A DNA stretch of 64,000 nucleotides, taken from IMG/VR virus record IMGVR_UViG_3300050821_007139, positions 1 through 64,000 of that record; one strand, written 5' to 3'. Source of the stretch: a virus. Positions 1-64,000 of this stretch are shown here, one piece after another. The notes under the pieces are model-generated. The model did not search any database, was not told where the DNA came from, and saw only the letters and a program-made list of their open reading frames with translations. Positions within the stretch are counted from its first letter, which is position 1; every line of letters starts with the position of its first letter. A program made the translations under genes and the position numbers.

Positions 1-1
1 G

Positions 2-340
2 CCTGGTTCGCCTCAAGCCGGCTTGCCTATGTGGGATTTTATGGGACAGGCACTTGAATTAGGAAAAATTATAACTAAGCTTGATCTGACTCCAGCTACA
101 GTGCCAGATACCCCTGTACCATCAAGCAATGTCCTTGCTGCACCTGAAACTACTCCTGAAACTCCATCTGTACCTTCAGCTCCTATTTCTTCTCTTCCCG
201 AACCTCCGACTCCTATTCGTGGTGGACAAGCTGCGGCTTCAATGAAATCCCCTAATGAAATGACTATGGAGGAGTATGCAGCTAAACGTACTCCGCAAAT
301 TATTGCTGAAAGAAGACCCGGACATAGGTTATTACAATAG
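2..340 (+). CDS. Partial virion protein, scaffold-like C-terminus
   Basis: The reading frame is open from the window edge, so only the C-terminal part of the protein is seen; an internal TTG at 23 is probably not the true start. The visible part is rich in Pro, Thr and Ser (about residues 25-70) and ends in a charged segment with a MTMEEYAAKR motif and a basic tail. It lies directly upstream of a P22-type coat gene, the place where P22-like phages encode scaffold, and P22 scaffold has a basic coat-binding C-terminus. Scaffold is therefore the best guess, based on synteny and composition only. The end of a portal protein is the alternative. Confidence 0.5.
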   Translation, partial: PGSPQAGLPMWDFMGQALELGKIITKLDLTPATVPDTPVPSSNVLAAPETTPETPSVPSAPISSLPEPPTPIRGGQAAASMKSPNEMTMEEYAAKRTPQIIAERRPGHRLLQ

Positions 341-540
341 GAACTTTACTTATCTTAGTCCACCAGAGGCTTAATTCTGGGAATAAAGCTTTGGCTTTAT
401 TTCGCTTAGGGGCGTCAATCCTAGCTGAACCAAGCAGCATATCTTGGGCAAATCCGCGGAGGCGTTACTCAACTTTACTTATCCCGAGGCATGGAAAGGG
501 CCTCTTAACTTTAACTTTTACCTCCCGGAAGGTTATATAA
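341..540. other. Intergenic leader before the coat gene with direct repeat and hairpin
   Basis: This 200 nt stretch holds no convincing gene. The 13-mer AACTTTACTTATC occurs twice, at 341-353 and 471-483. Between the copies, a perfect 8-bp hairpin (382-389 with 394-401, loop TTTG) could act as a terminator or processing site, but no U-run follows. The coat gene's ribosome binding site, CGGAAGG, is at 526-532, 8 nt before ATG 541. One frame stays open from about 358 to the coat start, but it lacks a good start and has a composition unlike the flanking genes. Confidence 0.45.
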
Positions 541-1740
541 ATGGCAGACAATAGTTTACTACAGCCTAGCATTATTTCTAAAGAAACTTTGGTTATCTTG
601 GAAAACAATTTGGTTATGGCGGGTAAGGTTAACCGTCAGTTTGAGAATCAATTCGTTAAAATCGGCTCTAGTTTAACCATTCGGAAACCGAATAAATTTC
701 AGATTCGTACTGGTCCTGGATTGCAAATTCAGAATGTGACCGAGCCTAGTACTTCTATTACAATTTCTAATCAACGTGGTGTTGACTTTCAATTTAGTTC
801 TACCGACTTGACGCTTACTATTGAAGAATTTTCTGAGCGTTATTGCAAGCCTGCAGCGGCCACTATGGCTAATAAACTCGATCTAGATATTATGCAAAAT
901 TTTACCAGTATCTGGAACGTAGTAGGAACGCCTGGTGTTACGCCGGCGGCATATTCAAGTGTTGCTGCAGTCGGTCAGCGCATGGATGAAGGCGCTGTAC
1001 CTCAAGACGGGCGTTGCTTGGTTCTTGGGCCCAAAGCTTATTGGTCCATAGATAATGCTCTAATTACCCTTTACGTTCGTTCTGTTGCTGAGCCGGCTCT
1101 TAAAGGTTTTTTGGCTAATATTGCCAATTTTGAAATCTATGGTGATCAGAACGCACCGAGCCAAACTGTTGGCACCCTTGGTGGAACTCCAATTGTTAAT
1201 GGTTCGAATCAAACTGGTTCTAATCTTGTAACTAATGGTTGGACTGCTAATGTAACTGGAGTCCTTAACGTTGGCGATGTATTCACACTTGCTGGCGTTT
1301 TTGCAATTAATCCACAATCGCGGCAATCCACGGGAGCCTTAGCGCAGTTTGTTGTTACTGCTCCAGTTAATTCCGATGGTAGTGGTAATGCAACGATTCC
1401 AATCTCGCCCGCAATTACTCTAGCAGGTCCGCCGCCGGGGAATCCGTATCAGACTGTGACTGTTGCGCCGGCTAACCTAGCTCCTATTACAGTTGTAGGT
1501 CTTTCTGCGACTAATTATCCACAAAGTCTCGGCTTCGTTAAAGATACCTTTGGTCTCGTTACAGTTCCAATGGAGATTCCGGAAGGGGTGGATTTTGCAG
1601 CAAGGGAGACTTATAAGGGAATTAGTATGAGGATAATTAGAGCTTACGATATTAATAATGACGTTTTCCCTGCTCGTCTAGATATACTTTACGGCACTGC
1701 TACTTACTATCCTGAAATGGGTGTGAGATTGACGGGTTAA
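541..1740 (+). CDS. Major capsid protein, P22 coat-protein family
   Basis: This 399 aa protein should form the icosahedral shell. The N-terminal half matches the P22 gp5-like pattern: an N-terminal helix with many hydrophobic and Asn residues, then a RKPNKF segment and a conserved RYCKPAAATMANKLD helix near residues 100-115. A Thr/Gly-rich insertion of about 125 residues (roughly 205-330), containing NVGDVFTLAGV and a QSRQSTG motif, corresponds to the I-domain of P22-type coats. The C-terminal part (KGISMRIIRAYD, then DILYG) is also typical. The start is supported by CGGAAGG 8 nt upstream. The gene stands between a scaffold-like gene and small head genes, as expected. Confidence 0.92.
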   Translation: MADNSLLQPSIISKETLVILENNLVMAGKVNRQFENQFVKIGSSLTIRKPNKFQIRTGPGLQIQNVTEPSTSITISNQRGVDFQFSSTDLTLTIEEFSERYCKPAAATMANKLDLDIMQNFTSIWNVVGTPGVTPAAYSSVAAVGQRMDEGAVPQDGRCLVLGPKAYWSIDNALITLYVRSVAEPALKGFLANIANFEIYGDQNAPSQTVGTLGGTPIVNGSNQTGSNLVTNGWTANVTGVLNVGDVFTLAGVFAINPQSRQSTGALAQFVVTAPVNSDGSGNATIPISPAITLAGPPPGNPYQTVTVAPANLAPITVVGLSATNYPQSLGFVKDTFGLVTVPMEIPEGVDFAARETYKGISMRIIRAYDINNDVFPARLDILYGTATYYPEMGVRLTG

Positions 1741-1748
1741 TTAAGTCT

Positions 1749-2048
1749 ATGTCAAGTTCAACCCCACTCAAACCCTCTGCTCGCGTCAGTGGAGGCCAGC
1801 CAAATGGCTTCCCTGATTTTAAGCCTATCAATAAACTACCTGATCATGAGATTAGAGAACTTTTAAAGAAAACTCTAAAACCTGCTCTATATCAGGTGCG
1901 TGTTGATGATAGAAAGAAAGGTAATATTGCTGTAGGGCCTAAAGGCCCTGTGCATATTATTGAACCTTTTGCTAATGCTATATCAACACAGATCCAATTA
2001 GGCCGCGAGAAAGATTGGGCGAACCCGATAGTTACTTTAGTTATTTAG
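1749..2048 (+). CDS. Small head-region protein, unknown
   Basis: A 99 aa hydrophilic protein encoded 8 nt after the coat gene. The first 25 residues are Ser/Pro/Gly-rich and probably flexible. A charged helical segment follows (LPDHEIRELLKKTLKP), then a short beta-rich part ending in IVTLVI. There is no signal peptide or membrane segment. Its place between coat and decoration-like genes suggests a minor head protein or assembly factor. I do not recognise a family. Confidence 0.7.
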   Translation: MSSSTPLKPSARVSGGQPNGFPDFKPINKLPDHEIRELLKKTLKPALYQVRVDDRKKGNIAVGPKGPVHIIEPFANAISTQIQLGREKDWANPIVTLVI

Positions 2049-2057
2049 GAGATTTTT

Positions 2058-2282
2058 ATGCCTGTTGCAATTCCAGTTGAAACGAAAGCGGTAAGGCAAT
2101 TAAGTGATGGGAATAGTGTAGGAACGGTTATGGGTAACGGCCCAAGTGATCACCTTGGGTTTTTCGGGCTTGGCACTCCTATAATCCAACCTACTGGAGA
2201 TGGAGGTACGCCGGGTGCTTATACTTATTCTGCAGGGGCTGTAGTAACGGCGCTAAAGGCATTGGGTTTAATTGCTACCTAA
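2058..2282 (+). CDS. Small capsid decoration or head-fibre-like protein
   Basis: A 74 aa Gly-rich protein that ends in an Ala/Leu helix (VVTALKALGLIAT). Phage decoration and fibre proteins often end in such an ALxALGLI helix preceded by a Gly/Thr-rich stretch, which is the basis for the call. The gene follows a clear AGGAG site (about 2048-2052) and sits directly behind the coat gene and one small head gene. Abundant head decoration is plausible but not demonstrated. Confidence 0.5.
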   Translation: MPVAIPVETKAVRQLSDGNSVGTVMGNGPSDHLGFFGLGTPIIQPTGDGGTPGAYTYSAGAVVTALKALGLIAT

Positions 2283-2297
2283 GTTCGCCACTTAACT

Positions 2298-3653
2298 ATG
2301 TCTGTCTCACATTCGGTAGTCACTTCTTGGCTCTATAGAGGACGCCATCAACAGATAGAGTCTTGCTTTAGAGCCAAGCTGCCGAATGTTAATGCTTGGC
2401 AAGGTTTGGCATCTCTTAGTGCAGGAAAAGGAAAATTTCTAGCTGCAGAATTTCTTTGTCGTAAAGCTTTAAGTATTGATCCGACTCATGAAGAATCTTT
2501 GATTGCATTAAGTGGTGTTCTTATTTATTTTAAGCAATATGATGAAGCAGAGGAAATTTTAACAAAGCTTATTGAAAGAGACTTGGAATCTAGATATCAA
2601 GTCGAGCAAAATCTTGGTTTTCTTATGCTTGAAATAGGGCAGACAAGCAAAGCTTTAGATTTACTTATTCCAGCATACGAGCATGCTCCTGAAGAAGCCA
2701 AAGCAGGTATAAAATATGGTATTGGGTATGCAAGACTAAAGAATGGTGATCTTCGCGCAGGATTTACAATAGTTCAAGAGCAATGGAATACCCCTAATAG
2801 TCATATTTGGGGCCTTGGAATACCAGAATGGAATGGTGATATAAGTGCTCTTAAGGGCGCACGTATCTTAGTACATCATTATCAGGGATATGGGGATACT
2901 ATCCAGTTCAGCCGCTTCATGAAACGGCTGTGTGACTATGGTGCTTATGTTATTGCAGCAGTCCCTAAACCTTTGCTTCGCATATTAGATTCGCCTGATC
3001 TTACTAATATTGTAGTCGATATAAACGAACCTTTGCCGCCCGTAGACTATCATGTATCAGTTTCATCTTTACCGGCGCTGCTTAAGATTGAATTAAATGA
3101 TCTTCCTAATATAGAATTTCCTTATCTACATAGCACTTATATTCCTGGTAATAAAGAGTCTTTCCCGTTACCACATAGAAATGGGAATCAAAATGTAGGT
3201 ATAATTTGGAAAGCTGATAAATACGGCAGTGGCCCAAGGCGCTCAATTCCTTTAGAATGTTTTCTTCCTTTGACGTTAATACCTCATGCTACAATTTATA
3301 GCCTACAATTTGAAGGGATTGAAGATATAGCTCGACTTGGAGTTTCGGATCTCATAACTGATTTGTCTTATTCCATCCGCGATTTTGCAGATCTTGCTGA
3401 GCGTATAGAAGAAATGGACATTATGGTGTGCGCCGATACCGGTCCGCTCCATCTTGTTGGCGCGTTAAATCGGCCTTGTATTGCACTATTATCTTTTGCC
3501 GCTGCGGATTGGCGTTGGTTGGAACATGATCGAAAAGATAATCCTTGGTATCCCTCTATGCAAGTAATTCGCCAATCGAAGTCCTGTAGTTGGGATGAGG
3601 TAATAGAACAAGTGATTCCTATTATTTCGAATTATTCCTATGATGCATATTGA
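2298..3653 (+). CDS. TPR-domain glycosyltransferase, GT9-like
   Basis: A 451 aa two-part protein. Residues about 30-165 form TPR-like helical pairs (KGKFLAAEFLCRKALSIDP; YDEAEEILTKLI). Residues about 190-450 resemble the C-terminal domain of TPR-linked family 9 glycosyltransferases: ILVHHYQGYGDTIQF, GIIWKA, a CADTGPLHLVGAL loop typical of nucleotide-sugar binding, and a WRWLEHDRKDNPWYPSM segment common in this family. It overlaps the following FkbM methyltransferase by 14 nt, so the two probably act together, perhaps glycosylating and then O-methylating a virion or surface glycan. The target is unknown. The position inside the head-to-tail gene block is unusual. Confidence 0.78.
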   Translation: MSVSHSVVTSWLYRGRHQQIESCFRAKLPNVNAWQGLASLSAGKGKFLAAEFLCRKALSIDPTHEESLIALSGVLIYFKQYDEAEEILTKLIERDLESRYQVEQNLGFLMLEIGQTSKALDLLIPAYEHAPEEAKAGIKYGIGYARLKNGDLRAGFTIVQEQWNTPNSHIWGLGIPEWNGDISALKGARILVHHYQGYGDTIQFSRFMKRLCDYGAYVIAAVPKPLLRILDSPDLTNIVVDINEPLPPVDYHVSVSSLPALLKIELNDLPNIEFPYLHSTYIPGNKESFPLPHRNGNQNVGIIWKADKYGSGPRRSIPLECFLPLTLIPHATIYSLQFEGIEDIARLGVSDLITDLSYSIRDFADLAERIEEMDIMVCADTGPLHLVGALNRPCIALLSFAAADWRWLEHDRKDNPWYPSMQVIRQSKSCSWDEVIEQVIPIISNYSYDAY

Positions 3654-4341
3654 TCCTATAAGTGGGTTACCTAGCCAATGTAGGTATGGAAATATAAGTT
3701 TTTCCCAGACTGGGGCTGATTTTTTGCTCTTGAATCTTTTTGAGCTGCTTGGAATAACAAATCCTTCTTACCTTGATGTTGGCGCATTCCATCCTACGGT
3801 TATAAGCAATACGGCTCTGCTTTACTCTCGCGGCTCACGTGGAGTTAATATAGAAGCAAACCCGGCGCTTATAGAGAATTTTTATAAAGCTCGGCCTGAA
3901 GATTTAAATATTAATATCGGTATAACACCGTGTGGTGGTGAGGTTGAATTTTATAGGATTGATTCATTTTCTGGCCGGAATACATTTGATCCCGAAGCGG
4001 CTCATGGATTTGTTCATGAGAACCCTAGCTTTCAAATTTCAGATACCTTGGTGCTTGAAACTATAACTTTAAATAAAGCTGTTGATACTTATTGTAATGG
4101 GATTTTTCCGGATTTGCTTTTGATAGATATTGAAGGGCTAGATTTGAATGTATTAGAGTCAACTGATTTTAGCTCAAGCCATCCTAAGGTTATTTGTGTA
4201 GAAACAGTTGATTTTAAAGGCGAGAGTCGTTACAGAGATTTTGCTTATCTACTGCTTCTCAAAGGCTTCGTACCATATTGTCGCCTTATTGCTGATGCAA
4301 TTTTTGTCTGGAACGAGAACGCAAAGGAGCTAAATAAATGA
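3640..4341 (+). CDS. FkbM-family SAM-dependent methyltransferase
   Basis: A 233 aa protein of the FkbM type, which usually O-methylates sugars or natural products. The SAM-binding start YLDVGAFHP near residues 43-51, the acidic loop VNIEANPALIENF, and LLLIDIEGLDLNVLES near residues 163-178 match the family (an FkbM hallmark is a DIEGxE/D-type motif). There is no signal peptide. The start at 3640 lies inside the preceding glycosyltransferase gene, and a second ATG follows at 3643. The next gene starts in an ATGA overlap, so this is one coupled unit. The acceptor is probably a glycan made by the partner glycosyltransferase (inferred). Confidence 0.82.
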   Translation: MMHIDPISGLPSQCRYGNISFSQTGADFLLLNLFELLGITNPSYLDVGAFHPTVISNTALLYSRGSRGVNIEANPALIENFYKARPEDLNINIGITPCGGEVEFYRIDSFSGRNTFDPEAAHGFVHENPSFQISDTLVLETITLNKAVDTYCNGIFPDLLLIDIEGLDLNVLESTDFSSSHPKVICVETVDFKGESRYRDFAYLLLLKGFVPYCRLIADAIFVWNENAKELNK

Positions 4342-5150
4342 CAGTCGAACCAGGTTATCCTGTGACTTTAGTTCATCCAAGACATGTTCCAGCTAAAATT
4401 GCAACTGGAAATGAAATCGGTGTACCGGAGAGATTTCCAGCTATAACTGTCAATGGCGCTTTACACGAGGCGCAGTATCGCTCGCAAGGCTATCTTCGTT
4501 ATGGCGAACCTATGCAACAAGAAGATTACCATGAATTTCCCAAAATCCTCCGGCACCCGGAATATAGGGAAGCAATTCCGTCTCGTGTAGAAGCTAAGAT
4601 TGAAGATGGGCGAATCACAGGAACATTTACAATTCCTGCAACGCCAGCTGAGTATCCAGATGTAACTGTTAATAATGAGGACGAAGAAACCTCTTGGCGA
4701 GATAAGGGATATTTGCCCGCTGGAGATTATAATAAAGATGCATTGGATTCTGTTCTTACAGGAACAATACATAAAGAAGCGTATGTAGCTACACAATACC
4801 CAATGTGGGTTGATGGGAAATTAATTGCGCATGATCCAGATGGCCTAGATTCAAGTCCTGATCCAAATTATCCTAAATTTGAAAATGGGACTATTGTTCC
4901 CGATCCTCGGTTTCCTCCTGTGCCTGATCCGAATAAATATCCAATGTGGGTACATAAAGATGGAATTCCAAGCGAAGAATCTGAATTAGCAGAAACACCC
5001 GAAAAAGAATTTAAAATAAGACAAAAGTGGGTAATTAAAGCTGAACAAGATTTGGAAGAGATAAATTTAGCATCTGATACTTCAGATCAAAATCCAGTAC
5101 CGATTTCTACCTCTTCTTCTAAATCAAAAACAAAACAAATCTCTATTTAG
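4338..5150 (+). CDS. Virion-region protein with YPMWV repeats, unknown
   Basis: A 270 aa acidic hydrophilic protein without membrane segments. Two copies of a YPMWV motif (about residues 154-158 and 212-216), each followed by a short polar loop, and several FPxI/YPxV-containing segments with PEEYxD-like spacing suggest a repeated small fold. The C-terminus is Ser/Lys-rich and probably disordered. The start is in an ATGA overlap with the FkbM gene. It precedes the gp4-like tail accessory genes, where head completion or connector proteins are expected. I recognise no family. Confidence 0.6.
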   Translation: MTVEPGYPVTLVHPRHVPAKIATGNEIGVPERFPAITVNGALHEAQYRSQGYLRYGEPMQQEDYHEFPKILRHPEYREAIPSRVEAKIEDGRITGTFTIPATPAEYPDVTVNNEDEETSWRDKGYLPAGDYNKDALDSVLTGTIHKEAYVATQYPMWVDGKLIAHDPDGLDSSPDPNYPKFENGTIVPDPRFPPVPDPNKYPMWVHKDGIPSEESELAETPEKEFKIRQKWVIKAEQDLEEINLASDTSDQNPVPISTSSSKSKTKQISI

Positions 5151-5162
5151 GATTAATAATTT

Positions 5163-5879
5163 ATGACTGTTCCTTTAGATATTATAACTGATGCTTTAGA
5201 AAAGCTCGGGGTTTATTCTCCTGGCGAACCATTATCTGCTGCTGATGCTTCCCGAAGCTTACAGATGCTTAGCGATCTTATGGATCAATGGGCCAATGAT
5301 TCTATCCAACTATACTTTCTTCAAGCTATCGAAGCCAGTTTAATGGCGGGTACAAGTATTTATACTGTTGGCCAAGGCGGAAGTATAAGTGCAGGTGCGC
5401 GGCCCGTCAAGGTAGTTATGGGCCCTGGTGTAGCTTCAGTTACAGTTGTAAGCACAACTACACCAGTGGATTCTGTTAGCTCTATTGAATGGAATGCTAT
5501 TTATAACACCCAAGATCCTCCACCTGTCGGGATACCGACAGCTATGTTTTATCAATCTTCGTTTCCTTTAGGGCTATTATCTTTGGTTCCAGTTCCAAGT
5601 ACTGGTATGACGCTGACGTTTAGTGGTTATTATGGTTTAGTTAATTATGCGGCGAATTTAACAAGTCCAAATGTAACCTTGGCTCCAGGGCAGCAAGTGG
5701 GATTGGCTTCTAATCTTGCTATTCTTTTACATTCCTATTTTAGTATAGGAACTATTACGCAAGATTTAATAGCAGAGGCACAACAATCTAAGACGACCCT
5801 TACGTTGACTAACAGACTCTCGCGTGCTATGTCGGCACGTAATGTTCAGCCGCAGACTCCAGCGGCTCCGAGACCCTAA
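5163..5879 (+). CDS. Tail accessory protein, P22 gp4-like (copy 1)
   Basis: 238 aa. The N-terminal helical region (IITDALEKLGVYSPGEPLSA, then ASRSLQMLSDLMDQW) matches the P22 gp4 family, which binds below the portal, stabilises packaged DNA and joins head to tail. The middle is beta-rich. Next to it is a second gene with the same N-terminal pattern, so the pair are likely paralogues. The gene begins 12 nt after the previous stop. The weak point is the C-terminal half, which is less characteristic. Confidence 0.78.
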   Translation: MTVPLDIITDALEKLGVYSPGEPLSAADASRSLQMLSDLMDQWANDSIQLYFLQAIEASLMAGTSIYTVGQGGSISAGARPVKVVMGPGVASVTVVSTTTPVDSVSSIEWNAIYNTQDPPPVGIPTAMFYQSSFPLGLLSLVPVPSTGMTLTFSGYYGLVNYAANLTSPNVTLAPGQQVGLASNLAILLHSYFSIGTITQDLIAEAQQSKTTLTLTNRLSRAMSARNVQPQTPAAPRP

Positions 5880-5897
5880 TTAAAGGAGTAATTTTCC

Positions 5898-6623
5898 TTG
5901 GCTAATGCCCGCGAGGTTATCCAGGACGCGTTTGAATCTTTAAGGATTTATTCTCCTGGAGAATCTGTTCTTGACGCCGATATGAGTCGCGGGTTTGCTG
6001 TTCTTAATGATATGTTGGGCTCGTGGAGCAATGAATCATTAACTACTTTTGCAACTTTAGAACAATCATTAATTTTTACTCCAGGCAAATTTCAATATAC
6101 AATTGGTGTCGGCGGCGATTTAGATACAACACGGCCATTGCGTATTAGGCACGGTTTTGGCGCGGCTTATATCCTTGATACCTCGGGAAACCGATACCCG
6201 CTGACGGTTATACAACAAGATTGGTGGAATTTAATAGGAAACATACTGCAGGTTAATGCTAATATTCCGCAATATCTTTATTATGATCCTCAAAATCCCT
6301 GGGGGATTTTGAATTTTTATCCTATTCCTAACGTCGGTTATACAGCGTTTTGGGATAGTTATTTGCAATTTGAGCGCTTTGGGTCGCTTGAGGTTCATGT
6401 TTCGCTCCCACTTGGCTATGTTATGGCAATCAAGCGTAACTTGGCGCTTGAATTAGAGCCGTATTATCCCAACGCCGTGGTATCACCTAAGCTTCAAAAA
6501 GCCGCTGAAACGTCGAAAGGAAATGTGAAGAGAACTAACTTTAGAGAAACTATAGCAAAATATGATGCTGAGCTTGTAAGTAAAAGTAGAGCTACCTATA
6601 ATGTTTATAGAGACGGGGCTTAA
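5898..6623 (+). CDS. Tail accessory protein, P22 gp4-like (copy 2)
   Basis: 241 aa. It starts with TTG at 5898, supported by AAAGGAG at 5882-5888. The N-terminus (VIQDAFESLRIYSPGES, then MSRGFAVLNDMLGSWSNESL) aligns by eye with copy 1, and the body has the FQYTIGVGGD and RPLRI segments typical of gp4-type proteins. This copy appears closer to the classical family than copy 1. It should form the ring under the portal. Two successive copies could make a mixed or double ring. Confidence 0.85.
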   Translation: MANAREVIQDAFESLRIYSPGESVLDADMSRGFAVLNDMLGSWSNESLTTFATLEQSLIFTPGKFQYTIGVGGDLDTTRPLRIRHGFGAAYILDTSGNRYPLTVIQQDWWNLIGNILQVNANIPQYLYYDPQNPWGILNFYPIPNVGYTAFWDSYLQFERFGSLEVHVSLPLGYVMAIKRNLALELEPYYPNAVVSPKLQKAAETSKGNVKRTNFRETIAKYDAELVSKSRATYNVYRDGA

Positions 6624-6626
6624 TTC

Positions 6627-8414
6627 TTGAAGACCCCTATCTTCGGTCCTTTTGCACAATCGTCATCAACTAATTTGGTTGATGCGCAGTGTATGAATCT
6701 GATTCCTCGTGTAGAAGAAACTAAGCAAGGGAAAGAAATAGGAGCTTTGTTTTTATCGCCCGGATTGGAGCTTTTTACAACTGTTGGTAATGGTCCTATT
6801 TGGGGAGAACATATTTTCTATCAAAGCGTAACAGGTCCAGCTTTGATTCATTTCTTTTTATATGTTGCTTCTGGTAATGATATTTATGCAATAGATAACG
6901 ATGGTAGTTCTACATTTTTAGGATCTGTAACAGGGGTTACTGGAGAAGTAAATTTTAAAGATAACGGAGGTCAATTAGGTATTTTCACTACCACAGGTGC
7001 TTGGTTAATAGGCCATGATGGAATGGGAGTTCCTCTAACGGGAGGAACAATTGGTGTAGCTGGAATTGATTATACCGATGGAGATATAATTTACTTGTCT
7101 CCAACTACCGGAAATGCAGCGGCTACAGCAGCTGTTGAAGTAACTTCAGTAGATGGTAGTGGCGGAGTAACTGGATTTAGTATATCTATACTTAATGGAT
7201 TGCCTTTGAGCGGCCTTTTTAATTTAACACCAAGCATACCTACTGGATTTGTGCAAGCGTTTACTACAGGCTCTGGAAGTGGTTTTGAACTTAGCGCGCC
7301 TACTTTCGGCGCTCCAACTTGGCTGTATCAAATCCCGCTTCCATTTGATCCTGTTGCAGGGCAGATTTCAGCCGTACAACAAGATGGATTTATCATAATA
7401 TCTCAACCTTTATTTTATATAATGTGGCAATCAGAACTTCTCGATATGTCACTATTTTTGCCACTCAAGTTTGCTTCGGCTTCTGGTAATCCAACAGCTA
7501 TTACCTCTATGCAACAAATCCATAGAGAGATTTTCGTTATAGAGACGTATAATACTGAGGTTTGGATAAATGCTGGAACGTCACCGTTTACATTTGCAAG
7601 GCTTGATGGAGTTTATATTGAGAAAGGGACTTTAAGTCCGGCCTCGGTTGTTCAAATTGGCGAAGAGCTTATGTGGCTCTCACAGGATACTGATGGGATT
7701 TGTAGCATTGTCCGTTTACGTGGCTATGAACCAAGAATAGTTTCAGATACTGCAGTTACAACTATTTGGCAAACATATTCTGATGTAACCAATGCTATAG
7801 CTTACGCGTATCAATTAGGCGGTAGGAGATATTATATTATATCATTCCCATCTGGAAACTCTACTTGGGGATATAATATAACTGATAGTGATTTGCTCGG
7901 AGTTCCAGTCTGGTTTCAACTCGGGCAATTTGATTCAGGAAGGTTTAATAGGCACATTGCCCAAATTAGCACCGGCAGTGGAACTCAAGGAGGGTTATTA
8001 TCAGGGAAGACGATCCTAGGTGATTATAGAAATGGAAATTTATATACATATAAACCTAATGGTTTAACTGATAACGGGGCGCAAAGGAAATGGTTGCGCT
8101 CGTGGCGGGCAAGACAGCCAGGACAAGCTTCGTTTGATCCAATTAGGTTTAATGCCTTACAGATTGATATGCAAACTGGGATTGATGTTCCAATTGATAC
8201 CGATCCTCAAGTTGAATTACGTTGGTCTGACGATGGCGGACATAGCTGGTCTATGGAGCATTTTATTCCAGCCGGAAAGTTAGGCGAAACTGCTCGGCGA
8301 GTTAAAATTAATCGCCTTGGTTCTACTAAAAGAAATGCAGGATTGGATAGAATATTTGAATTGTCCAGCTCTGATATGTTTCCTGTAACTATAATTGGTG
8401 CGGATTTGATATAA
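6627..8414 (+). CDS. Packaged DNA stabilisation protein, P22 gp10-like
   Basis: 595 aa, the usual size class for the gp10 hub of P22-like tails. The N-terminus (IFGPFAQSSSTNLVDAQCMNLIPR) and the later segments FVIETYNTEVWINAG and LSQDTDGICSIVRLRGYEPRIVS are characteristic, as is the C-terminal RWSDDGGHSWS motif. It probably folds as a beta-propeller-like hub between the gp4 ring and the tail needle or spikes. The start is TTG 3 nt after the previous stop, with only a weak purine-rich site upstream. The C-terminal stop overlaps the next ATG. Confidence 0.87.
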   Translation: MKTPIFGPFAQSSSTNLVDAQCMNLIPRVEETKQGKEIGALFLSPGLELFTTVGNGPIWGEHIFYQSVTGPALIHFFLYVASGNDIYAIDNDGSSTFLGSVTGVTGEVNFKDNGGQLGIFTTTGAWLIGHDGMGVPLTGGTIGVAGIDYTDGDIIYLSPTTGNAAATAAVEVTSVDGSGGVTGFSISILNGLPLSGLFNLTPSIPTGFVQAFTTGSGSGFELSAPTFGAPTWLYQIPLPFDPVAGQISAVQQDGFIIISQPLFYIMWQSELLDMSLFLPLKFASASGNPTAITSMQQIHREIFVIETYNTEVWINAGTSPFTFARLDGVYIEKGTLSPASVVQIGEELMWLSQDTDGICSIVRLRGYEPRIVSDTAVTTIWQTYSDVTNAIAYAYQLGGRRYYIISFPSGNSTWGYNITDSDLLGVPVWFQLGQFDSGRFNRHIAQISTGSGTQGGLLSGKTILGDYRNGNLYTYKPNGLTDNGAQRKWLRSWRARQPGQASFDPIRFNALQIDMQTGIDVPIDTDPQVELRWSDDGGHSWSMEHFIPAGKLGETARRVKINRLGSTKRNAGLDRIFELSSSDMFPVTIIGADLI

Positions 8415-8746
8415 TGGGAACAAATATCCCACCACCTAGAGAACCTCCAATAGAAGGACAGACGTTTTGGTTTACACGCCCCTGGTGGAGGTTTTTTAAC
8501 CAGATTGAAACAGCTTCAGATGGGGCTATAGGTATTGCTAATAATGCGTTAAGTGTTGCAAATGCGGCCGATCTGGCAGCAGCGACAGCGCAGACGGCTG
8601 CGGTAGCAGCACAAGCGACAGCAACGACAGCTCAACTCGAAGCGTCTAGTGCATTAGATATTGGCACCGAAGCTCTGCTTAAGCCGGACCCAGTAATTCC
8701 TGACTTAAACCAAGCAGTTTTTCTTAGCTTAATGTTAGGGGCGTGA
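8414..8746 (+). CDS. Small virion-region protein with Ala-rich helix
   Basis: 110 aa. A Pro-rich start is followed by a WWRFF aromatic patch near residues 24-28, then by an Ala/Thr-rich helix (about residues 40-85) likely to form a coiled coil. The start overlaps the stop of the gp10-like gene. P22 carries its needle gene at this place, and an Ala-rich coiled coil would fit a short trimeric fibre or needle, but no family signature supports that. It should be read as an unknown tail-region protein. Confidence 0.65.
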   Translation: MGTNIPPPREPPIEGQTFWFTRPWWRFFNQIETASDGAIGIANNALSVANAADLAAATAQTAAVAAQATATTAQLEASSALDIGTEALLKPDPVIPDLNQAVFLSLMLGA

Positions 8747-8749
8747 TAA

Positions 8750-9094
8750 GTGACAATTACGCCAGTAGTTCTTTTTGGGCCGATACAGATAGGTAATGTG
8801 CCGGTAACGCTTTACACTCAACCAGCTGGAATTGGGTTTGTTAAAGAAGTCGTGTTTACGAATGTGACAGCGGGAACAGTAGCACTAACTGTTTGGATTG
8901 TTAGATCAGGCCACGCTGCAGGCGCGACTAATATTGTTATTGGTGCCGCAGCGGCAGGATTTGCATTGACTTCTGGGCAAGCCTATATCGCGCAAGAGTT
9001 AGCTAATCTTGTTCTTGTAGTCGGAGACGCAATTGTGGCAGAGTCAAATACAGCTACTAGTATCAATTGCGTCGGCAGCGGGTGGACGCAATGA
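8750..9094 (+). CDS. Small beta-rich tail-region protein
   Basis: 114 aa, GTG start directly after the previous gene. The sequence alternates hydrophobic strands with short turns (VTLYTQPAG, VKEVVFTNVTAG, LTVWIVRSG) and ends with NCVGSGWTQ, a pattern seen in small phage structural beta-sandwich proteins. No signal peptide is present. The stop overlaps the next gene in an ATGA. Likely a minor virion protein; the function is not known. Confidence 0.65.
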   Translation: MTITPVVLFGPIQIGNVPVTLYTQPAGIGFVKEVVFTNVTAGTVALTVWIVRSGHAAGATNIVIGAAAAGFALTSGQAYIAQELANLVLVVGDAIVAESNTATSINCVGSGWTQ

Positions 9095-9462
9095 TACAGT
9101 TAGAGTTACCATTGCCAAAAGATGTAAGGGTAAATATTACTCAGCCTCGCGAAATTGAATTTAAAACGGTTGATGGGCTTTTTATAAAGCAGATATTTAT
9201 CCGTAATGCGGGTTCGTTTGTTCCACAACATGCACATGTCTGGAATCATACAAGTCTACTTGCTAGGGGTAGCATATTTTGTTGGAAAGATGGTAAATTA
9301 GATCAGCGCTATATTGCGCCAACTACAATTTATATTATGGCAGGAATTAAGCATTTATTTCAGTCTCTTGAGGATGATACAATTATTTATTGTATTCATA
9401 ATCTTCATGGAGAAGAGCAAGTACGAGTGCTTAAAGAGCACCAATTAACTGATTACGAATGA
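9091..9462 (+). CDS. Cupin-like small protein
   Basis: 123 aa from ATG 9091, which overlaps the previous stop as ATGA. An in-frame TTG at 9067 would add eight residues but overlaps the upstream gene more. The pattern FVPQHAHVWNHTSLLARGSI, then Tyr-Ile-Ala-Pro and AGIKHLFQSLEDDTIIYCIHN, fits a single cupin barrel with possible metal-binding histidines in the first motif. Cupin-like proteins occur in some phage tail clusters, but their role there is unclear. Sugar binding or metal binding would both fit. Confidence 0.65.
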   Translation: MIQLELPLPKDVRVNITQPREIEFKTVDGLFIKQIFIRNAGSFVPQHAHVWNHTSLLARGSIFCWKDGKLDQRYIAPTTIYIMAGIKHLFQSLEDDTIIYCIHNLHGEEQVRVLKEHQLTDYE

Positions 9463-9473
9463 GAGTAATTTAA

Positions 9474-10517
9474 ATGCCTTTTGGTTTTATTGGTGGGCTT
9501 CTTGGTGGTGTAGGATCTATAGTTGGGGCTGGAATCAGTTCTAATGCTGCTACTAGTGCTGCAAATACACAAGCTCAAGCTGCTACAAACGCTGCTCAAC
9601 TCCAGCAGCAAACTGCACTGCAAGCTTTAAGTCAACAACAATTACAATATCAAAATACACAAAATAATTTATCACCTTATCTTAATGCAGGCGGGAATGC
9701 ACTTAATGATTTAAATAATTATGCTAACCCGAATGGGTTGTTGTTTCAGAATCCAGTTGCGCTTACAGGTCAGAATCCGCAAATAAATAACTTAAGCAAC
9801 GCGCCGGGTTTAAATCTTCCACAGTTTAATATGCCCCAGTTCGGGCTACAACAGTTTCAGGCAAGTCCGGATTATCAATATTTACTTAATCAAGGCCGAG
9901 ATGCAGTGCAAAACTCGGCCGCAGGGAGAACCGGAGCGCTTTCTGGGAATATGCTCCAGGGCTTACAGCAAAATGCTACAGGCTTAGCTACTCAAGATTT
10001 TAACCAAGCTTATAGTGATTACGTCCAGAATTATCTAAATCAATATAATGCTACAAATCAAAATGCGATTAATACTTATGGTGCACAGAATAATCAATTC
10101 CTTAATGCACAGAATGTCCTTGGTAATTATTATAATCAGCAGTTAGGCGGTGTTGGGCAACAGCAAAGTAATATTTATAATATTCTTGCAGCAAGGACAG
10201 GATCTGGACAAAATGCTGCAGCATCACTAGGCGCATTTGGTCAAGCCGGGGTTAATAATGCCAGTAATATCTTGCAGAATCAAGGTAATGCGCTTGCATC
10301 GGGCCAGATTGGGGCCGCGAATGCCCTAAGTGCCGGACAAATTGGTTCTGCCAATGCAATAACAGGAGGCATAAATAATCTAAGTACTAATCTACTTTCA
10401 GCACCAAATCCAAATTTTAATAATAACGCTAATAGTGCTTTCCAATTTCTCTTTGGTGGCGGATTGGGTGGTACAGGGGCGCTGAGTGGCAATACCAATG
10501 CGGATTTTAGTGGTTAA
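9474..10517 (+). CDS. DNA ejection protein, P22 gp7-like
   Basis: 347 aa. It begins with a Gly-rich hydrophobic stretch (residues 1-25), followed by long Gln/Asn/Ala-rich segments. The core FQASPDYQYLLNQGRDAVQ, GRTGALSGNMLQGL and QDFNQAYSDYVQNYLNQY is the recognisable pattern of internal ejection proteins in P22-like phages, which leave the capsid and help form a channel across the cell envelope. The gene is first of three consecutive ejection-type genes, as in P22 (gp7, gp20, gp16). Confidence 0.8.
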   Translation: MPFGFIGGLLGGVGSIVGAGISSNAATSAANTQAQAATNAAQLQQQTALQALSQQQLQYQNTQNNLSPYLNAGGNALNDLNNYANPNGLLFQNPVALTGQNPQINNLSNAPGLNLPQFNMPQFGLQQFQASPDYQYLLNQGRDAVQNSAAGRTGALSGNMLQGLQQNATGLATQDFNQAYSDYVQNYLNQYNATNQNAINTYGAQNNQFLNAQNVLGNYYNQQLGGVGQQQSNIYNILAARTGSGQNAAASLGAFGQAGVNNASNILQNQGNALASGQIGAANALSAGQIGSANAITGGINNLSTNLLSAPNPNFNNNANSAFQFLFGGGLGGTGALSGNTNADFSG

Positions 10518-10524
10518 TTAGTTT

Positions 10525-12426
10525 ATGCCTTACGATACCCAGTTAGATCCTAGAATTATACTTGGGGCTGGTAAGCCTTCAGGGCCTTTTGGTCCTGATA
10601 TGAGCCAAATTTATCAGTCTCAAAACCAGGCTTATAGAAATGTGTTGCAGCAGCAAGATTTGGCTGGACAAAACGCGCTCCGTGGTGCATTTCAAAATCA
10701 AAATATGTTAAATCCAAACACAGGCTTACCAAATACTCAAGCTCTTGGAATGGTGGGTCAGGTAGATCCTAAGCTCGCACTTGAATATATGGCTGCCACA
10801 CAAAAAATTAATGAAGAACAACAGCGTGCGCAAGTTACAGGTTTAATGGCAAATCAGAAGATTGGGAGTATATTCGATAAGCAAGTTGTGACGCCATTGG
10901 TGACTTACGCTAAAGACTTACAAACACAAAATATACCACAAGATCAACAAGATGTAATGATAGAACAAAAACGCCAAGAGTTTATGAAGGACATGCAGAA
11001 AAGTCAAGGCTTTTCTGATTCTACTATGAATAAGCTTGATACGAAATATGATCCTGTACGTTGGCCTTTAGGATCGGAAGGTTTTAAGAAACGCGAAGAG
11101 GATATAGCTAAAGGCTGGAAAGGGCCGTATACAGATAGTAAAGGCGCTGTGTATTGGTTGAACGAATTTTTAGGTCCAGGAGCTTTTAATCAGGATCGTA
11201 CAGCGCCCTATAATCCGGTTGGGGCCGCGCGTACTGCTGGTCAAGAACCTAAACCTATGGTTGATGTAAAACCAGATGGAACTAAGGTCCCAATTCAATT
11301 TGATCCGTTAAATAATACTTATCTGAAAGATAATGAACCTTATAAACCTACAAATCCACAGAGAATTGGAGTAGAGGGTGGTAAGGGCGCCGGACCTAAA
11401 AATTTACCTGCTCCATTAGAAGCCGATATAAAAAATCCTGATACTGGTAAGTCAGAGCGGCGAGGAATACGCCAAGAACAATTGCCAGATGGAACCGTAA
11501 GGACTGTATTTGCAGGTGGACCCGATGCGGGCAAAGAAGTTCCAAAAGAACAGTTAGGAGAAGTCAGAACTAAAGGCGAACAGGCCGGACAAGAAGCAAT
11601 TGATGCCACTGCAGAGTCCATAGCAGATTATAGAACACCACCATTGAGCCCTTATGCTCAGGTCCGTGGAAATGGGCCGGAAATAATGGAGGCTATTAAG
11701 AAAGCCAATCCTGAATATAATGCACAAAAATATTACCAAGCAAACTCTGTAAGACAAGACTTTGCTCGTGGGGCAGCATCGAAACGGATCGATGCTTTAA
11801 ATACCGTAACACAGCATCTTGAGGTATTTGATGATTTAGGCAAAGCTCTAAAAAATGGAGATGTTAATGCAGTTAATAGTGTTGTCAATTATGCTAAGAC
11901 ACAGCTTGGACATCCAGAAGTTACGAGTTTTAATGCCGCTAAAGATGTAGTTGCAGATGAAGTGATCAAGGCTGTAATAGGTTCAGGCGCAGTTTTTGAT
12001 AGAGAAGGAATGACAAAGAATTTATCCGGCTCCAGATCACCTGAACAATTGCATGATGTTGAAGTTACGATAAAAAGATTAATGGCCGGCCAAGTGGGCA
12101 GTTTAGAGAAACGATGGACTTCTGTAGGGCTTAAGAAGGATGAATTCGGAGAAAAGTTATTGCCGGATACTCTGGCAGCGGTAGATGAATATTTGCCTAA
12201 AGAGAAGAAAGGCGAAGGAAGCGGTTCGAGTCAAACTCAACCTTCAAGCCCTTCCGGCTCAGCTTTTGCACCGTTGCCTGGTAAAGAACATTTCGATACT
12301 TTAGATCAAACTATGAAATCTCTTCCGCGAGATGGAAGAACATATCCGGTTCAAGATAAATCTACCGGACAAGTTCATTATTATAAAAATGGCGCTGAAG
12401 TACCAAAACCACCTGGAGTGCCTTAA
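10525..12426 (+). CDS. Second internal/ejection-type protein
   Basis: 633 aa, hydrophilic, Gln/Lys-rich and without membrane segments. It starts with a Gly/Pro region followed by a Gln-rich helical part (residues about 25-70). Long helical segments occur near residues 430-560, and a Ser/Pro linker plus a short C-terminal domain ends the protein. Position between a gp7-like protein and a very large composite protein, with no gap to the latter, makes it the positional equivalent of P22 gp20. Sequence alone does not prove that. Confidence 0.6.
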   Translation: MPYDTQLDPRIILGAGKPSGPFGPDMSQIYQSQNQAYRNVLQQQDLAGQNALRGAFQNQNMLNPNTGLPNTQALGMVGQVDPKLALEYMAATQKINEEQQRAQVTGLMANQKIGSIFDKQVVTPLVTYAKDLQTQNIPQDQQDVMIEQKRQEFMKDMQKSQGFSDSTMNKLDTKYDPVRWPLGSEGFKKREEDIAKGWKGPYTDSKGAVYWLNEFLGPGAFNQDRTAPYNPVGAARTAGQEPKPMVDVKPDGTKVPIQFDPLNNTYLKDNEPYKPTNPQRIGVEGGKGAGPKNLPAPLEADIKNPDTGKSERRGIRQEQLPDGTVRTVFAGGPDAGKEVPKEQLGEVRTKGEQAGQEAIDATAESIADYRTPPLSPYAQVRGNGPEIMEAIKKANPEYNAQKYYQANSVRQDFARGAASKRIDALNTVTQHLEVFDDLGKALKNGDVNAVNSVVNYAKTQLGHPEVTSFNAAKDVVADEVIKAVIGSGAVFDREGMTKNLSGSRSPEQLHDVEVTIKRLMAGQVGSLEKRWTSVGLKKDEFGEKLLPDTLAAVDEYLPKEKKGEGSGSSQTQPSSPSGSAFAPLPGKEHFDTLDQTMKSLPRDGRTYPVQDKSTGQVHYYKNGAEVPKPPGVP

Positions 12427-15400
12427 ATGGCTTATGCTGTAGGCGCTCCGATTGATGATCCTAGCACATTAGGGGTTAGTGCAAGCGCGCCTAGAGCTGA
12501 TGTGTCTTTGCCATCTAGACGTGAGCGTGATGCGCCAATATTAGTTCAATATATCCCAAGCGACGATTTATTAAAAACTACGGGCCTAAGTCCAGAACAG
12601 TATGACACTTATCGACATCATATGGCAAAACGTGAGGCCCCTAGTTATAGTAAACCTTTTGAAAAAACAGGAAGCAAAACTACTCTTGAAGTTGGCGGTC
12701 AATATCAGATGGGGCCGGAAGAAATTGCTTCAGCAGCTAAGCATTTAGGTATTGATGCCCCTTCTAAAGAAGAATTCTTGAAAAATCCCCATCTTCAAGA
12801 GCGTTTGTTTGATGCTTATACAGTGCAGCATGCTCAAGAGTTAATGAAAAATGAGACCTTTAAAGAAGCAGATCCAGCAAAACGAGCGGCAATCTTAGCT
12901 GGGGCACATTTAGGTGGGGTGCAGGGAGTCGAAGATTATTTAGCTGGCAAAAGTGATCCGAGCGACAAAAATAAAACTACCATAAGTAATTATGTTAATA
13001 GTACTGCTCGTGTAATGGGGGCGCCACTAATAGGTGTCTCTGATTGGACACCAAGCAATAATGCGATTGCGTCAGAACAAAGAAGATCTAATACTGATGT
13101 AGTTGATATGAGCCCAGAGCAGTTTCTTTCACTTCTCCCTCCTATACCTAAAGATGAACCTAGTTTAGCAAAACGAGATAATTTACAAAGGTCGCTAGCT
13201 TCAGGAGATCAAATTGAACAAATTCCTTCGCTTGAAGTAAAATCTAAAGGGGATGATCTTAAAGTCGTTGATCATGATGGGAGACATAGGGCACAAGCAG
13301 CTATTGAAGCCGGATTGGATACAATTCCTGTTTCAATTCGTGGTGCGGATGACGTTGCAGGTTTTAAAAATCTAGTTGGAAAAACAACTGTTCCAATTGA
13401 TTTTACTAAGGTTGCTTCAAAACTGGAGCAAGCACCAGTACAAGCACCGGTCCAGTTACAAGCAAGGCCAATCGGGCCGCAACAAGTTACACAAGCTCCA
13501 CAACAACCCTCTTCTCCAACTGTAGCTACTGCTCCTATTCCACCGGCCCCACAGACTCCATCTAAGCCTGATTTTTATCCACAAATCGTAGCAGGAATTA
13601 ATAAAGACATAATTAATCCTGCCTCTCAAGGCTATCGTGGGGTTGCTGTTCCGAATCCAACGACCGATATAACTGCCGGACAGCGAATTGCAAATGCTAA
13701 TGCGTCAAGTGCGGGTCAAGTAGGCTTACCGTCAAGAAATGTATTGGCTTCGGCTTTATCAGCAATTAACCCTATCGGTTCCGCTCAAGCTGCTGAAGGT
13801 AGTGTAGGTTTAAGTCCAAATCAACCATCGGCTTCTGCACCAATTCCTCCCGTTTCATCGCCACAAACATCTCCTTCTTCTGGCTTTGCTATTGGCGCCC
13901 CTATTGAATCTGGAAACTTTGCAGTTGGTGCTCCAGTCGGACCAAATCCGCGCCAATCTTATGTTCCAACTCCTGAAGATGTAATTCCGCCTATTGTAAA
14001 TGCTTTAAGTCCGATGTTAGGTACTGGAGTCATGGCAGGTATAGCTGGGCTCCGTAATCGCCCGATGAGTTTTGATGAATGGAAAGCTGCGCGAGACAAG
14101 GCTTTAGCTGAGACACAATTACCGGAGACTGAGACCGGGAGGAAGATTTCTAAATTCTTTGGCGCTCCGGGGCAGTTGTTAGGTTGGGCGGCTGAACAAG
14201 TTTTAGGAGATAAAACTAAATATCTAACTCCAGTTATGGATGTCTTAGCTCCAGCTTCCATTTTAGCTCCTGGAATTGGTAGTGTAGCTACGGCGCCTAT
14301 TAGACCTATACTTAATCGAGCTTTACAGACGCCTGAAATGGGTGCCGTCCGGGCCGCCAATGCAGCTTACAGAAGTGAGCTTCCGGCCGGTGGTGTAGCT
14401 AATACTGAAATTGCTAACCGTATGGCACAAGCACAAGGGGCTGGAATCCCACTAACTCCTAAAGATATGTTCTTGCCAGGTGAGGCGCAAAATGTACGGT
14501 TAGCTCATGCGTTAGAAAACTCTCCTGAAGCTCGTAAACAAATACGAGATGTATCAGAAGCTAGAACACGAGGTACAGAAGTTTCGCCGGCGCAAGAACG
14601 TGTAGGTGGAAGTCTAGAACGTGGCGATGCCCATGTTACTAATGCTTTCGGGTCAGGCTCAGCTAGAGATATAAGTGAAGCTTTAAATAAAAATCTTACT
14701 AAAAATACTAGCTTATTAGGACAAGCTAGGACATTATTAGATGAATCTAAAACTCAACTACAAGATCGTATAGATACATTAAAGAATATTAAAGTACCTT
14801 CAAAGCAAATCAAAGCTGATCCTGATGTAGCTAGATTGCGTACAATGCGTAATAGGCGTGAAGCTGAGGTTAAAGACCTTAATAAAAAGATTGATAATGA
14901 CAACGCTTCACTTGATGCAGTTAAAGAGGGACAAAAAATCTTTTCTCCAAATGTCCGTTCGGAGGATGTTGACAAATTTGTAGCTAAAGCGAAACCCGAA
15001 CAATTAGATGCGTATCGAATTAGCGTTGGTGATGCAGTTCGAGATCAGTTTAGGCGTGTACGAGAGCTTGGCACAGAAACCAGTAAGGTTAGTATTCCAC
15101 AAAATATGAAAAATAAACTTTCCTCAGCACTTGGTTCAATGCAAGTCGCTGAGGGTTTTATGCGTAAGATGGCACTAGAGGATCAGGTAACTGCCGGGGC
15201 TGAAAATGTGCTTACTGCTTTGGGAAATGAACCTGGGGCAGTAAGAAGAGCTGGGGCGCCATTCCGACGGGCGCTTGAATCTCTTGGTCATATCGGTATG
15301 AGCACTGCTATGGGACATGGTATTCATGGAGCTGGATATCAAGCTATTAGATTTGGCAGAAATGTTTTAGACTATATGGCCTATGGTGGTGGATTTATGG

Positions 15401-15585
15401 GCCGTAAGCGAGGAACCGAGATTAGTAAGCTTTATACAGATCCTAATGCAAATATTGCAACGTCAGGAAAGAATTTATTTCAATCGCCAGCCTTACCTGC
15501 GCGCCGCCAAAATATCTTAAACACGCTTCCGTATGGTCCAGCTGCTACTTATTCCGCCACGCAAAACTATGCGCCAAATCAATGA
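12427..15585 (+). CDS. Large composite ejection protein with transglycosylase-like and ParB-like domains
   Basis: 1052 aa, starting immediately after the previous stop. Residues about 55-180 resemble a lytic transglycosylase-type domain (YRHHMAKREAPSY, then GGQYQMGPEEIA and FLKNPHLQERLFDAY). Residues about 222-315 resemble a ParB/Srx-like nuclease domain with the signature VVDHDGRHRAQAA. A long Pro/Gln/Ala linker (about 335-510) leads to a hydrophobic and helical C-terminal half, including coiled-coil-like stretches near 740-830. It is the positional equivalent of P22 gp16. The enzyme domains could open the cell wall and protect or process DNA during entry (inferred). Confidence 0.72.
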   Translation: MAYAVGAPIDDPSTLGVSASAPRADVSLPSRRERDAPILVQYIPSDDLLKTTGLSPEQYDTYRHHMAKREAPSYSKPFEKTGSKTTLEVGGQYQMGPEEIASAAKHLGIDAPSKEEFLKNPHLQERLFDAYTVQHAQELMKNETFKEADPAKRAAILAGAHLGGVQGVEDYLAGKSDPSDKNKTTISNYVNSTARVMGAPLIGVSDWTPSNNAIASEQRRSNTDVVDMSPEQFLSLLPPIPKDEPSLAKRDNLQRSLASGDQIEQIPSLEVKSKGDDLKVVDHDGRHRAQAAIEAGLDTIPVSIRGADDVAGFKNLVGKTTVPIDFTKVASKLEQAPVQAPVQLQARPIGPQQVTQAPQQPSSPTVATAPIPPAPQTPSKPDFYPQIVAGINKDIINPASQGYRGVAVPNPTTDITAGQRIANANASSAGQVGLPSRNVLASALSAINPIGSAQAAEGSVGLSPNQPSASAPIPPVSSPQTSPSSGFAIGAPIESGNFAVGAPVGPNPRQSYVPTPEDVIPPIVNALSPMLGTGVMAGIAGLRNRPMSFDEWKAARDKALAETQLPETETGRKISKFFGAPGQLLGWAAEQVLGDKTKYLTPVMDVLAPASILAPGIGSVATAPIRPILNRALQTPEMGAVRAANAAYRSELPAGGVANTEIANRMAQAQGAGIPLTPKDMFLPGEAQNVRLAHALENSPEARKQIRDVSEARTRGTEVSPAQERVGGSLERGDAHVTNAFGSGSARDISEALNKNLTKNTSLLGQARTLLDESKTQLQDRIDTLKNIKVPSKQIKADPDVARLRTMRNRREAEVKDLNKKIDNDNASLDAVKEGQKIFSPNVRSEDVDKFVAKAKPEQLDAYRISVGDAVRDQFRRVRELGTETSKVSIPQNMKNKLSSALGSMQVAEGFMRKMALEDQVTAGAENVLTALGNEPGAVRRAGAPFRRALESLGHIGMSTAMGHGIHGAGYQAIRFGRNVLDYMAYGGGFMGRKRGTEISKLYTDPNANIATSGKNLFQSPALPARRQNILNTLPYGPAATYSATQNYAPNQ

Positions 15586-16016
15586 TACCAAAAATAATTA
15601 TCGTCCCTATCGAATATCAACGATTCACCACTATTGGTGATTGGTATGAAGATAAATATGGGAATTTTACAATTTCAATCTCCTATTTATATGATTGGAA
15701 ATATGAATTTTTGGTCTTGATTCACGAATTAACTGAATGGGCTATTTGTCAATCAATGGGAGTTAAAACTCAAGCTTGCGATGATTTTGACGGGCTTTGG
15801 GAAAGTGAGATTAAGAAAGGTATTCAAGATATTAATACCGAAGCAGGTTTTGATCGCCGGTGTCCGTACCGACGTGGGCACGTTTGGGGGGCACGAATGG
15901 AACGTTTATTCTGTTTCCTGCTCCGCGCCTCTTGGAAAGACTATTGTGAGTCGTGCGAACGTGCTATAAAGAATTATTCTAATTCTAAACAGAGTTCAAG
16001 TAATGCCTCTGTTTAA
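15582..16016 (+). CDS. Metallopeptidase-like protein, HELTE motif
   Basis: 144 aa. The helix FLVLIHELTEW places His48-Glu49 and Glu52 in an HExxE arrangement, as in zinc hydrolase-like proteins; a conserved tail EAGFDRRCPYRRGHVWGARM follows. Small phage proteins with this combination are common but I know of no proven activity. It begins in an ATGA overlap with the ejection protein and overlaps the next gene by 14 nt, so it belongs to a coupled cassette with the racemase and ATP-grasp genes. Confidence 0.65.
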   Translation: MIPKIIIVPIEYQRFTTIGDWYEDKYGNFTISISYLYDWKYEFLVLIHELTEWAICQSMGVKTQACDDFDGLWESEIKKGIQDINTEAGFDRRCPYRRGHVWGARMERLFCFLLRASWKDYCESCERAIKNYSNSKQSSSNASV

Positions 16017-16641
16017 AGCTACTCTAGGCATACTAGGCGGTATGGGCCTTAGAGCAACAAGTAATTTTCTTGATTGTCTGGTTAAAGAAATTACTGAAGT
16101 TGGCGTTACGGAAGATAGTGCGTTTCCTACCATAATTATGCTAAGTATTCCTTTACAAGAATGGGGAATTTTGGGATCGACAAATAAAGATCATGTTAGC
16201 GCACAAGTTAATAATGGCTTGAAATGGCTACGTGAAGCCGGCGCAGATTATATAGCTGTTCCTTGCAACACAGTTCACGAGTTTATAACCGATAAGCATG
16301 TGATTAACATTATTGATGAGACTTTAAAAGAATGTCGAGATAAAAATCTTGGCGTTCTTTGCTCCAATCAGACCAGAGAGTCAGGGTTATATGAAAGGAG
16401 TGGGTATAATATACAATATTACCCAAACCAATCTACAATCGATGGATTGATTGAAGCTGTTCAGCATGGGAAAAACCCTGATATTAGTTTGATGCTAAAT
16501 GCTGAGTTCTCTAATTGCTCTACTATCATCCTTGGTTGTACTGAGCTTTCGCTTTGTTCAAATATGAATCGTTGGGGGAATAGGACTATTTTAGATTCAA
16601 CTAAAATCTTGGCGAAGGCTTCTATAAAAGCCCTAATGTAA
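16003..16641 (+). CDS. Aspartate/glutamate racemase family protein
   Basis: 212 aa. The start LGILGGMG, the motif VPCNT with Cys88 and the motif LGCTEL with Cys179 are the two-cysteine catalytic signature of cofactor-independent Asp/Glu racemases, which interconvert L- and D-acidic amino acids. Length is close to the family norm. It overlaps the preceding peptidase-like gene by 14 nt and shares a TAATG junction with the ATP-grasp gene. The substrate (Asp, Glu or another compound such as hydantoin) cannot be decided by eye. Confidence 0.85.
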   Translation: MPLFKATLGILGGMGLRATSNFLDCLVKEITEVGVTEDSAFPTIIMLSIPLQEWGILGSTNKDHVSAQVNNGLKWLREAGADYIAVPCNTVHEFITDKHVINIIDETLKECRDKNLGVLCSNQTRESGLYERSGYNIQYYPNQSTIDGLIEAVQHGKNPDISLMLNAEFSNCSTIILGCTELSLCSNMNRWGNRTILDSTKILAKASIKALM

Positions 16642-18050
16642 TGAAATATATCTTCTTTACATTCTCTGGGCATTCATTACCGATAGCCAAGCGGTTGATT
16701 GATGAGGGCAATGAAGTCGAGGTCGGTCAAGTTTCAAGGCCCGAAAAGCTTAATGTCAAAGGCTGGCAGGCCCATAAAGAGACTCCAGAGGAACAACGCC
16801 GCCGGCTTTCACTTTATGATGGAATTATTGAAAAACAAGACGCCGATAAATTACTAAATAATCTTCGTTTTAACAAGGACAAAGAGGATATCTTTGTTGT
16901 TCTTGATCATAATAACCTTTGCGAATACGGTGAAAAATTAAATTCGATGGGATATATCGGTTTAATCCCGCTTCGTGAAGATTATACAATGGAAAAAGAA
17001 AGAACGGCGGCGAAGAATTTTGTTGAAAAAAATTATTCTTTACTTCAAGTGCCTGAATCAAAAGAATTTAAGAAAGCCCAAGATGGAATTGATTTAGTCG
17101 AAGATTCTGATGAGCTCTGGGTTCTTAAGAGTAATGGAAATATCGGTGATACCATAGTTCCACGAACTACTGATACCCAACTTAATCATATGGTAATTAT
17201 AGGCGCACTCAAGTGCGACTCAAAGGATTATGAAAAGGAGGGATATATACTTGAAAGGAAACTTAGATCGCCTATCGAATTTACTCCACAGCTTGCATTT
17301 TGGAACGGTGAGCCGATTTACTCACATGTGGAAATAGAATGCAAGCCAATTGGGGCCGGAGACACTGGCCCCGACGGTGGAGGAGCTTTAAATCTAGTCG
17401 TCAAAACCAACCTAGACGACGAAATAAACGCTATGTTTTTCCCCCCAATTATCTTCGAGATGGCAAAGAAACGCTCGGGCTTATTTATTTTCGACGCTGG
17501 GATACTTTATGACGAAGATGATTCAAGATTTTATTTTACTGAGTTCGCAGGGAATAGATGGGGTTGGGGTGGAATCTATTCGGAACTATCTATGGCAACT
17601 AATAAGAATAGAAATGCGACCGAATATTTTGAGCGCGTAAGTGCTGGAAAGAGTCCTCTTCATTATAAATATGGTGCTACGGTTAGTTTATATAATATCC
17701 TCCCTGATAAGAAATTTGCGTCGTTGGAGTGTGACTGTTTGCCGATTTATTGGCGAAGAGCGGCAGATGAATATTTATGGTTGTATCAGATAAGGAAAAA
17801 TGAAGAAGGGGTTATTGTAAATACAGGATGTTTTAAAGATTCAATTCTTGGTTACGCTAGTGGATGTGGAGATTCATTATCGAAATGTATCAGTTTAGCT
17901 TATAAAGTAATTGATAATTTTGCATTTAAAGAATTCCTTTTTAGACCTAAAGGTGATTTTTTATCTAAAGATTATCCAAGCTCAATTTTAAATCGTTTAG
18001 AGGCGATTAAAGAAATATTAGATAATATAGAAAAGAAAGAAGCCGCATAA
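16641..18050 (+). CDS. ATP-grasp ligase, PurD-like
   Basis: 469 aa. The layout resembles the ATP-grasp fold of phosphoribosylamine-glycine ligase: an N-terminal Rossmann-like start (FTFSGHSLPIAKRLIDEG), YTMEKERTAAKNF near residue 115, ILERKLRSPIEFTPQ near 205, a Gly-rich loop GPDGGGALNLV near 246 and FYFTEFAGNRWGWGG near 300 for Mg-ATP. Classical PurD needs residues I cannot confirm, so another carboxylate-amine ligase is equally possible. Coupled to a racemase, it might join a D-amino acid to an acceptor (inferred). Confidence 0.68.
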   Translation: MKYIFFTFSGHSLPIAKRLIDEGNEVEVGQVSRPEKLNVKGWQAHKETPEEQRRRLSLYDGIIEKQDADKLLNNLRFNKDKEDIFVVLDHNNLCEYGEKLNSMGYIGLIPLREDYTMEKERTAAKNFVEKNYSLLQVPESKEFKKAQDGIDLVEDSDELWVLKSNGNIGDTIVPRTTDTQLNHMVIIGALKCDSKDYEKEGYILERKLRSPIEFTPQLAFWNGEPIYSHVEIECKPIGAGDTGPDGGGALNLVVKTNLDDEINAMFFPPIIFEMAKKRSGLFIFDAGILYDEDDSRFYFTEFAGNRWGWGGIYSELSMATNKNRNATEYFERVSAGKSPLHYKYGATVSLYNILPDKKFASLECDCLPIYWRRAADEYLWLYQIRKNEEGVIVNTGCFKDSILGYASGCGDSLSKCISLAYKVIDNFAFKEFLFRPKGDFLSKDYPSSILNRLEAIKEILDNIEKKEAA

Positions 18051-18557
18051 ATGAAATTAAAAATAATTCTATTTCTTGTCTTTATGATATCGCTTTCTGC
18101 TCATGCTCAAGTTCCAGTATTTGTTGCGCCGGAGTTTATACAACATTTTTTTCTTACCAATGGTTCTGTTTGTGCTGGGTGTCAATTGTTTGTTTATCAA
18201 GCTGGAACAACTACAAAAACTCCGACTTATATTGATAGTACAGGGACTACAACTAATACAAATCCGGTTATTATGAATTCTCGCGGGGAGCCACAAGCAG
18301 GAGCACCGAATGGATCTATTGGTATTTGGCTTGCTGCAGGGCTTTATAAAGTCGTACTTGCTCCAGCTAATGATTCTGATCCTCCTACTAATCCCATTTG
18401 GACAATTGATGGTGTCTCAAGTTCGCTTATTCAACCTACCGCGCCAGTAAGCTCGGTATCGCCTTGTGTTCCGGGTGAATTTGCTCAGGACACAAGTTTC
18501 TTTTATAGCTGTGTAGCTATAAATACTTGGAAACGTGTCGCGTTAAATTCGTTTTAA
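18051..18557 (+). CDS. Tail collar-like protein with Sec signal peptide
   Basis: 168 aa. Residues 1-19 form a Sec signal peptide (lysine-rich start, hydrophobic core, AHAQ cleavage site). The mature part contains a domain typical of phage tail spike head-binding regions: a FVYQAGTTTKTPTYIDSTGT segment, NPVIMNSRGEP and a WTIDGV end. Phage virion proteins normally stay in the cytoplasm, so the signal peptide is odd. The gene follows the ATP-grasp stop directly and opens the exported block. Confidence 0.72.
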   Translation: MKLKIILFLVFMISLSAHAQVPVFVAPEFIQHFFLTNGSVCAGCQLFVYQAGTTTKTPTYIDSTGTTTNTNPVIMNSRGEPQAGAPNGSIGIWLAAGLYKVVLAPANDSDPPTNPIWTIDGVSSSLIQPTAPVSSVSPCVPGEFAQDTSFFYSCVAINTWKRVALNSF

Positions 18558-18575
18558 TCATGGAGTGTAGTGGCT

Positions 18576-18827
18576 ATGAAAACAATATTCGGAGTTATAT
18601 TTACAGTTTCGCTAGGCTTCAGTCAGGTTGCTCTTTCTCAAGATGTTCCACAAACTCCTCCTAGTGATACAGAATATGATTCGCAACGTTTTACGTTGCT
18701 TAATGAACAGAATAAGTTCCTTACTATGACAATTCTTCGTGATCGGGCGCAAGCTAAAGAAACTGCAGCTTGGTGGGCCGAAGTTTGGAAAGCATTGCCT
18801 GATCCTAATAAAGTTGGAGTTAAATGA
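18576..18827 (+). CDS. Small secreted protein, unknown
   Basis: 83 aa from ATG 18576, chosen because GGAG at 18562-18565 is about 10 nt upstream; an in-frame GTG at 18570 is the alternative. The first 20 residues are a signal peptide (MKTIFGV start, SQVALSQ end). The mature protein is charged and helical, with an AWWAEVWKAL aromatic helix near the end. The stop overlaps the next start (ATGA). No family recognised. Confidence 0.65.
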   Translation: MKTIFGVIFTVSLGFSQVALSQDVPQTPPSDTEYDSQRFTLLNEQNKFLTMTILRDRAQAKETAAWWAEVWKALPDPNKVGVK

Positions 18828-19303
18828 AACTAATCTTTAAGACTCTTGTCTTAGCTTGTTTGGTAGCGTTAGTTTCAACTTCAGCTAACGCTACCTGTGA
18901 GCGCGTGGTTCAGAATGGAACTGTAATAAATGGTGCTCCGGTAGTTTTTATTACTGAATGCTTGATTGCTCGTGCTGGCGGCAGTGCTGGGAGTACAATT
19001 GCTAATGGCCTCCCTATGATTACCGACCTTGGTGTTATGGGGCCGTTTGGGATTATCGACGCTCCAATTACAGGGGCGTATCATAAAGGCGTATTTAGCT
19101 GGCAAGGTAATAATCTTGTTTTAGCTCTTAATGGTCTTGGCGGCGCTGGCGTTCCAGGGCTTTGTTTATCAATTAATGGCGGGCAATTAATATCGCTTGG
19201 CGGCTCAAGTTGTGGTGGCGGAGGCGGGGGCGGCGACGCATTATTAATTCAAACTGGAAGCAAATTATTAATTCAAACTGGCAGTGTATTATTGATTCAG
19301 TGA
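18824..19303 (+). CDS. Secreted Gly-rich protein with LLIQTGS repeats
   Basis: 159 aa. Residues 1-23 form a Sec signal peptide ending SANA. The mature part is beta-rich, then has a Gly run (CGGGGGGG) and a C-terminal repeat in which LLIQTGS occurs three times, the last truncated. Such Gly linker plus LL(I/Q) repeats occur in phage tail-associated proteins. The encoded repeat corresponds to direct DNA repeats at about 19240-19300. It starts in an ATGA overlap. Role unknown; tail or surface display is possible. Confidence 0.68.
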   Translation: MKLIFKTLVLACLVALVSTSANATCERVVQNGTVINGAPVVFITECLIARAGGSAGSTIANGLPMITDLGVMGPFGIIDAPITGAYHKGVFSWQGNNLVLALNGLGGAGVPGLCLSINGGQLISLGGSSCGGGGGGGDALLIQTGSKLLIQTGSVLLIQ

Positions 19304-19317
19304 GGAAATTTAATAGT

Positions 19318-22300
19318 ATGAAGAAATTAATCTCTTTCGTATTTGCTTCACTGGGTTTTATAAGTCCAGCGTTAGCTGATGGTACAATTAACACATTAAA
19401 TCCTGGTAATTCCCTGACTGGATCAGAGTTGATTCCAATGTTTCAGGGTAACAACCCTATGACGACAACAAACCCAGTAGCACTTGGAACTTATCTTAAT
19501 GGGACCTTTCTTGTAAAAGGAAGCAATTTCATTCCAGGGGGAATGACAATATTAAATTATAATGCGTCTAATTTGACACTTCCTCCGGCTGCTGGATCTG
19601 TTCTACAAGTAATCGGTACTGATGGTGTTTCCGCAAGAATTGAAGTAGATTCTTTTAATACACCAGCGAAGCATGATGTGGTATGTTACGGGGGAACTTT
19701 TGCTTCTAGGACTGGTGTATTAGGCGGAACCAATTGCGGTGGTTATGATGTCTTTGCTTACAATGGTACTTCTGCTATTGGTCCTTTGGCTGGCATAGGA
19801 TTTTTCACATCTGAAAATCAATCATCCGGCCACGGAGGCATGGAGACGGTTTTAACTACAACTCCAAATGGAACCACTACAAGGATTAATAGAGTTAAAA
19901 TTACTAACGATGGAGCAATATTGGTTCCAGATACAGTTACTGGAGGAAGTCAAGGCCCAGGGACCATTAATATGGCAGGGTGTTTTGTTAATGGTGCTCC
20001 TTGCGGTGGTGGGGGCGGTGGATCTCCAGGAGGAATTACTAATAGTTTTCAATTTAATAACTCTGGCGCCTTTGGCGGTTCATCAAATCTACTCAATGGG
20101 GCTGGCGAGGTAGTTGTTAATTATAATTCCTCAACTTTACCGGCGCCTCTTGGTGGAACAGTTTTACAGATTGCCTCGCCGAATTCTACCCTTACAAGGG
20201 CCGAGGTAGACGCATGGGGCGCCGGATTTGGACCTAATTGGACCACCAGATTTGCTCGGGGGACTGCTGCTGCACCGTCGGCGGTTCAAAGTGGAGATAA
20301 CATTGGCGGATTTAATTCTTTCGGATACGGCGCAAGTGGATACTCAGTTAGCAATCGCGGTGGTTTTCGTGTAGTCGCAATTGAAAATTGGAACGATAGC
20401 GCTCAAGGAACCGAAGTCGATATTGATACTATAAATCTAGGATCGCTGAATTTAATTCAAGCCGCTAGGTTTTCCAGTGCTAATGCTATCTTCAATCATA
20501 GCGGAGCAACACTGCCGACTCCGCTTCCTGGAACAGTTCACCAAATTGCTGGGCCTACTGGAAACAATGTCAGGGCTGAGCTAGATTCTTGGGGAGTAGG
20601 ATTTGGGCCTAACTGGACAACACGTTACGCTCGCGGAACTCCCGGTGCGCCATCGGCAGTGCAATTAGGGGATAATATCGGCGGATTTAATTCCTTTGGT
20701 TATGGTGCAACCGGGTATTCCTTCAGCAACCGTGGTGGTATGAGAGTCCTCGCTACTGAAAATTGGACCGATACTGCACAAGGCACCGAGACTGATATTG
20801 ATATTACAAATACAGGAACTCAAACGTTAGCACAAGCAGCCAGATTTTCTAGTAATGGGTCTGTGATAGGCACACCTACTGGTAGTTTTCAAGGCCCTGG
20901 AACACTTAATATGGCAGGGTGCTTTATTAACGGCGTTGCTTGCGCGACATCTGGCGGCGGTGGTATAACTTGGCCAGCAACAAATGATATTGTTATTTCT
21001 AATGGAACTAGTTCGCCTGCAGGACTTGCACCTGTTAATGGGTCCTTAGTTATTGGTGCTGGCGGAGTCTGGGGAACATTAGGAATTGGGTTGAATACTT
21101 ATGTTCTTACATCGAATGGTACTACTGCATCTTGGCAGCCTGCAAGTGGCGGCGGCAGTGGTACAGTTTCAAGCTGCTCGACTATCTATGCGCTAGGTTA
21201 TTACGCCTCGACTGGCACCACAATTTCATGCCTTCCGAGTTCTGGAACGCCAACAACTATATTGCATGGTAATACGGCAGGCCCAGCAACATACGGCCCG
21301 GTCAATCTTAGCACTGATGTATCCAGTCTATTGCCAGACGCGAATCTTAATCCAGCAGGGTTCGGGCCGGCTGGGAGTTATACCAGCGCGAATATTACGG
21401 TGAGCGCAACAGGGCGCATAACGGCGGCTGCCAATGGTGGCGTCGCAGGCAATTTCTTTACCACCAACGCGGCGACGACGGGCGGCCCAACTGTCTATGC
21501 CTTAGCACTGACAGGGTATGCAACCAATGCTGGGAATTATATCTGCACTGCATCATTTACCCCAACGAATGGCGCAAATCCCACGCTTAATCCAAATACG
21601 ACCGGGCCGAAACCAATTCAGCTTCTAACTTCGACAGGGCTTGTCTCATTAGCTGGCGGCGAGATCCCAAACGCTAAACCTGCGTGTTTTATTTATGATG
21701 GTACGAATTATATCTACCAATCTATACAGGTAGCTGCACCGCCATTATTTGCTACTGATACGGTAACTCTACCAAAGTGGGTTGGATGCCAGTCGTATGT
21801 TATCACGACTGCAGCGCAGACGATTACGCTTCCAACTTCAACCGGGCTCCCGACAGGTGGCTGTGTCAATATCACGACGATTGGTGTAACGGCGCAACTT
21901 GCACCAACCGGCGCTTCAGGTGACGCGATTGATAACGGTCAAGTTGGCGGCGGCGCTGCAAATGCGGCAATCACGCTACCGGCTGATTTTTCAGGGCAAG
22001 TGACTTATAGCGGAACCCCAGGCGTAACGGCGTTTTCAATTCCTCTTGGGCCGGTACAATACGCACCGTTATCTTGGGGAGTTGGAGCAGATCTATCGCT
22101 TAACACGGGTGGAATTGATTTCGTAAGATTTGCGACGCCACGTGTGGTTTACGGTGTCAAGTGTAAGAATAATACGCTAGCTGGCACTGCACAAACTATG
22201 ACGTTTAAGTATCAGACTGATGCAGGCGGAACGATGGCTACGGGAACTACTATCTCTTCTGCGCCATTTGATATGAATGCAAATCTTGGATTGGAACAAA

Positions 22301-22413
22301 CGATTACCTTGACATCAAGCCCACTTCCCGTACCTGCCGCTTACTCTGTTGGAAGTACTATTAGCGGTAGTTCTACAGCAGGTTCCGGCCGCTGTCAGTA
22401 CACATATAGATAA
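19318..22413 (+). CDS. Large tail-fibre-like protein with signal peptide
   Basis: 1031 aa from ATG 19318, with GAGGAAA at 19302-19308. Upstream in-frame codons to 19210 are ignored because they overlap the previous gene and bury the signal peptide (KKLISFVFASLGF, cleavage after SPALA). The mature chain is Gly/Thr/Ser-rich. Three related modules of about 110-130 residues lie near residues 85-215, 270-380 and 390-510; the second and third share GFGPNWTT, DNIGGFNSFGYGA and ENWxDxAQGTE. Each array ends at GPGT(I/L)NMAGCF. The C-terminal third resembles generic tail-fibre sequence. Codon composition turns more GC-rich from about 21.2 kb. Confidence 0.78.
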   Translation: MKKLISFVFASLGFISPALADGTINTLNPGNSLTGSELIPMFQGNNPMTTTNPVALGTYLNGTFLVKGSNFIPGGMTILNYNASNLTLPPAAGSVLQVIGTDGVSARIEVDSFNTPAKHDVVCYGGTFASRTGVLGGTNCGGYDVFAYNGTSAIGPLAGIGFFTSENQSSGHGGMETVLTTTPNGTTTRINRVKITNDGAILVPDTVTGGSQGPGTINMAGCFVNGAPCGGGGGGSPGGITNSFQFNNSGAFGGSSNLLNGAGEVVVNYNSSTLPAPLGGTVLQIASPNSTLTRAEVDAWGAGFGPNWTTRFARGTAAAPSAVQSGDNIGGFNSFGYGASGYSVSNRGGFRVVAIENWNDSAQGTEVDIDTINLGSLNLIQAARFSSANAIFNHSGATLPTPLPGTVHQIAGPTGNNVRAELDSWGVGFGPNWTTRYARGTPGAPSAVQLGDNIGGFNSFGYGATGYSFSNRGGMRVLATENWTDTAQGTETDIDITNTGTQTLAQAARFSSNGSVIGTPTGSFQGPGTLNMAGCFINGVACATSGGGGITWPATNDIVISNGTSSPAGLAPVNGSLVIGAGGVWGTLGIGLNTYVLTSNGTTASWQPASGGGSGTVSSCSTIYALGYYASTGTTISCLPSSGTPTTILHGNTAGPATYGPVNLSTDVSSLLPDANLNPAGFGPAGSYTSANITVSATGRITAAANGGVAGNFFTTNAATTGGPTVYALALTGYATNAGNYICTASFTPTNGANPTLNPNTTGPKPIQLLTSTGLVSLAGGEIPNAKPACFIYDGTNYIYQSIQVAAPPLFATDTVTLPKWVGCQSYVITTAAQTITLPTSTGLPTGGCVNITTIGVTAQLAPTGASGDAIDNGQVGGGAANAAITLPADFSGQVTYSGTPGVTAFSIPLGPVQYAPLSWGVGADLSLNTGGIDFVRFATPRVVYGVKCKNNTLAGTAQTMTFKYQTDAGGTMATGTTISSAPFDMNANLGLEQTITLTSSPLPVPAAYSVGSTISGSSTAGSGRCQYTYR
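20125..20870 (+). repeat. Tandem coding repeat inside the fibre-like gene
   Basis: Two copies of one module lie head to tail (about 20128-20480 and 20500-20850). Shared DNA stretches include GGACC(T/C)AA(T/C)TGGAC and the codons for DNIGGFNSFGYGA. They are still clearly alike but have diverged at third positions, so the duplication is not recent. A more distant relative precedes them (19580-19900). Confidence 0.75.
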
Positions 22414-22428
22414 GAGCCGTTTAAAAGC

Positions 22429-23022
22429 GTGATTACACGACGTAGGCTTATCGCAAGTGCGCTCGCCGCTCCGGCTATTATTCGTCCGGCTTCAGCTAAC
22501 TTATTGATGATGCCTGCTGCGGGTGGTGGTAGCTCCACAAATTTTATCACAGGTGAAACGTTAGGCGTGTTGAATAATAATGTCACCGATCTTCTCGGCT
22601 TTATTATGACGACAGGAGCAACGCCCATTACGATTACGGATCTTGGTCGCTGGAAAATATCTGGTAATAGTCTAACGCATACGATTTATATAATTGACAT
22701 CGGCTCTGCTGGAATGACTAACCCCGGCACATCTCTAGGCTCTGCAGTTGTTAATTTATCTGGCGGGACAATAGGTGCGTTTAATTATACAACATTGGGC
22801 TCGCCTGTAACGCTAGCAGGTAGTCATCAATATCTTGTTGTTTCATCAGAGACCGCTAGCGGAGATCAATGGTATGATCAGACGACAGTCGTCACAACAA
22901 CTACTGTCGCGTCTATTACGCAGTCTGCGATAATATCAGGTTCTAGTCCTACAGGAACATGGACAACAACCAGTATTGCTAATACTGATTATGGTCCATG
23001 TGATTTTAAATATCATCTGTGA
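22429..23022 (+). CDS. Small exported protein with twin-arginine signal
   Basis: 197 aa, GTG start. The N-terminus MITRRRLIASALAAP is a twin-arginine signal (T-R-R-x-L-I), with a moderately hydrophobic core and cleavage near RPASA. The mature domain (about residues 45-195) has GRWKISGNSLTHTIYIID and SHQYLVVSSETASGDQWYDQ, and it is clearly related to a domain near residues 245-390 of the next protein. DUF4082-like beta-sandwich domains have a similar pattern. No strong ribosome binding site is seen before the GTG. It is a probable substrate of a Tat pathway. Confidence 0.72.
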   Translation: MITRRRLIASALAAPAIIRPASANLLMMPAAGGGSSTNFITGETLGVLNNNVTDLLGFIMTTGATPITITDLGRWKISGNSLTHTIYIIDIGSAGMTNPGTSLGSAVVNLSGGTIGAFNYTTLGSPVTLAGSHQYLVVSSETASGDQWYDQTTVVTTTTVASITQSAIISGSSPTGTWTTTSIANTDYGPCDFKYHL

Positions 23023-23030
23023 GCTTTTAG

Positions 23031-26000
23031 ATGCGCCGCCGTGATCTATTAAAGATTAGTCCGGGGTTGCTGGTCCCGAAGATCGCTTTGGCGCGGCCTA
23101 AACATGGCGGCGGCGGTGCGGGGGCTCCTCCACCAACGCAGACTATTACAGCCGTTACGTTATCGAGTAATACCGTTGTGGGTGGCGCCGGATCAGCCAA
23201 TACGGTAATTGGGACCGCAACCGTTGTGCTCTCACCATCGAGCCCAAGTGCAAGTGGTATTGTTTGGAGCCTAGCGGGAACTGATGCAAGCCATTTTGTA
23301 ATCAATTCATCGACGGGCGTTTATAGCGTAAGTGGCTCTGATATTACGCCAGGGGTTTATAATGATGTGGAATTTGTGCCGACAAATGTGGCTTACACAG
23401 GATCAGGAACACATTTTACAAAAACTATAACAGCAACTGCTGTTGCGACGCCAGTAGCTATAACATTCAATCCAGCATCGCCAGCTACGGTTTATGACAC
23501 AGCGTTGTCCGGCGCGACAGTGAATATGCCTACTGTCACGATGTCAGATTCATCCACATTCACCGGAACGTGGGGGATACCGACAAATCCGGGCGGATTG
23601 CTGGTATTTTCTGGAAGTAATCTTAACCTAACACGAAATCTATCGCCCGCTGATATTGGCACGCCGCTTTTTACTATTAGTGCCCTAGAACACTCGACCA
23701 CGATTACAAATAATCTGACACTGAACATCACGGCGCCACCTGCAGGTGTTAATTTTATTACGTCGGTCACTGCCAGCACGAGTATGAACACGTATGGGTT
23801 CCCACTCGGGTTTGCGTTCACAGTTGGCAGCTCACCCATTACCGTCTCTGCTCTTGGTCGCTATAAGGTCAATTCGGGCGATAACCAAACACATTCATTA
23901 TATCTGCTAGATCCTACAATTGTAGATCCAGGTGGGAAATATCGCGTTGTGGCCGGCGGTTCAGCATCGGTCAATATCGGCAGTGCAACAGTCAATACGT
24001 TCACATATGGCAGCGTAGTGAGTCCAACTACGCTCCTCACGGGACATCAATATATTCTGATCAGTACTGAAACTAATGGCGGCGATCATTGGTTCGATCA
24101 AGGATGCGCTGTTACATCAACGGCTGATGCAGTGGTAAATTATCCCGTCTTCGTAAACGGCCCTGCGTTTAATCAGAACGTAACGCCGAATGGTGGCGGG
24201 AATCATGCCTACGTGCCGCTTGATTTTATCTATTCGGTTGGCGCCACGGCGGTTGCTACAATACAGGGTGGCCCTGGCTCGGTGGCCGGGCCAATAGTTA
24301 ACAATGCGCAGGCGCTATTCTATCCGACATTAACCTCCGGCGGGATCGGCACTGTAATCAGCGGATCAGCCGTTATTATGAACGCGACTTGGGTCAATGG
24401 AGGGCCTGAGCTGTCTTTCCCCGGCGTATCCGTCACTGGACAGTGGATGCGAGATAACGAGATCCCGATAAGTCCCGCCATTACATCGACTGGGGCGATA
24501 ATCTCTGGTGGACATTTCAACGGACAACCAGGTTGGTTTACTTATACTTTAGATACAACTACGATTCCAGATGGGGCTCATACGGTTTACTGTCGGATTA
24601 TTGATAGCGGGACCAGTCCTGCTCTTTCGTGCTATCAATGGGGATCGTGGGGGAAACCCTTTATTGTATCGAATGGGAGCCTTAATATTGGCAATCAGAC
24701 CATTTGGACATCGCAGTATTCAATAGGGCCGCGCTCACAGGTGCCAAAGCCTGATAGTGTCGCTTATAATAGCATTCCCAATCCAGTGAATGCTACGTAT
24801 CCATATCCCTATGCGGTTTCGGCGACAGCTACGGCTCGGGGCGGCGATCTGACGCGGTTTAGAGATGTAACGACAATTTGCGCCGAGGCCATTAATGCCC
24901 CAAGAGGCGGGGAATATCTTGGGCCGCCACAGTTTTGCACGACGCTACCAAGTAGCGGCAGCGGCGGAGTGTTTGTTGGGCATCAAGATCCGCTAGTTGA
25001 CGCTGGAAGTAATGCGGGCGCGTATCCCTATGTAATTCGGCAGAATTATCCAGATGGCACGAGACTAAATAATCAAACGGCGAATATTAGTACTTTCGTT
25101 GAGGCGCCAACGTGGTTGACTGGTGCTGGCGCGTGGCTCGGGTGCAGTGTTGAGGGTCGATTTTTCATCACCGACCAGTTTGGTAATACGACTACTCTAG
25201 CGGGATATACGCGCGATCGCACAGTATTAACGGTAGATCCAACTAATAGCACCGATAGTGAGTCCGATCTTACGCGGGTTTTAATTGGCACGTTTCCAAC
25301 GGACGTTGATCTTGGCGGCGCGACTGATCTGGTTGTTGATCCGCGAAATGATCATATTGTTTATGTGCTATGTCAGAATGCTGCCAATTGGCTTGCTAAG
25401 ATCACGCTGACGGGGACTAGTCTGGCGGGCGGTGTGACAGCGGCAGTAACTGTTTATGCTGGCTTGCCGGGAGCGCCCGATGCATATGTCGAGGCGCCCG
25501 GAACAGGCGCGACGAACGCACGGTTTTCTCAACCCATTAGCTTAGTAATCGTTGGCACAGTAAGCAATACGGCGGCGCCTAACGGCGATCCGGTCGGTAC
25601 GATCTACATTGCGGATCAGGGCAGCGCTGATCCGGCGCTCCCAAATAATAGTGCCATCCGCCGAATATCAGCTAACGGTTTAACTGTTGATACGCTATAT
25701 GGCGGTACTGTAGGCCCAACGCTGCCAACTGGAGCGCAAGTCAACGATTATACGGTAATCACCATTACGTCGATGAGTTGGAGCGCGACGGGCGGCGGGA
25801 CGGGGACTATCGTATCAGCTACGCCGATAACCTATGTTTCCGCGATTGGGTGTTCCGTAGCTTTTCTAGGTGTGGTGAATTCAGGATCGGCTCCCGTAAA
25901 CTCTAGCGATGGCGGACCAGCGGGATCGCCAAAGTTTTATGTAAATGGGTTTACTAATAATACCCATTTTACTATTGCTATGCCGGGGACTTCTGGTGTT

Positions 26001-27314
26001 GACTTCAATCCGGGGCTCTTTGGCGGGACCATTCAAATCTTTAGCTATGCTTCTGATAAGTACAGTCCGCCCGGCACCGTATCGCTAACCGGGCCAGCCG
26101 GCTGGACTGCTTTCCCCGGTTTTATTCGATGGAGTTCAGCACAGCATTTAGTTTTGTCAGAGTTTTGGACAGATAATGTACGGGACATCAATCTGGCGGC
26201 GAATACAATCAGGCGTATAGGAACGTTTGATAATCGCATTCAGGCGTTAGATCCGGCGCCGGGTAGCTGGCTGGGGATGGACTGTGATTATGCTGGAGTG
26301 CTTGGCCCAGTTGATGATATTATCTTAGCTAAGTTCCAATCCAACGCGAGCGCCGCTCATTACGTCTGGCGCGTAGGGTTTGATAGTACTGGTTTCAATG
26401 GCGGAAGTGCCTATACTCAAGGGAGCTTCAGTGACTTTGGCTCCTTTCCAACTATTGGCCAATCATCGACACTTTTAGCGGGAGCGGGACATTACCCCTG
26501 GGCATGGTCATTCTCGCGCACACAAGGCCGCGCAATCTCGACCGGTACAGCAAATGCGGCGCCCGCATTTCACCGCATTATGGAACCTGGCGATGTAGTA
26601 GTTAATATCGGCACCAGTCAGAACATTGATTTCGCGAAATGGACGAATGGTAATAATATATGGAATCAGGGCACCGTAACGGCGTTTCCCTGGACTGCGC
26701 GACCGGCGTTTAGCGCACTTTGGGGTTTTTGGGGTGACGGGCAAATCCTGGGACACACTTGGGATGACTTAATGCACAACACGGCATTAGGAAGCTTTGC
26801 GTCAAGCTCCCCAGGCGACGCAGGCGATATTGCACTTGCGAATTATATCCGCGCCGGCATGGGCGGATCAGTTCCGCGCCCTGAGATCACCGGCAATGAT
26901 ATGCGGGATCTGATTTATTTTATTAGGCGAAATACTCTGCTTGGTAGTGGATTAGTTGGTGGGCCGGCTTTGGTTGTTCCGGGTGCGGATGATGCTAACG
27001 TTACGCCGCCGTTGATCCTGACGTTAAGCGCGGTGCATAATGCGCCCGTAGGCGGGTTTGAATCCCTCACCGTAACGTGGACAACTGATACCTCTTGTAT
27101 CGGATGCGCAATGGCAGGAACAAGCTCGCAGCTTGGTCAGCCGTGGCCGACAAATATTCCCTCAGAGATTGAAAGTAGCTACGGCACGAGCCATAGTGTT
27201 ACCATTGCGGCGCCTAATGGTATCAAGCTGGGCGCGTCGCCGATATATTACCGCGTGATTGCTAAGGACATGGCAGGAAATTGTGTCTATTCAAACACCC
27301 TATCGGTGGCATGA
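23031..27314 (+). CDS. Giant exported protein with Tat signal and NHL-like propeller
   Basis: 1427 aa. It begins with a twin-arginine signal (RRRDLLKISPGLL, then KIALA), followed by a PKHGGGG linker. Likely modules: Ig/cadherin-like segments (about 45-235); a domain like that of the preceding gene (about 245-390); Ig-like segments (about 395-560); an NHL/propeller-like region around 760-1120 (DLVVDPRNDHIVYV; ARFSQPISLVI; GTIYIADQGS; AIRRIS); and a fibronectin-like C-terminus (YYRVIAKDMAGN). No catalytic motif is visible. It may be a very large surface adhesin or spike. Tat export would imply folding before transport. Confidence 0.75.
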   Translation: MRRRDLLKISPGLLVPKIALARPKHGGGGAGAPPPTQTITAVTLSSNTVVGGAGSANTVIGTATVVLSPSSPSASGIVWSLAGTDASHFVINSSTGVYSVSGSDITPGVYNDVEFVPTNVAYTGSGTHFTKTITATAVATPVAITFNPASPATVYDTALSGATVNMPTVTMSDSSTFTGTWGIPTNPGGLLVFSGSNLNLTRNLSPADIGTPLFTISALEHSTTITNNLTLNITAPPAGVNFITSVTASTSMNTYGFPLGFAFTVGSSPITVSALGRYKVNSGDNQTHSLYLLDPTIVDPGGKYRVVAGGSASVNIGSATVNTFTYGSVVSPTTLLTGHQYILISTETNGGDHWFDQGCAVTSTADAVVNYPVFVNGPAFNQNVTPNGGGNHAYVPLDFIYSVGATAVATIQGGPGSVAGPIVNNAQALFYPTLTSGGIGTVISGSAVIMNATWVNGGPELSFPGVSVTGQWMRDNEIPISPAITSTGAIISGGHFNGQPGWFTYTLDTTTIPDGAHTVYCRIIDSGTSPALSCYQWGSWGKPFIVSNGSLNIGNQTIWTSQYSIGPRSQVPKPDSVAYNSIPNPVNATYPYPYAVSATATARGGDLTRFRDVTTICAEAINAPRGGEYLGPPQFCTTLPSSGSGGVFVGHQDPLVDAGSNAGAYPYVIRQNYPDGTRLNNQTANISTFVEAPTWLTGAGAWLGCSVEGRFFITDQFGNTTTLAGYTRDRTVLTVDPTNSTDSESDLTRVLIGTFPTDVDLGGATDLVVDPRNDHIVYVLCQNAANWLAKITLTGTSLAGGVTAAVTVYAGLPGAPDAYVEAPGTGATNARFSQPISLVIVGTVSNTAAPNGDPVGTIYIADQGSADPALPNNSAIRRISANGLTVDTLYGGTVGPTLPTGAQVNDYTVITITSMSWSATGGGTGTIVSATPITYVSAIGCSVAFLGVVNSGSAPVNSSDGGPAGSPKFYVNGFTNNTHFTIAMPGTSGVDFNPGLFGGTIQIFSYASDKYSPPGTVSLTGPAGWTAFPGFIRWSSAQHLVLSEFWTDNVRDINLAANTIRRIGTFDNRIQALDPAPGSWLGMDCDYAGVLGPVDDIILAKFQSNASAAHYVWRVGFDSTGFNGGSAYTQGSFSDFGSFPTIGQSSTLLAGAGHYPWAWSFSRTQGRAISTGTANAAPAFHRIMEPGDVVVNIGTSQNIDFAKWTNGNNIWNQGTVTAFPWTARPAFSALWGFWGDGQILGHTWDDLMHNTALGSFASSSPGDAGDIALANYIRAGMGGSVPRPEITGNDMRDLIYFIRRNTLLGSGLVGGPALVVPGADDANVTPPLILTLSAVHNAPVGGFESLTVTWTTDTSCIGCAMAGTSSQLGQPWPTNIPSEIESSYGTSHSVTIAAPNGIKLGASPIYYRVIAKDMAGNCVYSNTLSVA

Positions 27315-27331
27315 AGAGAGGTCAGTGAACA

Positions 27332-27532
27332 ATGCGCAGGATGAGTACCGGAGAAGCTAGAAGACGATTTGCCGAGATCATCAGGGAATCAGCACATACA
27401 GTTATAACAAGACATGGGAAAGATATTGCGGCCGTGGTTCCTATAAAAGATGTCCGGCAATTACCCCCAGGTGCGATTCAAGTTCTACAAAACCATGAGA
27501 TACTGATCTACTCTGGAAAAGATGGGTATTAA
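27332..27532 (+). CDS. Orphan Phd/YefM-type antitoxin
   Basis: 66 aa. The pattern MSTGEARRRFAEIIRES, then VITRHGKDIAAVVPI, matches the N-terminal DNA-binding fold of Phd/YefM antitoxins. Two starts are possible, ATG 27332 and ATG 27341; GAGG lies about 11 nt before the first. The usual C-terminal toxin-binding tail is short, and no toxin gene (Doc, YoeB or PIN) adjoins it. It could serve as an antidote against a host toxin or as a repressor. It lies between exported-protein genes. Confidence 0.72.
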   Translation: MRRMSTGEARRRFAEIIRESAHTVITRHGKDIAAVVPIKDVRQLPPGAIQVLQNHEILIYSGKDGY

Positions 27533-27554
27533 TGAGCGAAAGTAAGCTATAGAT

Positions 27555-28727
27555 ATGCGAAGAGTCAGCTTACTCTTACTTATTGTATCGCTTGCTACGA
27601 CACTGATAGGGTTGTTGGTTTCGCTGCCAAATCGCGCAAATATGCTTTTTATGCCGTCAGGGTCAGGTGGTGGGATTAGTCCAGATGGATCTTTTATTCA
27701 AGCTCCGGCAACTGGAGTCACGGGCGCTGCGGCGGGATCATTAAGGACCGTATATGGTACTTTCTCATTCGGGGATTTATACGCGCCTGTCCCGCATTAT
27801 GGTGGCGGACAGCTTTACATCCCGTTGCTAAACGGCGTGCAGATGGAGCCGGGGCAGACGTTCGTATGGGCGCAGTTCTTTTATGTCGGGTACGGCGGGA
27901 ACGCTTTTGCAATGGTTACGGGTGATCAGCTACAAGCATCGTGGAGCAATAGTTCGTGGAACGGTGATAATGGTGGCACAGGGCCGGGACCATTTACCGG
28001 GTTTCCAGGCTTTGGCGGGGCTAATCAGATACCCGTTGGGACGCCGACCCCACCAACATTGCCGACAGCTTGGGCCGGTCCTTACACACCATCAGCAGAT
28101 GGTACAGCGATCTCAGGTGGAACAGGAACCTTAACCTCAGCACGGGGAGATGGTGGGATATGGACTTTTGGTGCTGCTAGCGGCGGCGGATATATCATGC
28201 AGCGCCAGGGTATCACCGTATCGACGCCCAATTCAGGCTCGCTCACGCCTTATATCGTCACCGATATGCAAATAAGCGCGTTTGGCTCGTTATTTTTTAA
28301 GACGGTAGATACAGTGTGGCACGTATGGAGCGGTCATCAGGCGAACGCCTCGACGGGGCCGCCCGGTACGGTGCCGATTCCAGTGGCGGTTAACTTCACG
28401 CCAAATGGATCGCTACCGCATGTGACGGTTGGCTCGGCGGATGGAACATTCGTCGCAGGCGTCGTGACCACTATGAGTGATGGGGGCAGTTCTGTCGGCA
28501 CGCTTTCTATCGGCCTCGACTTTAACACTGGTACGCGATTGTTGCGTAACTGGAATAGCGCCGATCCCTGTCCGTCTAGCTGTTCGGCAAATACGACGAT
28601 AGTTGTGTGCGGCGTTGGCACTATAGGCACGGGGCTGGGATGCGTCGGCACTTATAATGGATCGAGTTCTCCGGTGACTGTAACGCAAAATGGAGCTTCG
28701 ATCGTGTCAAAGATTAACGCGCAATGA
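27555..28727 (+). CDS. Exported or membrane-anchored Gly-rich protein
   Basis: 390 aa. An N-terminal RRVSLLLLIVSLATTLIGLLVSL segment is either a long signal peptide or an anchor. A LFMPSGSGGG motif follows, close to LMMPAAGGG in the Tat-signal protein at 22429. The rest is Gly/Ser/Thr-rich and beta-rich with many Trp residues, and contains a segment (GGQLYIPLLNGVQMEPGQTF) suggestive of a jelly-roll carbohydrate-binding domain. Four cysteines lie close to the C-terminus (around residues 343-365). Not assigned to a family. Confidence 0.6.
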   Translation: MRRVSLLLLIVSLATTLIGLLVSLPNRANMLFMPSGSGGGISPDGSFIQAPATGVTGAAAGSLRTVYGTFSFGDLYAPVPHYGGGQLYIPLLNGVQMEPGQTFVWAQFFYVGYGGNAFAMVTGDQLQASWSNSSWNGDNGGTGPGPFTGFPGFGGANQIPVGTPTPPTLPTAWAGPYTPSADGTAISGGTGTLTSARGDGGIWTFGAASGGGYIMQRQGITVSTPNSGSLTPYIVTDMQISAFGSLFFKTVDTVWHVWSGHQANASTGPPGTVPIPVAVNFTPNGSLPHVTVGSADGTFVAGVVTTMSDGGSSVGTLSIGLDFNTGTRLLRNWNSADPCPSSCSANTTIVVCGVGTIGTGLGCVGTYNGSSSPVTVTQNGASIVSKINAQ

Positions 28728-28731
28728 CCTA

Positions 28732-28860
28732 ATGAGGATCTCCCTCGACTATCAGACGGGTAGCGAGCATAAGCGCATGCGGCTTTGCCTGAGCTTCTAT
28801 GGCAACGGCTGGCGCCGGAGCATCCCCGTCTGGTTTTGGACCAAATCGTTTTTCGTGTGA
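28732..28860 (+). CDS. Possible 42 aa basic peptide
   Basis: A 42 aa reading frame between the exported-protein gene and tatA, beginning 4 nt after the previous stop. It is Arg/Lys-rich and ends with IPVWFWTKSFFV. No clear ribosome binding site precedes it. Its close fit between neighbours and absence of competing frames argue for a gene; its short length leaves it uncertain. Confidence 0.4.
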   Translation: MRISLDYQTGSEHKRMRLCLSFYGNGWRRSIPVWFWTKSFFV

Positions 28861-28877
28861 GGGAGTGACCACACCTT

Positions 28878-29105
28878 ATGGGCTCGCTAAGTCTCGCTCA
28901 TTGGCTGGTTGTTTTCGCGATCGTCACATTTCTATTCGGGGCTGGCAAAATCCCCCGACTTATGAGCGACGCGGCGAAGGGTGTAAAAATTTGGAAGAAA
29001 GAAATTCACGCTCCGCTCGAAGATGTTGTTAGCAACGTGAACGAAACATCTGCAGAGGTAAGAGCACTTAATCCGTTACCCACAATTAAAAAGCTTGGAT
29101 TATGA
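28878..29105 (+). CDS. tatA: TatA-type twin-arginine translocase subunit
   Basis: 75 aa. The start MGSLSLAHW, a membrane helix at residues 6-19, the Phe20-Gly21 hinge and an amphipathic helix ([18 protein letters not shown], about 24-41) give the complete TatA/E signature, aligned residue for residue with E. coli TatA at the FG hinge. The acidic and polar tail is short. GAGGGAG about 15 nt upstream may be the ribosome site. TatA forms the pore or membrane-weakening element that moves folded proteins bearing RR signals. TatB/E would also resemble this, but length and the H8-W9 start fit alphaproteobacterial TatA. No TatB or TatC is visible, so host TatBC would be needed. Confidence 0.88.
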
Positions 29106-29278
29106 TAATTCGCGCGTTTGTATGGATCTTAATATTACTGCTTGTAGCTCCGGCTTTCGCTAAGCCAAAACATGGTGGCGGCGGAGGCGGTGGGGCGCCG
29201 TCGAATTTTATACTGAATGACGCAGGAACTGCGATTCTCACCAATGACGCTGGCACACAGAGGTTAACTCCGCCATGA
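29102..29278 (+). CDS. 58 aa secreted Gly-rich peptide
   Basis: The frame starts in an ATGA overlap with tatA and ends in an ATGA overlap with the next gene, so coupling is tight. Residues 1-20 form a Sec signal peptide ([13 protein letters not shown], cleavage after PAFA). The mature peptide begins [13 protein letters not shown], almost the same linker as in the Tat-signal protein at 23031, and ends with a twofold repeat ([15 protein letters not shown]). The closing repeat resembles the LLIQTGS repeat of 18824-19303. Function unknown. Confidence 0.75.
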
Positions 29279-30228
29279 AACGATATCTTTGGTTTCTTTT
29301 AGTTTTTATATTTCCTGCATCGTCTATGGCCGATGTAACTTTTAGCTCGACTCGGGCGTATCAATCAGTATCGCTAACTGGCAGCGCATTTATTCCAAAT
29401 GTTCTGCTTGGCTCAAACTTGACCCTAACTCTCGTTCACGGAACTTGTCCGTGTACATTGAATAATATGACCAATATTTATCCTGGTCAGTTCGGTGTAG
29501 TTCATATTATAAATAGCTCTAGTGGTAGCGAGATTCTTACCCTATCAGGTAGTCAATATTCGTTGACTGTAACGCCTCCTTTTACACCAGATCCAGCATC
29601 TGAAAACGATTGGTTTTATACAGTCAACGCGGATAGCAAGGTATTATTTACATCAGCGGCATTACCACCTTCGATCTCTAACACACAGGCGAATTTGCTC
29701 TCCGGCGCCGACGGAATGACAAGTGGCTGGACTGCACAAAACGCGACGCTTGCCACGGGCGCGACATGTACTAGCCCAATTGGCGGCACAAATACCTGTG
29801 CTTTATTGACTGAAGATACGACTACAAATACGCATTTCGCGTTTCAAAACACAACGCTACCGACATCCACAAATACCGCGAGCGTGTTTGCCAAGATAAA
29901 TTCCGGCACACGTTTTGTAGAGTTTCGAATAGCTGACAATTCTTTTGTCAATGTTGCTAGTGAGATATTCGATCCGGTAACGTGCTCGGATACGATATCA
30001 GGTACTGGTGCTACCACGATTGGAACGGCGGTAATTATCGGTCATGGGACCATAGCGCGCTCAAACGGGTTTTGTGAGGGATGGATACAGGCGAATTTAG
30101 GCGGCGCTGTTCCGGTATTTGAGAATATCCAATTAGCAACACCGGCTGGTGATAATTATCTTGGAACGGGGCAGAGTAATTTATTGTGGCGTCCTGCAGT
30201 GAGGAATTGTGTATGCTCACCACCATGA
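29275..30228 (+). CDS. Secreted beta-rich protein with CBM-like module
   Basis: 317 aa, ATGA start. Residues 1-19 are a Sec signal peptide (YLWFLLVFIF, SSMA). The middle has LTLVHGTCPCTL; a later module (about 140-300: NLLSGADGMTSGW, CALLTEDTTTNTHF, NTASVFAKINSG) looks like the jelly-roll domain that ends phage tail proteins, and is related to the C-terminus of the next gene. It is probably a surface-binding or tail-derived protein, with sugar binding possible but not shown. Confidence 0.7.
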   Translation: MKRYLWFLLVFIFPASSMADVTFSSTRAYQSVSLTGSAFIPNVLLGSNLTLTLVHGTCPCTLNNMTNIYPGQFGVVHIINSSSGSEILTLSGSQYSLTVTPPFTPDPASENDWFYTVNADSKVLFTSAALPPSISNTQANLLSGADGMTSGWTAQNATLATGATCTSPIGGTNTCALLTEDTTTNTHFAFQNTTLPTSTNTASVFAKINSGTRFVEFRIADNSFVNVASEIFDPVTCSDTISGTGATTIGTAVIIGHGTIARSNGFCEGWIQANLGGAVPVFENIQLATPAGDNYLGTGQSNLLWRPAVRNCVCSPP

Positions 30229-32480
30229 AACGAATTATTCTTACACTTGCTATTGCGATGGCGAGTGCATTTCCGGCGCTTGCCCAAAATCAGGGAACTA
30301 CTAGGCTTTTTCCTCCGATCGATGACTTGAGCCTGGTGAATCATCAGCCCTGGGCCTGCACTCAACTTACTGCTGGCTGTGCGTTTAACGTAATCACGCC
30401 AAATCCAGGTATTGATCAGAGTGCCCAGATACAGGCTGCGCTTAATGGGTCGAAAACTTTGCCGGTAATGTTAGTTGGCGGTCCATTCATTTCTTGCACA
30501 CAGCTCCAGGTTCCCAACTATGGAACCTTTTTAAGCTATAATACCCTTGCTTATGATCCATTTTTTGGGACAGAAGCAAATACTTACCTGTCATGCAATA
30601 GTACATTTCATGGCACTAGTTTTGTTGCCTTTACTGGGTTACATGGCGGGTTGATTCGAGATATCGCTATTGATGATAATTATACGCATCAAACAACTTT
30701 TGTGGGATCAATTTCGGGAACAACACTTTCTGTCGCTTCAATTACATCGAGCAATCTATCTCCAACGATTACGGTCGGCCAAAGTTTGCAGGACGCGGCA
30801 GGTCATATTGCGATGACGACGCAGATAACCGCACTTGGTACTTGTGGAAATCCCGTTGTTCCGCCTTGTACTTTTTCTGTGTGGCCGTCACAGACAGTTG
30901 CAAGCGAAACTATGGGTGCTACAGTACACTGCTTTGAAAACATCCATAATGCTTCGTTCACCACTGCCTACGATATTCAAGGTGTCCGCTGTACGGGGGA
31001 TGGATATCATGTTGTTGCCGATGGTAATCAGCCGGGTGGGCAGGGAATTGGTGGCGCTATCATCCGTCCATTAATTGGTGGCGCCCATACATATCTATCA
31101 CTAAATGTTGGCGCTGGATTACGTGTCGATCAGGTAAATAACGGATTTGCCTCGGATCTTTCAGTGCAATGCTGTCTCAATGCAGCAAGCAACTCGAATA
31201 ACGGATTCTTCGGTCAATCAGTCGGGGATATTATACTGGCTGGGACAACTGGTCAATATGACAACCTTCGGACAGAGCAAGATGGAGCGTGTGGAGTTGT
31301 ATTGCTTAATAGTGGCTACTTAACTCTTTCTAATTTACACGTTGACTCAAACTCATGCGTTGTTAAGGCGTTTAATTCATCGCTCAGTTTGATAGGTGGA
31401 GATGCGTTTAATAGGTTTACTGGGGTCACGGCGATTCAATTATTCAACTCCACTATGACTATGCAAGGATTTTTTCTAGGCCCCGGATATTCATCTTCGA
31501 TCCAAGCTGACGCCACGTCACATTTCTCCGGTTGGTTCGGCGGTACTAACCCTGGAATATCTTTTGCCGACCCCACAAGCGAACTTGTAGTGGGCCCAGG
31601 ATTAATAAATTCAGTCGGCGGCAACCCGCCAGCTACCGTAACGCTTACCGGAGCCGCTTTTGCTGCACCCGATTTATTACGCTCGGCCAACTCTATATTT
31701 GCCTTAAATCATGCGGGTTGTGCAGGTGGAACCGGCGGACATTGCTCTGTTCCGAACCCGACTTTTTTCACTAAGGGCACGAATGGCGTTTTTGAAATTC
31801 AGCAAAGTCTTACCGGCAATGATACAATTACTTGGGGTTCTGCATATGTTAATGCGCCAACACTCAGTACGGGAGCTGGTGCGGTAGATTATGTACCGTG
31901 GTATGTAAATTCAGTCGGTCAGGTAGTGCTCGAAGCGCCTAATCAGAATCGGCTTGTTACAACTCCTGTTCCGGCCCAGCCTAACATTGTCACGCTACCA
32001 TTGAGTTTTGCTGGTGGCGTATGGGGCGGTGGAACGCCTACGGCAGGTCAACTCGATCCAGAAGGCGGCACTACAGCAGTATTATTTACCGAAGATTCCA
32101 GCACCGGTTATCATGGCATATCAACTAATGTTACAGGTGCTGCTGGCACTTATACCGCCTCGTTCTTCTTCAAAGTTGGCGCTACCGGGGCGACGCGTTA
32201 TGCAAACCTTCAGATCAATTCGACTACGACTAATGACCAGGTACAGTATCAGGTCAATCCCTGTAATAATACAGGAGCGAGTGGCGGAGAAATAGTTGCA
32301 AGCGGGTGCATCATGTCACCAAATGGATATGGGCGGGTGTATTTGACTGTGGCAGCGCCGAGTGCATTATCAAGCGTCATATTCTTTATGGGTGATTATA
32401 GTAATTATACCTATACGGGCGACGGCGTTTCTAATGGTTATTTCTGGGGGCCAATTATGCGTGCTGGGAATGCGCCATAA
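30213..32480 (+). CDS. Pectate-lyase-like tailspike protein with signal peptide
   Basis: 755 aa from ATG 30213, chosen because GAGGA at 30201-30205 is correctly spaced; ATG 30225 (ATGA overlap with the previous stop) is the alternative and keeps the signal peptide, which is KRIILTLAIAMASA with cleavage after FPALA. The early part (PGIDQSAQIQAALNGSK) is the usual start of a pectate-lyase-type right-handed beta-helix, seen in tailspikes that cut host polysaccharides. Many short beta turns follow to about residue 560. The C-terminal 150 residues form a jelly-roll-like module related to 29275-30228. No catalytic residues can be chosen by eye. Confidence 0.75.
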   Translation: MLTTMKRIILTLAIAMASAFPALAQNQGTTRLFPPIDDLSLVNHQPWACTQLTAGCAFNVITPNPGIDQSAQIQAALNGSKTLPVMLVGGPFISCTQLQVPNYGTFLSYNTLAYDPFFGTEANTYLSCNSTFHGTSFVAFTGLHGGLIRDIAIDDNYTHQTTFVGSISGTTLSVASITSSNLSPTITVGQSLQDAAGHIAMTTQITALGTCGNPVVPPCTFSVWPSQTVASETMGATVHCFENIHNASFTTAYDIQGVRCTGDGYHVVADGNQPGGQGIGGAIIRPLIGGAHTYLSLNVGAGLRVDQVNNGFASDLSVQCCLNAASNSNNGFFGQSVGDIILAGTTGQYDNLRTEQDGACGVVLLNSGYLTLSNLHVDSNSCVVKAFNSSLSLIGGDAFNRFTGVTAIQLFNSTMTMQGFFLGPGYSSSIQADATSHFSGWFGGTNPGISFADPTSELVVGPGLINSVGGNPPATVTLTGAAFAAPDLLRSANSIFALNHAGCAGGTGGHCSVPNPTFFTKGTNGVFEIQQSLTGNDTITWGSAYVNAPTLSTGAGAVDYVPWYVNSVGQVVLEAPNQNRLVTTPVPAQPNIVTLPLSFAGGVWGGGTPTAGQLDPEGGTTAVLFTEDSSTGYHGISTNVTGAAGTYTASFFFKVGATGATRYANLQINSTTTNDQVQYQVNPCNNTGASGGEIVASGCIMSPNGYGRVYLTVAAPSALSSVIFFMGDYSNYTYTGDGVSNGYFWGPIMRAGNAP

Positions 32481-32526
32481 ATGAGCCTTAAGTGATATAT
32501 TTGTTAGTTGGACATGGAAGATTCTA

Positions 32527-32760
32527 ATGAGCGAACAGGAAAAACCAACTCTCTGGTCTCGTATTCGCGAGTTCTTATATCCACCACGGCCTGACAAAAC
32601 AGCCGTTGGTTACCTTGACTTTGCAGCTGGGGTTGATGACTGTGGTCGTTGCGCCCATTATCTTTCTACTACACACCGCTGTAAACTTATCCGTGGTCGG
32701 GTATCTCCTAACGGATGGTGCCGGTACTTTGTAAACCCAGGGGAGAATCAGCCCTTTTAG
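32527..32760 (+). CDS. HiPIP-like four-cysteine protein
   Basis: 77 aa. Four cysteines are spaced as Cys39-x2-Cys42-x9-Cys52-x12-Cys65, the last in NGWCRYF, as in high-potential iron-sulfur proteins, which bind one 4Fe-4S cluster. The N-terminal part is charged and no signal peptide is visible, although true HiPIPs are exported. Small phage proteins with this pattern do occur. The redox role is inferred, and structural zinc binding would be an alternative. Confidence 0.6.
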   Translation: MSEQEKPTLWSRIREFLYPPRPDKTAVGYLDFAAGVDDCGRCAHYLSTTHRCKLIRGRVSPNGWCRYFVNPGENQPF

Positions 32761-32793
32761 GTGTAAATAATGAGCGACGAGCGAGAATTCTAA

Positions 32794-33591
32794 GTGGCTA
32801 CAGATGATAACGGCATCTCCGAGTTAAGAAATGCGACTGATGAACTTAAACGCGTTATTGACTTAGTACGGGACCGCTCCTCTATATGGACGCTCCCGCC
32901 TCAGTCGTCGGTGGGATTACCTATAGGTTCAGATAACTGGAATTTTACTACATTTGAGAAATATATTAACCAGCGCTTTGGCGATCTTTCGTTACAGTTG
33001 CGCGAGCGCTATGAAGCGCAACAGACTGGCGTTATTGCTGCTTTGGCCGCTGCCGAGAAAGCGGTTAACGCAGCGTTGATCGCCGCTGAGAAGGCAGTTG
33101 ATAAAGCAGAAGGTGCCCAGCAGCTTCGTAACGAAGCGCAAAATGAGTTTCGTAAATCACTTTCCGATCTTTCAGGATTGATGTGGACTAGTAAAGAAGG
33201 CTTGGCAGCGGTTGATTCAGTACGACGCGAGCTTAACGCCCTAGTAACAAATGCGGAAAATCGTATCGGCGTGATTGAAAAGTCTATTGCTGATAAGTGG
33301 AATTCTAAGGATGGCCAGTCAGCGGTAGATTCGGCGCGCCGTGAGAGGGTTGAAAGCTTTAGTCTTTTGGAAAAACGCACCGGAATATTAGAAACTGGTT
33401 ACGCGAATCTTCAAGGGCGCATTTGGGCTGTGAGCGCATCATTTGCAATTATAGTTGTCATTGTTGAGATTGCTATGCATTTCATACCTTCTTCTGTTTC
33501 TCCTACACCCATCCCTTCTATGTATAATAGTACGCCATCATCTCAGTGGCCGACGGCGGTTCCAACCGCACCCGGTGGTCCACAAAAATGA
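32794..33591 (+). CDS. Coiled-coil membrane protein
   Basis: 265 aa, GTG start. Residues about 60-205 are helical with repeated Ala/Glu/Lys/Arg segments (ALAAAEKAVNAALIAAEKAV), forming a long coiled coil. A single membrane helix spans about 211-231 (WAVSASFAIIVVIVEIAM), and a Pro/Ser tail follows. Similar proteins stand next to endolysin genes in many phages. An envelope role in lysis is likely but unproven. The stop overlaps a 33 aa membrane peptide gene. Confidence 0.72.
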   Translation: MATDDNGISELRNATDELKRVIDLVRDRSSIWTLPPQSSVGLPIGSDNWNFTTFEKYINQRFGDLSLQLRERYEAQQTGVIAALAAAEKAVNAALIAAEKAVDKAEGAQQLRNEAQNEFRKSLSDLSGLMWTSKEGLAAVDSVRRELNALVTNAENRIGVIEKSIADKWNSKDGQSAVDSARRERVESFSLLEKRTGILETGYANLQGRIWAVSASFAIIVVIVEIAMHFIPSSVSPTPIPSMYNSTPSSQWPTAVPTAPGGPQK

Positions 33592-33689
33592 ACGAAACCG
33601 ATCCTATAGCAATAGCGCGATTCTTTTTAGAAATCTTTTTACTTATTGGCGCCATCGGAATTTTGCTTCTCCTTATAGATCATAGATAA
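33588..33689 (+). CDS. 33 aa single-pass membrane peptide
   Basis: ATGA overlap with the preceding gene and 4 nt before the lysozyme gene. One hydrophobic helix (FFLEIFLLIGAIGILLLLI) is flanked by an acidic N-terminus and a basic DHR end. Position next to the endolysin suggests a pinholin-like or lysis-accessory peptide; no sequence family is evident. Confidence 0.6.
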   Translation: MNETDPIAIARFFLEIFLLIGAIGILLLLIDHR

Positions 33690-33693
33690 AATT

Positions 33694-34335
33694 ATGCCCA
33701 CACTTCCTTATCTTCCTAAAGTTACAACCGATACAGTAATCGATATAAGTCATTATGAAAAGATTAGTCAAGATTTTACACAAGTTGCAAAATCAGGCAT
33801 CGTTGCAGTAATTATGAAGGCCACTCAAGGTGTTAACTTTGTCGATCCGACATTTCTTGAACGTGTAAGAGAGGCTAAAGCAGCCGGATTATTAGTCGGC
33901 GCTTACCATTTCTTAGATGGATCTAATCCGGCCGAACAAATAGCGCACTTTTTAACGGTTGCAGTAAGCGAAGGTGGAGTGGAATGGCTCGCGCTCGATT
34001 GGGAACCTTATCCAAATTCGCAAGCAACGGCAATGCAAGCGGCTACAGCAGCAGCGAGTATAGAAGCAGTACAAGATGTGTGGCCGACGTTATATACTAT
34101 TCGTAGTATGCTTAATGGACCAAATAAGACACTCTTAAATTGTCCCCTATGGCTAGCTGAGTATGGCTCGAGACCAATACCGCCTCCAGGATTTACGGCT
34201 TGGAAGCTTTGGCAACATACGGATGGCCAAGTAGGAAGCAGTGTTAATCCCGTTCCTGGTATCGGGCCGTGCGATAGAAGTAAATTCGCTGGTACAGTAA
34301 GTGAGCTTAAAGCTTGGTGGGCGAACCCGGTTTAA
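33694..34335 (+). CDS. GH25 lysozyme, endolysin
   Basis: 213 aa, the size of a single GH25 muramidase domain. Asp17 in VIDISH, KATQG, the GAYHFL strand and the Asp102-x-Glu104 pair in LALDWEPY match the catalytic layout of family 25 lysozymes, which cleave peptidoglycan between MurNAc and GlcNAc. No signal peptide is present, so it needs a holin for access. No separate binding domain is seen. GH25 is found in phages of many hosts. Confidence 0.9.
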   Translation: MPTLPYLPKVTTDTVIDISHYEKISQDFTQVAKSGIVAVIMKATQGVNFVDPTFLERVREAKAAGLLVGAYHFLDGSNPAEQIAHFLTVAVSEGGVEWLALDWEPYPNSQATAMQAATAAASIEAVQDVWPTLYTIRSMLNGPNKTLLNCPLWLAEYGSRPIPPPGFTAWKLWQHTDGQVGSSVNPVPGIGPCDRSKFAGTVSELKAWWANPV

Positions 34336-34352
34336 ATGAAAGGAATCTGGCT

Positions 34353-34577
34353 ATGAAATTGATCATGTTGGCGTTTCTCGGCATTTTGATGTACGCAACG
34401 ACGGCGCAAGCCGCTAATTGCCGATGGACATACAATGGCTATGTATGCGCTCCGGGCTGGATGTGGCAGGATGGTCGCGAATGGAGCGAGTATGAGTGGC
34501 GCGAGCAGCACCGGCATCACGAGCGCGAGCGCGAGGGTGATTGGTCCCGTCATTATCACTACGATGAAAGGCATTAA
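34353..34577 (+). CDS. Small secreted His/Arg/Glu-rich protein
   Basis: 74 aa from ATG 34353 with AAAGGA at 34339-34344; the in-frame TTG at 34314 lies inside the lysozyme gene. A Sec signal peptide (KLIMLAFLGILMYATTAQA) leads to a small mature protein with two cysteines (CRWTYNGYVCAPGWMW) that may form a disulphide, then a His/Arg/Glu-rich tail able to bind metal. No family recognised. A periplasmic accessory of lysis is conceivable. Confidence 0.68.
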   Translation: MKLIMLAFLGILMYATTAQAANCRWTYNGYVCAPGWMWQDGREWSEYEWREQHRHHEREREGDWSRHYHYDERH

Positions 34578-34636
34578 TAATAAATTTTAACCATGCTTAT
34601 CTTTAATAAGGCGTTATTTTGATGAAAATGACTTAG

Positions 34637-35749
34637 ATGCCATATATTGTTCCTGATAAAGTAGTTGAGCCGTTATATGCAATAGTGCCGTTGAGTAATC
34701 CGTGGAGATGGAAAGCTCGGTGGAAGCACGTAGAACGATCAATCAAGCATTTCATGGACTCCGGCGCAGTGGTTGTCCTTGTGGAAGTCGCTTTCAATCG
34801 CCGCGAGTTTGCCTTTGCTAATAGTGGCCTCGACGGAACACCAGCTAACTGTGGCGTGCTTGGCAGTGACCATCGGTTCCGCCATCGCTATATCGGCCTT
34901 CGTAGCTCGCATGAGCTTTGGTTCAAAGAGAATCAGATAAACATAGCCGTCGCACAAGCGCTGCCCTATGACTGGCAGAATATGTGCTGGTTGGATAGTG
35001 ACCTATTATTTCTCCGACCGAATTGGGTAGGAGAATGTATCCACAAATTACAACACTACGATTTTCTACAAATGTTTGACCATGCTAGAGATGTTGGGCC
35101 GAATTATAGAGTTTTACCGGGCGGATATCCTCACGCTGATGGAACAAGTTGGGTGAGATGGTGGCTTGATGGAGAGCCCGATTTTAGCGAGATTGCAGTC
35201 CGAAAGGGCGAAGATTTAGCAATCGATCCCAAGCGTCGGCATAAGAAAAAGCATCATCCATATCCGCCTCGTGTTTGGCCGGGTTTAGCATGGGCCGCGA
35301 CGCGCCGTGGTTTTGATGCTGTAGGAGGTTTGCTCGATTTCGCTATATGGGGTGGCGGAGATTATCACATGGCACATTGCTTGATTGAGCGCAAAGATGG
35401 CATGATGCGTAACGATCTTCATCCTAACTATAAGATGAAAGTAATGGAGTGGTTCGACCGCTGCCAGCGTCATATTAGGCGAAATGTTGGAGTTATGGAA
35501 GGTAGCGTTTTCCATTTTTGGCACGGGCGCAAGACTGATCGGGGTTATAATGCTAAACACGCAGCTCTCGCGCGGATCGGATTTGATCCATTACGGCACT
35601 TGAAGAGAGACTATCAAGGGCTCTATCAGCTCAATGACGACGGTAGCGAAGGCTTTGTGCAGATGCGTGATACGCTACGAAGAGTCGCAATAGAACGCGA
35701 CGAGGACAGCAATGATACGCGGCTTGATCTTTGGGATCAGGGACACTGA
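34637..35749 (+). CDS. Glycosyltransferase-like protein, GT-A fold
   Basis: 370 aa. An N-terminal beta-alpha start (LYAIVPLSNPWRWKARW), the metal-binding CWLDSDLLFL (DSD as DxD motif) near residues 117-126, GLAWAATRRGFDAVGGLLD and GGGDYHMAH near 215-255 are typical of GT-A glycosyltransferases, including phage ones. The acceptor could be virion protein, LPS or modified DNA bases. A conserved HFWHGRK segment near 300 also fits. No membrane segment. Confidence 0.72.
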   Translation: MPYIVPDKVVEPLYAIVPLSNPWRWKARWKHVERSIKHFMDSGAVVVLVEVAFNRREFAFANSGLDGTPANCGVLGSDHRFRHRYIGLRSSHELWFKENQINIAVAQALPYDWQNMCWLDSDLLFLRPNWVGECIHKLQHYDFLQMFDHARDVGPNYRVLPGGYPHADGTSWVRWWLDGEPDFSEIAVRKGEDLAIDPKRRHKKKHHPYPPRVWPGLAWAATRRGFDAVGGLLDFAIWGGGDYHMAHCLIERKDGMMRNDLHPNYKMKVMEWFDRCQRHIRRNVGVMEGSVFHFWHGRKTDRGYNAKHAALARIGFDPLRHLKRDYQGLYQLNDDGSEGFVQMRDTLRRVAIERDEDSNDTRLDLWDQGH

Positions 35750-35751
35750 CA

Positions 35752-35874
35752 ATGCGTGACTATTGGTACGGCATAATTATATCTATTTGTTTCGCAGTCG
35801 TGGCTATTTGGTTTGGGGCATTTGAAATCATCAGATATCGGGAAGAAAAGAAGAAAAAGATATCTCAGCTATGA
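35752..35874 (+). CDS. 40 aa single-pass membrane peptide
   Basis: The frame starts 2 nt after the preceding stop. One hydrophobic helix (WYGIIISICFAVVAIWFGAF) is followed by a strongly basic cytoplasmic-type tail (RYREEKKKK). Such peptides recur in this genome. No function can be assigned. Confidence 0.55.
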   Translation: MRDYWYGIIISICFAVVAIWFGAFEIIRYREEKKKKISQL

Positions 35875-35900
35875 TACAAGATTAGATTGGGACATTAAAC

Positions 35901-36107
35901 ATGAGGTTCAGATATCAGGGTGCAGACGTGCAGAGCGCACGGCATTCGATCTTCGATGGGCCACCGCCGCAAATGGTCGTGGAGGGAGAAGTTGTCGGGG
36001 TGTACTATGATCCCGATACAGAAGGACCGCAGCTATTACTGTGGGATGATAAGGCTGGCTGTATCAGAACATGCCCCGCTCTTGAATCTAAGAAAATCTA
36101 TCCATGA
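35901..36107 (+). CDS. Small soluble protein, unknown
   Basis: 68 aa; hydrophilic, with a beta-rich core (VVEGEVVGVYYDPDTEGPQLLLWDD) and two cysteines near the end (CIRTC). The stop overlaps the next gene's ATGA. Two other small frames cover the same DNA, but only this one is coupled to its neighbour. No family recognised. Confidence 0.55.
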   Translation: MRFRYQGADVQSARHSIFDGPPPQMVVEGEVVGVYYDPDTEGPQLLLWDDKAGCIRTCPALESKKIYP

Positions 36108-36451
36108 CTAAGATCATAACCCGAGTCATCTCGACGTTCGACACAAGTGGAAATGCGACATTGGTGATTCCGAATCACGCCGAGAGCGTATCGCTAAAAT
36201 TCTACGAGAATCCGCCGGACGATATTGGACAGCAGATTGCGGTAATCTTACTATTGGATGATCCGCCTATCGTAGCTGGGACACACGAGCGTAAGTTTGT
36301 AATCGTACCAGACGGCCAGCCTGTGCCGGTAGAGTTTAAGAAGTATGTAGCTACTTTTCCTTACGGGCCGAATAAGATATTGGTTCATTGTATCGAAGTA
36401 GGGATACAGGAGATGGGAAGTTTTAATCCTGATACAGCAGTGATTTCATGA
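36104..36451 (+). CDS. Hypothetical beta-rich protein
   Basis: 115 aa, ATGA start. It consists of alternating hydrophobic strands and turns (SVSLKFYENPPDDIG, AVILLLDDPP, KILVHCIEVG), with no signal peptide and no membrane segment. It sits between small accessory genes, and its own stop overlaps the next gene. No family recognised. Confidence 0.6.
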   Translation: MTKIITRVISTFDTSGNATLVIPNHAESVSLKFYENPPDDIGQQIAVILLLDDPPIVAGTHERKFVIVPDGQPVPVEFKKYVATFPYGPNKILVHCIEVGIQEMGSFNPDTAVIS

Positions 36452-36957
36452 TGCGTTTAATCGCGGGCCTAGCTATACTAATCATCTCGTATATTCCAGT
36501 TTCGGCACAGATCACTAGCCTTTCGCCAGATTTGATAGTGAATTGTCCTAATGGAGCGCTCCCTTGCACCATTGCTTCTCGCGCGCCTTTAGTTACTCAT
36601 GGAGAGCAAAGTCTTAGTCTTGATCAAACCTTTATAGGAATGACTGTGGTGAGATCCTGCGCACCAGCGACTTGCCTGACAGGGATGAAAGACACTGTTG
36701 TTGATCCTTCAGTAATCGGTAAGAATAACTCCTTTGGCGTATGCACCGGCGCTGGATGGGATACCATAAGTGCAGTGACGCCTGTAATAAATGGCGCCAA
36801 ATGGATATCGTTAACTCAGTGGCAATGCGCTGATTTCTTTTCGGACGGAACGAATTACCTGGTTGTATTAAGTTGGCAGGCGGGAAATAATATGCAAAGG
36901 TGTCCGACAGGGCAACATATGACTTCGGCAGCGCCTTTCAGGTGCGGGCCGCCATAA
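36448..36957 (+). CDS. Secreted cysteine-rich protein, unknown
   Basis: 169 aa; ATG 36448 overlaps the previous stop, and ATG 36451 is an equal alternative. A Sec signal peptide (RLIAGLAILIISYIPVSA) leads to a mature part with about nine cysteines, well suited to periplasmic disulphides. Motifs such as NCPNGALPCTIA and CAPATCLTGM suggest repeats of a small disulphide fold. No family recognised. It is one of many exported proteins in this phage. Confidence 0.65.
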   Translation: MMRLIAGLAILIISYIPVSAQITSLSPDLIVNCPNGALPCTIASRAPLVTHGEQSLSLDQTFIGMTVVRSCAPATCLTGMKDTVVDPSVIGKNNSFGVCTGAGWDTISAVTPVINGAKWISLTQWQCADFFSDGTNYLVVLSWQAGNNMQRCPTGQHMTSAAPFRCGPP

Positions 36958-37049
36958 TGACCAACTGGCAGGCTCAGTTGCTTGTAACCACCAGTATTAT
37001 TCTCGCGATGATAGCAATCGTCATTTGGGGAATGTGGGATTATTTATAA
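36957..37049 (+). CDS. 30 aa single-pass membrane peptide
   Basis: The TAATG junction couples it to the preceding secreted protein. A hydrophobic helix (LLVTTSIILAMIAIVIWGMW) spans most of the peptide. No basic tail. Very short, but its junction and hydrophobicity are consistent with the other micro-membrane genes here. Confidence 0.5.
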   Translation: MTNWQAQLLVTTSIILAMIAIVIWGMWDYL

Positions 37050-37067
37050 ACAAGGGCTAGGGCGTTC

Positions 37068-37394
37068 ATGATCGACAAGCAATATACTGTGGAAGAAATA
37101 GACCGCATGCGATCGGCGGTGCGTTATATAATATTTCCCGATGGCCATTTCTCTGACGATTTTCCTATAGAAGAAAGGTATGTACAAAAGCAGACCGAAG
37201 ATCAGCTTCGGACGTACATGATAAATGGGACACGCCCTGAAGAATTAGAAGAATTGGTAAGTGATAAAGAAGAATGGCTTAGATGGAGAAATAAAGAACG
37301 ACAGAAATGTTGGGATACTGCTCCTCCTGATAGCACAGTAAAATACCCTGAAGAAATACAAGGCAATTGGCGTCCCGGACGGAAGGCAACATAA
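37068..37394 (+). CDS. Hypothetical charged protein
   Basis: 108 aa, very charged and helical (YTVEEIDRMRSAVRY; PEELEELVSDKEEWLRWRNKERQK). The C-terminus contains a Trp-rich end (GNWRPGRKAT). No signal peptide or metal motif. It precedes the sedolisin gene by 13 nt and may share its message. No family recognised. Confidence 0.6.
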   Translation: MIDKQYTVEEIDRMRSAVRYIIFPDGHFSDDFPIEERYVQKQTEDQLRTYMINGTRPEELEELVSDKEEWLRWRNKERQKCWDTAPPDSTVKYPEEIQGNWRPGRKAT

Positions 37395-37407
37395 GGACTA
37401 TAGTTAT

Positions 37408-38523
37408 ATGAGCATAATTACAACACAATCTATGCATTCTTATCTTAAATACCCAAGCGCCGACAATATCTTAGTTGATATGCATGGGAATGATTTTCCT
37501 TGGCGAGTGCCCCAGCTTTGCGCTTCTTATAATTGGCCTACAAATGCGCCAGGTGGCGGAGTTATAGGTATAGTCGAATTAGGAGGCGCCTGGATTTGGA
37601 ATGATATGGGGAAGTTCTTCACCGGCTTAAATCAGCCGGTTCCTAAAATTGGCGATTTCTCTGTTGATGGAGCGATGAATAATGGAGATATCACAGACCC
37701 TGCTTCAGCAGAAGTAACGCTAGATATACAGATTGCTGGAGCATCTTATTTCGCAGCGACTGGAAAGCCAGCGATAATAAGGGTATATTGGGCCGGAAAT
37801 ACCGTCAATGCAATCTCGCAGTCTATCACGAGAGCAGCTGCTGACGGGTGTGATACGTGCTCGATATCTTGGGGCGCTGATGAGGCTAATTGGGGAAATG
37901 CTGCAGCAATGCAACTTGAAGCCGCTGCCGCTGCAGCAGTTGGAGCTGGGATGATAGTATTCGCCGCTGCCGGCGATAATGACTCTAGCGATGGCGGGCC
38001 GACTGCCGCTAATGTAGATCTTCCAGCATCGGCCCCACACGTTATTGGATGCGGAGGAACAACTAGACCGCATAGCCCTAGTGCGGTTAAACCTGAAATA
38101 GTATGGAATCAATCGCCCGGTAACGCTAATGGCGAAGGTACGGGCGGCGGATTTTCTACTATCTTTCCTGTCTCACCTTGGATGGCAGGGGCGCCGTCTG
38201 GCCCAGGCAGGATGGTCCCTGATTTAGCCGCTAATGCAGATCCAAATACTGGCTATCATGTAACTCTTGGCGGCCGAGATGTTATTTTTGGCGGCACGTC
38301 GGCAGTAGCGCCTCTATATGCCGGATTATTCGCCTCGTTCGGCCTCAAGCTTGGATTTGTCGCACCCAAACTTTGGGCGAACCAGCTAGCGTTTAATGAT
38401 ATTACCAAGGGCGACAATGGCCAGTTTCGGGCGCTTGTGGGGCCAGACGCTGTGACTGGCTTGGGATCGCCTCGAGGAGCTCGCCTATCTGATCTATTCG
38501 CGCTCCGTCTATATATGAGGTAA
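37408..38523 (+). CDS. Sedolisin-type (S53) serine peptidase
   Basis: 371 aa. The sedolisin catalytic set can be placed: Glu102 and Asp106 in SAEVTLDIQIAG, Asp190 in AAAGDNDSSDG for the oxyanion hole, and Ser298 in GGTSAVAPL. CSISWG and the C-terminal ITKGDNGQFRA/TGLGSPRG calcium-site pattern complete the fold. Sedolisins are acid-active endopeptidases, usually with a pro-domain and secretion signal; both are absent here, so it may act in the cytoplasm, in the virion or after lysis. A structural tail role is possible. The gene is 2 nt upstream of a holin-like gene. Confidence 0.85.
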   Translation: MSIITTQSMHSYLKYPSADNILVDMHGNDFPWRVPQLCASYNWPTNAPGGGVIGIVELGGAWIWNDMGKFFTGLNQPVPKIGDFSVDGAMNNGDITDPASAEVTLDIQIAGASYFAATGKPAIIRVYWAGNTVNAISQSITRAAADGCDTCSISWGADEANWGNAAAMQLEAAAAAAVGAGMIVFAAAGDNDSSDGGPTAANVDLPASAPHVIGCGGTTRPHSPSAVKPEIVWNQSPGNANGEGTGGGFSTIFPVSPWMAGAPSGPGRMVPDLAANADPNTGYHVTLGGRDVIFGGTSAVAPLYAGLFASFGLKLGFVAPKLWANQLAFNDITKGDNGQFRALVGPDAVTGLGSPRGARLSDLFALRLYMR

Positions 38524-38525
38524 AT

Positions 38526-38717
38526 ATGAATAAATGGGTTGATGTAGGGATTACAGCATTAACAGCATTTATTATTACAGCTGGAGGAGCATATACGACT
38601 ATTGTAACTGGAACAACTGCAAGTCCAGATACTGCTCAGATAGTGACGTGTATTGTTGCAGGAGTTATGGCGGCCGCATTAGTCGTACAGAAACATTTAG
38701 CTCCGCCGCCGCAATAA
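38526..38717 (+). CDS. Holin-like small membrane protein
   Basis: 63 aa with two hydrophobic helices (about residues 6-26 and 39-55) and a short Pro-rich end. The size, two helices, and position 4 kb downstream of the lysozyme fit a class II holin. It has no strong charge pattern beyond KWVDVG at the start. A simple envelope protein is the alternative. Confidence 0.5.
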   Translation: MNKWVDVGITALTAFIITAGGAYTTIVTGTTASPDTAQIVTCIVAGVMAAALVVQKHLAPPPQ

Positions 38718-39149
38718 AGGATATCTTGTATTGGCGTTACACAGGGCGACGACCGTAAGGGAATATCTGCGTAGCGAGTTAAGTCTTGGCTTAGCTTCGC
38801 CCCTGGTATCCAAGTCCCTGCACTCTAAGCCCAAGGGACGGCGCACCGGCCTGGTCCTCCGGCAAGATTATTCAATCTTGGGCATTTAATTGTATATTAA
38901 CGTGCATTCTTGGTTAATATACTGGCGGCCGGAAAGAGCTGGGCAGCCATGTGTCAAATGCCAAACTTGATTGGAGCTACCTAGAGATGCACCTAGGTAG
39001 TAGCTCCAAGAGATTAAATATTTGTCTCTTTAAGCTTAGCTTTGTAAGCTTGTTTTGCAGCTTCACGAGCTTTTGCTCTACGAAGAATTTGTTTGGCTCT
39101 TTCTACTACCATCCAATGGAGGTCACCCCAAATTGTGATTAATACTCCT
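38718..39149. other. Intergenic region with strong inverted repeats
   Basis: About 430 nt separate the holin-like gene from the lipoprotein gene. It is GC-richer than most of the flanking DNA. Perfect inverted repeats lie at 38863-38869/38874-38880 (7 bp) and 38892-38901/38913-38922 (10 bp). A 52-codon frame (TTG 38731 to TAA 38889, AAAGG upstream at 38716-38720) is open and basic but has a composition unlike neighbours. On the minus strand a 63 aa membrane-type frame begins at 39205. Confidence 0.55.
38892..38922. promoter_or_regulatory. Perfect 10-bp inverted repeat, possible operator or terminator
   Basis: GTATATTAAC at 38892-38901 is exactly mirrored at 38913-38922 with an 11-nt spacer. 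The AT-rich arms would form a hairpin or a dimeric protein site. No U-run follows on either strand. It is located after the last lysis-type genes. Confidence 0.45.
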
Positions 39150-39205
39150 ATGAATACTCCTAGGCAAAAAATTCTAAAAGCCCAACTATTAAGTATGTCT
39201 GTCAT
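39014..39205 (-). CDS. Possible membrane protein, opposite strand
   Basis: 63 aa with one membrane helix (FRIFCLGVFIGVLITIW) and a Lys/Arg/Ala-rich tail, like other phage micro-membrane proteins. A GAGGAAAG site lies upstream on the minus strand. It overlaps the start of the rightward lipoprotein gene (39150) in opposite orientation, so both cannot easily be expressed together. It would be isolated from the leftward operon. Read as uncertain. Confidence 0.38.
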   Translation of the reverse strand: MTDILNSWAFRIFCLGVFIGVLITIWGDLHWMVVERAKQILRRAKAREAAKQAYKAKLKETNI

Positions 39206-40031
39206 AGCCTTATTTCTTTCCTCTTGTTCTGGATCTTTAACTGCAACACCGCCAGCACAACCTACGCCAGAGGCTATTCAGGCTTTGAATATCAGACTAT
39301 TAGCTATTTCTTCCGATCCAATAATGACTTGGCAAATAGGAAATTATTCTGTTCGGTCGGCTTGTCATGCTTATCTTAATGCTATGGCGGCGCGAAGTGC
39401 CAATATTAATCTTGCATCTGGCTCCCTTGGTCTTGCTGGGCCGGCAGCTGCAGGGTTTTTAGTAGCCGGATCAAATCCTATGGGAGCGGCTGCTGCAGGA
39501 GCTATAGCGGCTCTTGGGCAAACATTCTTGAATCTATTTAATTCTAGCGGCTCAATTCCTTATACTGCTGAAACATCTGGCATCATCCAAGCCGCCCTTG
39601 ATGCTTATGAGGGTGGAGTTAATCTTTCTCCACCCTCAAGTATTCCCCAAGCAATTTCTTATATTGATGATCTCTGGTGGCAATGCTCAGCTGGTGGATA
39701 TGCAATATTAGTTAGTAAGGCTATTAGTACGGCTAATATTGGCGTTCAGATGAATGGAATGTTTTCGTTCCGTTCACTTACACCGACAGGTCGGCCGGTG
39801 ATTACTGTAAATCCACCGCCAACTACTACAAATTCAACATTCGAAGAAATGCCACTACCGCGACCCAGATTGCACCGTAAAATAGCACCGCCACTAGCAC
39901 GGCAACAAATAGCGTCACCAGAGGCGGCCAATTTACCTGCCAATTTACCTGACGATCTTGATAAGCTGGCTCGTCTGCGTTGGCTAAAGGCAACTTGGAC
40001 TTGTGTTCGGATGTTAGATGGAACATGTTAG
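39150..40031 (+). CDS. Lipoprotein with Ala/Gly-rich core
   Basis: 293 aa from ATG 39150. The N-terminus has Arg5 and Lys residues, a hydrophobic stretch and the lipobox FLSSC (Cys26), giving a type II signal peptide. The mature part has a predicted Ala/Gly-rich helical pair (LGLAGPAAAGF and AAAAGAIAALGQTFL), a conserved-looking acidic QAALDAYEGGVN and a Pro-rich C-terminus with RPRLHRK. The pattern recalls outer-membrane lipoproteins of phage lysis clusters, perhaps a spanin-like or exclusion factor. The exact start is unproven; earlier codons reach 39093. Confidence 0.72.
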   Translation: MNTPRQKILKAQLLSMSVIALFLSSCSGSLTATPPAQPTPEAIQALNIRLLAISSDPIMTWQIGNYSVRSACHAYLNAMAARSANINLASGSLGLAGPAAAGFLVAGSNPMGAAAAGAIAALGQTFLNLFNSSGSIPYTAETSGIIQAALDAYEGGVNLSPPSSIPQAISYIDDLWWQCSAGGYAILVSKAISTANIGVQMNGMFSFRSLTPTGRPVITVNPPPTTTNSTFEEMPLPRPRLHRKIAPPLARQQIASPEAANLPANLPDDLDKLARLRWLKATWTCVRMLDGTC

Positions 40032-40058
40032 TACCATTTATTTCCTTTCCTATTGCAT

Positions 40059-40433
40059 TTATTCCCAGCTGACTTTACAAACTATCACTACGTTGTCTCC
40101 ACAAATACCGGGAGTTACAGCTGCACATGGAGATATTTGAAATACGATCGGAGCTTGACTCAAGTCGCTTGCACTGATATTTCCCCAATTTGCTGCACCG
40201 CCAGCAGTCGTTAGATCGACGCCGTAAACAATTCCGTCATCTGAGCCGACTCCATATCTCCCGGTCGCAGGGGTACTCGCTGTTCCTGGCACCGCCGTAT
40301 AAAACCAGCCGCAATCTGGATGATTTGGTCCATTTGCCGTTGATGAACCATGTAATACTGCATTACCCGATCCGGCATTAGCTACACTTGTGAGCAACAA
40401 AAATGCCGATGTAAACGCTAACAGCTTATTCAT
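40059..40433 (-). CDS. Secreted small protein, unknown
   Basis: 124 aa. Signal peptide NKLLAFTSAFLLLTSVANA is preceded by AAGGAG about 8 nt from the ATG. The mature part is Gly/Ala/Thr-rich with four cysteines, likely two disulphides. It ends close to the convergent lipoprotein gene. No family recognised. It closes the leftward operon at its downstream end. Confidence 0.68.
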   Translation of the reverse strand: MNKLLAFTSAFLLLTSVANAGSGNAVLHGSSTANGPNHPDCGWFYTAVPGTASTPATGRYGVGSDDGIVYGVDLTTAGGAANWGNISASDLSQAPIVFQISPCAAVTPGICGDNVVIVCKVSWE

Positions 40434-40448
40434 CTTACTTTCTCCTTT

Positions 40449-41072
40449 TTAAGGTCCTGGATAAAAGTGCAGTCCGCAACTACACTGACCCGTACACATA
40501 TTTACTAGATATGCACATGCAGGGCCAGATAACCCACTTGGATTCCCTAGCAGAAATACTCCCTCTAAAGTTCCTACAAAACTATAATGCCCTCCTCCAT
40601 CGCATATTCCTCCAGGTGATAGATTATTCAACTCTGCTCGTGGGCCGAATGATACTCCAGATACTCCTATTGCTTGTACTAGTCTTACATGCGTTCCTAA
40701 TATAGCTTGTGCTCCATTCATTGCCTTTAAATCGCAATCATTCGCGCTTAAACCCGTAAGCTTCTGCAACCCTGCACCAAATGCAGGATTTCCTATATTT
40801 GGCACACAAGGAAATCCTCTTCCTCCTGGCACTTGACTACCCATTCTTGGGTTGCACGGACCTTGAGTCTGAAATCCAACCCAAACATTGTTATGTTCCG
40901 CTACATTGTCATTGCTAAAATTGTTTAGCAATCTTCCAATTATTAATTGCGCCGTGATATCTACCACCACACCCGCAACAATATCGCTTATTGCTGGTTG
41001 CCCTGCTTTTGCTGGCCAACCATGAACCAATAACCATCCTAATATTAACGCTCCTATTCCTATTGATCTCAT
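40449..41072 (-). CDS. Secreted Gly/Cys-rich protein
   Basis: 207 aa. Signal peptide RSIGIGALILGWLLVHGWPAKA; the mature part begins with a possible amphipathic helix (AISDIVAGVVVDITAQLIIG). It contains about eight cysteines, with CTGQCSCG near the C-terminus, so folding in the periplasm is expected. Ribosome site AAGGAG upstream. Lies between a secreted protein gene and nrdJ. No family recognised. Confidence 0.68.
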   Translation of the reverse strand: MRSIGIGALILGWLLVHGWPAKAGQPAISDIVAGVVVDITAQLIIGRLLNNFSNDNVAEHNNVWVGFQTQGPCNPRMGSQVPGGRGFPCVPNIGNPAFGAGLQKLTGLSANDCDLKAMNGAQAILGTHVRLVQAIGVSGVSFGPRAELNNLSPGGICDGGGHYSFVGTLEGVFLLGNPSGLSGPACAYLVNMCTGQCSCGLHFYPGP

Positions 41073-41089
41073 TCCTTTTTACTCCTTCT

Positions 41090-44038
41090 TTATCCACAGC
41101 CGGTGTTATTGCCACAGTTTGGGCATGTTAGACAAGTTCCAGTTTGGTTCATTTCAGAGCCGCATTCGGGACATAAAGTTCCTGAGCGATAAGAAATTAA
41201 ATCTTCATGATTTTGATTTACATTTTCATTTTGATCTCCTATCAAATCTTTAGCAACTTGAACAAGATTAGAATTACCCAGGTCGTTACGGGCTAAATAT
41301 GTTATTCCAAGATCACGGAAGATTAGGTCCACAATGCTTGAACAAAGTTTAATCGTATCATGGCCTTGGACGATTCCGGAAGGCTCAAAGCGAGAATGTG
41401 TAAAGGCGTCTATATATTCCTCAAGTGGCACCCCGTATTGGATTCCAAGTGAAATTGCTTTTGAAAAACATTCCATTAATGCTCGCGTGGTTGAACCTTC
41501 CTTAGATAGGTCTACAAAAATCTCACCTAGTGAACCATCAGAATAATTTCCGGTATGAAGGTACAATGTCTGACCGTTGATCTTATATTTATTTGTATAT
41601 CCTCTGCGGCGTTCGGGTAAAGAAATTCTCTCGCCTCGGTAATGACCGTTAGGTTTAGTAGTAATATTCTGTAAATTTCCGTAATTCTCTTTATCTATTG
41701 ATATAGATTCTTCTGTTAATGTCCATTTGTCTTGAGATTTAGTTTTACTATAAATAGAGCTGGTATATAGTTCATTTGTTTCGCTTATGGCTTTATTAAG
41801 CAATTCTTCTTTAGCCCAAATCTCTTCTTTTGTATTTGAACTTAATGGCTGCGCTAACTTACATCCGTCTCGATAGATTGAGATTGATTTGAGGCCAAGT
41901 TTATGAGCCAATCTATAAATTTTATCTACATCTGCAACCGTAGCTTTATTTGGCATATTGACGGTTTTACTGACTCCGCCGGATAAGAACGGCTGCACAG
42001 CCGCTACCATTTTAACATGGCCTTCAGGAGAAATACAATTTTCTCCGACCGCAGTTGCGAATACGGGCCAATGTTCTTCTTTTATCCATTTTCTAATATC
42101 AAATCCGGCTTCGACTTGTTTAACGATTTGGGTAGCTTTTGTAGAATCGTAGCCTAGTTCAAATAAAGCCCCGTATACGGATTGATTAATAAATTTCATG
42201 TTACCTCCCCCGGCTAGTTTCTTGGATTTAACTAGGGCAAAATCCGGCTCTATACCTGTAGTATCGCAATCCATTAAGAGCGCTATTGTTCCAGTTGGCG
42301 CGATCAAAGTTACTTGAGCATTGCGAAAAATAATAGAATCACTTAAAAGAGTTTTCCAAACAAGATATGCTTTACTGTCTATTACTGTCATTGGAGTAAC
42401 TTGGGCTTTTCTGTAATGTTTATATATAATTTCGTGCATGAATTTACTATTTTCGCCGAATCTTAGAAATGGACCTAGTTCGCCTGCTAGTTCAGCACTA
42501 GTTTTATAAGCAATGGCAGTCATTAGAGAAGTAATTGCGCCTGCTATACTTCTTCCTTCATCGCTATCATAGGCTAAACCGTTGCGCATGATTAGTGCGC
42601 CAAGATTAGCATAACCGAGGCCCAAAGTACGGTAATTGTAACTTCCTAGAGCGATCTCCTTTGAGGGAAAACTAGCCATATAGACGCTGATTTCGAGTAC
42701 TATGGTCCATAATCTTGTTGCGTGTTCAAAAGCTTCGATATCAAAATCTTTATTGGTTTTTAAAAATTTACATAAATTTAATGAAGCCAAATTACAAGCG
42801 GTATTATCTAAGTGGAGGTATTCCCCGCACGGGTTAGATGCATTGATATCACCATCAGCCTTGCAAGTGTGCCAGGATTGAATCGTATCATGAAATTGAA
42901 CCCCTGGATCTCCGCACTCCCAAGCGGAGCTACAGATTTGATCCCATAATTCCTTTGCTTCAAGTACTTTAGTGACATGTCCTGTTGTACGTTCAGTCAG
43001 GAACCATGGTTTGTCTTCGCTAAGCGCATCGATAAAACTATCTGTAACTCGAACTGAGTTGTTAGAATTTTGGCCTGATACTGTATCTAAAGCTTCATCG
43101 GGGCTCCAAGCTTCGGTAGCTGAAAGGACCTTTGCTTTCTCTTCTTCTTTAACTTTCCAATTTATAAAATCTTCAATTTCAGGATGATCAAGATCACAAA
43201 CTCTCATTAAGGCCGCACGGCGTGTTGTTCCGCCGGATTTAATGGCGCCAGCCGCCCGATCGCCGACACGAAGGAAACTCATCATGCCGGAGCTAGTTCC
43301 GCCACCGGATAATAATTCTCCCTTGGCTCTCAACTTGCTTACATTTGTCCCTGAACCTGATCCGTATTTAAAGATCTTTGCTTCACGCAACCAAAGGTCC
43401 ATAATTCCGCCGGGATTGACTAGATTATCATCTACTGGTTGAATAAAACAAGCGTGCGGAGTTGGATATTCGTAAGAGTCCTTACATTCGACTTGATTTC
43501 CGTCCTCGTCGTTTCTCCATTGACCATTAACATTTCCGGTAATTCCATAGGCCCAATATAAGCCTGTGTTAAACCATTGTGGCGAATTGGGCGCTCCGAT
43601 TTGCTTTGCGAGCATCAAGTAAAGCTCGTCATAGAATATTTGAGCATCATCGTGATTATCTAAGATTCCTTCGCGCCAGCCCCAATAAGTCCAACAACCT
43701 GCGAGCCGATGGAAGACTTGCTTGGCGGAGGTTTCGGAACCGAAAGTTAAGTTTATATCAGGTGCTGGAATGGATGGTAGGAGCCAAATTGGCATTTCGC
43801 CATGAAGTTCTTCGTCCCCTTTTAAATACCCTGTCTTATTTGGCATTCCGGCTTTACGAAAATATTTTTGCGCTAAGATATCTGTTGCAGTTTGACTCCA
43901 ATGATCTGGGACTTCAATATCTTTCATCTCGAAGATTATATTTCCTTCGAGATCGGTTATTTGAGAGTCTACTCGTTTCCACGCGACTTGATCTTGAACT
44001 GGTGTATTGGGTAAAGAATAAAATCTCTCGAATTTCAT
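41090..44038 (-). CDS. nrdJ: Class II B12-dependent ribonucleotide reductase
   Basis: 982 aa, the size of the long NrdJ type. It reduces ribonucleotides to deoxyribonucleotides with adenosylcobalamin as radical source, so no oxygen-dependent partner is needed. Visible motifs: SGTNVSKLRAKGE near residue 225; NPCGEYLHLDNTACNLASLNL around 400-420 (active-site Cys); APTGTIALLMDCDTTGIEPDF around 578-598; and a C-terminal zinc-type CPECG...CLTCPNCG segment that usually delivers thiols. AAGGAG lies 8 nt before the start. The gene supplies dNTPs for the replication genes upstream in the leftward operon. Confidence 0.93.
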   Translation of the reverse strand: MKFERFYSLPNTPVQDQVAWKRVDSQITDLEGNIIFEMKDIEVPDHWSQTATDILAQKYFRKAGMPNKTGYLKGDEELHGEMPIWLLPSIPAPDINLTFGSETSAKQVFHRLAGCWTYWGWREGILDNHDDAQIFYDELYLMLAKQIGAPNSPQWFNTGLYWAYGITGNVNGQWRNDEDGNQVECKDSYEYPTPHACFIQPVDDNLVNPGGIMDLWLREAKIFKYGSGSGTNVSKLRAKGELLSGGGTSSGMMSFLRVGDRAAGAIKSGGTTRRAALMRVCDLDHPEIEDFINWKVKEEEKAKVLSATEAWSPDEALDTVSGQNSNNSVRVTDSFIDALSEDKPWFLTERTTGHVTKVLEAKELWDQICSSAWECGDPGVQFHDTIQSWHTCKADGDINASNPCGEYLHLDNTACNLASLNLCKFLKTNKDFDIEAFEHATRLWTIVLEISVYMASFPSKEIALGSYNYRTLGLGYANLGALIMRNGLAYDSDEGRSIAGAITSLMTAIAYKTSAELAGELGPFLRFGENSKFMHEIIYKHYRKAQVTPMTVIDSKAYLVWKTLLSDSIIFRNAQVTLIAPTGTIALLMDCDTTGIEPDFALVKSKKLAGGGNMKFINQSVYGALFELGYDSTKATQIVKQVEAGFDIRKWIKEEHWPVFATAVGENCISPEGHVKMVAAVQPFLSGGVSKTVNMPNKATVADVDKIYRLAHKLGLKSISIYRDGCKLAQPLSSNTKEEIWAKEELLNKAISETNELYTSSIYSKTKSQDKWTLTEESISIDKENYGNLQNITTKPNGHYRGERISLPERRRGYTNKYKINGQTLYLHTGNYSDGSLGEIFVDLSKEGSTTRALMECFSKAISLGIQYGVPLEEYIDAFTHSRFEPSGIVQGHDTIKLCSSIVDLIFRDLGITYLARNDLGNSNLVQVAKDLIGDQNENVNQNHEDLISYRSGTLCPECGSEMNQTGTCLTCPNCGNNTGCG

Positions 44039-44274
44039 TAATTTAGCTCCTTTTCCCAGCTAAATGAAGGTATAATTCCACTCTCAGAGATAGCAAGTTC
44101 AGCATTTTCTGACAATAAGTGGGCAAGGGTATGCTTAGGCTTCCTTCCAGGGCGTTTGCAACGTGAGGAACCGAGTAAGATATTTAGGGCTTCTTTTTTA
44201 TTCCTTCGCCACCTTTGTGTTCGCTCAATGTGCTTCTTTGGGTCTTCATTTATCTTTGCTACTAGCCAGGTCAT
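44038..44274 (-). CDS. Small basic protein, unknown
   Basis: 78 aa from ATG 44274, chosen because GGAAAG is about 10 nt upstream; a longer frame to 44313 overlaps the previous gene. A basic centre (KKHIERTQRWRRNKKEALN, then CKRPGRKPKHTL) suggests nucleic acid binding. Its stop overlaps the nrdJ start. No family recognised. Confidence 0.6.
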   Translation of the reverse strand: MTWLVAKINEDPKKHIERTQRWRRNKKEALNILLGSSRCKRPGRKPKHTLAHLLSENAELAISESGIIPSFSWEKELN

Positions 44275-44281
44275 AATGATA

Positions 44282-44563
44282 TTACTTTCCGAATTGCAAA
44301 TGGTGAATTGCATCCGCTGCTTCTGATAATGCGTGTTTTGTTTCGATAGAATGAGGTAATATATCGCGAAGGCGGAGAACTATTAATTCTGCTTGATCCC
44401 TCATTTGTTCCACAGTTTTGGGCGGAGTAAAATGGGCCTTCCAAAGTGGATGGTTTGGATGCCATGCTAAACCACATACTTCTTGAGATAAGGGTTTTAT
44501 AGATTTTGGCATATAGAAATTTTCTTTAGCTTTAATATGGTGATACATAAGTAGTATTGCCAT
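44282..44563 (-). CDS. Hypothetical helical protein
   Basis: 93 aa if started at ATG 44563; ATG 44548 or 44512 are equally plausible, as no start has a good ribosome site and the longest form overlaps the previous gene by 32 nt. The core is helical and charged (TVEQMRDQAELIVLRLRDIL, HALSEAADAIHHLQ). This resembles small coat- or MazG-adjacent accessory proteins, but there is no real family match. Confidence 0.55.
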   Translation of the reverse strand: MAILLMYHHIKAKENFYMPKSIKPLSQEVCGLAWHPNHPLWKAHFTPPKTVEQMRDQAELIVLRLRDILPHSIETKHALSEAADAIHHLQFGK

Positions 44564-44774
44564 GTGGGTTTAATACTATATATCCACCATTATTATCGGG
44601 AAATGCGTAAGAAGTTCCTTTAGAATTTTGGATTATATAATTTGGTGGGTAAGCTGGAGCGATAGTTCTATTTGGCATTTGAAGTGGGTAGAACTGTAAA
44701 GGAGGAATTTGTGTATATTGCGCATGAGCAGAAAAAGAAATAAATACACAAGCTAAAATTATAATTGTTTTCAT
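44532..44774 (-). CDS. Small secreted Pro/Tyr-rich protein
   Basis: 80 aa with a signal peptide (KTIIILACVFISFSAHA). The mature part is Pro/Tyr/Asn-rich (PPLQFYPLQMPN, NGGYIVLNPHGNTTYV) and likely beta-hairpin or disordered. It sits in the leftward operon before the hypothetical gene at 44563. No family recognised. Confidence 0.65.
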   Translation of the reverse strand: MKTIIILACVFISFSAHAQYTQIPPLQFYPLQMPNRTIAPAYPPNYIIQNSKGTSYAFPDNNGGYIVLNPHGNTTYVSPY

Positions 44775-44776
44775 AG

Positions 44777-45148
44777 TTAAAACTTCTTTCCATGTTCGGA
44801 TTGTCTGTATTCTAAATCATGATCGATTCTGTCTTTATTGTATTTCATCTTAGCTTCAATTGCATGTTCAAGATCAATGTTTAATCGTCCTGCTAGATCG
44901 AAGATACGAATACATGCGTCTGCAAGTTCTACATTAATACCAGGTAGATATGGTATATGATCATCCATTGTTCCTTTGCGAAAAGCTTCCATAGCTTCGC
45001 TAATCTCAGAATGGATTAGGGCGAATTTTGTTCCAATTATATACTTGCCGACATTCTCAGGTGTTAGATTATCACTCCCAAAATCATTCCACCAGCCTCG
45101 ATCATAACTTTCTTCAAAGCACTTCTCAACTAAATCATTTAAGTGCAT
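44777..45148 (-). CDS. MazG-like nucleotide pyrophosphohydrolase
   Basis: 123 aa. KFALIHSEISEAMEAFRKG and GINVELADACIRIFDLAGRL give the EExxE and ExxD metal-binding pattern of MazG/dUTPase-like all-alpha NTP pyrophosphohydrolases. Phage MazG proteins hydrolyse (d)NTPs or alarmone-like nucleotides and would fit with nrdJ nearby. Length is that of a single MazG domain. No membrane segment. Confidence 0.82.
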   Translation of the reverse strand: MHLNDLVEKCFEESYDRGWWNDFGSDNLTPENVGKYIIGTKFALIHSEISEAMEAFRKGTMDDHIPYLPGINVELADACIRIFDLAGRLNIDLEHAIEAKMKYNKDRIDHDLEYRQSEHGKKF

Positions 45149-45173
45149 TTTATAAATCTCCTATATAAACTCT

Positions 45174-45398
45174 TTATTTATTTAAATGATTCGTCGCGCC
45201 TGAATCGGTGCTACACATTTCAGCTGCAGAACCAGTTAGAGAAAATTTCTCAGCATAAGGCCGAGCGAATTTGACATATATTGGTTCTCGATTTGCTTCA
45301 CTTAAATTATCTTCAAAGTGCATATCCCCTGGCCAGGGAATTAGTTCGTAGATTTTTTTATTATTATCAATTTCTCTATTATTAGCGGTAAGTGGCAT
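45174..45398 (-). CDS. Hypothetical small protein
   Basis: 74 aa, hydrophilic, Asn/Glu-rich, with no recognisable motif. AAAGGAAAG is about 8 nt before its ATG, and the long hairpin region at 45424-45536 lies just upstream, so it may be under regulatory control. Confidence 0.6.
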   Translation of the reverse strand: MPLTANNREIDNNKKIYELIPWPGDMHFEDNLSEANREPIYVKFARPYAEKFSLTGSAAEMCSTDSGATNHLNK

Positions 45399-45675
45399 AG
45401 GTTTAATCTTTCCTTTACTTTAGTTGGGTGTTGTCCTAAGATACACACGGTACTTTAGGACACCCAAAGGTTGTGGTGATTTACACTAGCGCGGGCCGAG
45501 AAATAATTAATCTTGAAAGGATAACTTTCTCTCGGCTTTGCTAAGGGGGACCAGACCTTCCTGCCGTCCTGAGGCTTAGAGTTAACCGGGCTTGAATGAG
45601 AGGATAAGAGAATTGATCCATCTTACGCGCACTCCTTTCCTTACGGTCGGGGGCCGGCAATCACGCCAATGAGAG
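45399..45675 (-). promoter_or_regulatory. Structured leader with two large hairpins
   Basis: About 277 nt between small genes. Hairpin 1 has arms 424-439 and 455-467 (45 kb numbering) with 13 paired bases and a 3-nt bulge. Hairpin 2 has a continuous 12-nt 3' arm (45525-45536) pairing with 45495-45501 and 45515-45519 around a 13-nt bulge and a GATAA loop. A 26-codon frame (45621 to 45541, leftward) has AAGGAAAGGAG about 10 nt upstream and may be a leader peptide. It is a candidate leader, operator or processing region. Confidence 0.45.
45541..45621 (-). CDS. Possible 26 aa leader peptide
   Basis: A short frame with a strong AAAGGAG site. It encodes a peptide ending in SLRTAGRSGPP. Its 3' end lies against hairpin 2. 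Only the ribosome site supports it. Confidence 0.3.
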   Translation of the reverse strand: MDQFSYPLIQARLTLSLRTAGRSGPP

Positions 45676-46056
45676 CTACGTTGTTTTTAGCCGTATGGCT
45701 TCAAGGATCGGTAAATTCGCTTCAGTTGGGACATAGATCGTCTCGCCTTTACGTTCTTCCATCATCTTAATCCATTGCCATCTCAGATAGAGATCGTGCT
45801 GTTTTAGGTTGTCACCAATTATCTCTATCTGCTTAGCAACTGCTTCTGCCTCAATGATAGCTGCGGCCTTATTCAAATCAGCAGCCTTTAGGCGCCCGTT
45901 GGCATGGGCGCCTTGAATCTGTTGCTCGTTCTGAGCCCGTGCAAGGTCCGCAAGTCCCTTCTGGTGGGCGAACCATACGCGATAGCGCGGAAATCCCCAA
46001 AGCCAGATAACTAAAATTGCCAAGATTATTATGGTGGGTAAAATTAAATTGTCCAT
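45676..46056 (-). CDS. Membrane protein with SPFH-like C-terminal helix
   Basis: 126 aa. One membrane helix at residues 5-21 (ILPTIIILAILVIWLW) precedes a helical region with AAAIIEAEAVAKQIEIIGDNL and a final GETIYVPTEANLPILEA. The Ala/Glu-rich helix plus the YVPxxxxLPxL end resembles the C-terminal part of stomatin/prohibitin-like proteins, but no full SPFH domain exists. It may be a small derivative of one. It sits after the hairpin leader. Confidence 0.6.
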   Translation of the reverse strand: MDNLILPTIIILAILVIWLWGFPRYRVWFAHQKGLADLARAQNEQQIQGAHANGRLKAADLNKAAAIIEAEAVAKQIEIIGDNLKQHDLYLRWQWIKMMEERKGETIYVPTEANLPILEAIRLKTT

Positions 46057-46070
46057 GTCAATAGAAGCTC

Positions 46071-46376
46071 TTATTTAGAGAAAATGTTGGGGTACACTTC
46101 GCGGACACCAGACAAAGCTGCATTCTGCTTAGCATAATCCGACATGGATATAGCACGAAGTTCATCGAATGGCATAATAACCTTATTAAAAGATCCTTCT
46201 AACTCTAGTGTACTAGGTAAATCATTAGCCTTTTCATTCTTACGCCTGATTAGCTCGGCTATACGATTATAGTTCGCTTGTGCTTGGTCAATATCCTCGA
46301 ATCCAACATCGTGGAAAACGGGATTACCTATCATACCAAATGAAGCTTGAGTTAATCTTATTTCTGCCACTAACAT
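46071..46376 (-). CDS. Hypothetical protein
   Basis: 101 aa, helical and charged (DIDQAQANYNRIAELIRRKNEK), with a RAISMSDYAKQNAALSG segment at the end. No membrane segment or signal peptide. It follows the 68 aa gene by 5 nt. No family recognised. Confidence 0.6.
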   Translation of the reverse strand: MLVAEIRLTQASFGMIGNPVFHDVGFEDIDQAQANYNRIAELIRRKNEKANDLPSTLELEGSFNKVIMPFDELRAISMSDYAKQNAALSGVREVYPNIFSK

Positions 46377-46381
46377 ACCAT

Positions 46382-46588
46382 TTATTCCTTTAGTACTTGT
46401 AATCTATGTAAAGTTGTACTTGTTATGTCGCGGATTTTTATTAAGCTTGCGATCAGTTTATCTAAGTCGAAGTTAATTTTTTTAGTTCCTATATCAGATA
46501 TGACCTGACAGGGATTTATTATCGGTTCGGCCCAAATTTTGGCCATTATATCTATTGTTTGTTTTTCGATGGGATTTCTTTTAGACAT
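46382..46588 (-). CDS. Hypothetical small helical protein
   Basis: 68 aa; helical C-terminus (LDKLIASLIKIRDITSTTLHRLQ) and no motif. It overlaps the HELLH protein by 8 nt, so translation is probably coupled. No family recognised. Confidence 0.6.
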   Translation of the reverse strand: MSKRNPIEKQTIDIMAKIWAEPIINPCQVISDIGTKKINFDLDKLIASLIKIRDITSTTLHRLQVLKE

Positions 46589-46979
46589 GCCATCTACTCA
46601 CAAAACAGTGTAGTAATTCGTGTGCCCATGTTTCGTTGTTAGCCTCTTTTACCCATTTCGCCGACCATTCATCTGTCGTTATCGCGTGTAATTTTTGTTT
46701 CGTTGGAAAGTGTATAGTACATGTGCCATCATTTCGTACTTGTGCATAAGCATATGCGCCAGGAACACGTTTTGTTATGTCCTCTGCAGGATCAAAATAA
46801 ATCGTGACTTTTCCAGGTAGTGTCTCTGCCGTTACAAATTGGTGGGCCTTTTCCTGTATAGTCAAATCTCTATTCCATCCAATATTACCTTTGTCGGTCC
46901 GAATAGTATTTGTAGTTATCAACCCGACTACTATGCCAACACATAAACCAAGAAGATAAACTATTATGTATTTCAGCAT
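46581..46979 (-). CDS. Membrane-anchored HExxH metallopeptidase-like protein
   Basis: 132 aa. A membrane helix at residues 3-21 (IIVYLLGLCVGIVVGLI) is followed by an extracytoplasmic or cytoplasmic domain ending with WAHELLHCFVSRWHV: His120-Glu121-x2-His124, and His131 as a possible third ligand. This HExxH helix is typical of zincin peptidases, though the domain is very short. A role in lysis or protein processing is speculative. Confidence 0.62.
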   Translation of the reverse strand: MLKYIIVYLLGLCVGIVVGLITTNTIRTDKGNIGWNRDLTIQEKAHQFVTAETLPGKVTIYFDPAEDITKRVPGAYAYAQVRNDGTCTIHFPTKQKLHAITTDEWSAKWVKEANNETWAHELLHCFVSRWHV

Positions 46980-46991
46980 ATTGCTTATTTT

Positions 46992-47165
46992 TCAATTTTG
47001 GTTTTCATTTGAATCAACTTTTTCTTTAGGGAGACGATTCCATAACTCGTTCTCTATAGATTCTAATTTATCCCAGATAGAGTTTAATTTTTCACCAATT
47101 ATCCATATACTACACCCTAATGCTAGCTGTATCAGGATAAAAAATATACCAATTCCAATTTCCAT
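46992..47165 (-). CDS. Small membrane protein
   Basis: 57 aa from ATG 47165, chosen because it directly follows the stop of the preceding 51 aa gene; a GTG at 47204 would be nested in that gene. One membrane helix (GIGIFFILIQLALGCSIWII) leads to a charged helix with leucine-type spacing (LNSIWDKLESIENELW). Likely a homo-oligomeric inner membrane protein. Confidence 0.6.
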   Translation of the reverse strand: MEIGIGIFFILIQLALGCSIWIIGEKLNSIWDKLESIENELWNRLPKEKVDSNENQN

Positions 47166-47166
47166 T

Positions 47167-47322
47167 TTATAATTTGTCCATTCCTGAGCCTTTAATTTTA
47201 CCACGATAATTATAAATTATATAGAATGGACCAAAATGTAAGCACCAAAAAGCTTTTTGCCTTTCTAATAACCAGACCCAATTATGAGAATCATATCCGA
47301 ATAGTAATGTTGATGGAAGCAT
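47167..47322 (-). CDS. 51 aa aromatic-rich protein
   Basis: Starts 6 nt after the upstream stop and ends just before the next ATG, so it fills the gap exactly. It is rich in Tyr, Trp and Phe (WVWLLERQKAFWCLHF) with a basic end. A peripheral membrane role is possible. No family recognised. Confidence 0.6.
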   Translation of the reverse strand: MLPSTLLFGYDSHNWVWLLERQKAFWCLHFGPFYIIYNYRGKIKGSGMDKL

Positions 47323-47328
47323 TCTAAT

Positions 47329-47538
47329 TTACTCTATAGGAATTAATTTAAAGCCATATTTAGCAGCTTGTTTATATAAATCCTTTATTCGATCTTCACG
47401 CCATACTGCACAACATTCAGGGCAATCTTCTTTCCAGGTTTTTCCATGTCCGCACATTTTCAAATCAGCTGCTTCTTGTGCAATGCGTAATATGGCATGG
47501 TCTAGGTTACGTTTATGAACAGGAGTAGTAATTGACAT
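47329..47538 (-). CDS. Small cysteine/histidine protein
   Basis: 69 aa. CGHGKTWKEDCPECC could bind zinc through four ligands (Cys, His, Cys, Cys). Otherwise helical and charged. It sits next to the helicase-type ATPase gene and may be a small replication accessory. No family assigned. Confidence 0.6.
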   Translation of the reverse strand: MSITTPVHKRNLDHAILRIAQEAADLKMCGHGKTWKEDCPECCAVWREDRIKDLYKQAAKYGFKLIPIE

Positions 47539-47542
47539 TGCT

Positions 47543-48751
47543 TTATACCCTTGTATGTTCGTTCATTGGCCTCGGTATCCAATGCGGTGATAGAGTATTA
47601 AATTTGGGATCTCGGCGTATCATTCCTGATCTTTCGGCAGTTTCTATGATTCGCGGTATCTGAGGACTAGGAACCCGATCTTTTAAGAATGTCCAAAGAA
47701 ACTTATCTTCAATTGCGATTCTTTGTGTTGGAACATGACGGTTGTATTCGGTGTATATGAACTGCCATAGGTCATGGATTAGCTGCGAATCACTTCTTTG
47801 GCCCATTGCACGGAATACATCGGGCATAACGCTCTCGGCTTCACTTAACCATTCATGGGCGCGCTCATAATCTTCAATATCAATATAAAGATTTCTCCCT
47901 GCACTAACGCTTGATATCATCGCAAGTTTCATTATCTGAACGCCACGGCGTGAGGCGTAATGTTTTAATCGCGAATGATCCGGGGCGCCTGGCTGATCTG
48001 CATCTAGCCAATTTATATGCGCCTCTTGTGCTTCTAGGCTCCACTCAAACTCCCCACCTAAGTTAAACATAAATTCTAGGCTTTTAACCAATCTTTCATT
48101 ATCTCTTTCACTGCGCTTCTTAAAGTAATTTTTATTGTCAAACTTAGTTGCATCGCTATAAATGAAGATTAACCGAGCTGTAAAACCTTGGCCCCAAGCA
48201 GTCTCAGGAAATAAATCTCCCATAAAGTCCGGCGTGATCCCGCATAACATATTAAAGTTTGGTTTATCTAAGTTTCGATCTTCTACTGTAGCTCGGGGCT
48301 CGGAATAAGTATCAGGATTATCGTAGATATGACTTAGGATGCTTAAAAATTCCATGTCCCATTTAGGAAAGAAGATGCCAAATTCTTCTACTGGAGCTAC
48401 TAATGAGCTAAATATGTGCAAATCGCCGGTTCCGTTTAAGAATGCTCTTGTGCTGGTTTCAAATTCGGTTATAAAACTTGCGTGGGTGACGTTATCACTA
48501 GCGATGTATAATCCGTTTACTTTTGTCCATAATTTTCGGGTTTCTTTGATAATGATTGATTTTCCTGTAGCTGGGGCGCCGACTAAGGACACCCAAAGAT
48601 TGGGACATAATGGGGCTGTACTAGCTTCGGTATAGGTATAAACGCGGCGTTGAAGCACTCCTGCTATAGTAACTAATCCGGCCCATAGGCGAAATATTGG
48701 AGGGGAGCGAATACCTTCTGTGCTTTGCATCCATGAGTCGATCCAGTCCAA
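47543..48751 (-). CDS. DUF3987-like primase/helicase ATPase
   Basis: 402 aa. Walker A GAPATGKS at residues 58-65 and a Walker-B-like FSSLVAPVEEFG near 117 fit a P-loop ATPase; VGAPATGKS, GITPDFMGDL and a C-terminal winged-helix-like region are usual in DUF3987-type proteins found beside phage DNA polymerases, where they are thought to act as helicase. No primase domain is seen. It should unwind or remodel DNA at the replication fork. Confidence 0.72.
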   Translation of the reverse strand: MDWIDSWMQSTEGIRSPPIFRLWAGLVTIAGVLQRRVYTYTEASTAPLCPNLWVSLVGAPATGKSIIIKETRKLWTKVNGLYIASDNVTHASFITEFETSTRAFLNGTGDLHIFSSLVAPVEEFGIFFPKWDMEFLSILSHIYDNPDTYSEPRATVEDRNLDKPNFNMLCGITPDFMGDLFPETAWGQGFTARLIFIYSDATKFDNKNYFKKRSERDNERLVKSLEFMFNLGGEFEWSLEAQEAHINWLDADQPGAPDHSRLKHYASRRGVQIMKLAMISSVSAGRNLYIDIEDYERAHEWLSEAESVMPDVFRAMGQRSDSQLIHDLWQFIYTEYNRHVPTQRIAIEDKFLWTFLKDRVPSPQIPRIIETAERSGMIRRDPKFNTLSPHWIPRPMNEHTRV

Positions 48752-48768
48752 GATAAGAGGTCCATACT

Positions 48769-49116
48769 CTATGAGATTTTATATTCTCGACAATCAAGTT
48801 TGCAATCGCCTTCTTTTAATGGACAATAACTACAAGTGTATCCTTGCGGATTTGGGTTTACTTTTTCAAAATAAGTGAATTTATCATTATCTATTTTAGA
48901 TAACCAGCTTGGCGGACCCCCTTGTACTTCGCGTGCCCAGATCATTCTTCTATATAGTATAGTAGTCGCTATCTCGTACCATTCGTATATATTATATAAT
49001 TCTCCAGTGGGAGAATAATTGAAAATATCTTCTGGACTAGTTGGATCAGGGTGACCATTTTTACCTTTGAGGTATTTGGATTCAAATATAACTTTACACA
49101 TGTCTAATAGAGTCAT
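48769..49116 (-). CDS. Hypothetical protein with Cys4 tail
   Basis: 115 aa. Its C-terminus has CSYCPLKEGDCKLDC, four cysteines typical of a zinc or iron-sulphur site. The body has several aromatic residues (NIYEWYEIATTILYRRMIW). Lies upstream of the helicase-like gene in the operon. No family recognised. Confidence 0.6.
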   Translation of the reverse strand: MTLLDMCKVIFESKYLKGKNGHPDPTSPEDIFNYSPTGELYNIYEWYEIATTILYRRMIWAREVQGGPPSWLSKIDNDKFTYFEKVNPNPQGYTCSYCPLKEGDCKLDCREYKIS

Positions 49117-49140
49117 ATTAGTTTTCCAAAATTGATTTCT

Positions 49141-49236
49141 CTAAGTTTCTTTTAAGGCTTCTATAAGCGTTTGGGCGTGCACCGCGACGGCCGAGTACAG
49201 CATCGTCGCGGCCAGCACGATTGGCCGTAGTCTCAT
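49141..49236 (-). CDS. 31 aa secreted peptide precursor
   Basis: The start overlaps the upstream stop as ATGA, so it is likely translated by coupling. The peptide is essentially a complete signal peptide (RLRPIVLAATMLYSAVAVHA) followed by a 10-residue QTLIEALKET end. If processed, it would release a decapeptide. Its extreme shortness is the main doubt. Confidence 0.5.
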   Translation of the reverse strand: MRLRPIVLAATMLYSAVAVHAQTLIEALKET

Positions 49237-49460
49237 CGGCTACGCCTCACGATCCGGATGCCACGGGGACCGAATTGCATCGTCTGGATTTCGCCACCAA
49301 CGAGTATGGCGCACTCGCCTGTTTCTTCATCAGCAGAGACGATCAACCCAGAGACCTCAGCGTAGCTGTCCGTCCGCACGAGCTTCCAGCGGGCCTTGTC
49401 CTCAGCGCTGTGCCACGTTTCGAGCTTCATCGTGGCTATCCAGTTGTCGATGGCGATCAT
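49233..49460 (-). CDS. Small protein, paralogue of 58451-58648
   Basis: 75 aa, ATGA start at 49460. The core (KARWKLVRTDSYAEVSG, ADEETGE, QFGPRGIRIV) is clearly the same family as the 65 aa protein at 58451, which has KARYKIIRTDSYRDVPG and NFGPHSIRIV. Probably a small beta barrel. No known function. The GC-rich codon use is a slight contrast with its neighbours. Confidence 0.68.
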   Translation of the reverse strand: MIAIDNWIATMKLETWHSAEDKARWKLVRTDSYAEVSGLIVSADEETGECAILVGGEIQTMQFGPRGIRIVRRSR

Positions 49461-49699
49461 GAATTCATTCCCTTGTGCGGCGTCGGTTGTTTTCTATTTT
49501 CATCTGATAATTGCTTTATAAGATTTGCAAGAGTCAGCGCATCTGTTGTTGTCATTACCATTCCTGTATGGGGCGTTTCGTTTCCATCAGGAGTTGTGTC
49601 GCAAAATGTTATTCTCGTAATGGTAGGGCTTACGCTAACATAAAACCTGTTCGCAAAAGCCGACGGTACGAATCCCACAAACTCTTTGCTTTCACTCAT
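49457..49699 (-). CDS. DUF3467-like small protein
   Basis: 80 aa. A FANRFYVSVSPTITRITFCD, then MVMTTTDALTLANLIKQL, recalls the fold of DUF3467 proteins (two strands then a helix), but the match is weak. Overlaps both neighbours in coupled junctions. Function unknown. Confidence 0.58.
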   Translation of the reverse strand: MSESKEFVGFVPSAFANRFYVSVSPTITRITFCDTTPDGNETPHTGMVMTTTDALTLANLIKQLSDENRKQPTPHKGMNS

Positions 49700-49985
49700 C
49701 GGAATATTCCTTTGGTGAATATGGACATGCTATCTCTTCGTCTAACTTCTTACCTTCAAACCAATCTTGATAAGTGATTGGTTTTCCTGATTTGTAATCG
49801 ATATTTTCTTGTTTGCACCAAGTTACGAATCCAGCGCAGATTTGATTAGCGCTGTGACAGCTCCAATTAATGTTTTCATTATCTTTGAGAGACATTATCT
49901 CATATGGGTCTGGGACGCAACCATAGTTTATGGCGCGCTCGGAAGTTTCAGAGCCCATAAATGGGCATGAGGAGCAAGCGGTCAT
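49692..49985 (-). CDS. Cysteine-rich protein, unknown
   Basis: 97 aa. Six or so cysteines in CSSCPFMG, GCVPDP, SCHSANQICAGF and CPYSP form a conserved pattern often seen beside phage polymerases (CxxCPF...GClPxxxxI...WxCH...CxG). Probably binds zinc or iron-sulphur. ATGA overlap with the polymerase stop. Not assigned. Confidence 0.62.
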   Translation of the reverse strand: MTACSSCPFMGSETSERAINYGCVPDPYEIMSLKDNENINWSCHSANQICAGFVTWCKQENIDYKSGKPITYQDWFEGKKLDEEIACPYSPKEYSDE

Positions 49986-51547
49986 GCGACTAGCTCCAAG
50001 TTGTTATTTACTCTGGTTCTCTTATCGCCACTTGTGGTCCATTTGATTAATCCGTCGGGATGATCCTGATTTGCATTGCCCCAACTCCAGCCTACTTTAG
50101 CTTCACTAGGAACAGTAAATCTCCGGCCTCGATAAGATAACGGAACATCTAAATGTTTTTGCATTTCGCTTATTATTTTAGCTTCATTAGTGTCAAATTC
50201 AAGTCTTTGCCCATAAACTGCGTCGTGTAATTGCGCTATAAGTTCTACGGGATGATTGCTATTTGGCCCCATGTATTTCCACATGCGCCATAAACCAAGA
50301 TTAAGGCGCCTTGCTGTCGGAGCCTGGGACATGAAGGCAATGCCTTCTTTAATTGTATCATTTGAGTCTGCGCGGCCAAAAAAATCACGCCTTCCTCCGA
50401 AAGCATCTATTAAATAATGCTCGCGTTGAAGTTGTCCGGCTACCCAAGTAAAGAATTGATTTAAGCAGGGATAAGTAGCAAACATTCTTTCTTGGGCAGA
50501 TTTAATGAGCTTATTTGGTACTCGAATTTGCCGGGCAATTTCTAAATAGCCGCCGAATTTTTCCGTTCCATGACGGACGCGTTTGGCAACTTCGCGATAG
50601 CTGTGTTGGCGGTAATATAATTGATCTGCAATTTTGCGATCATGTTTCAGATCCCCATTCCAATCTAGATCGTTTTCCCAAATCTCGCGCGCTAAGATAG
50701 TATGAGGGTCGCCGGATTCGGCTGAGTCTAAGTAGCTTGAGTCGCCAAATAATACCCAACATAGCCATCCGGTTTCTCTTGTTTCGGCTTGTTCTAAATC
50801 AGCGCCAAATAGCTTCTTATCTTTATTTGCTATGAACATATATCTTAATTCTTCTTCGATATTTTGAAAATTTCTCCCGGTTCCGGTTATTGATTTTGAT
50901 GAACTAAAGCGCGATGTTGTTGTCATAGCGGGATTGAAACTGGTACGCATTCGCCAATCGGAATCAATTTCGGTTTCTAAAACTTCAAGTTGTCCTTCAT
51001 TGTCGCGATAAGATAGAATCGCAGCTATTATTGGCCTTGCTATAAAATAACCTTCGAGTTTTTCTAAGATTTCCCTTTCCATTGGTTTTGTTAATTTGCC
51101 TTCTTTTTTTCTTATTATTGGTGGGATTTGCAGTATATCGTAGAAGAAAGTTGCTAATTGTGAGGTTGAGTTTGGGTTTAAGGTTTTTGGTTTCGGGTGG
51201 TCATTGGTGGCTTTGGTCGGCGAGCGTAAGTCACAAATGGCGCTGACGTAGCAATCAATTATATCGCTTAATCGTTCTAAGCGTTTTCTTAACTTAGCTA
51301 TCCCATCTTCTCTTGCCCAAGGGTCAATTTTCCAGCCGCGTAAGTTCATCTCAATTGCGGGTGCCTGTAAAGCGCGCTCAAAGTCGTAGATTAGCTTTGG
51401 GCCTTGAAGCTCGATAGGAGAATTGTGACTTGGAAGCAGGGTTTTTAATTCGTTTAAAACCTCACAAGTCAACATGCTATCCATGGCATTATAGACTTGG
51501 ATCGATCCGCAATCAGTATCAAGCTCGTGTGCGGCTATTAATGGCAT
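49982..51547 (-). CDS. Family A DNA polymerase, polymerase domain
   Basis: 521 aa. Motif A FGADLEQAETRETG near residue 246, motif B with GTEKFGGYLEIARQI near 325-345, and motif C AQLHDAVYG near 440 mark a family A polymerase that copies the phage genome. Only a short N-terminal stretch (about 60 residues) remains before the thumb, so no 3'-5' exonuclease is fused; an exonuclease-like domain is encoded separately at 52563-53708. TAATG junction with a 25 aa peptide. The gene order around it is typical of phage replication modules. Confidence 0.9.
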   Translation of the reverse strand: MPLIAAHELDTDCGSIQVYNAMDSMLTCEVLNELKTLLPSHNSPIELQGPKLIYDFERALQAPAIEMNLRGWKIDPWAREDGIAKLRKRLERLSDIIDCYVSAICDLRSPTKATNDHPKPKTLNPNSTSQLATFFYDILQIPPIIRKKEGKLTKPMEREILEKLEGYFIARPIIAAILSYRDNEGQLEVLETEIDSDWRMRTSFNPAMTTTSRFSSSKSITGTGRNFQNIEEELRYMFIANKDKKLFGADLEQAETRETGWLCWVLFGDSSYLDSAESGDPHTILAREIWENDLDWNGDLKHDRKIADQLYYRQHSYREVAKRVRHGTEKFGGYLEIARQIRVPNKLIKSAQERMFATYPCLNQFFTWVAGQLQREHYLIDAFGGRRDFFGRADSNDTIKEGIAFMSQAPTARRLNLGLWRMWKYMGPNSNHPVELIAQLHDAVYGQRLEFDTNEAKIISEMQKHLDVPLSYRGRRFTVPSEAKVGWSWGNANQDHPDGLIKWTTSGDKRTRVNNNLELVA

Positions 51548-51624
51548 TATTTATGTTCTTCAGTAAGAAAAATTATTATAACTATTATGCATACAATGAT
51601 AAATAGTGACCATGCTGGGTTCAT
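51547..51624 (-). CDS. 25 aa single-pass membrane peptide
   Basis: Starts with TAAATG after the methyltransferase stop and ends with TAATG into the polymerase gene, so it exactly fills the gap. The helix LFIIVCIIVIIIFL is very hydrophobic and ends TEEHK. Too short for family assignment. Confidence 0.5.
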   Translation of the reverse strand: MNPAWSLFIIVCIIVIIIFLTEEHK

Positions 51625-52221
51625 TTAAATTTCTATATCAGAGCCAGATTCGTTGTTATAAGAATAATCAGCCCAATCGAACCAATCAAAGATGCGTTTT
51701 TGTTTAGCGCGCTCGTCCCAAATAAACCATGCGTAACAAGTATTGCTTGGCGCTTCAGGGCCGGTCCAATTGTATCGGTGCATCATAGGCAATCGGCGTG
51801 AAGATATCCAAAGCCGTGCTGGTGGATGTTTGCGAAAGAAGGGGAGTCTATTACAGCTTTCTAAGAAATTGGTTCTTAATAAGAACGCTACATAAGGAAC
51901 TTCACTGATTGCTTTCTTGGCGAATTCGACTGCGAGCTTATAGGGTGGATTTGTTATTATACCCTCCCATGACATTTTAACTGCTAGGAAAAAATCTACC
52001 ATTGAAGACCCATATCCATAATCCATAATATCTGAACTAAAAACATCAAAATTATTATCTTTTAAAACTTTACTTATTGCTCCGTCTCCACAAGCGGGTT
52101 CCCAAATGTAATGAGGAATAAATTCTTTTTCTATATTAATTAGTGATATTGTAGCCTCTGGTGGCGTGAAATATGCATCTAAACCTCGGTCTTCAAAATT
52201 ATGCGAGCTTTGAATTAGCAT
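51625..52221 (-). CDS. Adenine-type DNA methyltransferase
   Basis: 198 aa. Motif I EPACGDGAIS at residues 41-50 and motif IV NPPY at 91-94 are the signatures of an N6-adenine or N4-cytosine MTase. The short target recognition region is Pro/Trp-rich. It probably methylates phage DNA, for defence evasion or regulation. Small size suggests a minimal enzyme. It lies between replication genes. Confidence 0.82.
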   Translation of the reverse strand: MLIQSSHNFEDRGLDAYFTPPEATISLINIEKEFIPHYIWEPACGDGAISKVLKDNNFDVFSSDIMDYGYGSSMVDFFLAVKMSWEGIITNPPYKLAVEFAKKAISEVPYVAFLLRTNFLESCNRLPFFRKHPPARLWISSRRLPMMHRYNWTGPEAPSNTCYAWFIWDERAKQKRIFDWFDWADYSYNNESGSDIEI

Positions 52222-52233
52222 AACTTTATCTTT

Positions 52234-52560
52234 TTAACGTATATTTCGTTCTGTAAACGGGATGATTAAGTTCTTTTCAAATAATCTTTCTTTTGCTTTT
52301 AACATCCCTGGCGACCATCCTAAGTCAATATAAAATGCTATTAATTCGGCACTTGACCACCAAGCATATCCAGATTCTATCCCCATTTGCCTTTGTTCCG
52401 GTTTATTATCATCTAAAAATAATGGATATAATAGATGTGATCCAAATGGAGCCTCTCCGCGTTTTAAGCTATCTAATGCAGCTTCATAAGCATAAGCTTT
52501 ATTTAAGGCTATATTGCCAGCAAAAGGAGATTCTATAATAACTCTACGACGTAATTGCAT
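52234..52560 (-). CDS. DUF7768-like protein
   Basis: 108 aa. The start RVIIESPFAGN, RGEAPFGSHLLYPLFLDD and GIESGYAWWSSA match a small phage family with a Rossmann-like nucleoside-processing fold. I know of no proven activity; a nucleoside deoxyribosyltransferase-like role is possible. It starts 2 nt after the UDG-exonuclease gene ends. Confidence 0.68.
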   Translation of the reverse strand: MQLRRRVIIESPFAGNIALNKAYAYEAALDSLKRGEAPFGSHLLYPLFLDDNKPEQRQMGIESGYAWWSSAELIAFYIDLGWSPGMLKAKERLFEKNLIIPFTERNIR

Positions 52561-52562
52561 TT

Positions 52563-53708
52563 TTATTCCTCGCGTTTTAAACTCTCGCCATGAGCAAGCA
52601 TAGACTTCCAGGCAATTTCGTTGCTGTATATCGAAGCCAAGTAACCCAGCCCGCGCCGCTTTTCTGGCAACGTGGCGTGTTGTAAAATCATTGGATCATC
52701 GGCGCAATTATTAACTATGATACCTATTCGTAGAAAATGACTTATATCGAAGATGCCATTTTGAAAGGCTTTTGGAACTGGAGAGCGCAATGCGCCTATC
52801 AGTAATTCCCATGCTTGAATTTCCTCTTCTAAACTTTTCCAATAATTAAGCTCGGGATCTTCTCGGGTCATGAAAGGAATTACAAGCGATTCGTAAGGAC
52901 TTCTGGCAAAACTTACCATAGATATAAGTTCGGATAAGATCCGCCGCATTGGAACTGGCATATTTTTGATTTCAGACCGGGAGAACAGGGCATATCCGGT
53001 TTCGATGTCGATTGTATAAGATTCAGCAGGCTGAGCTAGCCAAGTTTTGATTTCACTTAGGGTTATCTTTTCTTTCGTTTTTGGATCTTCACAAGTTATC
53101 CAGCGTTTGATTCGTCTTATTTCGGGAAAGTTTGATTCGTAGGCGACCTTTTGTAGATCTGAAATAATATCTGTTCTTAGTTGTTCTTGGCGCAGTGCTG
53201 CAGGATGGAATGTTGGAAAGACCTTTTTATTAAATCTCAAGCTTAGCTTAGGCGTGCCTCGAATTGAGCTTATATTAGTTATGCCTAGTAACGCCCAACA
53301 GGCATAGTTTCCTAAAGCGACGATTACATTGGGATTATGATTCTCTATTTCTTTCCATAAGTTCTCGATATGATAGCGATATTCGGATTTGACATAAAAG
53401 ATGCGGTTATTGATCTTGATTGGGGGTAAACTTGTGTCTATATTTCCTTGTGTAGCGAAGAATAGTTCGGTCTTATCGCCTTCCGGGTGTTCGTTGAAGA
53501 CATTTGTTACTGCAATTTGGTGCTCGTCTTTTAGCCATTTCCAATGAGAGATCATGTCTTCAAGGCTTGGATAAGGTACGCGCAGTTCAGGCGCAAGATT
53601 GGAGCTTCCTAGCATCTTTGCTAATTCTCGGCCTGACCAGCCGACTAATGGATGACCGACTAGGGCTTCATTTTTTCCTAAACTTTCGGCTACAAGAACT
53701 ACTTTCAT
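52563..53708 (-). CDS. Fused uracil-DNA glycosylase-like and 3'-5' exonuclease protein
   Basis: 381 aa. The N-terminal 200 residues look like a family 4/5-type uracil-DNA glycosylase: LVAESLGKNEALVGHPLVGWSG, TNVFNEHPEGD and the HPAALRQE region. Residues about 215-381 resemble a DnaQ/PolA-type exonuclease: TIDIETG near 232 (motif I), AFQNGIFDISHF near 317 (motif II) and DDPMILQHATLP near 338 (motif III). It may repair uracil and proofread for the separate polymerase. ATGA overlap with the upstream methyltransferase. Confidence 0.75.
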   Translation of the reverse strand: MKVVLVAESLGKNEALVGHPLVGWSGRELAKMLGSSNLAPELRVPYPSLEDMISHWKWLKDEHQIAVTNVFNEHPEGDKTELFFATQGNIDTSLPPIKINNRIFYVKSEYRYHIENLWKEIENHNPNVIVALGNYACWALLGITNISSIRGTPKLSLRFNKKVFPTFHPAALRQEQLRTDIISDLQKVAYESNFPEIRRIKRWITCEDPKTKEKITLSEIKTWLAQPAESYTIDIETGYALFSRSEIKNMPVPMRRILSELISMVSFARSPYESLVIPFMTREDPELNYWKSLEEEIQAWELLIGALRSPVPKAFQNGIFDISHFLRIGIIVNNCADDPMILQHATLPEKRRGLGYLASIYSNEIAWKSMLAHGESLKREE

Positions 53709-55090
53709 CTTACAGCTTCACTAGCTTTTCTTTTAGATCTTTCTTTTAGAGTTAATTCGTTAGCTTTGGCTGCGTATTCTTCATTAATTTCAATTCCCAG
53801 TACACTTCGGGCGCCTAGGCTTTCGGCAGCTCGAATTGCACTTCCGCTGCCGGAACATATATCTAAAAAATCTGTAGCGTTATCGACTAGCATTGATAGA
53901 AAATGTTTCAGCATTGATTCTGATTTTTGATTAGGAACGATTGGAGATGTAACTGCAGGGGCCGCGTAACAGTCTGTCATTTTTTTAAATAAGGCTCGGT
54001 CGCCCCGGGTAACTAATAGACAACTTTCATAGCTTGGCTTAGGATGCAGTCCACGCACACCTGGAGCGCCGTTATTTGTGTCTGATTTGAACCAAATTAA
54101 AGGATAATCGGTAAGAAAGAATTGAGAATTGATAAATTTATTTATGATTGGCAGGGAATCTCCTTCACGATCTAACCAAAACATTATATGACAACTGTAA
54201 CTAGCAAAGTTGTCTATATTATCAATTAATGAATTTGGCAAAGCATAATACGAATTTTCATCATGTGTAAAATCACAATGAATCAGGTTAAATTTATCTC
54301 CGGAATAACTCTCGCTCCAAGATATAAAATCGGTAGTTATAATTGGAGGAGTAGCTTTATCCAAATTCGGCTTTGGTTTTACATCTGTAATAATAGTTTC
54401 AGTTTTTGAAATTGGCATTAATTGTTCATGATTTGTGTCAGTATAGATATCATGTGTATCTGAATAACTAACTAATGTTGGAAGGACAGAATCGGCTAGT
54501 TTTGTTACTTGATCCTTATTTAAGGGGGCGCGTAGTAGTTCTTCGACTAAATCTGCGGCTTTTTTTTCCTCCTTTCGTTGTAAGATGCCTAGGGCTTGCG
54601 TAAAGTTATCAGCGTTAGATAATAGTGGTGAGTCTAATTCTTTAAAGACATTTAATATGTTTCCGATTTGTTGCGGGGTGTAATTTAAAGCTTCAGCTGT
54701 TTTGGAGTTTGTCCAAGAGATATCTTTGCTTGTTTTATTTTTATGAAAATCTCCTATGGCGCTGACATGATCCTGCCAAGATAAGTTTTCGCGCTTGATA
54801 TTTTCTTCAAGTTCGATAATTTGAAGCTCGTCTGGATCTAAGGTATCGTAATAACGTATGGGAACTTGGCTTAAGTTTAGTTCTAATGCACAAAGTAATC
54901 GTCTGTGTCCGGCGACTAAGGTTAGTTTGTCTAATCGCTCTAGCTTTTCTCTATGAACAATTATTGGGTTCCAGATTCCTCTGGATCTTATGGAATCTAT
55001 TAAACCTTCTGTTGTCGCATTCTTTCGTTGGCGCTCGCCTATATTTATCTCGCCTGGATCAACAAAGTCGATTTCATTTGTTATTGGCAT
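53705..55090 (-). CDS. ParB-like and DNA methyltransferase fusion
   Basis: 461 aa. Residues about 5-120 carry a ParB/Srx N-terminal pattern (GHRRLLCALEL, IIELEENIKRENLSW). A helix-turn-helix-like part follows near 125-150. The C-terminal half resembles a circularly arranged MTase with FLDICSGSGSAIRAAES near 406 (motif I) and VLGIEINEEYA. The place where DPPY/DFPYG is expected near 268-275 reads IHCDFTHD, so catalytic activity is doubtful. Such fusions are common in phages. Confidence 0.78.
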   Translation of the reverse strand: MPITNEIDFVDPGEINIGERQRKNATTEGLIDSIRSRGIWNPIIVHREKLERLDKLTLVAGHRRLLCALELNLSQVPIRYYDTLDPDELQIIELEENIKRENLSWQDHVSAIGDFHKNKTSKDISWTNSKTAEALNYTPQQIGNILNVFKELDSPLLSNADNFTQALGILQRKEEKKAADLVEELLRAPLNKDQVTKLADSVLPTLVSYSDTHDIYTDTNHEQLMPISKTETIITDVKPKPNLDKATPPIITTDFISWSESYSGDKFNLIHCDFTHDENSYYALPNSLIDNIDNFASYSCHIMFWLDREGDSLPIINKFINSQFFLTDYPLIWFKSDTNNGAPGVRGLHPKPSYESCLLVTRGDRALFKKMTDCYAAPAVTSPIVPNQKSESMLKHFLSMLVDNATDFLDICSGSGSAIRAAESLGARSVLGIEINEEYAAKANELTLKERSKRKASEAVR

Positions 55091-55278
55091 GGGTTTGTTC
55101 CGGTCTCCTTTGGAGGCTGGATGCGCTCCCCGATTACACTAATGTCTGAATAGACAACCATCTCCTCTCCTTGAGCCAGGATAAACCATTCGTGGCCGGT
55201 CCATTCCGCAGGCTCCCATTTATTATGAGAACTAGGCTTGACCCAATAAAAACCTTCTTCTAGTTTGATCTTTGGCAT
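55081..55278 (-). CDS. Hypothetical protein, phage accessory type
   Basis: 65 aa with a beta-rich pattern (GFYWVKPSSHNKWEPAEWTG), seen in many small phage proteins. It overlaps the ParB-methyltransferase start by 10 nt. No known function. Confidence 0.6.
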   Translation of the reverse strand: MPKIKLEEGFYWVKPSSHNKWEPAEWTGHEWFILAQGEEMVVYSDISVIGERIQPPKETGTNPCQ

Positions 55279-55293
55279 AAGGAAATTAACTTA

Positions 55294-55674
55294 TTATCTG
55301 ACGCCAATAGCATTGATTATTCCGACGATTTGTAAGGTTCCATCGGGTCCATTTCCGAAACAAGGCACCATTGGGGCCGAATAAGGAAATACAGGTGTGT
55401 AGTCGAATACAGTTGCTACTTCGATAGGATCGTTAGCGAGGTATTTTGTATGTATTGTGGTCCAACGCATTTGTGCGTCAGAGTCATGGACGTTAATGGC
55501 GAAGGTTTTACCGTTTACTACAAATTTTGCGCATAGCGGCCCGGCGGGTAAGAAGTCGCTTGGGACCCCTGCAGCACTCCAGGTTGCGTTGGATCTTATT
55601 GGCGGCGACTGTGCTAAAGTTGCATTGGTGATTGCGATGAGACTTGTAGTGGCGAATATGATTATTTTAAACAT
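55294..55674 (-). CDS. Secreted protein, unknown
   Basis: 126 aa. A signal peptide (KIIIFATTSLIAITNATLA) leads to a mature domain with PAGPLCAKFVVNGKTFAINVHD, similar in outline to ATAGAFCAKRTVGGVQVAVDL of the secreted protein at 55930, so the two may be paralogues. Two cysteines could form a disulphide. No family recognised. Confidence 0.66.
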   Translation of the reverse strand: MFKIIIFATTSLIAITNATLAQSPPIRSNATWSAAGVPSDFLPAGPLCAKFVVNGKTFAINVHDSDAQMRWTTIHTKYLANDPIEVATVFDYTPVFPYSAPMVPCFGNGPDGTLQIVGIINAIGVR

Positions 55675-55685
55675 AGATTATCTCC

Positions 55686-55796
55686 TTAGGTTGATTTTTT
55701 GTTAGGTTTTTGAAGTGATTTTCGCGAGCTTTTGGCGCCTTTACGTTTCATAATAGCGCTTGACCGACGGCGTTTGGCAGTTGGGGTTGTGGACAT
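55686..55796 (-). CDS. 36 aa Lys/Arg-rich peptide
   Basis: A compact basic peptide (KRRRSSAIMKRKGAK), lying 11 nt before the next gene downstream and directly after a structured RNA candidate. AAGGGAAG about 11 nt upstream could drive translation. It could bind nucleic acid. Too short for family assignment. Confidence 0.5.
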   Translation of the reverse strand: MSTTPTAKRRRSSAIMKRKGAKSSRKSLQKPNKKST

Positions 55797-55814
55797 TTTA
55801 AATTTTCTTCCCTT

Positions 55815-55907
55815 ATAACATGGGGCTCCCCTCGTCGTTACCCGAAGCTAAGCGTTCAAAATTAGTCTGCCGAGTAGGCACAGACTACAAAGCTCCGCCC
55901 ATGTTAT
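55815..55907 (-). ncRNA. Structured RNA candidate in a leader
   Basis: A 93 nt segment closed by a perfect 10-bp stem (55815-55824 with 55898-55907), enclosing a perfect 7-bp hairpin (55863-55869 with 55881-55887). GC-rich loops lie between. It precedes the basic peptide gene on the leftward strand, so it could be a leader, riboswitch-like element or small RNA. No known riboswitch motif is recognised. Confidence 0.42.
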
Positions 55908-55929
55908 CTTGAGTTGAGTTGACTTTACT

Positions 55930-56280
55930 TTAGTTTACGAAGTCTACTCCTGGGAGAAGTACACCCCCATCGTTGCAAAGGACTGTATTGGTGCTGCCGG
56001 TGCCGAGGGCCGGATAGGTGTTGATTTGCATGGGGAGGCCGCTAAGGGCACGGAAATCCATCGTTTGGAGGCGTGCGAGAGCTTGTGCGGCTGGCGTATG
56101 GACCAAATCGACCGCGACCTGGACGCCACCAACGGTGCGCTTGGCGCAGAACGCCCCCGCTGTCGCCTTGCTAGGGTCATTGGTTCCCGAAGCGGTTACT
56201 ACCGCCTGAGCCGATGCGTAATTGCTGCTAAGCAAAACGGCGCCAAAAGCGACTGCGATAGCGAGATTAATTTTAGACAT
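55930..56280 (-). CDS. Secreted protein, unknown
   Basis: 116 aa. Signal peptide SKINLAIAVAFGAVLLSS with cleavage near YASA. The mature domain (GAFCAKRTVGGVQVAVDLVH) resembles that of 55294-55674. It sits between the structured leader and the DNA-binding-type gene upstream. Two cysteines. No family recognised. Confidence 0.68.
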   Translation of the reverse strand: MSKINLAIAVAFGAVLLSSNYASAQAVVTASGTNDPSKATAGAFCAKRTVGGVQVAVDLVHTPAAQALARLQTMDFRALSGLPMQINTYPALGTGSTNTVLCNDGGVLLPGVDFVN

Positions 56281-56318
56281 GATTTGATTCCTAGATTAGT
56301 TTGAGATTAGATTAGGGT

Positions 56319-56357
56319 TTGACTTGAGATTGACTTGACTTTAGCTTGACTTGACTT
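56319..56357 (-). repeat. Short tandem-like TTGACTTGA repeats
   Basis: TTGACTTGA(G/C) units lie at 56319-56328, 56330-56339 and 56346-56355, with related TTGAGTTGA units at 55909-55924. On the leftward strand the unit reads CAAGTCAA. It occupies the short gap between two genes and continues into the next stop. It may be a protein binding array or simply low-complexity DNA. Confidence 0.5.
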
Positions 56358-56850
56358 ATCGTGGCGCCCCGACCATAAAGCTGATATTATTGAACACTCG
56401 TGGGGCCGCATCTTCTGGTTCACCTGGCCGTTTCTTGCCCGGCCTAGATGTAACGGTTAGCAATACCCGCTTTCCAATAACTTCATCTACCAACTGATCG
56501 GTGGATAGGTTTTGATTAAACTCTGGGAAGGACTTGAAGAGAATCTTAAAGGCGTGCATGCGATTTGTAGCAATTTCTAGTGCATAGGGGGGAAGGTTCA
56601 TGCTTCGTAAATCAACGCCTTCTAGATCTTCCGTTGAAACATCTTCGGCTGGTTCAAGTAGTTGGCAATGATAAAGAATAGCTTCGGTTTCGGGATTCCA
56701 AGGGGTCTGCCCTTTTTCTCGTCGGGTGACTACGCCGTAGTAATGGCCTGCTTTTAGTGTTGGCGGGCCGTCAGGCAGGGAAGAGACGGGCGCTGACATT
56801 GGATCTTCATGATAATCGCGCGCGTCGAAAGCTTTAGCTGTTTGAGCCAT
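56356..56850 (-). CDS. Single-stranded DNA-binding-like protein
   Basis: 164 aa. Its place directly after a RecA-like ATPase, and a beta-rich body with GHYYGVVTRREKGQTPW and GKRVLLTVTSRPGKKRPG, suit a DUF669 or SSB-type protein that partners Sak4-like ATPases. The C-terminus lacks the acidic tail of bacterial SSB. The assignment rests mostly on gene order. Confidence 0.5.
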   Translation of the reverse strand: MAQTAKAFDARDYHEDPMSAPVSSLPDGPPTLKAGHYYGVVTRREKGQTPWNPETEAILYHCQLLEPAEDVSTEDLEGVDLRSMNLPPYALEIATNRMHAFKILFKSFPEFNQNLSTDQLVDEVIGKRVLLTVTSRPGKKRPGEPEDAAPRVFNNISFMVGAPR

Positions 56851-56870
56851 AAAGTTGGGTTCCTATAAGG

Positions 56871-57902
56871 TTAGGTTAGGATAGGGTTTAGGGTTTGTTT
56901 GGGTTGTGTATAGTTCGGTTTTGGGTCCTCCTTCTTAAAGCTGGTTCGGTTTTGGATAGCTTCAATTAACTCTTTTGGTTCAGGCTTCCCTTGAAGTTTG
57001 CAAAATATTTCAGCTAAACCAGTGCTTACATCGTAAGTTGGCTTTAGACTGAAGGGCGCGCTAGTTTTGACTGCTATTGCGCCTTGAGGAGTTGTATGGA
57101 TTAGTCTTTTTGTATTTCTCCCGGTTCCTTCTATTCGCATTTCGACTACATTATTAAAGTATCTTCCGAATCTTGGACCCAAAGCGCGGCCAAGTGCACT
57201 TGGAAAGGCTTTTTCGGAGCCGAAAATATCGCTTGAATTGGAGCTTAGGACACGATTTTTTTGTCCGGTTTTATTATCCTCCATGAAGCTTTCACTTATG
57301 TAATTTATATGGGTGATTACTATTACATGGCACTTGACTGCATCGGAGTATAGAAATCGTAGTACATTTTCCATTTTTTCTTGTGCGGCGCCTATAAATC
57401 TTCGCCATTCGTTACCTAATGGTTCGGCGCCTAATTTACTATTCATTTGTTGAACGTAGCTTAAAGCTGCATAGCCAGAGAAAGTCGAAGAGTCGAGTAC
57501 TATTACGCTATCTTCACTCCAAGATGTAATTGGGCCTAATTTGACTCCACAGGCTTCGTCCCAGGAGTTTAGTAATTTTTCTATCTTTGGCCAAACGGTA
57601 GCGCTTTGGGGTTGAATCCTGACCTTATCTCCGCCTAGATCCATTGTTATCATTTTATGATTAACAGTTTCGTATCGGAAGGATTCTTCGAGATCGAGAC
57701 TTTGTGCAATTTTATAATATGGGCTTTCAGGATCATGGAGGCAATTTAAAATTATATCTAATCCGTTATCGACATCAATAACACGCAATTTATGACCGTT
57801 TAGAATTAAGGAAACTATGGCGCCGCTTTTGCCGACACCGGAATCTCCGGCAATACAAATCTTGATTGGTTTCTTGCCTAAACCTTCAGCGCCGGAAGTC
57901 AT
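56871..57902 (-). CDS. RecA-like ATPase, Sak4/AAA_24 type
   Basis: 343 aa. Walker A GDSGVGKS at residues 19-26, VIDVDNGLDIIL as an early strand, and SVIVLDSS near 133 as Walker B are typical of phage RecA/Sak4-like recombinases. They catalyse single-strand annealing or strand exchange with a partner SSB, which is the gene downstream. The C-terminal 80 residues are probably a flexible tail rich in Lys and Pro. ATGA overlap with a 29 aa peptide. Confidence 0.82.
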   Translation of the reverse strand: MTSGAEGLGKKPIKICIAGDSGVGKSGAIVSLILNGHKLRVIDVDNGLDIILNCLHDPESPYYKIAQSLDLEESFRYETVNHKMITMDLGGDKVRIQPQSATVWPKIEKLLNSWDEACGVKLGPITSWSEDSVIVLDSSTFSGYAALSYVQQMNSKLGAEPLGNEWRRFIGAAQEKMENVLRFLYSDAVKCHVIVITHINYISESFMEDNKTGQKNRVLSSNSSDIFGSEKAFPSALGRALGPRFGRYFNNVVEMRIEGTGRNTKRLIHTTPQGAIAVKTSAPFSLKPTYDVSTGLAEIFCKLQGKPEPKELIEAIQNRTSFKKEDPKPNYTQPKQTLNPILT

Positions 57903-57988
57903 TTAGGATCTCTTCCAAAGTATGATATTAATACTACAAATAAACATGCTACAAAGCCGGAAATACATATACATTGCTCCCAAGTCAT
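57899..57988 (-). CDS. 29 aa single-pass membrane peptide
   Basis: The stop overlaps the ATPase start (ATGA). One hydrophobic helix (GFVACLFVVLISYF) with three cysteines near the start. TAAGGAG lies about 12 nt upstream. Same micro-membrane type as others here. Confidence 0.5.
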   Translation of the reverse strand: MTWEQCICISGFVACLFVVLISYFGRDPK

Positions 57989-58003
57989 GATTCAAATTAC
58001 TCC

Positions 58004-58201
58004 TTAACCATTCTCTGATTTTGTTTCTTCTACTTTTCCGTGATTAAAGTTCGGCCCTGCTTTTGGGTCAGGATCGATTCGCTCCCCGGGCGGGTGTTGA
58101 TGTACGGTGCCATCAGGACGAATGTAAAGTGGTATTTGCAGATTATCACTTAATTGTTGAACTTTGGCTTTAGCTACAGGGTCGATTTCTTTTGTTTTCA
58201 C
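58004..58201 (-). CDS. Hypothetical hydrophilic protein
   Basis: 65 aa; Pro/Asp/His-rich C-terminus (HQHPPGERIDPDPKAGP). No motif. ATGA overlap with the preceding gene. No family recognised. Confidence 0.55.
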   Translation of the reverse strand: MKTKEIDPVAKAKVQQLSDNLQIPLYIRPDGTVHQHPPGERIDPDPKAGPNFNHGKVEETKSENG

Positions 58202-58446
58202 TTGTAGTGCTCATCATTATCTTTTACTAATTTTTCAGCTGCGGTTTTGGCTTGTTCTTTAGTTATGTATTCGCCAAACCCCGCCCCGTTTTTATAAACA
58301 CCCCACGGATTTGTGGTCTGTTTGGCGTGCATTACCATAACTAATACTTTGCCGGTACTTTCTTCAACGAATCTCTCATATTCTTCAACGCTGTCGCTTG
58401 ATGCAATCCACATCGCTGCCACTATGGCGATAATAGGCTTGTTCAT
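58198..58446 (-). CDS. Small protein with possible signal peptide
   Basis: 82 aa. The first 18 residues (KPIIAIVAAMWIASSDS) could be a weak signal peptide or a hydrophobic beta strand. The rest (GKVLVMVMHAKQT, GAGFGEYITKEQAKTAAEKL) is a small alpha-beta fold. Its stop overlaps the next start. No family recognised. Confidence 0.55.
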   Translation of the reverse strand: MNKPIIAIVAAMWIASSDSVEEYERFVEESTGKVLVMVMHAKQTTNPWGVYKNGAGFGEYITKEQAKTAAEKLVKDNDEHYK

Positions 58447-58450
58447 CTCT

Positions 58451-58648
58451 TTATTTCCGCTTTAGGACTATTCTGATTGAGTGCGGCCCGAAATTTATTT
58501 GTTGCGTTTCGCCTTTAACTTGTAGAGTAACCTCGCCTGTTACTTCATCAGCGGCTATAATATCCCCGGGCACATCGCGATAACTATCGGTGCGGATTAT
58601 CTTATATCTAGCTTTTTCTTCTGTGTTATCGCCGGATTCGAATTTCAT
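58451..58648 (-). CDS. Small protein, paralogue of 49233-49460
   Basis: 65 aa. KARYKIIRTDSYRDVPG, ADEVTGE and NFGPHSIRIV match the protein at 49233-49460 position by position. The start overlaps the zinc-ribbon gene's stop (ATGA). Likely a small beta barrel with a conserved, unknown phage function. Two copies in one genome suggest duplication or two separate uses. Confidence 0.7.
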   Translation of the reverse strand: MKFESGDNTEEKARYKIIRTDSYRDVPGDIIAADEVTGEVTLQVKGETQQINFGPHSIRIVLKRK

Positions 58649-58818
58649 AATAAATCTTCCAACTTTGGTGGATTATAGCGATGACGGCACTGCTGACATT
58701 CGTATGGCTTATCATTGGCATTTAAATGAAAAATTTTGGTAGCTCTACCGCTGCATTTGGGGCAGACCCGTGGTGAAGTCCATTTTTTAGGAGCCTTTAA
58801 TCTGTCCTCTATGATCAC
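58645..58818 (-). CDS. 57 aa zinc-ribbon protein
   Basis: GTG start overlapping the nuclease stop (GTGA) and ATGA stop overlap with the next gene, so coupling is tight. VCPKCSG and YECQQCRHRY give two CxxC pairs about 20 residues apart, the layout of a zinc ribbon. Basic ends suggest nucleic acid binding. A transcription or recombination accessory role is possible. Confidence 0.72.
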   Translation of the reverse strand: MIIEDRLKAPKKWTSPRVCPKCSGRATKIFHLNANDKPYECQQCRHRYNPPKLEDLL

Positions 58819-60014
58819 GGCTTTTCTCTACTTTTTAGGGGATCCCAGACTCGCTTATCATAGTTAGCTTTTAGCAGGGTTTCTCTTATTTCAGGCGCTT
58901 CAGCGCAGACTTTCCTGAACGGGCATTGATAGCTTAATTCGCCAGTTTGTGGATCTTCATAAACTTGTCCACACATTTTTTCGTTCATAGGCCAATGATT
59001 TCTTTCAGCGGCTACTTCTGCTAAGCTGATATAATATTCGGTATCTGTTATCCATTCAGCTAGGTAACTTTCACTTCGGGCTATCTCTCTTCGTTCAAAT
59101 TCAGTGCTTTCTACTTTGATTTGACTTGCGTCGATGATCACACCTTTTATTTCTTCACTGAAGACGAGTTTACCAGCGTAGGAGTAAAAGGAGACTTGAT
59201 TATCAGGTGAGTATTTGGCAAAATAAGCGGAATTTAAGGTAAATTTGGTTGTCTTCGCATCGGGTATCCAAAGTGCTTCTTGAAACTCAGCTATACGATC
59301 GAAATGGCCGCATAAAATATATGTTTCGCCAACGGTTCCGGTGCCGTTACAATTTCTGCATTCTTCTAAGCCATCATCAATGTGATCTGGCAAATTTAGA
59401 TTGAGTGGTTCTCTTAATATTTGTCCGTCGCCGAAACAAATTGGACATTCGACTTGAGTTATAGTTGTTTTCTTATCTAGTTCTAATCTAAAGCTTAGTT
59501 CGACTGCGGCTTTTCCATTAGCTAAGATATAAGTCTTAAAGCTGTCATTTTTAAAATTATCTAAATAATCAATAATGGAACGGATTAAGGTGATTCGGTT
59601 TTTATTGGGATTATCACTTATCCAGGGACGATTAAGTTTATCATCCCAGGTTGATATTAGAGCATGCTTAACTGACTCTATTAAGGCGCTTTCGTGATCG
59701 TCGCCGGCTGCTAAGCGGTGTTGGTATAACTCTAATGCGGAATGATACTCTAGGCCAAAACGTAGGTGAACGGACTGTTCACGAGGAACCCAGCCGTCAA
59801 TGATAGTATATTTGTAACGCCGTTGACAGCCTTTAAATTCTCCAAGCGATGTCGAATCCCAAGCTAATTGAAGGGTAGGAAGGAGTTTAGAGAAGCTGGA
59901 ATTAATGTACGGGCCTTCCACCCGCGCGCCAGTTCTAGCCTGGTTCTCCTGACCGGCCATATTTTCGGTTTCAGGCAGATTGGAATTATTGATTATTAGC
60001 TCTAATTGGTTCAT
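58815..60014 (-). CDS. Cas4/RecB-like PD-(D/E)XK nuclease with DnaJ-type zinc knuckles
   Basis: 399 aa. The N-terminal helix (WDSTSLGEFKGCQRRYKYT) starts a RecB-type fold; GHFDRI and IPDAKTTKF near residues 240-255 hold the nuclease metal ligands. Between helix and core lie two CxxCxGxG knuckles (CPICFGDG near 189, CRNCNGTG near 217), like DnaJ zinc repeats. Near the C-terminus CGQVY...CPFRKVC resembles the Fe-S cysteines of Cas4. Probably a DNA end-processing exonuclease linked with the RecA-like ATPase. Confidence 0.78.
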   Translation of the reverse strand: MNQLELIINNSNLPETENMAGQENQARTGARVEGPYINSSFSKLLPTLQLAWDSTSLGEFKGCQRRYKYTIIDGWVPREQSVHLRFGLEYHSALELYQHRLAAGDDHESALIESVKHALISTWDDKLNRPWISDNPNKNRITLIRSIIDYLDNFKNDSFKTYILANGKAAVELSFRLELDKKTTITQVECPICFGDGQILREPLNLNLPDHIDDGLEECRNCNGTGTVGETYILCGHFDRIAEFQEALWIPDAKTTKFTLNSAYFAKYSPDNQVSFYSYAGKLVFSEEIKGVIIDASQIKVESTEFERREIARSESYLAEWITDTEYYISLAEVAAERNHWPMNEKMCGQVYEDPQTGELSYQCPFRKVCAEAPEIRETLLKANYDKRVWDPLKSREKP

Positions 60015-60182
60015 TTATTTGAATAATCTCATAAATTCAACTAACATAGCTACAAAAACAAATCCATTACACCAAGCAAAGATGATTAAAAGTCCGTCAT
60101 ATTTTCCTAATCCAATACCGAGCGCCATCATTCCGCCAGTTAGAAGAAACATAAGAAACATGATTAAAACAAACCAGCGCAT
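60015..60182 (-). CDS. 55 aa two-helix membrane protein
   Basis: The frame fills the gap between a 67 aa gene and the nuclease, with TAAATG to the nuclease start. Two hydrophobic segments (WFVLIMFLMFLLTG and GLLIIFAWCNGFVFVAMLV) with GGMMALGIG between them. A small envelope protein. No family recognised. Confidence 0.6.
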   Translation of the reverse strand: MRWFVLIMFLMFLLTGGMMALGIGLGKYDGLLIIFAWCNGFVFVAMLVEFMRLFK

Positions 60183-60183
60183 T

Positions 60184-60387
60184 TCACTTATCTTGACTTA
60201 AGTGCTGAGCAGTTTTCAAATTACTTAATGCGATATGGATTTGCGTTTGTGCGTTATTTGAAAGCTTCTCTTCTAGAGCTTTGTTTAAATAAAGCTCTAT
60301 ATTGCTCATAAGGAACTTAATTGCTTTTAGCTCGCCGGAACTAAGCCGCTTCGAGCGTGAGCTTGGATTTGTTTTTGTTTCGCTCAT
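60184..60387 (-). CDS. Hypothetical helical protein
   Basis: 67 aa, basic start (SSRSKRLSSGELKAIKFL) and helical body. ATGA overlap with the preceding gene. No signal peptide. No family recognised. Confidence 0.58.
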   Translation of the reverse strand: MSETKTNPSSRSKRLSSGELKAIKFLMSNIELYLNKALEEKLSNNAQTQIHIALSNLKTAQHLSQDK

Positions 60388-60707
60388 ATCTCAATATCCT
60401 TGGCCATATCTAGGGCTTCGCTTATTGAAACTGTTTTCTTTCGGGTCTTTTTTGGTTCTAGTAGATCCTTTTCGATTTTTTCTTTGGCTAATTTGGCGAA
60501 ATGAGATTTTTTATCGCGGACCCAACGAGCTAAGTAACGGACATTTGTAGTTAGATCCTCATTGCTTAACGATAATGGGTTTGTATTAAAAGTAATCTGC
60601 GCTCGTTCCATAAGCTCGTCTAGCGATTTTGGATCGGCTTCGCTTAATGGCGAATTAGCACTGGCTTCTAAGAGAGCCTTTAGTGGCGATTGAGATTCTT
60701 CATTCAT
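60384..60707 (-). CDS. Hypothetical helical protein
   Basis: 107 aa from ATG 60707, chosen because it overlaps the upstream stop as ATGA; a longer frame to 60776 lies inside the upstream gene. Acidic N-terminus and Lys-rich helical C-terminus (KLAKEKIEKDLLEPKKTRKK). No motif recognised. Confidence 0.6.
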   Translation of the reverse strand: MNEESQSPLKALLEASANSPLSEADPKSLDELMERAQITFNTNPLSLSNEDLTTNVRYLARWVRDKKSHFAKLAKEKIEKDLLEPKKTRKKTVSISEALDMAKDIEI

Positions 60708-61066
60708 TTTGGACGGTCCGGGCAGTAATCGCACATTAATGGTGCGCCAATTAATATAAACGTTGCGCCGTGCCAATCTAGTTCGGGGTTCATTTCTTCT
60801 GGATTCTCTACTATGACATAGTGGAACAATGTCTTACGACTGTAAGGTCGTGCAACTTCCTCCAATTTAATATGGACATGGGATACATAGCTTATATTAT
60901 TCATCTTGATATCCTTACTAATTATACATCCGAGCCTAATTTTCTCATAGCCTCTGAGCGTAGTTAATTTGCGATCACGCAAATCTTGTGCTTCTTGAGA
61001 ACGGTCATTGATATACAGCATGCCAATGAATTCATAACGCTTTGTATAGGCTGCATACCAAGTCAC
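60704..61066 (-). CDS. Hypothetical protein
   Basis: 120 aa, GTG start. Mixed alpha-beta pattern with YTKRYEFIGMLYIND, then IILIGAPLMCDYC-like end (CDYCPDRPK, two cysteines). It begins downstream of a 29-nt gap and is coupled to the next gene. No family recognised. Confidence 0.58.
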   Translation of the reverse strand: MTWYAAYTKRYEFIGMLYINDRSQEAQDLRDRKLTTLRGYEKIRLGCIISKDIKMNNISYVSHVHIKLEEVARPYSRKTLFHYVIVENPEEMNPELDWHGATFILIGAPLMCDYCPDRPK

Positions 61067-61095
61067 GATATTAGACCTGACTTGAGTTTCATTGC

Positions 61096-61293
61096 TTATT
61101 TGCTCTCTTCTTTATCTATCAGCCGCCTGGCTATATCTTCAGTTTCGATTAGAAATCGTCGAATTGCGATTCGAACTGCTTTACTGACACCAATTTTTCC
61201 TTTACCCGCGAAAAGGAATTCTAACTTGGTATTGTCTTCCTTATCGACCATGTAGTGTTTTTTGATAAGGTTCTCTTGGCGAGCGGGAGGCAT
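61096..61293 (-). CDS. Ribbon-helix-helix-like small protein
   Basis: 65 aa. A beta-strand-like LEFLFAGK is followed by GKIGVSKAVRIAIRRFLIE and a second basic helix, the outline of an Arc/MetJ-type ribbon-helix-helix DNA-binding dimer. It could regulate the leftward operon. The match is by pattern only. Confidence 0.52.
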   Translation of the reverse strand: MPPARQENLIKKHYMVDKEDNTKLEFLFAGKGKIGVSKAVRIAIRRFLIETEDIARRLIDKEESK

Positions 61294-61299
61294 GAGAAT

Positions 61300-61656
61300 C
61301 TATCTCTTCTCTTTTTTTATCATTTCCAGTCCAGCTTTTAGCCTTGCTTCAACACGTTTTTGAGCCGAAGCTATAGTTATTTCGTCGTTTGATCCTTGGG
61401 CTTCTTTGGCTATCTCTTCGCTATGATCAAAGTCAGGGACTTCTAGTTTCATTTGGCTTGAGATTATGTCAGCTTCTATTTGGACCTGAAGATTAGTTAG
61501 GTTTGGATGATCAGCTATAAATTGAATTAGTCCTTCTAAGAGTTGATCTAGGAAGATTTTATTTAGAATTTTGGCTTCAATAGTTCCTAATGAATCGCCA
61601 GGATTAAATCTTGGTTTAAGGGTTATAATCAGCTCGTCTATTATTACTAAACTCAC
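61300..61656 (-). CDS. Hypothetical helical protein
   Basis: 118 aa with long helices (IEAKILNKIFLDQLLEGLIQF, QKRVEARLKAGLEMIKKEK). Acidic centre. No membrane segment or motif. It follows the next upstream gene by 6 nt. No family recognised. Confidence 0.58.
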   Translation of the reverse strand: MSLVIIDELIITLKPRFNPGDSLGTIEAKILNKIFLDQLLEGLIQFIADHPNLTNLQVQIEADIISSQMKLEVPDFDHSEEIAKEAQGSNDEITIASAQKRVEARLKAGLEMIKKEKR

Positions 61657-61662
61657 TTTGCT

Positions 61663-61911
61663 TTAACTCACACGCTTGATTTCAAAGGTTGGGGTTCTTT
61701 TAATTAAAATGCAGGGTTTTGATTCATGCTGTTCTAAGATGAAACTTAAACCGATTCCGATTTTCTTCCGTCGGCGTAAGCTATAGCATGCGAAGCGGAA
61801 ACTTTCGGCCTCAGAGATGTTATCGAATTTAATTAAAGCTTCAGCGCCGTTTAAGATTGGCATTAGAGCAGCTCTAATTTGCTCCTCGCTCCATTTATGT
61901 CTTAGGGACAA
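61663..61911 (-). CDS. Hypothetical small protein
   Basis: 82 aa. WSEEQIRAALMPILNGAEAL and SFRFACYSLRRRKKIGIG suggest an alpha-beta fold with a basic loop. Possibly a small nucleic-acid-binding accessory. No family recognised. Confidence 0.58.
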   Translation of the reverse strand: MSLRHKWSEEQIRAALMPILNGAEALIKFDNISEAESFRFACYSLRRRKKIGIGLSFILEQHESKPCILIKRTPTFEIKRVS

Positions 61912-61929
61912 TTTAACTTAGATCCTTAT

Positions 61930-62091
61930 CTAAAATAAACCTGAAACCCACCAAAGCCAGGCTGCAAAGATAGTGCTTGTCGTTGCCCGAAGTGTATAAA
62001 CATCTGCACCCTTGAACTGACCGCCATTCGCGGCAGCTACTAAGCAATATGGTATATCTAACACTAATGAAAGCAATAGGAACCATTTCAT
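61930..62091 (-). CDS. 53 aa two-helix membrane protein
   Basis: Frame from ATG 62091 with hydrophobic segments at each end (KWFLLLSLVLDIPYCLVAA; TIFAAWLWWVSGLF) and a polar middle. It fills the gap between two coupled genes. No family recognised. Confidence 0.55.
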   Translation of the reverse strand: MKWFLLLSLVLDIPYCLVAAANGGQFKGADVYTLRATTSTIFAAWLWWVSGLF

Positions 62092-62113
62092 GGGTTGGTC
62101 TTTATCACCTAAC

Positions 62114-62515
62114 TTAAGCTTTGAAGCTTACTTTGAGTTTATTGTTTAGATCAAATATTAATTCGCCTTCGATGTCTTCTGTTCCTATGTCCATTTTTTC
62201 GGCAAAGATGGCTGGGATATAGCCTAATTGGTGCTCGGTTAAATCGCAGACTTCATCTAAAGTAAATCCGGAACTAGCTAGGGCAGATATTAGCTCTCTT
62301 TTATCGACTTTTAAGAATTCTTCTGTTTTTATCCAAACGCCGATTGCATTGGCTCGTGTTTTGGGATGATCGGGTTCTTGGCGTAGGATTAACTTTGCGC
62401 CGATTGGAAGGACTTCTAAGATTGCTTGAGCAGGTGGTCGGTAATGGGCGCCCACGATTTCATAGCTATAGGCAGTTTTGAGACCTGAAGACATGAGTAC
62501 CACGGTCTTGTTCAT
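62114..62515 (-). CDS. HIRAN-domain protein
   Basis: 133 aa. IVGAHYRPP, LPIGAKLILRQEPDHPK, NAIGVWI and LGYIPAIFAEKM match the HIRAN pattern (GxxY, REPxNxxDxxAI, GYIP), a small barrel that binds DNA ends in repair or restriction proteins. As a stand-alone domain it may bind damaged or branched DNA. The tail (GELIFDLNNKLKVSF) is an extra beta part. Confidence 0.72.
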   Translation of the reverse strand: MNKTVVLMSSGLKTAYSYEIVGAHYRPPAQAILEVLPIGAKLILRQEPDHPKTRANAIGVWIKTEEFLKVDKRELISALASSGFTLDEVCDLTEHQLGYIPAIFAEKMDIGTEDIEGELIFDLNNKLKVSFKA

Positions 62516-62517
62516 TG

Positions 62518-62886
62518 TTATATCTCTATTTCTCTTTCTAGCTCGAATTGGGTTTCTTGAAGTTTGTAGCTTCGCTTTAGATCCTTAGCAAATTCAACAT
62601 CGCTGGGTTCATTGATTGAGCTTAGATTAATTTCAAATAAAGTCTCTAGGGTATTTTCTGGATCAAGCCGGTAAGAGTTGATAATCTCGCTTAGCTTTTC
62701 GTCGGGAATTATTCGTGTGACTTGGCGAGATAGATATCTTCCGGAACCGGAGTTTGGAATCATCGCACTTATTGTTATTGTTTCGTCTTGATTTGGAAAT
62801 AGGTTTAATCGCGGCACGACGACGCGTTTGCCGAGTAACTCGGGAATATCATTTATTCTTTTTCGATTGGGGTCAAAGAGGTTCAA
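62518..62886 (-). CDS. Hypothetical protein
   Basis: 122 aa. A beta-rich start (GKRVVVPRLNLFPNQDETITISAM) and an acidic helical end. It is 2 nt upstream of the HIRAN gene, so it may work with it. No family recognised. Confidence 0.58.
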   Translation of the reverse strand: MNLFDPNRKRINDIPELLGKRVVVPRLNLFPNQDETITISAMIPNSGSGRYLSRQVTRIIPDEKLSEIINSYRLDPENTLETLFEINLSSINEPSDVEFAKDLKRSYKLQETQFELEREIEI

Positions 62887-62902
62887 GGGTTTAATTCCTT
62901 TT

Positions 62903-63220
62903 TCAAGTTCTTGCCTCGTTACGACTTCGCTTCATTGCCCTTGCTGCTCGAATGTTGCTTTTTTGCTTTAACCTGAAATGCTCTCGTTCGCGCGATAGAA
63001 TCTCAATTGCTTCTGGACTTAATAAAGGTTCTGCTATGGCCGCATCTATGGCTTGGATGTAGGCTAGGAGCTTACTTGAGCTGGTTTCTTGATTTGAATA
63101 GAAAGCTTCTATGGCTTCTTGCGTATAGGTTTTTATCATTGATTTTAATTGTCTTTGGCTTGTGATTGCTTCATCTACAATTTGTATTAGGGCTAGTAGG
63201 CGGTCTTGAGTTATGGGCAT
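62903..63220 (-). CDS. Hypothetical helical protein
   Basis: 105 aa, helical with an internal similarity: LLALIQIVDEAITSQ and LLAYIQAIDAAIAEP. Basic C-terminus (NIRAARAMKRSRNEART). No motif recognised. Confidence 0.6.
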   Translation of the reverse strand: MPITQDRLLALIQIVDEAITSQRQLKSMIKTYTQEAIEAFYSNQETSSSKLLAYIQAIDAAIAEPLLSPEAIEILSREREHFRLKQKSNIRAARAMKRSRNEART

Positions 63221-63224
63221 AAGA

Positions 63225-63503
63225 TTAGATTTTTATATCTTCTGAACTTATTTGTTCTTTATCTGAATTTAGAATCCATAACTCATATTCGGGATTGTCT
63301 GGGCTTATTCGGATCTGCAAGTTGGCATATTTAGCGTTTGGGTATTTGGAGCGGAATTTGTAAAGTAACATGCGGGCTTGAAAGGAGTCTTCGGTGCCGA
63401 TTCTATAGCCGGTTTGGGCGTCAGCCCCGGCGCTTAGTGCAGCCTCACACATAATACCTAGAGGGGAATCTAGGGTTAGATAATTGTATGAAGCCTCTGT
63501 CAT
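63225..63503 (-). CDS. Hypothetical protein
   Basis: 92 aa. GIMCEAALSAGADAQTGYRI and QARMLLYKFRSKYPNAKYAN followed by a beta-rich end (NLQIRISPDNPEYELWIL). Starts right after the DUF6496-like gene. No family recognised. Confidence 0.6.
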   Translation of the reverse strand: MTEASYNYLTLDSPLGIMCEAALSAGADAQTGYRIGTEDSFQARMLLYKFRSKYPNAKYANLQIRISPDNPEYELWILNSDKEQISSEDIKI

Positions 63504-63504
63504 T

Positions 63505-63684
63505 TTATTTCTTTTTCTTACTTTGACCGCTTTCGCTGAGCCCGATTGCTATTGCTTGAGCACGCGATTTTACTTTAGGGCCGGACTTGGAGCCGGAATG
63601 AAGCGAGCCGGATTTGTATTCGTCCATGACTTGTTTCATTGCGGCGCGCTTTTGAGGCTTGGTTACGGGAGTTTTAGAGGGCAA
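63505..63684 (-). CDS. DUF6496-like small basic protein
   Basis: 59 aa, TTG start supported by AAAGGAAC about 7 nt upstream; ATG 63639 is a shorter alternative. The segment MDEYKSGSLHSGSKSGPKVKSRAQAIAIGLSES is the characteristic core of the DUF6496 family, of unknown function, seen in bacteria and phages. Lysine-rich C-terminal end. Confidence 0.78.
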   Translation of the reverse strand: MPSKTPVTKPQKRAAMKQVMDEYKSGSLHSGSKSGPKVKSRAQAIAIGLSESGQSKKKK

Positions 63685-63699
63685 TTTTAAGTTCCTTTC

Positions 63700-63828
63700 T
63701 CATATGTTCATTGCAATAAAGAAAAATAAAATAGCAATGAGGAATAGTATATCTATAAATGGCTCTAGATTCGCGATTATAAATCCGTTGCGCGTCGAAA
63801 TCCAAAGCCTAGTTCCAATGAGCTTCAT
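63700..63828 (-). CDS. 42 aa membrane peptide
   Basis: Starts with ATG 63828. A basic N-terminus (GTRLWISTRNG) is followed by a helix (IDILFLIAILFFFIAM). No clear ribosome site, but it fits the pattern of micro-membrane genes. Confidence 0.5.
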   Translation of the reverse strand: MKLIGTRLWISTRNGFIIANLEPFIDILFLIAILFFFIAMNI

Positions 63829-64000
63829 TTTTTTCTAAACCTTATCTTCCATACGCTTACTTGAAGATTGGGTAGTTGATTTTAGTTTGGCTCAACTACC
63901 AAAAGCCAAGAAGATTTTAGTAGGGCTTTCTACCCTACTGTTTGCATTTTAAAATCTCCTTTAATGGAGGTATCGCCTGCCCAATGCGCCAATATCTTGC
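63829..64000 (-). promoter_or_regulatory. Hairpin-rich region at the right edge
   Basis: Perfect inverted repeats occur at 63871-63879/63892-63900 (9 bp) and 63919-63925/63933-63939 (7 bp), the latter inside outer arms 63912-63919/63950-63957. AAAGGAG (63956-63962, minus strand) with ATG 8 nt downstream heads a frame of only five codons (63947-63930). The same frame, and another ending at 63935, is open to the window edge, so the ATG may be internal to the C-terminus of a gene entering from the right. The hairpin after the stop could be a weak terminator. Confidence 0.4.

Follow-up and report, generated by a model that had tools for sequence, protein, structure and literature searches.

A recurring phage gene pair encoding an amino-acid racemase and a PurD-derived ATP-grasp ligase points to an undescribed pathway for making and attaching an amino acid

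Phage gene clusters that combine an amidoligase, a glutamine amidotransferase and an ATP-grasp protein were reportedly described by Iyer et al. in 2009. In LUZ24-like phages, an amidoligase/ATP-grasp cluster forms part of an early-gene module (PMC3890496), and predicted peptide-bond-forming enzymes of phiEco32 are cited in a further paper (PMC10580990). A two-enzyme system is found in lactic acid bacteria and Enterococcus, where an aspartate racemase and an ATP-grasp D-Asp ligase acting in peptidoglycan synthesis are encoded in one operon, racD-aslA (PMC4155827). In the papers searched, all of them accessible without subscription, we found no description of a phage pathway that joins a racemase to a ligase.

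Here we analysed a phage locus within a stretch of 64,000 nucleotides (the window), which is part of a virus record of 91,468 bases (IMGVR_UViG_3300050821_007139). Its racemase and ligase genes resemble RacD-AslA in their two-step logic of racemase and ATP-grasp ligase, and they lie adjacent or overlapping in four loci. However, the phage ligase is nearest to PurD in sequence and fold. Furthermore, the racemases of the cassette lack the arginine of the IPDR motif, the genes are phage-encoded, and the single named host is Gram-negative. With the phage amidoligase clusters the locus has in common phage-encoded enzymes that form peptide bonds and whose predicted targets are the cell wall or proteins. 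Those clusters employ other ligase families (the PF12224 amidoligase and a 291-residue ATP-grasp protein), and no racemase has been described in them; PF12224 did not match any of the three window proteins in Pfam searches. Relative to these systems, both the ligase family and the racemase partner are new.

An earlier note on this DNA had pointed to a two-cysteine racemase gene joined to a PurD-like ATP-grasp gene, with a further gene overlapping upstream, in the virion region. This arrangement holds. Both open reading frames are intact, the first matching PF01177 and the second related to PurD by family profile and by fold, and the upstream HELTE gene shares 14 nt with the racemase gene. The cassette sits in a run of virion genes that includes the coat protein, tail genes and the internal virion protein (Table 1). 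At the position equivalent to the latter, a prophage of Paraburkholderia carries a gene with an SLT transglycosylase domain. The virion genes of the window also enclose a TPR/GT9-type glycosyltransferase and an FkbM methyltransferase (2298-4341), and a subtilase-family (S8) protein is encoded at 37408-38523.

Table 1. Features of the window locus and of the three further loci with the racemase-ligase pair
Locus	Feature	Position	Strand	Remarks
Window	P22-type coat protein	541-1740		36-41% identity to best-matching coats in phage records
Window	Large internal virion protein	12427-15585	+	1052 aa; directly 5' of cassette; weak baseplate-lysozyme/endolysin PHROG matches
Window	HELTE protein	15582-16016	+	144 aa; small phage protein family
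Window	Amino-acid racemase	16003-16641	+	212 aa; PLP-independent Asp/Glu racemase superfamily PF01177; C88 (in PCNTVH) and C179 (in GCTEL) present; IPDR arginine motif absent
Window	TAATG, racemase stop overlapping ligase start	16637-16645	+	
Window	PurD-derived ATP-grasp ligase, new phage family	16641-18050	+	469 aa
Window	Tail-like protein, 3' of ligase	18051-18557	+	48% identity over 97 aa to protein downstream of Paraburkholderia cassette
Paraburkholderia silviterrae prophage, L046 (sequence identical to L037)	Cassette			Order racemase, PurD-like, HELTE
Methylococcaceae-binned contig, L045	Cassette			Racemase, PurD-like, then overlapping S51 peptidase gene
Methylococcaceae-binned contig, L045	S51 peptidase gene	3771-4394		1e-21
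156-kb viral contig, L066	Cassette			Racemase and PurD-like separated by four bases

In a Pfam profile search, the window racemase matched PF01177 at 4.6e-13 (49.9 bits, cut-off 31), and a PDB sequence search aligned it with solved aspartate racemases at 9e-15. Both catalytic cysteines are kept, and all four cassette racemases pass the PF01177 cut-off. The protein shares the family profile, the two cysteines and the overall alignment with the Asp/Glu racemases near TIGR00035 and CuyB, but it stays below the curated cut-offs of both the TIGR00035 aspartate racemases (70.1 bits versus 93.1) and the CuyB cysteate racemases (NF052483, 85 bits versus 190), and it lacks the IPDR arginine. In an alignment of 34 racemases this arginine was replaced in all four cassette proteins, and the IPDR motif was kept in a common freshwater phage group. 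From structural work on aspartate racemase, we take the arginine to be the contact to the acidic side-chain carboxylate. Since it is missing from the cassette racemases, aspartate is an unsafe guess for the substrate, and the specific proposal of D-Asp or D-Glu as product loses its footing.

Many freshwater viral contigs (L054, L098, L050, L069, L058, L095 and L076) carry an IPDR-type racemase with two neighbours, a sodium:dicarboxylate symporter and a solute-binding protein, whose families were confirmed in L054. This cluster of uptake and racemase genes recurs, and it differs from the cassette of racemase and PurD-like gene.

As a single sequence, the ligase gave no match in Pfam, PHROGs, NCBIfam, the PDB or the INPHARED phages, and automatic pattern searches starting from a two-sequence alignment returned nothing new. 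Relatives with 32-42% identity were reached once degenerate motifs had been made by hand and the alignment had been enlarged. All 11 PDB chains matched by a profile of 16 sequences were PurD (best 4.9e-14, 5vev), and GARS_C was weakly matched by 9 of the 16 family members; none of the family gave a PHROG match. The protein comprises an N-domain with an altered substrate loop, an ATP-grasp core and a GARS_C-like C-domain. AlphaFold2 modelling from the 16-sequence alignment yielded a pLDDT of 87.4 and a pTM of 0.89, after a poor earlier model from two sequences (pLDDT 46). When the model was compared with the PDB by Foldseek, GAR synthetases took the first 15 places, with the L-amino acid ligase RizA next, and no close viral structure appeared among the top matches (query TM <=0.41). 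Judged by its sequence profile and predicted fold, the protein is an ATP-grasp carboxylate-amine ligase homologue with PurD ancestry.

The PurD reaction couples glycine, via an acyl phosphate, to a sugar amine. With PurD (GARS) the phage family has the overall fold, the collinear ATP-grasp and C-domains and the E, K/R, E, E, R and G positions in common, and the residues invariant in all 19 members include E118, R121, T171, E213, E233, D285, E301, R306 and G308. In contrast to PurD, the family carries D285 throughout (another residue in E. coli PurD), the spacing of its E-x-N metal motif is altered, purine context is lacking, and the window protein is invisible to Pfam. The N-terminal GGREH loop, which we take to be the PurD substrate loop for the phosphate of phosphoribosylamine, is present in E. 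coli PurD and absent from 19 of 19 members. Position 163 is Lys in the ligase and Gln in five members from loci that lack a racemase (G003, G004, G005, G006 and G009), which calls for caution over ligase activity in that branch. At their N-termini, the ligases of L024, L030 and L040 are extended by a domain of some 110-140 residues. It looks HAD-like by eye (DFDG/DFHGT motifs) and gave no Pfam match, and we do not retain a HAD fusion.

The clear PurD ancestry could mean that a diverged, functional PurD boosts purine synthesis during infection and that the racemase is an unrelated neighbour. PurD has been reported as virus-enriched, and the marine auxiliary metabolic genes reported in the same paper (PMC11360552) include a virus-encoded phosphoribosylamine-glycine ligase. 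We nevertheless regard nucleotide supply as very improbable, given the loss of the loop in every member, the location in a virion cluster and the extra N-terminal domain of three members. Moreover, PurM, PurN, PurC, PurL and PurH were all absent from the phage records and loci searched; in a bacterial purine fragment used as control, the search recovered PurM, PurN and PurH. Thus, the ligase is PurD-like, as the earlier note had it, and a true PurD in purine context was rejected. An Enterococcus 'phage' match (H24) lies beside PurM, PurN, PurH and PurD genes and looks like bacterial chromosome, and the match in L020 proved to be a chance motif hit with no PurD-like gene.

The pair is not unique to the window phage. 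Racemase and PurD-like genes follow each other in the same order and on the same strand in four loci, with junctions of -4 to +4 bases. Compared to the window, the other three cassettes encode ligases of 38-42% and racemases of about 26-39% identity. Besides the pair, the Paraburkholderia prophage has neighbouring virion genes in common with the window locus (30-48% identity). The ligase tree places the Paraburkholderia protein as sister to that of the 156-kb contig (99/100). Two changes are needed on this tree to account for the four cassette ligases, and a single clade is compatible with the data (p 0.1). The racemase tree likewise joins the Paraburkholderia and 156-kb proteins as sisters (100/99), pairs the window with the Methylococcaceae contig (97/80) and places all four cassette racemases together with weak support (87/58). 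The pairings are concordant between the two trees.

Two independent accessory genes might also travel together on one mobile segment, the racemase serving a separate amino-acid metabolism. Such hitch-hiking fits the G+C content of the Paraburkholderia cassette, which at 50-55% departs from the 60% of its locus as acquired DNA would. It also fits some 58 other viral loci with related racemases, where no PurD-like neighbour was detected, and the 11 other phage PurD-like genes that have no racemase beside them. However, the pair stays tight, with an overlap or a gap of 4 nt, in four diverged loci, and in two of these (L045 and L066) the fetched DNA resembles the window locus in nothing but the pair. 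In addition, the cassette racemases group together and all miss the same arginine. We therefore consider hitch-hiking unlikely.

The 11 phage loci with a PurD-like gene and no adjacent racemase are G002-G006, G008, G009, L038, L039, L040 and L042. The search covered seven of these records from end to end and the flanks of the PurD-like gene in the other four, and it met no racemase. As these loci keep the ligase without a racemase beside it, we regard the ligase as the core and the racemase as a partner in some phages. In the racemase-less loci that were read through, the PurD-like gene follows internal virion proteins and precedes lysis or tail genes, and in two of them it adjoins an M23 peptidase gene. 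The family is rare in cells, where it was found in 1 of 399 Burkholderiaceae genomes and in 1 of 380 genomes of the phylum to which a Levyibacteriota genome (L047, G012) belongs. The latter has four PurD-like copies, two of them in tandem in an apparent exopolysaccharide locus. Besides its PurD-like gene, the G006 record encodes a pair of Amidoligase_2 and glutamine-amidotransferase-like proteins of the phiEco32/LUZ24 type (L032, 14001-16219). Further domains turned up in two PurD-like phages, a LAGLIDADG insert within a tail protein (L010, 11137-13155) and an intein/Hint-type domain within a neighbouring protein (L040, 7756-8451).

The HELTE protein had been called peptidase-like. Its motif is HExxE and not HExxH, and no Pfam peptidase matched, so that we abandon this label. 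Conserved features of the family are HExxE, FD, PY and H. An Fe_dep_repr_C assignment was unconvincing, with weak matches in 4 of 9 members and 8e-4 at best. The HELTE gene adjoins the PurD-like gene or the cassette in five phage loci (window, G008, L040, L042 and the Paraburkholderia prophage). Among the seven racemase-less records available whole, homologues were clear in five, G003 gave a weak match and G002 none, and in PurD-like phages the gene often lies distant from the ligase gene. Co-conservation, as far as the earlier note had implied it for all three genes, thus applies to racemase and ligase, found together in three further loci, and not to the full trio as a general rule.

The recurrence of the pair strengthens, in one respect, the earlier suggestion that the locus makes and attaches a D-amino acid. 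That logic keeps its racemase and its ATP-grasp ligase homologue, and it loses the trio as a generally conserved unit. We propose that racemase and PurD-derived ligase form a phage pathway in which a racemised amino acid is joined to an amine of an acceptor other than that of PurD, and we give this explanation a somewhat better than even chance. The racemase would invert the configuration of an amino acid at its alpha carbon. Using ATP, the ligase would activate the carboxylate of the product as an acyl phosphate and attach it to an amine, the acceptor being a molecule other than phosphoribosylamine. Four loci have the racemase fixed beside the ligase, and this is most simply read as a racemase that supplies the ligase's amino acid for a non-purine acceptor. 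Against this, most phage relatives of the ligase have no racemase nearby, which suggests that the ligase can in some cases do without a racemised substrate.

The position among virion and lysis genes suggests late expression and a target in the envelope or the virion. The cassette would probably be expressed together with the late virion genes, and the most likely acceptors would be components of the cell envelope (a peptidoglycan precursor or an amino-sugar glycan) or of the virion. Such a modification would serve superinfection exclusion, lysis control or particle protection. The attached amino acid would probably be a D-amino acid. The fuller proposal, that late in infection the PurD-derived ligase attaches a D-amino acid made by the racemase, possibly other than D-Asp or D-Glu, to the envelope of the host or to the virion, is tentative, and we would sooner expect it to fail in some part than to hold throughout. 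Against the proposed pathway counts the Gram-negative host Paraburkholderia; to our knowledge, Gram-negative peptidoglycan has no D-Asp side chain. No recognisable acceptor gene lies near the cassette.

A sharper version of this best explanation takes an amino sugar as the acceptor. The PurD-like enzyme would couple an amino acid to this sugar within a glycan of the host surface or of the virion, much as PurD couples glycine to a ribosylamine, and only some phages would have a racemase to provide a D-amino acid. The natural acceptor of PurD is a sugar amine. Several PurD-like phages carry sets of apparent sugar-transfer genes, with GT6 confirmed, the window has its GT9/TPR and FkbM genes, and the tandem Levyibacteriota copies lie in the apparent exopolysaccharide locus. 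But the loop that was lost is the one that binds the phosphoribosyl group, and a sugar site need not persist without it. Furthermore, glycosyltransferases are common in phages, and none adjoins the ligase gene. We hold an amino-sugar acceptor to be possible and rather doubtful.

Taken with its recurrence, the pair suggests that phages have a so far undescribed pathway by which an amino acid is made and attached. A PurD-derived family of phage enzymes is now defined which is absent from PHROGs and whose window member is missed by single-sequence searches, and its homologues may be miscounted as purine auxiliary genes in virus surveys. In four loci this ligase comes with a racemase of its own. 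Should the biochemistry be borne out, phages would possess a means of producing and installing non-standard amino acids in the course of infection.
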